The notes below the pieces were generated by a model that was not told where the DNA came from, did not search any database, and saw only the letters and a program-made list of their open reading frames with translations. A stretch of 27,552 bases of DNA from a virus, in the IMG/VR virus record IMGVR_UViG_3300036944_000289, positions 1 to 27,552 of that record, one strand, 5' to 3'. Position 1 is the stretch's first letter. Each line of letters begins with the position of its first letter. The translations under genes were made by a program, and so were the position numbers. Positions 1-27,552 of the stretch are shown piece after piece.

Positions 1-77
1 AATCCATGTATAATTGCTATATAGCAGATAATAACAATGATAGAATCAGTTATATAACTTATCTATCGCTGTTGTAT
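1..77. other. Non-coding left edge with two palindromes
   Basis: These 77 bases follow the stop of the 847-residue fibre gene in the direction of transcription. I see no ribosome binding site and no GC-rich stem followed by a T run, so no classical intrinsic terminator. Two perfect 12-bp palindromes are present: AGTTATATAACT at 48-59 and TGCTATATAGCA at 15-26. A minus-strand ATG at 5-7 could begin another gene running out of the window, but only its first codons are inside and no Shine-Dalgarno precedes it, so it is not called. Confidence 0.5.
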
Positions 78-2621
78 TTAGTATGTTCCACCATCAATGG
101 CAGATATTGATACTGCGCCAGACGTTACGGTGAACTCATTTATATCAAAACTCGCAACACCCTTGACAGTGTTGTTAGCATTGATACCAGCAAGAGTTAC
201 GGCAGCGCCTTCTCCTGTTCCAGATACTGACAATCCTGTACCAGCGGTAACACCGACAGTCGCAACATAATCTCCGCTGGTGTCAGTTCCAAGAGCGACC
301 GAGTTGGCTTGAATTGTTGTTGTAATCGAAACGTTAGCAGAACCATCGAATGATACAGAACCAGCAACATCTCCAGCCAGAGTAATTGTTCTTGCTGTTT
401 GGAGCGTAGTTGCTGTTGAAGCGTTGCCTGTCAAAGAAGCAGTGATTGTTCCCGCAGCAAAGTTACCAGAAGCATCTCTAAACACAGTTGTGGAAACCGT
501 ATTCGCATTTGTTGCATTCGAATTGATTGTGTATGCAGTGCCTTCACCAGCAGTTCCAGTGATGGTTAATCCGTTACCAGACACTGCAACTGATCCTGCA
601 TAGTTTCCAGTCGTATCAGTTCCGAGAGCGACGGAGTTCGCTTGGATCGTGGTACTGATTGTTACGTTAGCAGAGCCATCAAATGATACAGAACCCACAA
701 CATCACCTGACAGCGCAATTGTTCTCGCTGTATTCAGCGCTAGGGCTGTATTCGCGATGCCTTGTAGTGTTCCGATAAAGTTGTTGGCGCGCATATCTGC
801 TAAAGCAAATGATGCATGTGCGGTATCAATGAAGACTGATAAATCAGGTTCTGGTGTATAGTTTTTGAATACCTTAAATACACCATCAGTAGCATCTCTA
901 AAGAAACCAGCGTGAGCATATGTTCCATCGTTATATCCCGCAGCGAAACCTAGATCAGGATTAGCATTCGATTGACCTCTCGCTGTTCCGCCAGAAACAA
1001 AAGTATCTGTTACAGAACTTGCAATTGTAAATGATGTGCTATTTGCAGCAATGACCGCAGCCCCAGTATTATTGAATGACGATGGCGTCATTCCTGTTAT
1101 AATAACATTAAATCCAACTTGGTAGTTGTTTGTTGAGGTCGTATATACTACGTTTGCGCCATTACCGACAGCATTTGTGATTGTTTCTAATGCTCCTTGA
1201 TTCAAGAAGATCATGTTATCTGTAATAGATAGATTCTGCGCAGTAATTGTGGTGCTAGTTCCACCTACAGAAAAGTTGCCGTCAATTGTGAGATCACCAT
1301 TAAACAAACCATTGTTAAATTGAACGTTTGCGGTTGTTGCTACACTTTGACCAATCGCAATTGTTGGTGTTGCGCTCTCGCCAGAATTGTTTGAAAGAGT
1401 TACGCCAGTGCCAGCAACAAGACTCGCAACATAGTCGCCCGTTGTGTCAGCTCCAAGAGCGACAGAGTTTGCGGCAATTGTTGTGCTGATAGTCACGTTA
1501 CCAAGATTTGTCATGGTAGCAGAACCAGTCACATCACCTGACAATGTGATGACAGGATCAGCAACATCAAAGTTTAGAACACCCGCTCCATCGCCACCAT
1601 CTGTGTATGTTACAGTGATACCATTCTGAGTGCCAGTAAGCATTCCACCGACAGTATCTTGAACTGCTTCAGCAAAATCGTTTACTTGTGAAGCAGGAAT
1701 AGAAATGGTATTGGCAGCCGCTGCTGTGATACGACCTTGTTGATCGACAGTGAATGTCACAGTTGCGGTTGCAGAACCGTATGTGTTTGGCGTGACTGCG
1801 GTGTTATCGAGGTTGATTGTAATCGTGTTGTCAGTGGCTGCGGATGTTAATCCCGTGCCGCCCGCAATCGTAAGAGTGTCGCTTATAAGTGAAACACCAT
1901 CGGTGCCAGTGTCGCCAGCAATAGTCAGAACTGTAGCAATGTTTGCTGATCCTGCCGCAGTCAAGCGACCTTGCTGATCGACTGTGAATGTTGCGATGGA
2001 AGTTGTGTTGCCGTATGATCCAGGAGTTACCGCAGTGTTGTCAAGATTCATCGTGACCGTGTTACTTGTCACTACAGAAGTTAATCCTGTGCCACCTGCA
2101 AAGTTAAGTGTCTCATTTAAAAGAGTAATAGTATCTGTGCCGCTATCGCCAGAAATATTCAGATTGGCGCTGAACGTTGATTCAAGATAGCTGAGAGTAA
2201 CGGCATGTGTGTTTGCTGTTGGATTTGCTAGGTTAATAATCTGCGCGGAAGAAGCATCAATAGCGCCTGTGCCATTAGGGTTTAGTGTGATATTGCCGTT
2301 CGTATTGGTAGAAGATATTTCATTGCCGTTGATGGTAATGTTATCGACATTTAAGATATCGATCTTGTTATTTGCATCAACAATAAGAGCGGTGTTAGCA
2401 GTCAGCGTCCCTGGAACATGACTCAATTTGTCAGTGAAATATTTGCCGCCAATAACAGCGATGTTAGCAGCAACACCGCCTGTTTCTGTTCCTGTACCAA
2501 TATAAAGACGATCACCGCCGTTAGACTGTGTTCCGCCTAGAAATGAGTAACCCATTTCGCCTTGTGCAAGTGCGCCAGGAGAACCCCCAGAACCAGATCG
2601 TTTTACCCGAATAATTGTCAT
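78..2621 (-). CDS. Tail fibre-like structural protein, 847 residues, repeat-rich
   Basis: Probable distal tail fibre or fibre-like virion protein, seen from composition and repeats. The N-terminus (residues 1-45: IIRVKRSG, ALAQGEMGYSF, GDRLYIGTG) resembles the attachment domain of many marine T4-type fibres. Two copies of a 78-residue unit follow (about 155-232 and 233-305, each with AGGTGLTS or a close match and TVDQQGR). A central module has NPDLGF, AGYNDGTYAHAGFFRDATDG and YTPEPD, then come repeated SFDGSANV and NSVALGTDT modules. No cysteine is visible, and neither a chaperone nor an S74 autoprotease domain is seen at the end. The start is an ATG in a TAATG overlap with the previous stop, behind a strong GGAGGA site. 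It probably recognises the cell surface or decorates the baseplate; the receptor is unknown. It shares modules with the 1594-residue fibre. Confidence 0.8.
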   Translation of the reverse strand: MTIIRVKRSGSGGSPGALAQGEMGYSFLGGTQSNGGDRLYIGTGTETGGVAANIAVIGGKYFTDKLSHVPGTLTANTALIVDANNKIDILNVDNITINGNEISSTNTNGNITLNPNGTGAIDASSAQIINLANPTANTHAVTLSYLESTFSANLNISGDSGTDTITLLNETLNFAGGTGLTSVVTSNTVTMNLDNTAVTPGSYGNTTSIATFTVDQQGRLTAAGSANIATVLTIAGDTGTDGVSLISDTLTIAGGTGLTSAATDNTITINLDNTAVTPNTYGSATATVTFTVDQQGRITAAAANTISIPASQVNDFAEAVQDTVGGMLTGTQNGITVTYTDGGDGAGVLNFDVADPVITLSGDVTGSATMTNLGNVTISTTIAANSVALGADTTGDYVASLVAGTGVTLSNNSGESATPTIAIGQSVATTANVQFNNGLFNGDLTIDGNFSVGGTSTTITAQNLSITDNMIFLNQGALETITNAVGNGANVVYTTSTNNYQVGFNVIITGMTPSSFNNTGAAVIAANSTSFTIASSVTDTFVSGGTARGQSNANPDLGFAAGYNDGTYAHAGFFRDATDGVFKVFKNYTPEPDLSVFIDTAHASFALADMRANNFIGTLQGIANTALALNTARTIALSGDVVGSVSFDGSANVTISTTIQANSVALGTDTTGNYAGSVAVSGNGLTITGTAGEGTAYTINSNATNANTVSTTVFRDASGNFAAGTITASLTGNASTATTLQTARTITLAGDVAGSVSFDGSANVSITTTIQANSVALGTDTSGDYVATVGVTAGTGLSVSGTGEGAAVTLAGINANNTVKGVASFDINEFTVTSGAVSISAIDGGTY
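332..399 (-). repeat. Fibre module copy 1 (SFDGSANV)
   Basis: A 68-base stretch encoding ITLAGDVAGSVSFDGSANV. It closely matches 665-732 in the same gene (two mismatches in the first 30 bases by eye) and more loosely matches 4190-4257 in the other fibre gene. Each copy in this gene is followed downstream by the NSVALGTDT module. Confidence 0.75.
665..732 (-). repeat. Fibre module copy 2 (SFDGSANV)
   Basis: Second copy in the 847-residue fibre gene, encoding IALSGDVVGSVSFDGSANV. It is nearly identical in DNA to 332-399 over its first half. The in-frame spacing of about 333 bases suggests duplication of a block of about 111 residues. Confidence 0.75.
1730..1995 (-). repeat. 78-residue tandem unit boundaries (234-nt period)
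   Basis: The DNA encoding TVDQQGR occurs at about 1966-1992 and again at about 1732-1758, exactly 234 bases apart. The surrounding protein units match over about 70 residues, with AGGTGLTS, LDNTAVTP and TVDQQGR in the same order. This is an internal duplication inside the 847-residue fibre gene, kept in frame (78 codons). Confidence 0.75.
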
Positions 2622-2866
2622 TAGAAGAATCCTCCATTAACTTCGATATTTGCGTTATCAATGGAGGTTCTAGCTCTCCAAGTCTGCGTTGATTGTTCAT
2701 AAATTAATAGGGAACCGTCTTGTAAATTCCCTTCAACGACATCTGTAAGATCGCCCACACTAAAATTACTTGTACTTACCTGATAATTCGAGACTAAAAT
2801 GTTTTGCTGAGGAGTTACCTTAGCAGATGTTTGTATTCCTTGAACGACTGTGGCTTTTATGTTCAT
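2621..2866 (-). CDS. Small virion protein, 81 residues, fibre-associated
   Basis: I recognise the style from marine T4-type phages but no named function. The N-terminus MNIKATVVQG and the central GDLTDVVEGNLQDGSLLIYE with a following W-R-A resemble a short segment found at the start of many fibre and baseplate-associated proteins (DL-DV...G..L.Y....W.A). It lies one base after the 110-residue gene and its stop overlaps the fibre start by one base, so the three are probably translated together. A role as a connector or decoration protein for the 847-residue fibre is inferred from position only. Confidence 0.65.
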   Translation of the reverse strand: MNIKATVVQGIQTSAKVTPQQNILVSNYQVSTSNFSVGDLTDVVEGNLQDGSLLIYEQSTQTWRARTSIDNANIEVNGGFF

Positions 2867-2867
2867 A

Positions 2868-3200
2868 TTAGATTCTCGTCATTCCTGGAGTTACAGTAAC
2901 GATGCCCTCAACAACTCTCGTAATCGTGCCACCAGAAGATGTGATTTCTACATCATACAAATATCTTCCTGGTTCAAGTGCAGCGGTTGTTGTGGCATTC
3001 AGAATAAGGTTAATCTTTCCAGTCGCACCGGTATTTGATGTGGTAAAAGTTGTTGCTGCGGAAGAGTTGTAGTTCTTTCTCATTTGCGCTGCTACAGTAT
3101 ATCCCGTAAGATTGAAAACAGCATCATTTGCGTCGGTAAGATCAATCGTGGCACTAAAACTAGTACCCTGATCGATAACTAAATTTGCCTTAATAGCCAT
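2868..3200 (-). CDS. Ig-like baseplate/fibre-associated virion protein, 110 residues
   Basis: Predicted all-beta protein. DQGTSFSATIDLTDAND, LTGYTVAAQMRKNY and EPGRYLYDVEITS have the pattern of the Ig-like N-terminal domain found in several phage baseplate and receptor-binding proteins (BppU-like), here as a free-standing domain. It is the first gene of a second fibre cassette: an exact late promoter core lies 26 bases before the ATG, and a strong AAGGAG site (3209-3214) sits 8 bases before it. This is the clearest promoter plus ribosome-site arrangement in the window, so this cassette can probably be expressed independently of the first fibre. The exact virion position is unknown. Confidence 0.75.
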   Translation of the reverse strand: MAIKANLVIDQGTSFSATIDLTDANDAVFNLTGYTVAAQMRKNYNSSAATTFTTSNTGATGKINLILNATTTAALEPGRYLYDVEITSSGGTITRVVEGIVTVTPGMTRI

Positions 3201-3225
3201 AGAAAAATCTCCTTACATCTATGGT

Positions 3226-3233
3226 TATTTATA
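3226..3233 (-). promoter_or_regulatory. T4-type late promoter core TATAAATA
   Basis: Exact minus-strand TATAAATA in the 46-base gap between the fibre chaperone gene and the 110-residue gene. Transcription starting about 6-7 bases downstream, as in T4, would give a short leader holding the AAGGAG ribosome site. In T4 this motif is read by the gp55 sigma factor with gp33 and the gp45 clamp; none of those genes is in this window. Confidence 0.8.
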
Positions 3234-3246
3234 CTAATAAGAAACA

Positions 3247-3648
3247 TTACTCAGGTTTTACAGGCCAGATAATATCATTTGGGAACCCTAATTGATCTGT
3301 AATATCAAGAAGTTCACGGCGATAATTTGACCACGCCTGTTGTTGTTCTGGTGTAAGGTCTGCCCAACGAAGCGGATTGCTAACAATAGGATCAACTACT
3401 CTTGTAAGAAGATTGTTTCTTTCATAGCGAACTAGTTCTGCCGCTTTTTGATCAAGTTCGGCTTGTGTTGGAGGAATATATACAATTGTGAGTGGATCAG
3501 TATCCATTCTAATATAAAGTTCTGCCACATCAAAGTTTGCGCCAGTGTCATTCGGATCACATGTGAATGGGATCCATCCATATGTGGGATGATTGATTTC
3601 ACAGTCAATCATTGTATTATTAATATGTTTTGCGTTACGATATTCCAT
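3247..3648 (-). CDS. Tail fibre assembly chaperone-like protein, 133 residues
   Basis: The C-terminal part matches the phage tail assembly chaperone pattern (Phage_tail_APC, PF16778, by recognition): a helical YERNNLLTRV stretch, WADLTPEQQQAWSNYRREL (residues 95-113) and a terminal WPVKPE. The N-terminal half (ID-EINHP-YGWIPFTC) is a domain often joined to it. Such proteins help fold or trimerise the fibre encoded just before them; here that is the 1594-residue fibre, whose stop overlaps this ATG as TAATG. Function on that fibre is inferred from neighbourhood, and the 847-residue fibre may also use it. Confidence 0.75.
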   Translation of the reverse strand: MEYRNAKHINNTMIDCEINHPTYGWIPFTCDPNDTGANFDVAELYIRMDTDPLTIVYIPPTQAELDQKAAELVRYERNNLLTRVVDPIVSNPLRWADLTPEQQQAWSNYRRELLDITDQLGFPNDIIWPVKPE

Positions 3649-6600
3649 TATGATACCCTTAAAAATAATGCGCCATTTGTGTTTCGGTCTCCGCCGTTAG
3701 TCGATCCCGCCAATGCTTTCCATGTGCCACTCGGTACAGTGAGTCTGTACCCTCTTAGAGCAGGACCACCATCTAGCATATTAAAGTGCATATATGAAAA
3801 ATTTGAACCTGCATAGTTAGTATTGCGGTTAAATTCAAAACTATCCGAATTAGCTAAAAGTATTGCGTATGTACCAACAGCACCAGATGTCAAATCAGCA
3901 GTAGCGGCACCAACTTGCGCTGCTGTTGGTGCAGGAACTTGAGCATCGATAGCTTGCGCTACACTCAAAGGTGTCATAAGTACAGTGTTAACCGTTCCAG
4001 CTTGGGCTTGTGCTTGTGTTGCGATTGCGGTCACTGCTGTACCACCAAGAGTTAATGATGGTGTAGTTACAGTTCCAGTGAATGTTGGACTTGCAAGAGG
4101 CGCTTTTGCGTCAAGTGCAGTTTGCAGTCCGTCCACATTTGCGATGATATGATTATGGCTGTCATCGTCAACTGCAACCGTCATCGACACGTTAGCTGAT
4201 CCGTCAAATGATACGCTACCTGAAACGTCTCCCGCAAGAGTGATTGTTCTAGCTGTAGCTAAAGATGTTGCGGTTGAGGCGTTGCCCGACAAAGTACCTG
4301 TAATTGTACTCGTAAAAGTCTTCGCTCCAGAAATCTCTTGTGAGTTCGCTGTTATGAGTCCCGCAACAGTAGTGTTAGCTGCTGGAATAGTTGCGCTTGT
4401 TCCAGTTGAAGATGTGATTGTGCCGCCGTTTGAACCTGTTGTATATCCAAGATTAGTATTCGCAGCCGCAATCGATATCGAACCTGTTCCGTTTGTGATA
4501 GTCACATTCTGACCAGCAGTCAAGGTAGCTTTCGTTAATGTGTTGCCTGTTGTGTTGCCGATTAGCAGTTGTCCGTTTGTGTACGTAGTCTGACCAGTAC
4601 CTCCATTATCTACACCGAGTGTACCAGATACGTGTGTAGCCAAGCCGATCTTACCATAAGAAGGTGCTATACCTACGCCACCAGAGATCAGCGCGTTGCC
4701 TGTAGCAACGTCAGCGAGTTTGCTGAGTGTTGCGGAGCCAGATGCGAATAGGATGTCACCGACAGCATAGGAAGAGATGCCAGTGCCACCATCAGCAACA
4801 GCAAGGTCGGTAATGCCAGTGATACTGCCTCCAGTAATGCTCACCGAAGATGCAGCCTGCGTAGACATTGTGCCAAGACCGGTAATGTCTGTATTAGGAA
4901 TGGTAGCAGATGCGGTCAAAGCAGTTGTTCCTGCACCTTTCACATATCCAGTTAAAGTGGTAGCTCCAGTGCCTCCTCTGTTGACTGCAATCGTTGTTGC
5001 GTTCCAAGTACCGGATGTAAGTGTTCCAACAGAAGTCAGACTTGATCCAGTTACGCCACTTCCCAATGTTGTAGAACTAAGAACTGTTGTGCCGTTAATC
5101 TCATAAACTTTACCAGTCAGCAGATTGAAGTCTTCTGATGATGTCCAAGCACCTGTAGCATTTACCCAGTTGAAAGTTTTATCGACATCAGCACCAGCTT
5201 TCAGAGTGATACCGCCGCCATCTGCGGTAGTGTTGTTTGCCACCGCTACAGAACCCAGTTCAATATTCTTATCATCAACTGCCAAAGTAGTTGAATTGAG
5301 TGTTGTCGTAGTGCCATTTACGATCAGGTCGCCAGCAATTGTCACATCATCTGAGAAGGTTGTATTGCCCGTTACTGTCATCAATCCAGAAATAGTAGTA
5401 TTGCCCGTTACCGACATTATTCCAGAGATAGCAGCGTTGCCAGTTACGGACATCGCTCCAGAAATAGTAGTATTTCCACCGACTCTTAACTGTTTCGCAA
5501 GACCTAGTCCGCCCGAGACGATCAAAGCGCCTGTGGTCGTTGTTGTCGAATCTGTAGCGTTGCTTATAGTGATTGCGCTTGCAGTAGTTGCGCCACGACT
5601 GGTAACACTTGAAAGTGTACCATTGCTTGATATGAGAATCGCGTCACTTGCAGCATCAACATCGATATTGATATCTGTACCGCTTACTAAAGTTAGTGTG
5701 TCGTTATATGCTTCCGCGGCAGCACTACCAGTTGCAGCCCAAGTGTATTCTGTGTCGGTATCATCAACTGTGAATGTTCTGAATGCTAGATATCTGTTGT
5801 CAAGGTTTGTAGAAGATGCTGTTGCCGTCTGCACATGTCCGAATGTGTCAAATGTTAGCGCTAAGTCTTGAAGAACTGTACCATCTGTGGTATTGATGCT
5901 GACATCCGCAACAGAAGAAGTGTCAGTATGCGCAATTGTTGCAGAAGAACCTTCGCCAGGAGTGTGTGTTACAGTGATGCCTCCACCAGCGGTCACGCCA
6001 GACATATAGTTGCCAGTTGTATCAGTGCCTAGCGCGACTGAGTTTGGTTGAATATTCGCTGCAAACGAGATAGTTCCGCTTGTAAGATCAGTAAGAGTCA
6101 CGCTTCCTGTTCCTGTAACATCTCCTCCCACAAGTGTCACTGTCACAACTGGATCTGGTTTGTTTTGAACGCTTGTCCAATCGGTGTTGCCTACAAAGTT
6201 GTTTGCAGTGATGGTTCTGTATATGTTTGTCGAATTGCCAATATCAAAAGCATTGTTTGAATTTGGCAAAATTGAGTTGACAATCTTTGCATTTAGTGTT
6301 ACAATATCTGTAGTCGTATCACCAAGAACAGTATTTCCATTTACAGTTAGGATGCTAGAAACTGTTGATGTTGTTGAAATTGAGTTGTTGACTGTGAAAT
6401 CTGCATTTGTTGCTAGATTTGTTGTACCCTGGACAGTCAAATTTCCTGAAATAACAATATTTTGTCCGAAAGATGTGTTGCCTGAAAGAGTAGAAGTTCC
6501 ATTTACTATCAGCGCGTTTGTGATAGTTGCTGATTCGAGTGTAGCCAGTCCAGATGTTCCGAATGTTCCAGTGACATTCGCGCCAACAAGAGTTGTTTCA

Positions 6601-8432
6601 ATTCTCGCAACATTGTTTGAATAAAGAATTACTCCAGCATCTTCGGTCGCAACAATCATGTTTTCTGTATTTGCAGCATTCATAACTCTGAAAGTGCTTG
6701 CATCTACAATAAGTTCGCCAGTTCCAGCGTCTTTGATATAGCTGTTTAATCCGTCATGGAAAATCTGAAGGTCATCTCCAGTACCAATCAATAGATAATC
6801 GCTATCTTGTAAATCAACATTTGCGTTAAACGTTGCAGTGGTTACGACATTCATGGAATTGATTGTCGCAAGTCCACTTGTGCTTAGAGTAGCAGTGCCG
6901 ACATGAGTAGCGGCGACATTCGCAGCCGATACGACATTCGTTACCGATAGATTCGCGCTTACCGTGGTGTTGCCCGTGACAGAAAGAGTGTTATTGGCTG
7001 ATGTGAATACGAAGTTTGCGCTATCAACAATCTCACCAGCAGTGCCCACAAACGGCACCCGAGTTGCAGTCAAGTCGCGAACCATAAGCGATGCTGTGTT
7101 TGCTTGTGAGTTGATAGTCAGAACATTCGAAACAACCGCGCTATTCGCAACGGCTGCATCTTTCACATAAAGATTTAACCAGTTCGCTGCAACAGAACCA
7201 AGATCGTATGTCGTATTAGCTCCAGGGTGAATACCAGTGGTGTTAGCTGACATGACCATTGTATTCGCGTCTGCGCTTGTGCTAAGAAGAACATTCAAGG
7301 TTGGATAAGAAGTATTGGCGCTCAAAACTCTAAATGTTCTTGCGCCAAGACCTTTTAGAACCATTTGACCTTCAGCTTCAATATCAGTATCAGCCCAAAC
7401 ATAAGTCGTGTGAACATTGCCCCAAGGCTTTGCATTAGACCCCAAGTCAACTGTGGTCGCAGACGGCAAAATATCTTCGTCAACATAACCAAGAATAGAT
7501 ACGGTATCATCAATTGTCGCACCGAGTGTGACATTATTGTTGAAAAATGTTTCTGCTCCTGTGAATGTCGCATTCGCAGTTACTGTGAATACTCCATCGA
7601 TGTTTACGTTTGCATTGAAATCAGAAACGGCATTCACATTAAGAATGTCTGTGCCAGCGTCACCGATCGTGGTATTGACGCTAGTGATATTTACAAGTGC
7701 GCCAGAAAAGACAGCATTCGCGGTCTGCGTTAGAATGCCGTCAATATTGACATTCGCGTTAAAGTCTGAGATAGAATTTACGTTTAGAGCATCCGCAGCA
7801 CTAAAGCCGATCGTCATTACATCAACATTTGCATTCAAAGAAGCGGCTGTGAATATGGTATTGGAAGTCACATCGAAGGTCGTACCGTCAAAATCAATTC
7901 TTGAGCCAGTGATGATTGTGTTCGAAGTCGATTTTAGTTCTGTGCTTGTGATGTATGTGTTAACACCAGAAAGATATGTGTTCGATTTAGCAAAGAACGA
8001 GCCAGTATTTACAGTGGTGTTTGCAGCATCGATCAAGAAAATCTTTGTCGCACCACCATCAAATACCACATTGCTTGAAACGACCACGTTATTCGCGTCC
8101 ACTGTAAACATGTTGATGCTTGATGTGATATCAATTGTGCCGTTTACGGATGTGAAGACAGCGTTTGAAGTGACATTCAGAGTCGCTGGTACGCTAACAG
8201 AACCACCTCGAAGTGCGTTGGACACGCTCATAGTGTTTGCTGAAAAGATGCCTTCAATATGCGCGTTACCCGTAGTCTGCGCACCGTTTGTGGTGTTAGG
8301 CTGCGCAACGCCCGCGACTGTGACAACAACAGTCGCCATGTCCGCGATAACTAAGTTCGTTTTGCCGATCCAACCGCCAAAGCTGTCAGTCGTTACTTCC
8401 ACGTTAGCGCCTAAATATGATGATTTTGACAT
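3648..8432 (-). CDS. Long tail fibre protein, 1594 residues
   Basis: Very long Asn/Thr/Ser/Ala/Val-rich fibre with no cysteine visible. The N-terminal third holds beta repeats, including two copies of a unit of about 48 residues with SDFNANVNIDG. The middle has a module with LLIGTGDDLQIFHDG and SYIKDAGTGEL (about 547-575), and one with VNGTTTTLNSTTLAVDDKN (about 1038-1060), both common in marine T4-type fibres. Between them and the end are 12-residue SVTGNTTISG repeats, three GGTG modules (NRGGTGATT, DGGTGISSY, NGGTGQTTY) and the stretch APLASPTFTGTV-TPSL. The last 80 or so residues differ in style (FEFNRNTNYAGSNFSYMHF, ending LFLRVS) and are the best candidate for the receptor-binding tip. 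No S74 autoprotease is seen; a separate chaperone gene follows. The ATG is preceded by AGGT about 10 bases upstream. Confidence 0.85.
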   Translation of the reverse strand: MSKSSYLGANVEVTTDSFGGWIGKTNLVIADMATVVVTVAGVAQPNTTNGAQTTGNAHIEGIFSANTMSVSNALRGGSVSVPATLNVTSNAVFTSVNGTIDITSSINMFTVDANNVVVSSNVVFDGGATKIFLIDAANTTVNTGSFFAKSNTYLSGVNTYITSTELKSTSNTIITGSRIDFDGTTFDVTSNTIFTAASLNANVDVMTIGFSAADALNVNSISDFNANVNIDGILTQTANAVFSGALVNITSVNTTIGDAGTDILNVNAVSDFNANVNIDGVFTVTANATFTGAETFFNNNVTLGATIDDTVSILGYVDEDILPSATTVDLGSNAKPWGNVHTTYVWADTDIEAEGQMVLKGLGARTFRVLSANTSYPTLNVLLSTSADANTMVMSANTTGIHPGANTTYDLGSVAANWLNLYVKDAAVANSAVVSNVLTINSQANTASLMVRDLTATRVPFVGTAGEIVDSANFVFTSANNTLSVTGNTTVSANLSVTNVVSAANVAATHVGTATLSTSGLATINSMNVVTTATFNANVDLQDSDYLLIGTGDDLQIFHDGLNSYIKDAGTGELIVDASTFRVMNAANTENMIVATEDAGVILYSNNVARIETTLVGANVTGTFGTSGLATLESATITNALIVNGTSTLSGNTSFGQNIVISGNLTVQGTTNLATNADFTVNNSISTTSTVSSILTVNGNTVLGDTTTDIVTLNAKIVNSILPNSNNAFDIGNSTNIYRTITANNFVGNTDWTSVQNKPDPVVTVTLVGGDVTGTGSVTLTDLTSGTISFAANIQPNSVALGTDTTGNYMSGVTAGGGITVTHTPGEGSSATIAHTDTSSVADVSINTTDGTVLQDLALTFDTFGHVQTATASSTNLDNRYLAFRTFTVDDTDTEYTWAATGSAAAEAYNDTLTLVSGTDINIDVDAASDAILISSNGTLSSVTSRGATTASAITISNATDSTTTTTGALIVSGGLGLAKQLRVGGNTTISGAMSVTGNAAISGIMSVTGNTTISGLMTVTGNTTFSDDVTIAGDLIVNGTTTTLNSTTLAVDDKNIELGSVAVANNTTADGGGITLKAGADVDKTFNWVNATGAWTSSEDFNLLTGKVYEINGTTVLSSTTLGSGVTGSSLTSVGTLTSGTWNATTIAVNRGGTGATTLTGYVKGAGTTALTASATIPNTDITGLGTMSTQAASSVSITGGSITGITDLAVADGGTGISSYAVGDILFASGSATLSKLADVATGNALISGGVGIAPSYGKIGLATHVSGTLGVDNGGTGQTTYTNGQLLIGNTTGNTLTKATLTAGQNVTITNGTGSISIAAANTNLGYTTGSNGGTITSSTGTSATIPAANTTVAGLITANSQEISGAKTFTSTITGTLSGNASTATSLATARTITLAGDVSGSVSFDGSANVSMTVAVDDDSHNHIIANVDGLQTALDAKAPLASPTFTGTVTTPSLTLGGTAVTAIATQAQAQAGTVNTVLMTPLSVAQAIDAQVPAPTAAQVGAATADLTSGAVGTYAILLANSDSFEFNRNTNYAGSNFSYMHFNMLDGGPALRGYRLTVPSGTWKALAGSTNGGDRNTNGALFLRVS
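4190..4257 (-). repeat. Fibre module copy 3, in the 1594-residue fibre
   Basis: Encodes ITLAGDVSGSVSFDGSANV near the end of the larger fibre. It is recognisably the same DNA as 332-399 with more substitutions. It is preceded in both proteins by a GNASTAT segment, so the shared block is longer than the 68 bases listed. Confidence 0.7.
5362..5469 (-). repeat. 36-nt tandem repeat, three units
   Basis: Three adjacent 36-base units (5362-5397, 5398-5433, 5434-5469) encode 12-residue repeats of the form SVTGN-TISG-M, with degenerate partial units on both sides. Third-position differences between units show that the repeat is not brand new. It keeps frame and would lengthen the shaft one turn or strand at a time. 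Confidence 0.8.
7610..7775 (-). repeat. About 48-residue duplicated beta unit in the fibre N-terminal part
   Basis: Two copies of a segment encoding SDFNANVNIDG lie about 144 bases apart, each followed by a T-TANA-F-GA stretch. They are part of a wider run of similar beta repeats in the first 300 residues of the 1594-residue fibre. The exact edges were judged by eye. Confidence 0.6.
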
Positions 8433-8439
8433 TCTGCTT

Positions 8440-8643
8440 TTACCTGTTTGCTATCTGAATTAATAAATCACGAATATTTTGAAGTTCATCCTTGATATCG
8501 TGCATCTCATTTTCTAAATTGGCTACCCTATTTGATTGCTCTTTCGCTTTGCGATACTTCTCTAAGGCGCTCTTATTCTTATTTATAAGAGCGCCTGTAG
8601 ATAAATCTTTCGCAAAATCTTCGTGGTCTGTATTTACAATCAT
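8440..8643 (-). CDS. Small coiled-coil protein, 67 residues, between baseplate and fibre genes
   Basis: No named function recognised. The first 30 residues are polar (NTDHEDFAKDLSTGALINK), and residues 34-66 form a clear heptad coiled coil (VANLENEMHDIKDELQNIRD then LLIQIA), suggesting a short trimeric or dimeric rod. The start overlaps the stop of the 1881-residue gene as ATGA, so translational coupling is likely. Short proteins of this type (NTD.., TGALIN.., coiled coil) recur in marine T4-type phages. Its place just before the long fibre suggests a fibre connector or assembly helper, which is inference. The coding sequence contains a perfect stem-loop and a late promoter core, listed separately. 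Confidence 0.75.
   Translation of the reverse strand: MIVNTDHEDFAKDLSTGALINKNKSALEKYRKAKEQSNRVANLENEMHDIKDELQNIRDLLIQIANR
8565..8596. repeat. Perfect 12-bp inverted repeat with 8-nt loop
   Basis: Arms 8565-8576 and 8585-8596 are perfectly complementary (AGGCGCTCTTAT and ATAAGAGCGCCT), separated by 8 bases. The stem has six or more G-C pairs at its base and A/T near the loop. No T run follows on either strand, so it is not a standard intrinsic terminator. It lies wholly inside the 67-residue coding sequence, where it encodes the GALINKNKSAL stretch. Confidence 0.9.
8580..8587 (-). promoter_or_regulatory. TATAAATA late promoter core inside the stem-loop
   Basis: Exact minus-strand late promoter core overlapping the inner arm and loop of the hairpin at 8565-8596. 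It is about 148 bases upstream of the 1594-residue fibre ATG, so a transcript from here would have a long leader beginning inside or just after the right arm of the repeat. It could give the fibre genes their own late promoter. Lower confidence because of the long spacing. Confidence 0.5.
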
Positions 8644-11600
8644 ATCGCCAACGCAATCGCTCTCATATCTTTGACCCTCGGAATTTTATCGTGACCAGCT
8701 GATGTCAAAACAATCTTCACTGCGAAATATTTATAGTCAGTATAGACAGCGCCACCAGCATCGATATACTTGAATGTTGTGCCGCTTTCGAGAACCGCAG
8801 AGCCTCCTGCTGTGGCAGAACTTGTTACAGTCGTCCCGTCAGATTGAACTCCCGTTGTTCCTAACGAATACTGGAATTCTCTAAAGTCGAAACGATTCGC
8901 ATTTGAGGATGTGAAGTTTGTTCTGTCTTCAGATTGCAGTTTCGTCCAAGGAATTTGTTCGAAAGGTGTTGCGTCCGCTGAGTTTTTGAACTTAGCATAT
9001 ACTGTGATATTAGAAGTCGGTGGCTTATAAGCAGTCAGCCAAATTTTGATATCTTCCGCATCTAGACCATCAGCAAGTTCAACCGTTCTTGAGATATACT
9101 TGGACGATGCTGCGCCTTCTACATTGCTATTCTCGTCGGTCAAATCATTGTTGATTAGATATTCGTAAATATCAACTGTTGAAATTTGGTGGTCGATAAA
9201 CGGAGAAGTGTCACGGGTTGTTGTGGAATTATTCGTCAAGTTCATTTCTAAAAGAAATGAGTTTTCAGTTGGTGCCAGCGATTTACTTTTAATGAAGGTC
9301 GGTGTGTTGTTGAAATATTTGTTATCATTGAAGTCGATATTGGTCGTGCCTCCTCCAAGATAATTGGTTGATCCATTTGAAAGTGCAGTTGCTGCTAGAG
9401 TTGTTTTTGTTCTTGTGAAGTTTGTTCTGTAGAACTGTGGCTGCAAATAACTTACTGGAATGGCGTCAACTGTACCAACAGTCGCAGTTGCTCCAGAATC
9501 AGCACCGATAATAACGTTGGTATTTGCGAAAACATGTCCAGTCTTAGCGCTTGAATTTTCAAGAATAAGTCTAACAGGATTACCTGATGTATTGAAGTAG
9601 TCTACATTTCCACTTACAGTTCTGAAATAATTGGCCGCAGAGTTTGCTCCAGAAGGAAATTCTCTTACAGTCAGAGAAGTATTATTGGCAACACTTGCAA
9701 TTTCTAGAACTTGATAATCAGTGCCATTTATATAAACAATATTTTCACCAGCAGCAAAAATGGAAGCGAATGATGTTCCAGTTCCAGTGATTGTTTGACT
9801 TGTTGTGTTTGCTGCAATTGTTCCTGCTGAATTTGATGATTGAACAAAAACTTTCTCACCGCGCTTAAACTTTCCAGCATAAGACGATACAGTGAAGAAC
9901 TCGTGGTCTTTGTTTGTCATGTCAAATGAACCAGAAGTGTTTGCAAATGCTGCTTTATACAGTTTGAATTTCAAGTTTTCGTCTTGGTATGGCGTCCATG
10001 CTTTGTTGTTTGTAGAAGTAAACAGTGTCCCAGACGCAGAATCTGTTGTGATTTTTAAGCCTGTTCGCACATCTTCTAGACCAGTTTTTGCAAGCCAGAT
10101 GAGATAATCTGGATTAGATTGATCAGGAAGAACAACAACGCAGTATTCTACTCCTGATTTAAGAGCAACTGGAGCGTCAAATATTACAGTGGTCGCAAGA
10201 GAACCATCATCTGAAATATTAACATCTTCGGATTCTAAATGTATCGAACCAAAAGGAATTATTTCTGGTCCAGGAAAAGCATTGACAGTATTTCTAATCT
10301 GGACAGTTGCTCCTAAAGTTGTACTTTTATCTTTGAAGTAAAGATCAATTTTAGTTGCAAAGACTGCGCTATCGGAAGACATATCTTCATCGATAGTGAA
10401 AGTCTGAGCAATAGGGTCAGTTGCGTTACTTCTTACTTGTTCTCTAAAGTCATCAAAAAAATCGTTGTCGTTGTCTCGTCTAGGTCTCACTGTGACATCT
10501 GTGTCTATAACATTTCGGGATCTTGAAACTTTTTCGATACTAGATTCACGAGTTGTTACTTGCAATGCAGTTTTTTCTACCGAGAAGTTGTATCCCCTAT
10601 ATGTCGCTTTAGATGATGATGTTGCAGCTTCAATAGAATTAAGATCATCAACATCCACGATAGTCAGAACTCTATCTCCAACATAGAATGTGTCTGCTGG
10701 CAATCTGAAGATTGCTCTTAGAACGCCTTTGTTGTCCGAGAAAATTTCATGCGAAATGCCAAATCTACCAGAACGAACCAATTCAGCATTCCGACGTGTG
10801 ATACCTTGTCTCGCAGGAACAACACTTGTATTCACATCTTTGCCATCAAAGAAGAAGTAGAAACGAGTATTTGGTCTTAAACCTTCCGAAAGTATTCTAA
10901 TATCTCTTTCTCTCAAAAATGGCTTAAAATCAAAATCAGTTACGAAGTCTCCAACTTGCTGCACATTTGTTTTGCCTGGTTTTACTGCTAAACTACTTGT
11001 TGTTACTCTTGTCGTTGTGGTAGTTGTTGTTGTGCGACCTTCTCTTTCTACATCGGTGCCCACTACTCTTCTATCAACACTTGAAAGTGGTACAAATTCT
11101 CCAATAGAGTCGATAATATCTCTTAACATTGCGGTATTATCGAATGATATATTAACATCAGGCGCAGTTACAACTTCTGGTGCACCATCGTATTCTGGAA
11201 ACAATGTAGTTGTTCCTGCAAAATTCCATAAACCAGTCACACAATTTCTAAAGTTTGTTGCGTATGGCTGATCGATAAACTTTTTGTCTGTTTTCGACAA
11301 AGTGATGCCTTCACCAAAATCAGTGGTGTTAGTTAAAGATCCAGAAACAACTTTCATGTCTAGGTTGTATTTTCTAAATCTAGGCGTCAATTCACTGTAT
11401 GCGGGATCGATTGCGGCCTTGAAATTTGTATCTTTAACATTTGCGATTTGTAAAGTGTCAAAGTTGTCAACAAGAATACCGTTTTTGAAACGATCAAGAC
11501 CTGCGCTATCTGTAACAACAAGGTCAGCAGATGATTTTTCCAAAGCATTTAATACGGTATAATATTCCATATTTTCTATGCGCTTTTCGATTGCGCCGAT

Positions 11601-14285
11601 ATCGCCCATAGTATATCTTCTATGTCTCTCTGTGGTTATATTTATACCATAATCAGGTTTACCTGATCTATTAGCAGTGATGCTAGGTAAAGAAGGATAT
11701 GGAGGAATATAATATGTCGCAAGTATCATACCCAAATTAGGTTTTTTAGGTGCTGTTGGATTTTCTGCAGGCTCACCTTGAATTAAAGTGAAACGGCCAT
11801 ATTCATCAATGATGAATAGGTCTTTTCTTGCAAGATAATATTCGTATGTCGCTTCGAGTATTTTATTAGGAGCAATCAATCTTAGATCATCTGTTCCGAA
11901 TGTCATGTTTGTTGTTTCAGTAGCAACACTTACGGTCACCACGTTTGCATCGCCTACTGTAGTCGCATACACGACCGTATTTGCAGCAAATGGTCTAAAG
12001 TCAATCTGGTCTCTTAGATATAGTAGCTTATTATCATTCGTCTCAAAAACTGGAATGTTTTCGGTGCGAATTTTATTGGCGGGAAGAGTTGCAGTTGTAT
12101 CATCAACAGGATAACTATCTACGGAAAAGAATGATTGTCCGTATGATCCAGTTGTAAGTTTTTTGAAAACTTTTAGCTTGACCAATACATATCTTTTACC
12201 ACCAGAAGAAACTGTAAATGATCTTTTCTTTTTGATGTAAGAAATTCCATAAAATTCTTCGTTGTCATTTTTCACAAGATTATATTGTCCAGTCACATCA
12301 ACTGCGCCAGTTGTGTAATTTGCGTTTGTTGTTTCAGTAATTTCTTCAATAGAAAATACATCTGGCAAACCTAGAGAATAAGTGCCACCAGTTCCGACTG
12401 TGTTCGTGTCAAACTTCACATATACAGTTTCGAGAGTTTTGCCAGTAGGCTTCACATTAACAGCTTTGACATTGTAGTATACTGTGGTGCTAAGTGAGGC
12501 GCTCAAAGTGGTGTCTGCCAACTGAATACTAAGAACTGTAGCGCCAACATTTGTTGTGATAGTCGCTGTTGACATAACCAGTGATGTGCCCTGATTATAT
12601 TCGTCACGGGTTTCATTGCATATAACCATAATCTCGGCTCTTGCGTCTGTTCCCAGAGTTGCGCTTGATCCATATGGGAAAATAAAACCTGTTGGTGCTG
12701 TGATAGACGCAAGTCCACCTGTGCTAAATGTCACAGTTGTTGAAGATGTTCTGTAAATATAATCTGTGTCCGCAGTTGTTATGGTCTTAATCGCATTTTT
12801 GCCTACAGGAAAAATTAGACTTTTGAATGATCCGTCTTTGAGAACGGCTTTGCCGCCTTCAAGAACAAGATTCGCAATAGCCGCAGGGCTTGCGTCATAG
12901 ATTGATCTTACAGTGGCAAAACTTTTGCCCGAGTTCATTTTGATATCAAACAAGTAAATTCTGAAGTTTGTGTTTGATGTTCCATCGCGCGTCACTGAGC
13001 GAACTTTTGCGGTTCCCCAAACATCTCCTGTAGGAGCAGATAGACCAGATGTAGAAGTTGCGGCTGTGGTAGCACCGTAAAGTGAAACAGTTTGTTGTGT
13101 CGTAAAGTCAAAATTGCCTAGATAGTTATTGACAACAATATAGTTTCCAAAGTTTGCGAGAATATCTTGCTGGGCTGCCGTTTCGAATGCGGTTGCTTTT
13201 GGCATATCAACTGTAATGCTACCAAGAATTTCAACTCTCTTACCTTCAACATAAGCGATACCAGCGCCGCAGACGGCTTCGAGTAGACTTGTATTAGAAA
13301 CACTTTGCTGCGCGCCGACACGAAAATCTTGAAGAGAATAGTTGCCAGATTCTTCAGAAGTTCTTTGTTCGATAAGTTTTTCGACACTATTAAATTGTGT
13401 TGTATTGTTGCGTCTTACAAGACGACCATTATCATATTCTTGAATGGCGAAAAATGTTTCATCTGCTTCTGCTTCTGCGAGTGTAAGTGTCGTTAGAATA
13501 GGAGTGAGTTTAAGACGATCTGCGCCAGGAGCATTGAAATTGTTGAAGCCATTTGCGTTGTCAAGCAGCGATGTATCGTTGTTGCTATTCACAACAGATT
13601 CAGCAGTTTGGAAACCAACGACTACACCATCTGGTATGGTGTTGTATTTGCTTACGATTGTTATTTGTGGATCGAAACGAACAAAGTGTCCTTTTTGAAA
13701 GACAATGCCGTCCGAACATTTTGTAGAATAGCAGTAGCCAACTGGCGCAAGTCCAACAGCATCAGCAGCGTTTGTTGCGGTGACTACAGTGTATGCGAGA
13801 TTTGTAAGCGCAACGTCTGTATACAATTGGATGCTTTCACCAGGTTGAAATACCTTAATATTTGTAAACCCTGCTTTGGTACTTGCGCCAAGATACTTGA
13901 TATATAGAGTATTCAAGTCTGGAGATTGCGATTCGAGACCTGTCTTGAATGTTTCGACAAAAGCCTTAACGCCCGTGATAGCGCCTAGAGCATACAGGTT
14001 TTGGTAGTTAGTCATAACGACTGGTTGACCGTTTGACTGCAAGTCGAGAATTTTAACATAGGCAAGGTTTCGGCTTTCGACAAAGTTACCGCCCTTGACG
14101 ATGCTGCCTTCTTTCAAAATATTCTCACCAAATCTTTCAATTTGATTCTGTAGAATAGTCTGAAGTTGAGTCAACTCTCTCGCTTGGACAGCAACCGCGG
14201 GTTTGAAAAGAACTCTGTGAAAGTTCTCGTCTTCATTAAAGTCATCATAGTATGGAGATACGTTAAAATCTGTAGTGATACCCAT
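8640..14285 (-). CDS. Giant DUF4815-like structural protein, 1881 residues
   Basis: Virion structural protein, probably of the baseplate periphery. The N-terminus (PYYDDFNEDENFHRVLFKP, VQARELTQLQTILQNQIERF) matches the DUF4815 type seen in large structural proteins of marine myoviruses. Later landmarks are LYLRDQIDFRPF, GAIEKRIENMEYYT with LDRFKNGILVDNF, an eight-threonine run near residue 1083, DPIAQTFTIDEDM with KIDLYFKDK, and DENLKFKLYKA. A late segment (FKRGEKVFVQSSNSAGTI, DSGATATVGTV) resembles modules in the gp7-like and gp8-like neighbours. The end has IPRVKDMRAIALAI. It sits where T4 has genes 9 and 10, so it may bridge wedge and fibres; that is inference from order, not homology. The ATG follows gp8 by 17 bases with a weak AAGG site about 11 bases upstream. 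Confidence 0.8.
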   Translation of the reverse strand: MGITTDFNVSPYYDDFNEDENFHRVLFKPAVAVQARELTQLQTILQNQIERFGENILKEGSIVKGGNFVESRNLAYVKILDLQSNGQPVVMTNYQNLYALGAITGVKAFVETFKTGLESQSPDLNTLYIKYLGASTKAGFTNIKVFQPGESIQLYTDVALTNLAYTVVTATNAADAVGLAPVGYCYSTKCSDGIVFQKGHFVRFDPQITIVSKYNTIPDGVVVGFQTAESVVNSNNDTSLLDNANGFNNFNAPGADRLKLTPILTTLTLAEAEADETFFAIQEYDNGRLVRRNNTTQFNSVEKLIEQRTSEESGNYSLQDFRVGAQQSVSNTSLLEAVCGAGIAYVEGKRVEILGSITVDMPKATAFETAAQQDILANFGNYIVVNNYLGNFDFTTQQTVSLYGATTAATSTSGLSAPTGDVWGTAKVRSVTRDGTSNTNFRIYLFDIKMNSGKSFATVRSIYDASPAAIANLVLEGGKAVLKDGSFKSLIFPVGKNAIKTITTADTDYIYRTSSTTVTFSTGGLASITAPTGFIFPYGSSATLGTDARAEIMVICNETRDEYNQGTSLVMSTATITTNVGATVLSIQLADTTLSASLSTTVYYNVKAVNVKPTGKTLETVYVKFDTNTVGTGGTYSLGLPDVFSIEEITETTNANYTTGAVDVTGQYNLVKNDNEEFYGISYIKKKRSFTVSSGGKRYVLVKLKVFKKLTTGSYGQSFFSVDSYPVDDTTATLPANKIRTENIPVFETNDNKLLYLRDQIDFRPFAANTVVYATTVGDANVVTVSVATETTNMTFGTDDLRLIAPNKILEATYEYYLARKDLFIIDEYGRFTLIQGEPAENPTAPKKPNLGMILATYYIPPYPSLPSITANRSGKPDYGINITTERHRRYTMGDIGAIEKRIENMEYYTVLNALEKSSADLVVTDSAGLDRFKNGILVDNFDTLQIANVKDTNFKAAIDPAYSELTPRFRKYNLDMKVVSGSLTNTTDFGEGITLSKTDKKFIDQPYATNFRNCVTGLWNFAGTTTLFPEYDGAPEVVTAPDVNISFDNTAMLRDIIDSIGEFVPLSSVDRRVVGTDVEREGRTTTTTTTTRVTTSSLAVKPGKTNVQQVGDFVTDFDFKPFLRERDIRILSEGLRPNTRFYFFFDGKDVNTSVVPARQGITRRNAELVRSGRFGISHEIFSDNKGVLRAIFRLPADTFYVGDRVLTIVDVDDLNSIEAATSSSKATYRGYNFSVEKTALQVTTRESSIEKVSRSRNVIDTDVTVRPRRDNDNDFFDDFREQVRSNATDPIAQTFTIDEDMSSDSAVFATKIDLYFKDKSTTLGATVQIRNTVNAFPGPEIIPFGSIHLESEDVNISDDGSLATTVIFDAPVALKSGVEYCVVVLPDQSNPDYLIWLAKTGLEDVRTGLKITTDSASGTLFTSTNNKAWTPYQDENLKFKLYKAAFANTSGSFDMTNKDHEFFTVSSYAGKFKRGEKVFVQSSNSAGTIAANTTSQTITGTGTSFASIFAAGENIVYINGTDYQVLEIASVANNTSLTVREFPSGANSAANYFRTVSGNVDYFNTSGNPVRLILENSSAKTGHVFANTNVIIGADSGATATVGTVDAIPVSYLQPQFYRTNFTRTKTTLAATALSNGSTNYLGGGTTNIDFNDNKYFNNTPTFIKSKSLAPTENSFLLEMNLTNNSTTTRDTSPFIDHQISTVDIYEYLINNDLTDENSNVEGAASSKYISRTVELADGLDAEDIKIWLTAYKPPTSNITVYAKFKNSADATPFEQIPWTKLQSEDRTNFTSSNANRFDFREFQYSLGTTGVQSDGTTVTSSATAGGSAVLESGTTFKYIDAGGAVYTDYKYFAVKIVLTSAGHDKIPRVKDMRAIALAI
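8728..8735 (-). promoter_or_regulatory. TATAAATA core upstream of the 67-residue gene
   Basis: Exact minus-strand late promoter core in the 3' end of the 1881-residue gene, 85 bases before the ATG of the coiled-coil gene. It also encodes YKYF in the upstream protein, so chance is a real alternative. Confidence 0.4.
11014..11037 (-). repeat. Run of eight threonine codons
   Basis: The DUF4815-like protein has eight consecutive threonines flanked by arginines, then VTTSS. The codons are mixed (ACA, ACT, ACC, ACG), so the run is kept at protein level and is not a young trinucleotide expansion. It separates an N-terminal two-thirds from the LRERDIRIL and FYFFFDG region and looks like a linker. 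Confidence 0.7.
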
Positions 14286-14302
14286 GTTGGTGTTTGCCTT
14301 TA

Positions 14303-16618
14303 TTAAAATTCGATAATTAGTTTAACTTTTTCGGTCTGAGTTGCGCTTCTATCAACTGGCGTAAAGTTTTCGGTATACAAAAACTCTCCTGATCCGTCTA
14401 CGACATAATTTCTGTCATATGATCTGCCTGTTATTTTAGCTTCAGCCTTCGATGTCTGTCCTACAAATGTATTTATCGTACCTGCAAGATCATCTGACAC
14501 AGAAAAGAAACCTCTTACATTTGTTAATCCAATAACTGTGCTTGTCGCGCCGCTATTGCGTGAATGTACATATCCAATAGCGTTGGCTTGGAAAGTGTTG
14601 TCTGTAGATAATACAGAAGATACTTTTCCTGAAGTCGCGCCCGTAATAAAATTCACAGAACTATTGCCAACTGCGAAATTTCCTGTTATATTAGTGAGTG
14701 TGAGAACTGTATCATACCGAGCGGATACGATACCAGTAGCAGCCGTATTCGCTTGTGTGATAACTTCACCTTCAACATATTCGTAAGCATTTCGGTCAGT
14801 TGTGAGTGTAATGATATCTGAACCTAGAGTAGATATGCCTTCTTGAATTACCAATTCATCTTCTACAAAACCACTGCCTGTTGGACCAGCGTAAAGCATC
14901 TCTACCTGAAAGATTTGCCTTTGATCAAATGTTTCAACAGACTTGTTAACAGATGCGACAGGAGAAACGTAATTGCTTGTTTGCCCTGTGACAAAATTTA
15001 CAGTAGAATTTCCTGACCCAAAGAAACCTCTCACATTCGAAAGTCTCACCACACTGCCGTCTCTATTCACAACAGTTCCTGTTGCTCCAGTATTTGCTTG
15101 TAGAATTGTTTCGCCTGCCGTAAAACTAGACGATGTGAATGTGTTTGCGAGTGTGATTTGGACGTTTGCGAAAAGTGGGTCTTTTAGGATACTGATTTTT
15201 CTAAAGTCGTTATCAATAGAAATTGTATTCGTTTCAGTGTTCGCAAAAGACATACCGATGCCAACTTTGTTTGCAAACAGTTCATTAATTACATTCGAGC
15301 CGTGTCCACCTGGAGGAGAAATGATAGCTCTTGATTGTGCAGATGTGCTACTGATTGCAAGATTTGACGCCAAATCGATAAGACCTGTGTTTGCAATAAT
15401 CTGAATATCAGCGTATGTGTAGTTTGTGCCTGAATTGATAATTTCAATTTCTGCAATTGTGTTCGCTGTAGGATTAACAGTCACAACAGCGTTTGCGCTT
15501 TGTCCATCGCCCGAAATAATAACTCTAGGTCCAATTTCAAAAATAGAAGTCGAATCTGGCAATACATCCAATGGTGAATTTAATAGGACACGGCGTTCAT
15601 CACCAGTTACGATATACTCGGTAATCGTTTTCAATTGCCCAGCGCCTGTACCAGAACGAATATAGAACGAGTTATTCTTATAGAAGTCCGTGTTTGAAGA
15701 CAATTCGGCAGTAATCTTTGTAGCCGAAGAAATTGTCTGTGATGTGTTACTCGTCGCTCCGATAATAGTTCTACCTGCTGTGAAATTTCTCAAAGCGGCG
15801 GTTATTCTCATGGTGTTGTTTGCGGAATACAATGCAACAACAACACCCGAAGCTGTTTTGTTATTCGTATTCAAAGAGGTGACTTCTTCTTTGCGAAAAC
15901 CAGTAATGCTAGGAACAGTCACGAGATAATCGGTAAACTTTTCACCATTCAATGAGTATAGCAAAGTGTTACCAGCAACAGCAGATTCTTTTACAGTTCC
16001 GAATGCATAACTATTATACTGTGAACCAGGGTTTGTAATGAGAATTGTATTGATAGCGCCCTCAACAGCAGCACTTGTGACATTTGCATTTTCGATGAAT
16101 GGGATGTAATCAGACGTTGCAAATTTTGAATAGTTTGTTGAATTGATCGAATACATATATTTCCATTGATAACCATCAGTGGTCAAATAAATTTCATCTT
16201 GAACATCAATTTCAGAAAACAGAGGCTGATCCGTAGAAACTACACCTCCATTATTGGATAAACATTTGAAGATGTGATATGATCCAGATTCGATTGACGA
16301 AACATAGAAGTTTTTGTTTTGCAAATCGATTGCAAGGTCGTCATACATGTCATATACTGTGCCAGAAGTCCAAGCAATATTGCGAATCATATGCTTTACA
16401 TCAGTCGGCACAACATGCTTGCCGAAAAGCATATCATCATACAATTCATAATGCGTATAATTTTGAGTGTTCTCTGGGCTAGGTGCTGAAGCATCATTCG
16501 TAAATGGCGTGCTTTTGTGTCCAGTCACGTAATAAATTGTATTAGCGCTTTCGCTGAAAGACTCCACAAACTGTCTTGCCATATGAGTTTTGAAATTTTG
16601 CGTGATAAGTTTAGTCAT
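14303..16618 (-). CDS. gp8: Baseplate wedge protein gp8-like, enlarged (771 residues)
   Basis: Wedge subunit related to T4 gp8 (334 residues). Both ends align by eye with T4: ITQNFKTHMARQFVESF and IYYVTGHKSTPF at the start, VPTDVKHMI-R--W and DGYQWKYMYSI in the first 160 residues, and TQTEKVKLIIEF at the end. About 400 extra residues lie between, including two ITNPGSQY-like motifs (about 195 and 397), the conserved ISPPGGHGSN (about 434-443), and three tandem modules (about 500-558, 613-674, 684-731) with GE-I-QANT-ATG-V, then L-N--G-F then TG-TS. I chose ATG at 16616-16618 over a TTG one codon earlier because AAGGA sits 7 bases before the ATG. The protein should sit in the wedge with gp6 and gp7. 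Confidence 0.85.
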   Translation of the reverse strand: MTKLITQNFKTHMARQFVESFSESANTIYYVTGHKSTPFTNDASAPSPENTQNYTHYELYDDMLFGKHVVPTDVKHMIRNIAWTSGTVYDMYDDLAIDLQNKNFYVSSIESGSYHIFKCLSNNGGVVSTDQPLFSEIDVQDEIYLTTDGYQWKYMYSINSTNYSKFATSDYIPFIENANVTSAAVEGAINTILITNPGSQYNSYAFGTVKESAVAGNTLLYSLNGEKFTDYLVTVPSITGFRKEEVTSLNTNNKTASGVVVALYSANNTMRITAALRNFTAGRTIIGATSNTSQTISSATKITAELSSNTDFYKNNSFYIRSGTGAGQLKTITEYIVTGDERRVLLNSPLDVLPDSTSIFEIGPRVIISGDGQSANAVVTVNPTANTIAEIEIINSGTNYTYADIQIIANTGLIDLASNLAISSTSAQSRAIISPPGGHGSNVINELFANKVGIGMSFANTETNTISIDNDFRKISILKDPLFANVQITLANTFTSSSFTAGETILQANTGATGTVVNRDGSVVRLSNVRGFFGSGNSTVNFVTGQTSNYVSPVASVNKSVETFDQRQIFQVEMLYAGPTGSGFVEDELVIQEGISTLGSDIITLTTDRNAYEYVEGEVITQANTAATGIVSARYDTVLTLTNITGNFAVGNSSVNFITGATSGKVSSVLSTDNTFQANAIGYVHSRNSGATSTVIGLTNVRGFFSVSDDLAGTINTFVGQTSKAEAKITGRSYDRNYVVDGSGEFLYTENFTPVDRSATQTEKVKLIIEF

Positions 16619-16628
16619 CAATTATTCC

Positions 16629-19600
16629 TTAGCTTACGCTGATGTTACTGTTAGCAATACTAATCTGCGAATTGATTTTTGAGTTCTTTGAAACGCTACC
16701 GAACATTTTATTGCCCGAAACATGGAGAACTTTTTTCAATATGTTTTCATATCTATTTAGTGACAGGCTAGATATAACATCGTATGAATATTCTTGATAA
16801 TACAAATTATCTTCGATTTTCTTTTCTGAATTGAGATGAGATGACGTTGTTCTCCAATAACCCTCACCAACACCTTGTCTTGTCACATTCGACTTCGCAG
16901 TGATAATGAATGCAAAACCTTCTCTTTCAAGCGTAACATCTCCGTCTGGAATATATCCATAACCAGAGTCGATAACTTGTACAGAAGTCGCGATACCGTT
17001 AGCAGCGATAACTGTGCCCGTAACAACCGCGTTGTTGCCAAGTTCAGCCGAACCAGGATCATTTACAACACTATCAACATTCGCAGTCGTTCTTGTTGTT
17101 ACTCCAGTGATAGGATAAGCAGATTGAAAGGCGATGTTAAATGCATTTCTTTCAACAGTGATTATTCCAGTATTACCTTCGCGAGTGTATGCGAGAACTT
17201 TACCTTTTGCAGTTCCTGTACCAGCAATAACTTGGGTTAGCAATTCGCCAACTCTGAAAGAGCCGTTAATATTGCTGACATTTATGAAGAAGTTTCTTCT
17301 ACCATACGATGCGATATATTTGTTATACACCGAAACGAATGGATTAGCATTGTAGTTTGCGCCAGGATTGATTCGTGTGAGCGATGCGATAGAACCGATT
17401 GTGAAGTTTTCGTTGTTCAAAGCGTTTACGATTGTCGTGCCGTTGTCTGCATTCGGCAATTTAGGAAACCCGTAACCATAGTCCATGACAACTGATACGT
17501 TAGCGACTGTTCCCGATGTGGAGCCTATGTTAATCGTAGGGACATCATAATACCCTTCTCCAGGATTACTTATGGTGATGTTCGTAATTGTGCCAGAACT
17601 GTTAGTCACAATAGAACCGACTGCATTTATAAATGGATCACCACCAGCAAATCCGCCAGCGGTGAAAGTCACGACAGTGCCGTTAGAGTATGCGGTTCCT
17701 CCGCTATTGATAGTGACACTATCAACAAAGCCTACTCCAGAGTTCGCACCAGTAAGCAAAACATGGATGAATGGTGTATTGGCTGTATTGTTTGCGCCGA
17801 CCATATCTGTATTAAGCGTGACGGTTTCTGTGTTTTCAATGAAACCCACTTTGAAATCAGCAGACGTTCCTGTTGCGATGCCAAGAATATTTTTGTTTAG
17901 TTCAAGAATGCTGCCATTCGCATATCTTGGAGGAGATACAAGAGTTTCACGAGTCGTTTCAAGTTGAAAGACTCCCGTGTTCGCATAGAAGAATGGTGAA
18001 GTGTTGCCGTAAATACCGACAGCGGTTGTGTTTGATCCCACAACAATGCCAGAAACATAAGAGTTTGCGACTGTATCAATAACACCGTTCGCTGTAGATA
18101 CGCCGTTAAGTCTCACATCTGCCGCACCAGTTACGGATGTGGTAGTGATAATGTCAACAAGTTTGGTTCTTGCGCCACGGATTCTTTTACCATTCGTGAA
18201 AGAGCCGAAGACTTCTCTTACAGTAATATATCCAGACTGCTTTGATGTGACAATGGCACGAGCACCTTGAGTAGTTGTATTAGCAGAACTAACAGATGCT
18301 GAAGATCCAGAAGTTGCACCGACAATAGCAAGATTTGCCGTCCAATTTCCCCAAGATTTATCTGTAGATATCGAAGTGCTGTTTGTAGAGGTAACTGTTC
18401 CAAAAGCATAAGATATGATATTGTTCGCTATAGCATCACGGACTGTTTGGCTCACTATTTCACCGACAGTGAACGCGCCAGTCGGACTTGATATAGTGAA
18501 TGTAAGTTCGCTTTCTTCTTCGACATATTCTTTGACAACAAAGTTTTTGTCGTTTGTAAGATTGATTCTTCTTTGATCTCCAAATGTAGTGTCGCCAATG
18601 ACTTGAACTACGATAGTGGAGTTAGCTGATGGCGCTGAGATAGGTACACCCACAGAGTTTGTATTGGCAATCGATACAATATATCCGTTAGCGACAAAAT
18701 TATTTGCGCCAGAATAACCAACAAGATAGTTGCCTACAACGGCAGTCGAATTTACATTTGTTGCGCTGAGAAGTGTGATAGTCTCAAGTCTTTGGACGAC
18801 TGGTTCAAATTTAATAAAATCGAGAGTTGTGTTAGAATTGTTTGCATACAAAATAGCGTCTGAAACATATACAGTGGTGGCAGTTGCGCTTGAAGTGCTA
18901 TTGGTGTAACCATATCCGCTTTCTACAATTTCAAAATCCACTTTGCCTGTATTATTCTCAATCGCGTCTACTCTCACTTTGCCTTGGCGACCTTGTGGAG
19001 TCACAACATCAAAAATGTCACCGACAACGTTGTTTCTGCCTCCAAGTTCAATCGAAAGTGATGTAAGAGAACCTATGATCTTTGGAGCATCTTTTATAAT
19101 GCCGTCATCGGTAACTCTTTCGTTTCTTCTGAAATTGCCACGAACCGAACTGAGATAGACAACATCGATAAGTTTGCCGTCAACTCTTTTCGTGACGATA
19201 CCTTCAACGAATGCAGTTGCGCCAGAAGATGTTCCTGTAATTTGCTTGTTGACGAAACCACGAGTTCTTGGAGATTTACCAACTTCGATGTAAATAGGAG
19301 TGTACCATTCAGAATCAGATGGCTTCAGAATGTCTTCACTTGGAATGTAAAGTTCGACCTCTTCATTATACAACAGTCTCATAAGAAGCTCAAGAGATTG
19401 TTTTGATCCCTTTGACTGGTAATAGTCCGTGATGTGCTTTATCATGAACCTCTTATCGGTCGCAGTGACGAATGGGAAGTCTGCGAGATATTTTTCTTTG
19501 AAATGGACGAGAAATTCAGTTAAGGTGTCATCGATATCATTCGAATTAAACAGTTCACGGTTTTCTTTGTAAGTGTATTTGTCAGTTGTTTCCAGAAACT

Positions 19601-19706
19601 CGTAATACGCCTTTACAAATGCTACGAAACCAGGACCATCTTCTTTGTAAAAAGACGGAAACTGGTTTTCTACAAGTTGCGATACTGTTTTTACGAACTC
19701 TGTCAT
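16629..19706 (-). CDS. gp7: Baseplate wedge protein gp7-like, rearranged (1025 residues)
   Basis: In T4, gp7 (1032 residues) starts wedge assembly with gp10, gp8 and gp6. Here the first 125 residues (FVAFVKAYYEFLE, DKRFMIKHITDYYQSKGS, LLMRLLYNEEVELYI) match by eye a segment of T4 gp7 that lies near its C-terminal third (FCEAYIQYLSDGYG, FFESRSYDFYSTKG, FLFKVLYNEEVEIEI). The last 80 residues (YWRTTSSHLNS, YYQEYSYDVISSL, LKKVLHVSGNKMFGS) match the next T4 segment (SRSYYVMKIKSNLPSSRW). Nearly everything between is an insertion of roughly 800 residues of beta repeats such as ISNPGEGYYDVPTINI, INPGANYNANPFVSVY and DSGYGYIPDGDV. The T4 N-terminal two-thirds are absent. No cysteine is visible. It starts one base after gp6 behind an AAGAGA site and a late promoter core. 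Confidence 0.8.
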   Translation of the reverse strand: MTEFVKTVSQLVENQFPSFYKEDGPGFVAFVKAYYEFLETTDKYTYKENRELFNSNDIDDTLTEFLVHFKEKYLADFPFVTATDKRFMIKHITDYYQSKGSKQSLELLMRLLYNEEVELYIPSEDILKPSDSEWYTPIYIEVGKSPRTRGFVNKQITGTSSGATAFVEGIVTKRVDGKLIDVVYLSSVRGNFRRNERVTDDGIIKDAPKIIGSLTSLSIELGGRNNVVGDIFDVVTPQGRQGKVRVDAIENNTGKVDFEIVESGYGYTNSTSSATATTVYVSDAILYANNSNTTLDFIKFEPVVQRLETITLLSATNVNSTAVVGNYLVGYSGANNFVANGYIVSIANTNSVGVPISAPSANSTIVVQVIGDTTFGDQRRINLTNDKNFVVKEYVEEESELTFTISSPTGAFTVGEIVSQTVRDAIANNIISYAFGTVTSTNSTSISTDKSWGNWTANLAIVGATSGSSASVSSANTTTQGARAIVTSKQSGYITVREVFGSFTNGKRIRGARTKLVDIITTTSVTGAADVRLNGVSTANGVIDTVANSYVSGIVVGSNTTAVGIYGNTSPFFYANTGVFQLETTRETLVSPPRYANGSILELNKNILGIATGTSADFKVGFIENTETVTLNTDMVGANNTANTPFIHVLLTGANSGVGFVDSVTINSGGTAYSNGTVVTFTAGGFAGGDPFINAVGSIVTNSSGTITNITISNPGEGYYDVPTINIGSTSGTVANVSVVMDYGYGFPKLPNADNGTTIVNALNNENFTIGSIASLTRINPGANYNANPFVSVYNKYIASYGRRNFFINVSNINGSFRVGELLTQVIAGTGTAKGKVLAYTREGNTGIITVERNAFNIAFQSAYPITGVTTRTTANVDSVVNDPGSAELGNNAVVTGTVIAANGIATSVQVIDSGYGYIPDGDVTLEREGFAFIITAKSNVTRQGVGEGYWRTTSSHLNSEKKIEDNLYYQEYSYDVISSLSLNRYENILKKVLHVSGNKMFGSVSKNSKINSQISIANSNISVS

Positions 19707-19707
19707 A

Positions 19708-21492
19708 TTATTCTCTTACGCCAAATACTGAAATATTTATATCTGATTCACGGATAGTAATAATTCTGTCTTTTGGAGCAGCGATATCTTTGGAAAATGT
19801 TCTGCCATAAATTTTCAAGTCTGATCCTATATAAGCTGATACGCTTAGATTCGTAATAACAACACGGCCAGTTGCGTAATCCACGCTTCCAATATTTCTG
19901 TTAAGATACACGAAACCTGTGGCAGTTGATCTAATAATTTGAAGGACACCTCTACCGTTATCTTGAATAAATGCTGTGCGCCCGTTATAAGTAAACTGTG
20001 AAGATTTAATTGCTGGTTTGTGGTCAGCCAATATTTCACCATCAGTCAAGGGGTGGTCAAGAATTAATGTGTTTTTGAAATTTAGAACATAACTTGCTGT
20101 CGTGTTTAGCACAGGATTAATAGGAATGATGGCTAGAACTTCTGCGTCATTTGAAAGAATGTTTGCGTCTGCATTATCAATTTCATATCCCAGTTTTGAA
20201 AAACGGAAAGTCTTTCTGAAGTCAGATAGGTTGTTATCAGAGTATGAAAGAATGGCATTTTTAACAGCTAAACGAATATCAGTTTCCGATGCTGTAGTTC
20301 TCTTGGTATTATAATACACATTCACGTCCACATTCAAGAACATGAACTCTGGCGACATGACGATCGGTTCAATCCCGATAGGACATCTTTCTTTGAGGAA
20401 TGTGTAGTAAGTGTTTTTGTTATTTTCAGATACACCTTCTGCATTTTGAACATCAACCGCGACTACAACACGGCCAAAACGAGGCGGCGTCAATTCCTCT
20501 CCGCCATATACTGAGATTGCTTGAATTTCAGGAAACTTGTTCTTCAGGAGAATTTCGTAATCGTTTTCTGTAACAGCACGGTCTTGAATTTGGATAGACT
20601 TAGGAGCAAAGAACTTGATCGATTCGTTTGATTCTCTATCATTTCCACCATCTGCTTTTGCGATAGTTGTAATCGCGACTGGGTATCCTGCGATGTTTTC
20701 GGATGTAAATGTTCTGATGCCGTTTGGTGCATCTTTTGAAGAAATTCGATAAGATACTTCTACCACATTGTTGACTACGGGCTGTTTACCGAATGCATTT
20801 TTTCCGAATGTTATTTCGTAACTGTCGCTGTCTGTGGGTTGAATGTAGAAAACAGGATCAACATCCGTTACACCGAAGATGTTTTCTCTTGATGTGTATT
20901 CTGTCGATGCAGAATTGTTTGCCGAACTCAAACGGACTGATACTGAGATGCTACCAGTATCAACATCGGTGTTATTCAGAATAAATCTTTGTGTTGAACT
21001 GCCAGTGACTGTGTAATATTCTGTCACCAGTTTGCCTTCGTAAATTGAAACATCAGAGATACAATAGATGCCATCAATCTGTGTTACAGTGTAAGAACGA
21101 TCTGTAGAAAATGTGAAGCGATTGTTTCCAAGTCGACCCGTGAATTTCGTATTCTTGGGAACAACAATGAAAGACGGATTATCAGCCGCAGTGAAATCGA
21201 TTTGAATTTTGGCTGCAGCCGACACACATGATCTTGGCAGATAGTTCAACTCTTTCGCATGAGAAATAACGGACTGCCTTGTTTGTGCAGAGTCAAGAAA
21301 CATCTCACTATACGCCATGTTCGTATAGAAGTTATTCATGTAGGTATTGTAAGACAGAACATCCAAAAGAACATTCATGTTCGATCCATCAAAGTCGTAA
21401 TCTTTGAATTGACTTTGTCCTTTAAGATAGCCTTTTAGTGCTTCTTTCGCAGCGAAAAAATCTAATTCTGTGATTGGAGTATTATCTGGCAT
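19708..21492 (-). CDS. gp6: Baseplate wedge protein gp6
   Basis: Core wedge subunit whose dimers form the inner ring of the T4 baseplate. Length is 594 residues against 660 in T4. The N-terminal helical part (SYNTYMNNFYTNMAYSEMFL then DSAQTRQSVISHAKELNYLP, about 47-86) is typical of T4-type gp6, and residues about 295-345 (RAVTENDYEILLKNKFPEI, VYGGEE, PPRFGRVVVAV) are the Baseplate_J-type core. The C-terminal part is beta-rich, as in the gp6 dimerisation region. It starts one base after gp25, with only a weak GAGAG site. The order gp25-gp6-gp7-gp8 supports the call. Confidence 0.93.
   Translation of the reverse strand: MPDNTPITELDFFAAKEALKGYLKGQSQFKDYDFDGSNMNVLLDVLSYNTYMNNFYTNMAYSEMFLDSAQTRQSVISHAKELNYLPRSCVSAAAKIQIDFTAADNPSFIVVPKNTKFTGRLGNNRFTFSTDRSYTVTQIDGIYCISDVSIYEGKLVTEYYTVTGSSTQRFILNNTDVDTGSISVSVRLSSANNSASTEYTSRENIFGVTDVDPVFYIQPTDSDSYEITFGKNAFGKQPVVNNVVEVSYRISSKDAPNGIRTFTSENIAGYPVAITTIAKADGGNDRESNESIKFFAPKSIQIQDRAVTENDYEILLKNKFPEIQAISVYGGEELTPPRFGRVVVAVDVQNAEGVSENNKNTYYTFLKERCPIGIEPIVMSPEFMFLNVDVNVYYNTKRTTASETDIRLAVKNAILSYSDNNLSDFRKTFRFSKLGYEIDNADANILSNDAEVLAIIPINPVLNTTASYVLNFKNTLILDHPLTDGEILADHKPAIKSSQFTYNGRTAFIQDNGRGVLQIIRSTATGFVYLNRNIGSVDYATGRVVITNLSVSAYIGSDLKIYGRTFSKDIAAPKDRIITIRESDINISVFGVRE
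19734..19741 (-). promoter_or_regulatory. TATAAATA late promoter core before the gp7-like gene
   Basis: Exact minus-strand core in the last codons of gp6, 28 bases before the gp7-like ATG. The spacing is almost the same as at 3226-3233, leaving room for a leader of about 20 bases with the ribosome site. This supports a functional late start rather than chance. Confidence 0.75.
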
Positions 21493-21493
21493 C

Positions 21494-21898
21494 TTATCTG
21501 ACTCTCTCTAGAACAACTTCTAAAACAACTGGCTCTTGTCTATTTATAACGTTAAACACAATCGATACGAAGACGCCGTTTTGATCTTCTGCGGATGAAC
21601 ACACAACATCAATCAGATTGCATCTAGGTTCATTCGTTCGAATTGTAGTTGATATTTGCTGCTTCATTGCAACAAGAAGTTGTGGTGTAATATTTTCAAA
21701 TAACATGGCACGAAGATGTCCGCCCAATAACGGCTGAAACAATCTCTCGCCTCTGTCTGTAAACAGTATGTTTTTGATCGATTGCTTGATGGAGTTTTCG
21801 TTCAACTTGACAGCAATGTCCTCACTGATCGGATTGAAGTCCAGATCATTTGTGAAGTCGCTGTAGATGACCCTTGACTGTATTGGAGAAGTTGCCAT
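21494..21898 (-). CDS. gp25: Baseplate wedge/sheath initiator gp25
   Basis: Small wedge subunit of the GPW/gp25 lysozyme-like fold, conserved in all contractile tails, where it joins the wedge core to the first sheath ring. Length is 134 residues against 132 in T4. Signature parts are LFTDRGERLFQPLLGGHLRA (45-64) and the EPR motif (90-92, TNEPRCNL). The fold is not enzymatic. The ATG is preceded by GAGGA 5 bases upstream and by a late promoter core in the 32-base gap before the gene. Confidence 0.95.
   Translation of the reverse strand: MATSPIQSRVIYSDFTNDLDFNPISEDIAVKLNENSIKQSIKNILFTDRGERLFQPLLGGHLRAMLFENITPQLLVAMKQQISTTIRTNEPRCNLIDVVCSSAEDQNGVFVSIVFNVINRQEPVVLEVVLERVR
21541..21548 (-). promoter_or_regulatory. 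TATAAATA late promoter core upstream of gp6
   Basis: Exact minus-strand core in the 3' part of gp25, 49 bases before the gp6 ATG. It would give a leader of about 42 bases. It is embedded in coding sequence (VINRQ region of gp25), so it is less certain than the cores at 21917, 19734 and 3226. Confidence 0.55.
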
Positions 21899-21916
21899 GT
21901 TATTCCTCTTTCGATT

Positions 21917-21924
21917 TATTTATA
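21917..21924 (-). promoter_or_regulatory. TATAAATA late promoter core before gp25
   Basis: Exact minus-strand core in the non-coding gap between the M15 peptidase gene and gp25, 19 bases before the ATG, with a GAGGA site (21904-21908) between. It separates the hub block from the wedge block in transcription. Confidence 0.8.
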
Positions 21925-21930
21925 CGATAC

Positions 21931-23583
21931 TTAGCCGTTCCATTCTCTTGCAGAAGCAACATCGCAATGAGTGAACCCGTTGTATGATCCAAACCCCACA
22001 AAACCTACCTGTTTACATAGTCTAATGAACTCAGGTTTTCTAGGTTCATTTCTGGGCATGTTATCTATATCCATAGCTTTGCCTGACCTGTGTTGAGAAT
22101 TTTTTGCAACACCAGAGTCGAATCCATTCTTGACATGCCTCAAATATGTGTTATAATAAGGATGTCTGAATCCGCTAGAGCAAATTATTCTTATTCCCAT
22201 TATTCTACCAACCTCATTCATCATTTCAAGAACATGTATATCAATGCCGTAATAACCAATCGCAGGATTGATGCCTTCTGATTTAACATTTACGATACCA
22301 CCACCATCATCCACCATTCTCAAGTTTCCGTATGTTGTCCAAAAAGGCTGACCATCTGCTGTCACAGCATTTAAAACTTGACCCGAAAATGCCAAATTCG
22401 ACCAACCGTCTGGAGGAGGGTGATTCGAAAAGTTACTTGGCACATGGATACGAGTAATAGGACCCTGTGGATCAGAAGTCACACTTGAAGCATTTGACGC
22501 ATTGACATATGCTTGACATTGTGCAGCAAGTGTTCCTGGATCTGGAACAGGTCTGCCGCCTTCTACTGCTGATCTGAGTGCATCAGCACTTCCAAGTGAC
22601 AAAGATGAGTTTACGCCTGTGATTTTAGACGCAGCACCAACAACAACATCCAAAACGGACATTAGACTATTTTCAACAGCAGTTGCCATTTTGCAGAACA
22701 AGAAAAGTAAAAATTGAATCGCTTCAATTGTCAATGTCGCAAATCCTAAAACAGCCTCTGCGATTTTAGTTGAAATGTCTGTTACCAAGTTTGCGATATT
22801 GCCATCAGATAAAGCATTTTGGACATTAACAAATTGCTTTGAGAACCAACGATTCAAACTTAATTTATTATTACCTTGTAAACCTACCATTTTTGCTATT
22901 TCTTTGCTTACTTTATCGGCAACATTTGAAACTTTGTCTTTAATACTATTGACAATATCTTTAACTGAGTTAATAAGCGAATTTGCGAATGCTTTAAGAG
23001 ATGCCGCTAATCCTGAAAGAGCGTCAAGAGGATTTTCCAAACTCGCAAGCAATTCTTTCAATGATTTAAAGCCACCTAGGAAGTCAGAAAAAAGAGATAT
23101 CGCACTTGTGATCTTATTGAAAGGATCAGACAAGAACCTACATAAAGAACTTACAGCTACACCAGCAATTGTTACTTTTAGAAAGTTGTTAAACTGTTCC
23201 ATGTGTTTTTTAGGATTATTTTGAATAGTCTCTGTCGCTGTTCCAGTTGTTGTCGCAGTGTCAACAGTATAGTTGTACTCGTTAAGAAACTCTCCATATT
23301 CTATTTGTGTGATAGCGCCTTCCGCAAGTCTATCAGTAACAAAAGTATATTCTGTTTTATCAAAAGCAGCGTTATTTAAAACGTTTGTGTTGAATAGTGT
23401 AAGAGTAGCGGCAACATCCAAGACAACATTTTGAGTTGCGAGTAATTCGTCATTCGATAATCCCGAAACGGAATTATCGTTAAAGTAAGCTGGTGTTAAC
23501 AGTGTCGTGGTTTCTGTCTGGATCGTTGTTGGTTTATTTACGCAACAATCGCATGTAGACGAATTGCAATTACAATCATCCAT
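21931..23583 (-). CDS. Hub-region protein with C-terminal M15-type Zn peptidase domain, 550 residues
   Basis: Probable virion-associated peptidoglycan-cleaving enzyme. Residues about 445-545 carry the M15 (Peptidase_M15_3-like) pattern: SSGFRHPYYN (469-478), SQHRSGKAMDID (496-507) and FTHCDV (537-542). Expected zinc ligands are H498, D505 and H539; D541 completes the usual H-x-D end. This family cuts peptide bonds in peptidoglycan stems (D-Ala-D-Ala or L-Ala-D-Glu type); the exact bond is not predictable here. The N-terminus is cysteine-rich, with five Cys in the first 14 residues. Residues about 140-235 are amphipathic helices, and about 274-297 form a hydrophobic membrane-like stretch (AVLGFATLTIEAIQFLLFLF). 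The gene lies between the lysozyme-free gp5-like spike and gp25, so it probably replaces the T4 tail lysozyme. A good AGAAGGA site precedes the ATG. Confidence 0.8.
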   Translation of the reverse strand: MDDCNCNSSTCDCCVNKPTTIQTETTTLLTPAYFNDNSVSGLSNDELLATQNVVLDVAATLTLFNTNVLNNAAFDKTEYTFVTDRLAEGAITQIEYGEFLNEYNYTVDTATTTGTATETIQNNPKKHMEQFNNFLKVTIAGVAVSSLCRFLSDPFNKITSAISLFSDFLGGFKSLKELLASLENPLDALSGLAASLKAFANSLINSVKDIVNSIKDKVSNVADKVSKEIAKMVGLQGNNKLSLNRWFSKQFVNVQNALSDGNIANLVTDISTKIAEAVLGFATLTIEAIQFLLFLFCKMATAVENSLMSVLDVVVGAASKITGVNSSLSLGSADALRSAVEGGRPVPDPGTLAAQCQAYVNASNASSVTSDPQGPITRIHVPSNFSNHPPPDGWSNLAFSGQVLNAVTADGQPFWTTYGNLRMVDDGGGIVNVKSEGINPAIGYYGIDIHVLEMMNEVGRIMGIRIICSSGFRHPYYNTYLRHVKNGFDSGVAKNSQHRSGKAMDIDNMPRNEPRKPEFIRLCKQVGFVGFGSYNGFTHCDVASAREWNG

Positions 23584-23597
23584 TGTTTTTATCCTTC

Positions 23598-24887
23598 TTA
23601 TGCATATTCAGCTTGGTCATCAACAGCATCAAGTCCCGGAGACGCTGTAGGTAGTGTTGGTTTTTTGACAGGAGATTCTTTAGCGGGAATATCGCTTGAC
23701 GGCAATTCAGTTCTATTCACATTCAATCCAGAAGCAGCTAACGCGGCTGTGTCTGCTTGTCCATTCGCCATGTTCACGAGATTGTCGATATTGACATTTG
23801 TACCTTTGATATTAATTTCACCACTTTGTATGTTAGCTTTAGTTGCTGATTTCAAATTCACATTACCTGCGCCATAGATATTCGTATCTACCGCCGCTTT
23901 GATTTCAACATTACCGTCCGCTGAGTTTAAGAAAAGAGCGCCAGAACTTTTTGCACTGATGATCTGTCCGCCGAGATGCATTTCTACTCCAGAGAAAATG
24001 TCAAAATTGTTTTGTGATTCGAGTGCCATTGAAATACCTCTTGTTCGAATTGCTTCTCCCACATTCGTATTCATGTAACCCGCAACATTCAATTCATAGT
24101 TACCAGCGACTGTAGTTTTGAGATTGCCGCCGACTTTAATAGTCATATCATTTTGCGCGTGAAGTTTTATGGAACCACCAGCAGTAATATCGTAATCACC
24201 GTAGATTGCAATTTTACCATCTGCTTCAATAAGCATATACATGGTACCACCGCTCTTAATTACAGTAGTTCCGTTTGAATCCATTTCTATATGTGATCCA
24301 GAAGTATGATACAAGTTAATTCGTTCATTACCTGGCGTGTCATCTAACTCAAATACATGTCCAGATTTTGTTTCGTGAACAAAGTTGTGTGGGTAAGAAG
24401 CATTGTATGGTGAATTTGGCTGCGACCAAGATGACCCATCAGCGCTCGTGACATTCGAAGTCGCAGTGACATTCTTTACAGCCACACTCGTTTGTTCTAC
24501 TTGTTCGGCACGTGCCAGTCTTGACATATCTGGTTGATATGAGTCACATACGTTTATAACGCCTGTTGCAGATGAAAAACCATCTGCGGGTAAAGATGGC
24601 ATCGTCGGCATACCCATCATCATGCCTATCAGCATAGGTTGTTGCGCGAATTTGCCATCAAGAAAGAAACCCCATACCCAAGAATTGAGTTGTGGTACTG
24701 TGATAGCAGAACTGTAGTTTCCAGAAATTGCGTAAGCCCATGGCAAATCCTCTGTCGGCAAAATTGCTTTGTCTTCTGTGTGAAAGCCGAAGCATCTTAC
24801 GCGGGATCTTCCTAACTTCTGGGGGTCGTTATTATCTTCAACAACGCCCATAAACCAAAGTAAATCTTTAAATCCTTTATCACTCAT
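23598..24887 (-). CDS. gp5: Baseplate spike gp5-like, without lysozyme domain
   Basis: Cell-puncturing spike related to T4 gp5 and VgrG tips. Residues about 1-100 form the OB-fold (DLLWFMGVVEDNNDPQKLGR then SRVRCFGFH, LPWAYAI, WVWGFFLDG, QQPMLIGMM). A linker runs to about 160. Then YPHNFVHETKSGHVFELDD and the following NLYHTSGSHIEMD lead into a triple beta-helix to about residue 370. T4 gp5 (575 residues) has a lysozyme domain between OB-fold and helix; the linker here is too short for one and has no lysozyme motif. The tail after the helix (KKPTLPTASPGLD) is Pro-rich and flexible. The start overlaps the gp27-like stop as ATGA, consistent with making the gp27-gp5 hub complex together. Confidence 0.88.
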   Translation of the reverse strand: MSDKGFKDLLWFMGVVEDNNDPQKLGRSRVRCFGFHTEDKAILPTEDLPWAYAISGNYSSAITVPQLNSWVWGFFLDGKFAQQPMLIGMMMGMPTMPSLPADGFSSATGVINVCDSYQPDMSRLARAEQVEQTSVAVKNVTATSNVTSADGSSWSQPNSPYNASYPHNFVHETKSGHVFELDDTPGNERINLYHTSGSHIEMDSNGTTVIKSGGTMYMLIEADGKIAIYGDYDITAGGSIKLHAQNDMTIKVGGNLKTTVAGNYELNVAGYMNTNVGEAIRTRGISMALESQNNFDIFSGVEMHLGGQIISAKSSGALFLNSADGNVEIKAAVDTNIYGAGNVNLKSATKANIQSGEINIKGTNVNIDNLVNMANGQADTAALAASGLNVNRTELPSSDIPAKESPVKKPTLPTASPGLDAVDDQAEYA

Positions 24888-26128
24888 AATGCGCCCTCAC
24901 CCTTCAATGCGTCTTTTAGAAGACCAGCTGTCATTTTCCATTTGCTTCCGTCATATACAGATTTTAAGTTGGCAACCATATAGAGTCCGGAAAGCGTTTT
25001 GTGTAGTTTCACATAATCATTCGCGCTTGACAAATCTTGTAATTCAAGTCGAATTAGATCACCTATATTCATGTTATTTGCACCATAAAAATCCACATAC
25101 ATTAAAATGCTGTTTAGATAATACGAAGTCGAGAGTCTTTGTGAAACCATATCTTGATATGTCTGATCAGTTCTTGTTGAATCTTGAAACACCAAATAGT
25201 CATTTGTGATATTATCATCACCAAAAAATTCTTCGTTAAATTTAGGCGTGTGGTAATCTTGTTGGACGCTATCCGTATGTTTATATTCTTTGACTTTTTC
25301 GTAGTGCTTGTAGTCGATATTTTCATAAGTTCTGGTTGCCAAATCTAGTTTGATCACGCGACTAATAGGTGCGCCTCTTCTCATCTCTTCAATAAGATTG
25401 AACCTCTTATTCAAACTGAAAGCCTGAATTTTATTCATTTGCGCAACTCTATCTTCAATGTCAGCATTTACCGAAGAGTAGTAATATTTCTTTTCTGTTG
25501 ATTGACCATCTTCAAATAACTTCTCGTGTGTGCCAAAGAAATACTTGTCTTTTCTTTCGAAGAACAGAAAGTTGCTGGACTTATAAACATCGCTAAACGA
25601 TTTTGTAGCCATCATCATCATAGTTTCAATTGGCGTCAAGTTCGGAACAACAATAACATTCTCACCAACAGTGTCTTCTATTTCTATTGCCTTTTTAGAA
25701 ATAAAGTATTCGTTGTAAATACTCTTGACAATTTCGCTTATTCTGCCTTTATACGAAAAACTAATTTCAACAGATTCCGATTTGATGTAGTCTTTTGAAA
25801 ACATCCTCATGACATAAAACTGGGATGTTCCAAGATCATTTGTCACAAGCGTATCGACTGCATAAATGTGAAAATTATAGGTAGTCGTTTGCTTAAAGAA
25901 GTCTTCAATCTCTAATACCAATTGCTCTTCGCCGAGAAGAGGAAACGAATCGATTATGTTTGTTGCGTCTGCGATTGTCAATAGTCCATGAATAGACACC
26001 TTTGAAATGTCTTCTTGTATTTCCATATTAGTGATCATGTCACCAATGGAAATCTTTTTGGTACCATCGTAATTTGACAGTTCACACTTCTTTACGATGT
26101 AACCACCCGGCTCAATGTTATCACTCAT
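24884..26128 (-). CDS. gp27: Baseplate hub protein gp27-like
   Basis: Probable hub subunit whose trimer holds the spike and continues the tail tube. Length is 414 residues against 391 in T4. The N-terminal GGYIVKKCELSNYDG, DMITNMEIQEDISKVSI and LLGEEQLVLEIEDFF, then VIVVPNLTPIETMMMMA and SNFLFFERKDKYFFGTHEKL (185-204), follow the gp27/VgrG-head pattern seen in marine T4-type phages. Proteins of this kind are sometimes labelled VrlC-like. The gene overlaps gp53 by 8 bases and the gp5-like gene by 4, fitting a hub-spike operon. Identity rests on pattern and position rather than close sequence match. Confidence 0.75.
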   Translation of the reverse strand: MSDNIEPGGYIVKKCELSNYDGTKKISIGDMITNMEIQEDISKVSIHGLLTIADATNIIDSFPLLGEEQLVLEIEDFFKQTTTYNFHIYAVDTLVTNDLGTSQFYVMRMFSKDYIKSESVEISFSYKGRISEIVKSIYNEYFISKKAIEIEDTVGENVIVVPNLTPIETMMMMATKSFSDVYKSSNFLFFERKDKYFFGTHEKLFEDGQSTEKKYYYSSVNADIEDRVAQMNKIQAFSLNKRFNLIEEMRRGAPISRVIKLDLATRTYENIDYKHYEKVKEYKHTDSVQQDYHTPKFNEEFFGDDNITNDYLVFQDSTRTDQTYQDMVSQRLSTSYYLNSILMYVDFYGANNMNIGDLIRLELQDLSSANDYVKLHKTLSGLYMVANLKSVYDGSKWKMTAGLLKDALKGEGAL

Positions 26129-26699
26129 TCAAAAGTCTCGCTAAGTTTCTTTCGGCAATTGACACGTATTCTTTATTCAATAGGCTGATGTTTCTTTTTG
26201 ATTCGTTTGCTTCAAATTCATCTTCATAAACCCTCACTGCTACCCAGTCCGCAGCATCGTTTACAAAGGCAATACCATCTTTGTTCATTCTTACTGAAGG
26301 ATCGCTAATGCGTCTGTAGTAAACGATGTTGGATGTTATTGCAGTATTCAAAGTCCACTCTACCACTTTTTGCCAGCCAACGTTGCTTGATGACGCAGCC
26401 TTTGCCCTTGCAGCATATGTTTTGCCCAATGTTTGTTCAAACTCATAAGTGCCTAGAGGCCACTCAAAATATGGATCAATGACATTGTTCGACAAGTAGA
26501 CAAGCCAAACAAGTCGAGGATCGCCGTAGTAATAGTATGCAACGTCCTCCGCTCTTTCACCGTCTTTGACTGTGTAAGGTAAGAACGCATACGAATCTGT
26601 CTTGATATTTTCCAGAATATCAAGACGGACGCTAATGTCGCGGACCAATTCGTTGTTGTATGTGATGATTGGAAAATCTTCAAAAAATTCTTTTGTCAT
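26121..26699 (-). CDS. gp53: Baseplate wedge protein gp53
   Basis: Wedge subunit that clamps adjacent wedges onto the hub in T4. Length is 192 residues against 196. The opening FFEDFPIITYNNELVRDI and the core YTVKDGERAEDVAYYYYGD with RLVWLVYLSNNVIDPYFEWP (42-81) are diagnostic; this core has a LysM-like fold in T4. It starts 2 bases after the gp48-like stop with a strong GGGAG site overlapping that stop region, so coupling is likely. Confidence 0.93.
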   Translation of the reverse strand: MTKEFFEDFPIITYNNELVRDISVRLDILENIKTDSYAFLPYTVKDGERAEDVAYYYYGDPRLVWLVYLSNNVIDPYFEWPLGTYEFEQTLGKTYAARAKAASSSNVGWQKVVEWTLNTAITSNIVYYRRISDPSVRMNKDGIAFVNDAADWVAVRVYEDEFEANESKRNISLLNKEYVSIAERNLARLLNE

Positions 26700-26701
26700 A
26701 A

Positions 26702-27526
26702 CTATCTCCCTTTGCCCAAAATCGGCACAGATGAGGAAGTGCTTTCTCCGCCGTAATCTTCTGATGTGTGAATGTCAATTTCTGTTAGCGATATGGTTAG
26801 CGTCACAACAGCAGGCTTACCACCTTCTACGAAAGCGGGTGCACCACTGCCAGAGTAGTTGACTTCAACCTGACTGATCATTGCGCGTTTGAAGTAGTAC
26901 ATGAAACCTTCGGTAGTTCCAAGAAAGAAGATATCAACAACATTAGGGTAGTTCAAAAATACTTTTTGACCGAATGTGTTGTTGAAAGAAGGTAAAGCAC
27001 TTTTCTTTATTTGCTGGATAATGGCTCTGAGTTTTTCCGATTCGTCAGCCGATCTAGGAGCAAGTGTCCAAGTGAACGTATGCGACTTCAGGTCAACGCC
27101 TTCAAACGCAAGTGCGATCCTTGGGTTGACTACATTTCCAGAAGCAACTTCAATTGCCTTTGCAGTATTTGTTCCGCCAACACTATCAAAAGCAGCAGCA
27201 GCTTTTCTTGCGACTTGCCCAGAAAATGCTCCCTTTGCTGCTGTCAATACGCCCTCAGCGGTTAAATTGCCACTACCAGCAGCCGAGACCACATCTCTTA
27301 CTGCATTCCCAACTGAACCGAGTTCTGTCGGAAGAACTCGTATGCTGAAAGTGTCTGCTAGATTGCTTGGAACAGGAAGCGCAATTGAACTACTTAGAAC
27401 TTGATTTACTTGCGAACCAATTCCACCATAATCATATGCTGAAAAATTCAAAATCATTGCGTGATTGCCTAGATCATTAGGAAAAGAAAACTGAGTATAG
27501 GTGTTAGTTCTTCTTCTATTAGCCAT
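26702..27526 (-). CDS. gp48: Tail-tube cap/initiator gp48 (gp54 family)
   Basis: Baseplate-tail tube junction protein on which the tube starts to polymerise. Length is 274 residues, shorter than T4 gp48 (364) and gp54 (320), which are homologous to each other. Visible features are the N-terminal FSFPNDLGNHAMILNFSAYD, a central Ala/Gly-rich helical part, then SHTFTWTLAPRSADESEKLR and FYYxK-like GFMYYFKRAMISQVEVNYSG, a tube-like beta fold, and VVTLTISLTEIDIHT near the end. Start chosen at the ATG 4 bases after AGAAGG. Which of gp48 or gp54 it represents is not certain; gp48 is preferred because it commonly sits beside gp53 in marine T4-type phages. No second copy lies in the window. Confidence 0.75.
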   Translation of the reverse strand: MANRRRTNTYTQFSFPNDLGNHAMILNFSAYDYGGIGSQVNQVLSSSIALPVPSNLADTFSIRVLPTELGSVGNAVRDVVSAAGSGNLTAEGVLTAAKGAFSGQVARKAAAAFDSVGGTNTAKAIEVASGNVVNPRIALAFEGVDLKSHTFTWTLAPRSADESEKLRAIIQQIKKSALPSFNNTFGQKVFLNYPNVVDIFFLGTTEGFMYYFKRAMISQVEVNYSGSGAPAFVEGGKPAVVTLTISLTEIDIHTSEDYGGESTSSSVPILGKGR

Positions 27527-27552
27527 TTCGCCTTCTGGTGGTCTAATTAATC

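Follow-up and report, generated by a model that had tools for sequence, protein, structure and literature searches.

An enzyme-free gp5-like spike and a separate helical M15 peptidase-domain protein in a T4-type baseplate gene cluster

Introduction

The central spike protein of phage T4, gp5, carries its lysozyme between an OB fold and a beta-prism, and T4-like tails are not the only ones to be linked with wall-cutting enzymes. The g14 protein of RcGTA is a separate tail peptidoglycan peptidase encoded beside hub genes, and has been proposed to reside in the tail channel and open the wall as entry proceeds (PMC7296036). The hub protein gp15 of phage A-1(L) contains both endoglucanase and peptidase domains, of which the peptidase domain is active on cells (PMC10966104), and a baseplate protein of phage CBB may contain an M23 domain. 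Among cellular enzymes, E. coli MepK (YcbK) prefers 3-3 (mDAP-mDAP) cross-links (PMC9249393). The walls of rhizobial hosts are rich in L,D cross-links, which make up roughly 30% of all cross-links in Agrobacterium versus 1–5% in E. coli (PMC11527210).

Here we describe a 27.5-kb fragment of a virus contig (27,552 nucleotides, hereafter the window) in which a gp5-like gene is followed by a gene for a protein ending in an M15 zinc-peptidase domain. For this phage, the enzyme searches reported below cover the fragment, and further enzymes may be encoded elsewhere in the genome.

Results

The baseplate gene cluster. The long minus-strand ORFs of the window build a T4-type baseplate cluster in the order tube cap, gp53, gp27-like, gp5-like, M15 protein, gp25, gp6, gp7-like and gp8, followed on the same strand by long baseplate and tail-fibre genes (Table 1). 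The M15 gene is the final one of the gp54/48–gp53–gp27–gp5 run, has a good ribosome-binding site, and starts 14 bases past the gp5 stop. Because the late-promoter-like sequence TATAAATA precedes gp25, the arrangement suggests that the gp5 transcription unit ends with the M15 gene. This sequence occurs seven times in the window (at positions 3226, 8580, 8728, 11639, 19734, 21541 and 21917), always on the coding strand, and none of 100 shuffles reached that number; the seven sites are likely to be T4-type late promoters. The slot of the M15 gene between gp5 and gp25 is kept in IMG/VR relatives, and a scan of bacterial genome contigs found no relative.

Table 1. Features of the spike and M15 genes and their neighbours (window coordinates)
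Feature	Position	Strand	Basis or remark
Tail tube cap (gp54/48-like)	26702..27526	-	Pfam and PHROGs
gp53-like baseplate wedge protein	26121..26699	-	Pfam and PHROGs
gp27-like hub protein (phrog_350), without enzyme domain	24884..26128	-	Pfam and PHROGs
gp5-like central spike, 429 aa, without lysozyme	23598..24887	-	Gp5_OB over cut-off; phrog_430, 4.9e-78
OB fold of spike, residues about 10-90	24618..24860	-	Pfam, AlphaFold model, fold match
Short linker, residues about 110-154, at the position of the T4 gp5 lysozyme	24426..24560	-	T4 alignment
Beta-prism/trimerisation region of spike	23778..24440	-	Gp5_trimer_C-like; pLDDT mostly >90
550-aa helical protein with C-terminal M15 (MepK/DUF882-type) zinc-peptidase domain	21931..23583	-	Pfam M15_2/M15_3
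Long helical region, residues about 115-366	22486..23241	-	Predicted helices, low confidence
Most hydrophobic segment, residues 277-303	22675..22755	-	Hydropathy scan, 19-residue maximum 2.0
M15 peptidase domain, residues about 448-550	21934..22242	-	Pfam, MepK alignment, Foldseek
H498, predicted Zn ligand 1, S-x-H-x-x-G-x-A-x-D motif	22090..22092	-	Motif and relatives
D505, predicted Zn ligand 2	22069..22071	-	Motif and relatives
H539, predicted Zn ligand 3, F-x-H-x-D motif	21967..21969	-	Motif and relatives
D541, invariant H+2 aspartate, common to E. coli MepK	21961..21963	-	Alignments
TATAAATA, T4 late-promoter-like	21917..21924	-	Between M15 stop and gp25
gp25-like baseplate wedge protein, adjoining the M15 gene downstream	21494..21898	-	Pfam and PHROGs

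A spike without lysozyme. The gp5-like ORF is intact, and its product shares the OB fold and beta-prism of T4 gp5 and lacks the lysozyme domain that lies between them in T4. In alignments with PDB sequences, residues 8–110 correspond to T4 gp5 residues 7–120 and residues 115–240 to T4 residues 337–462, so that the alignment skips from T4 residue 120 to 337–377 and passes over the lysozyme. An AlphaFold model built with 42 homologues (mean pLDDT 79) contained no lysozyme-like helical domain, and its best structure matches were T4 gp5 (9mkb and 1k28, E about 1e-17; 2.6e-17 for the fold match); the short spike of phage P1 also matched at a lower rank (9vzk, 6.5e-10). Pfam and PHROGs searches for lysozymes in the gp27-like and all other window proteins gave none, nor did searching the window plus 16 related records directly for GH24 (PF00959), or the window and phage phiN3 for GH108. 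The absence of lysozyme from the gp5-like protein that was asserted in a preliminary description of this DNA is thus borne out by the T4 alignment, the model, Pfam, PHROGs and the GH24 search, and no such domain was detected in the gp27-like protein by Pfam, PHROGs or the GH24 search. We rejected the idea that the spike is a frameshifted or truncated gp5 that lost its lysozyme through an assembly error, since the gp5 proteins of the relatives L006, L007 and L010 are likewise enzyme-free and of similar length, and the gp5 and M15 genes are cleanly separated by 14 bases that include a ribosome-binding site.

The M15 protein. The downstream ORF is also intact, and residues 76–549 of its product match phrog_25247 'peptidase' (5.9e-52). 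The C-terminal domain passed the curated cut-offs of two Pfam families, Peptidase_M15_2 (PF05951; 9.7e-9, 35.6 bits against 27) and Peptidase_M15_3 (PF08291; 3.4e-7, 30.8 bits against 23.2). It aligned with E. coli MepK at 49.3 bits across both the S-x-H-x-x-G-x-A-x-D and F-x-H-x-D...W motifs; MepK, however, is a stand-alone cellular enzyme of 182 aa, whereas the window domain ends a helical phage protein. The predicted ligands have the LAS-type M15 spacing, with His and Asp 7 apart and a distal His, and the full ligand motif did not occur once in 20,000 shuffles of the protein. H498, D505, H539 and D541 are invariant in L006, L007, L008, L010, phiN3 and Ochrobactrum phage OC, and D541 may be a catalytic or positioning residue. 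A profile made from seven M15 domains matched the zinc DD-carboxypeptidase 1LBU (E 3.5e-5) and also hedgehog domains; when this domain alignment was used to look for distant matches, no usable pattern emerged. The full-length model was of low confidence (pLDDT 48.6), and nearly all top Foldseek matches of its C-terminal part were M15/hedgehog-fold structures, led by IhhN, 1LBU and BaLdcB (probability about 1.0, E about 0.1). By these sequence comparisons the domain is of the MepK/DUF882 type. The neighbouring M15 peptidase and its three ligands had been named previously with correct numbering, and the amide rather than glycan chemistry proposed with them stands as an expectation drawn from M15 family membership.

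The helical part of the protein extends over residues about 57–366. Its long region at about 115–366 resembles tape-measure proteins in composition, and its tape-measure PHROG matches are weak. Residues 4–14 of the protein are cysteine-rich (CNCNSSTCDCC), a feature also seen in L006, L007 and L009 and absent from L010 and phiN3.

Relatives in Sinorhizobium phages. Among isolated phages, only Sinorhizobium phages phiN3, phiM7, phiM12 and phiM19 encode homologues along most of the M15 protein. The phiN3 homologue (gp109), annotated 'peptidase M15', has about 30% identity over 86% of the window protein, the same helical plus M15 architecture and the same Zn ligands, and we checked that it occupies the same slot between gp5 and gp25. 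The near full-length homology and this synteny place the window protein in phrog_25247, and a separate M15 protein in this slot is therefore already in the databases and not new. phiN3 is the nearest isolated relative, and the two phages differ in their spikes: phiN3 gp5 has an extra, unannotated lambda-lysozyme-like domain at residues about 401–537 (L002:7142-8755; phrog_90 endolysin, 5e-13), which the window gp5 lacks. The gp5 of L013 (L013:5524-7149), whose contig ends right after the gene, shares this C-terminal domain, with matches to 1AM7 and 3D3D at 0.003. Because of this gp5 end and the separate M15 protein, the phiN3 hub seems to hold both chemistries; the window version, as far as the 27.5-kb fragment shows, would hold the peptidase only.

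Survey of gp5 homologues. We compared 86 gp5 homologue loci, which are not independent, several being near-identical. An enzyme was found in gp5 only at 22 of the 86 and as a separate M15 protein only at 23, one of which is the ligand-less version described below; phiN3 was the single locus (1/86) with both. In the remaining 40, about seven of them on truncated contigs, an enzyme was detected neither in gp5 nor in the neighbouring protein. Since about 33 untruncated loci show neither, T4-like phages can apparently do without an enzyme at this place. Lysozyme-free gp5 is common among the homologues.

The enzymes themselves varied in type and placement. Enzyme-free gp5 is accompanied by a separate M15_2/3-type protein in the window, L006–L008 and L010, and by a separate VanY/M15_4-type protein in L014–L031; in L021, L026 and L027 the latter is split into two adjacent ORFs, for the helical and the peptidase part. 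Profile comparison gave only a 40–47% probability of homology between the helical parts of the two neighbour types, which do agree in position and in a GRP motif. An M15 domain forms the C-terminus of gp5 in L033–L048, and the gp5 of phage OC carries M15 and Phage_lysozyme2 in the lysozyme slot. BUCT-ZZ01 gp5 has GH19 in the slot and an M15-like end, Melnitz-3 has an OB plus VanY-like protein, and CHAP or VgrG3-like gp5 ends occur in L080 and L082. The OC and BUCT-ZZ01 proteins (L003:8374-10800 and L004:7989-10808) are annotated merely as lysozyme or hub subunit.

All separate-M15 loci included in a tree of the gp5 core formed one 19-row clade (support 100/99), in a tree that is unrooted, with a midpoint root for drawing only and long branches that leave the deeper joins unsure. 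The earlier proposal that the wall-cutting step had 'moved' out of gp5 is thus not established: the tree gives no direction, no examined member of the clade has a T4-type lysozyme slot as a source, and phiN3 gp5 retains its lambda-lysozyme-like C-terminus alongside a separate M15 protein.

A lineage without zinc ligands. In a sister lineage (L088:878-2461, L089:1801-3264 and L090:9869-11491), a homologue along most of the M15 protein has H498 replaced by M, D505 by E and H539 by Y. The lineage keeps both the protein and the gene position, and the homologue matches phrog_25247 at 2.4e-12 over residues 82–531; no enzyme domain was detected in the gp5 of L090. The M15 domain of these three loci is probably dead, judging from its ligand positions, within a baseplate-cluster protein. 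Because the ligands were lost and the protein was kept, catalysis is not its sole possible role, and this suggests that the M15 protein has a structural role beside catalysis.

Discussion

We consider it probable that the window M15 protein serves DNA entry as a peptidoglycan endopeptidase associated with the tail hub; its place in the virion, its activity, the bond it would cut and the moment at which it would act are inferred. The helical part would hold the protein at or inside the hub or tube lumen, beside the enzyme-free gp5 spike. Sheath contraction would drive gp5 through the outer membrane and expose the C-terminal M15 domain to the periplasm, where the domain, with Zn on H498, D505 and H539 and a MepK-like pocket, could cut stem-peptide cross-links and so open the wall for the tube. 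This reading is supported by the M15 domain with its intact ligands and MepK-type alignment, the gp27–gp5–M15 gene run, the 14-base spacing, the ribosome-binding site and the late-promoter-like TATAAATA, the slot shared with phiN3 and IMG/VR relatives, the restriction of a gp5 enzyme plus separate M15 to phiN3 among the 86 loci, and by the precedents of RcGTA g14, the A-1(L) hub peptidase and the possible M23 domain of CBB. M15 domains that form an inner or terminal part of gp5 in OC, BUCT-ZZ01, Melnitz-3 and L033–L048 tie this enzyme class to the spike. The precedents differ in construction. RcGTA g14 has 150 residues without the helical plus M15 architecture, and is part of a gene transfer agent rather than of a T4-like phage. 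In A-1(L) gp15 and OC gp5 a peptidase is present in the hub or spike of a contractile tail, but their enzyme is fused into the hub or gp5 with a glycan-cutting domain.

M15 domains are frequent in endolysins, and the protein could instead be a lysis endolysin that merely sits in the structural cluster. The M15 domain matches phrog_894 'endolysin', and the phiN3 genome has a single PF08291 match, with no GH24 or GH108 lysozyme found there. We regard this as improbable, however, because the relatives have the gene within their baseplate cluster, between gp5 and gp25, the domain follows a large helical part of the kind typical for tail proteins, the same enzyme class occurs inside the gp5 of other phages, and L088–L090 retained a version without ligands. 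By location, the M15 gene is flanked by gp5 and gp25, and none of the genes named beside it is a lysis gene. The retention of the ligand-less version argues in turn for a structural role, and in its strongest form this would make the M15 domain mainly structural or wall-binding and its catalysis dispensable, given that L088–L090 lost all three Zn ligands and kept the whole protein. For the window protein that extreme is very improbable, as neither the ligands nor the motif residues around them vary across the window clade, L010 and phiN3.

Among versions of the entry role itself, the protein may be a tape-measure-like internal or pilot protein of the tube that is ejected into the periplasm, where its peptidase acts, and its hydrophobic segment may enter the inner membrane. 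The long helical region, the weak tape-measure PHROG matches and the conserved hydrophobic segment are consistent with this, as is the RcGTA peptidase, which has been proposed to lie in the tail channel and then be released. The tape-measure matches are probably compositional, however, and another long, coiled, hydrophobic ORF in the L090 contig, with no match in PHROGs, may be the tape measure; we therefore hold ejection to be possible but somewhat doubtful. More speculative, and in our judgement unlikely, is a hub that breaches the wall without any glycan-cutting enzyme, solely by a MepK-type endopeptidase tuned to the L,D (3-3) cross-links of the host, with the sister lineage having made the protein a dead structural part. 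If this were true, T4-like phages would choose their spike chemistry to fit the cross-link type of the host. A MepK-like 3-3 preference would fit rhizobial hosts.

The enzyme-free spike with a separate peptidase clearly represents a variant of an arrangement that is already known. It is not unprecedented, because the enzymes of related phages sit inside the spike, beside the spike, or are catalytically dead. The comparison shows the wall-cutting enzyme of T4-like tails to be an exchangeable module, which may be internal to gp5, terminal to it or part of a neighbouring protein, varying between glycan chemistry, peptide chemistry and a dead form.

We looked for a PAAR spike-tip gene and found none in the 27.5-kb fragment. 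Members of the other gp5 clade have a PAAR-like gene immediately after gp5, and phiN3 has a PAAR-like match (PF05488) at KR052482.1:115660-115800, in a CDS annotated 'phospholipase' that is far from gp5.

Follow-up and report, generated by a model that had tools for sequence, protein, structure and literature searches.

The protein described here is closest to the phrog_25247 peptidases of Sinorhizobium phages. The phage records found with this PHROG number seven and come from phiM12, phiN3, phiM7 and phiM19, the recorded host of phiM12 and phiN3 being Sinorhizobium meliloti. In the named phage records that we searched, a near-full-length match to our protein occurs only in Sinorhizobium phages, where it is mostly labelled 'peptidase', and the family is also present in many uncultivated T4-type phage contigs. 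Among the matches listed from open-licence papers, nothing addresses the cysteines of phrog_25247-type peptidases. For other tails, one report assigns an iron-sulfur cluster to the tail-tip proteins gpL of lambda and gp13 of RcGTA (PMC10721106), and another describes disulfides throughout the tail of phage Milano, where cysteines near the N-termini of tail proteins form covalent links (PMC10811340).

The stretch of DNA analysed here (hereafter the window) comprises the 27,552 bases of an IMG/VR record and may be a fragment. It encodes a phrog_25247-type protein (the target), and a sequence-only reading of residues 1-311 of this protein had drawn attention to five cysteines close together at the N-terminus, a run of amphipathic helices and one hydrophobic stretch, interpreted as a metal-binding tip with a membrane-inserting part delivered with the spike. 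The comparison of relatives reported below points to a conserved three-cysteine signature in probably hub-associated peptidases, which is a broader feature than the cluster first noticed. The features discussed are collected in Table 1.

Table 1. Coordinates in the window of the target, its residues and segments of interest, and neighbouring genes
Feature	Position	Strand	Basis
Probably hub-associated M15 peptidase, phrog_25247 family, 550 aa	21931..23583	-	Pfam M15, phrog_25247, phiN3 synteny; hub association from gene order
Predicted M15 peptidase domain, residues 447-548, with H498, D505, H539	21940..22245	-	Pfam, NCBIfam, ligand residues
N-terminal cysteine cluster, residues 4-14 (C4, C6, C11, C13, C14)	23542..23574	-	Sequence; low-confidence, probably flexible arm (about residues 1-43)
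Segment 134-152 around C148, stays hydrophobic in family (moderate in window)	23128..23184	-	Hydropathy in 65 relatives
Conserved C148	23140..23142	-	62/65 in exact column
Long amphipathic helix 185-231	22891..23031	-	Hydrophobic moments, both models
Hydrophobic stretch 274-297, predicted helix-loop-helix ending at C297	22693..22764	-	Hydropathy, both models
Conserved C297, RFC motif in many relatives	22693..22695	-	62/65
G343, invariant directly after last long helix	22555..22557	-	65/65
gp25 baseplate wedge	21494..21898	-	Profile matches
gp5-like spike protein	23598..24887	-	OB domain and beta-helix matches
phrog_350 'tail protein', gp27 position	24884..26128	-	PHROG match; gp27 equivalence suggested by gene order

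Gene order and domain content

The nine genes first scanned all lie on the minus strand and together make up one T4-type baseplate operon, whose members are the tube cap, gp53, phrog_350, gp5, the target, gp25, gp6, a 1025-residue wedge subunit and gp8. The target gene sits between gp5 and gp25 both in the window and in Sinorhizobium phage phiN3, which has the same gene order with its 'peptidase' in the slot of the target, the one exception being a small opposite-strand gene that separates 'peptidase' and gp25 in phiN3. With Pfam and PHROG profiles, the window gp5 gave OB and beta-helix matches only and a lysozyme domain was not found in it; it is therefore reasonable to think that a separate peptidase has assumed the wall cutting. 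Inside gp5 of some relatives there is a transglycosylase SLT match, near residues 556-619 in L075:2089-4152 (above the gathering score) and near residues 218-269 in L063:1416-3710 (below it). Among the annotated genes of cyanophages S-WAM2 and P-RSM4, no peptidase gene adjoins gp25. Elsewhere in the window, near the tail assembly chaperone (3247-3648), the minus strand encodes two proteins of 847 and 1594 aa (78-2621 and 3648-8432) that have zero cysteines and gave no Pfam match at E 0.01.

The target matches Pfam Peptidase_M15_2 over residues 455-548 (PF05951, 35.6 bits for a gathering score of 27) and Peptidase_M15_3 over residues 448-541 (PF08291, 30.8 bits for a gathering score of 23.2), and the phrog_25247 profile over residues 76-549 (E 5.9e-52). 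H498, D505 and H539, which we take to be the M15 zinc-ligand set, are all present, and this set is complete in 63 of 65 relatives (defined below). From these matches, the protein is probably a peptidoglycan peptidase. The cut-off of the MepK equivalog NF053624 was not reached (32 bits vs 185), and neither of the two domains of the T4-type gp5 layout, in which OB and lysozyme share one chain, was found in the target.

A sequence search of solved structures gave no match at E up to 1, and Foldseek gave none against the PDB at E up to 0.001 with either of two AlphaFold2 models. A Hedgehog chain and a VanY-like chain are among the weak top PDB rows of the first model, and the PDB rows as a whole are weakly M15-like or unspecifically helical; the fold search of a viral library returned S5M6U0 of phiM12 together with M15-type proteins. 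The VIA-align rows for the helical part (best Z 10.0) resemble ordinary helical bundles and were set aside, as were weak PHROG matches of the target to hub and lysozyme families, and PADLOC returned no match. A profile of the helical region matched five of six virus records, four of them once; in G001 it matched twice, in two parts of a single 714-residue frame, and it had no match in the record of L214.

Cysteines across the family

Relatives were collected from 180 ORF matches, of which 156 were full-length and 66 were left without near-copies (judged by shared 5-mers), giving a final set of 65; what was dropped comprises 24 ORFs that were incomplete or shorter than 401 residues, the near-copies, and L214 (60 bits). 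In this set, whose percentages may be inflated because the counting profile was built from cysteine-bearing members, an N-terminal cysteine is found in 65/65 aligned relatives (within the first 20 residues in 64, at residue 33 in L049). A cysteine stands exactly in the C148 column in 62 of the 65, and all 65 have a single cysteine no more than nine residues away from it; the three misses (L038, L040 and L050) are placed in the column by another alignment (A4). C297 is kept in 62/65 and absent from L063, L071 and L082, which retain the N-terminal cysteine and C148. Over positions 1-345, only M1, the N-terminal cysteine, R85, E95, C148, C297 and G343 reach 60/65. The density of cysteine in the 65 relatives follows the same three places, with 8.2% in residues 1-20, 5.3% around C148 and 5.0% around C297; elsewhere it is 0.07% from residue 20 to C148, 0.30% between C148 and C297, 0 between C297 and G343, and 0.42% beyond. 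By these alignment counts, the three cysteines are about as conserved as the catalytic residues.

The collection began with a scan anchored on gp25, with a pattern unrelated to the cysteines, and two further scans brought it to the 180 matches. The gp25-anchored scan took the best 80 of 264 loci, and the slot before gp25 was readable in 76 of them. The ORF before gp25 has an M15-type motif in 59 of these 76 rows. The non-redundant full-length ORFs of the slot match the family profile in 24 of 28 cases, and 23 of those 24 have a cysteine in the first 20 residues. The slot ORFs of L017, L024, L025 and L029, which lie outside the 65, have neither a match to the family profile nor a cysteine in the first 20 residues, and in a further alignment (A3) L022 (of the L017 type), L024, L025 and L029 carry a cysteine in the 148 column, none of them with the N-terminal cysteine or C297. 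As four slot proteins fall outside the profile and three of them have a cysteine in the 148 column of A3, there may be remote kin that lack the signature. The gp5-gp25 slot of L017, L022, L024, L025 and L029 is occupied by a different protein of 567-622 aa, and that of L019, L026 and L031 by the two ORFs of a split pair, the second of which has the M15 motif.

In the window, the target ORF begins MDDCNCNSSTCDCC, with cysteines at 4, 6, 11, 13 and 14. The sequence-only reading was right about these residues and their reading frame, and also about the cysteine-poor surroundings: the target has 11 cysteines (2.0%) vs 17 in total in the other 15 window proteins, eight of which have none. When the protein was shuffled 20,000 times, five cysteines fell in any 11-residue span in 3 shuffles and in the first 15 residues in 0. 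Over codons 3-20, the window differs from L005 by eight synonymous codons and one non-synonymous codon, and from L003 by two synonymous and no non-synonymous differences. The N-terminal cysteine feature is real and seems to be under selection. Conservation of all five cysteines holds in part, in that the cluster recurs in three of the four close relatives found (L002, L003 and L005), whereas L004 has one N-terminal cysteine and a single cysteine there is what the wider family shares. A metal site at the N-terminal cysteines is possible; C-x-C and C-x2-C spacings are common in metal-binding knuckles, and disulfide knots use such spacings too.

Clusters of this kind recur in the family: residues 1-20 contain four or five cysteines in 13 of the 65 members. 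These come in three styles, namely that of the window (DCNCNSSTCDCC), MTCKCCG..QC and C.C.PGK..C..CL, the last in nine of 65. In a tree of the sequence from residue 41 on, no fewer than four changes of the multi-cysteine label are required, likewise when only well-supported branches are considered; on this tree, four- and five-cysteine N-termini recur in separate branches.

One lineage has an altered set of putative zinc ligands. In L151 and L152, Y replaces H498 and S or L replaces D505, and the four-cysteine N-terminus, C148 and C297 are kept. L217 and L218 have the same pattern by eye, but as near-copies (91% and 97% identical to L151 and L152) they belong to one lineage with these and bring no independent evidence. 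At least in the L151/L152 lineage, the cysteines outlast the putative peptidase ligand set, and a cysteine signature retained after the loss of ligands suggests a structural role that outlives the enzyme. L217 and L218 (FZLS01000013.1 and FZLS01000012.1) are two different phage contigs binned with one Rhodobacteraceae genome, which is a weak hint of an alphaproteobacterial host.

Predicted helices and hydrophobic segments

Two AlphaFold2 models of modest confidence were made, one of the full-length protein (24 rows, mean pLDDT 66, pTM 0.39) and one of residues 1-352 (61 rows, mean pLDDT 70, pTM 0.51); L063, L071, L073 and L082, which have large insertions, were omitted from both folding alignments and counted in the 65. 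The amphipathic helices are borne out, with hydrophobic moments that reach 0.57 within about 143-220 and, in the second model, helices at 143-152, 154-169, 175-181 and 185-231 (150-179 at low confidence). The 'tip' layout is unlikely, because the N-terminus is modelled as a low-confidence arm that precedes the helical region, and the peptidase lies at the C-terminus.

The stretch at 274-297 is hydrophobic in the target, as had been noticed, with a mean Kyte-Doolittle value of 2.01 in its best 19 residues (278-296), but it contains E287 and Q290, and most relatives lack strong hydrophobicity there. In both models, helices 260-279 and 286-341 are separated by a loop (280-285), so that 274-297 is not predicted as a single helix. 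Over the 65 relatives, the best 19-residue span of this region has a median hydropathy of 0.96 and reaches at least 1.6 in three members, all of the clade of the window; three or more charges fall within it in 49 of 65. The proposal that this segment inserts into a membrane is not sustained by these values and by the broken helix, and a transmembrane helix or single-pass membrane protein at 274-297 was rejected on the predicted break and on a strong hydrophobicity confined to three of the 65. The segment around C148 has a median hydropathy of 1.53 in the 65, with 26 members at 1.6 or above and 44 with no or one charge; in the target it peaks at 1.49 and has two charges. Should any part of the protein insert into a membrane, the C148 segment would be a better candidate than 274-297 on these profiles, and a buried core would explain its hydrophobicity equally well.

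A putative thiol site and its comparison with known systems

Based on the matching phiN3 gene order, the window gp5 without a lysozyme domain, and M15 scores above gathering, we infer that the target may be a tail-borne peptidoglycan peptidase of a T4-type baseplate hub, which would take on the wall cutting that gp5 performs in T4 with its lysozyme domain. The helical region (about 44-341) would probably bind the peptidase to the hub or inside it, the N-terminal ~40 residues would form a flexible arm, and the C-terminal M15 domain, presumably released upon tail contraction, would cut peptide bridges. The arm cysteine, C148 and C297 would most likely form one putative thiol site, which would tie the arm to the helical region or link the subunits of a possible oligomer, and the extra three or four arm cysteines of some lineages, that of the window included, look like a metal cluster of their own or additional cross-links. 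We lean, if only a little, towards this account as a whole, that is, a hub-associated tail peptidase, presumably part of the virion, in which a putative thiol site, metal or disulfide, secures a flexible N-terminal arm.

The chemistry of such a site can be approached by counting cysteines. Exactly three are present in the whole chain of 17 of the 65 members. In search of partners, no column with cysteine in at least 30% of rows was found in gp25 (65 rows), gp5 (57), the gp27-like protein (27) or gp53 (20); the gp6 alignment has one cysteine column, in 22 of 67 rows, and the tube cap one column in three of five, a set of five rows only. The odd number and the lack of a conserved partner make full disulfide pairing impossible in the 17 three-cysteine members, and these counts tip the balance slightly from a disulfide towards a bound metal, either zinc or iron-sulfur. 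L063, L071 and L082 lose C297 but keep the other two, so that a disulfide of two cysteines fits as well. A doubtful though possible alternative is that the N-terminal cysteine pairs with C148 (or with C297, or with a neighbouring subunit) after release into oxidising surroundings, and that the disulfide restrains the peptidase until reduction or a mechanical stimulus frees it; the survival of the N-terminal cysteine and C148 where C297 is lost speaks for it, whereas pairing would be incomplete in the three-cysteine members, and tail assembly takes place in the reducing cytoplasm. Milano also gives a different picture, its structural proteins averaging 2.1% cysteine (PMC10811340), whereas in the window a single protein has 11 cysteines and the 15 others share 17. 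In a more speculative version of the metal reading, the three thiols of the N-terminal arm, C148 and C297 would be ligands of zinc or of an iron-sulfur cluster, which may lie where the three-fold axis runs through the hub of the contractile tail; this latch would respond to redox state or metal and keep the enzyme and its hydrophobic segment in place until contraction, the N-terminal four- and five-cysteine clusters being repeated elaborations of it; if true, this would be a kind of site for which we found no description for T4-type hubs.

Other explanations concern the hydrophobic and helical parts. That the uncharged Gly- and Phe-rich stretch around C148 enters the inner membrane during delivery, the cysteines keeping it folded beforehand, is rather unlikely: it agrees with the high hydropathy and low charge of this segment in much of the family, but the target itself has a lower value and two charges there, and the segment could also be a buried core or an oligomer interface. 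We consider improbable the original proposal of a metal-binding tip and, at 274-297, a membrane-inserting helix carried along with the spike, since the five-cysteine cluster and the hydropathy peak of the target agree with it but the stretch is strongly hydrophobic in three of 65 relatives only and usually charged, both models predict a loop within it, and the close relative L004 has one N-terminal cysteine. Least probable is that the target is the tape measure protein of the window phage. Weak PHROG matches (E 4.2e-05 to 0.0056) suggest it, and the most widely matched PHROG of this kind is found in 12 of 32 relatives; however, the helical region seems short for a tape measure, and matches of similar strength to the same kind of PHROG occur in gp120 of phiN3 (568 aa), beside the hub genes, so that they look like a shared helical make-up. 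With profile matches this weak and phiN3 gp120 a better-placed candidate, the tape measure was rejected as the main reading. That protein (L216:1636-3339), a hypothetical protein adjoining the hub genes, is a candidate tape measure of phiN3 in its own right.

To return to the putative thiol site of a hub peptidase, cysteines whose conservation is close to that of the active site, and which a lineage with a decayed active site retains, suggest structural or triggering chemistry in the hub. If they are bound by metal or disulfide, contractile tails would have an added way to hold and release a wall-cutting enzyme. The phrog_25247 peptidases of phiM12, phiN3, phiM7 and phiM19 (S5M6U0 in BFVD, named 'Murein endopeptidase K') have the same domain layout as the target, and 29.5-29.7% identity with it over 86% of the query; that of phiN3 occupies the same slot and has equivalents of the N-terminal cysteine, C148 and C297. 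The key distinction is the single N-terminal cysteine of the Sinorhizobium phage peptidase, compared with five in the window protein. The likeness to the T4 gp5 tail lysozyme would be the coupling of wall cutting to the spike; unlike gp5, the target is a separate protein, a predicted peptidase rather than a lysozyme, with a helical N-terminal part. Lambda gpL and RcGTA gp13 resemble the target in having conserved cysteines in a tail-tip component (PMC10721106), but four cysteines of gpL fall within 40 residues and the three conserved ones of the target are about 130-150 residues apart, and the gpL-type family is not among the Pfam hits of the target up to E 0.1. In Milano, cysteines are spread over the tail, whereas in the window they are concentrated in one protein, the probable hub peptidase.
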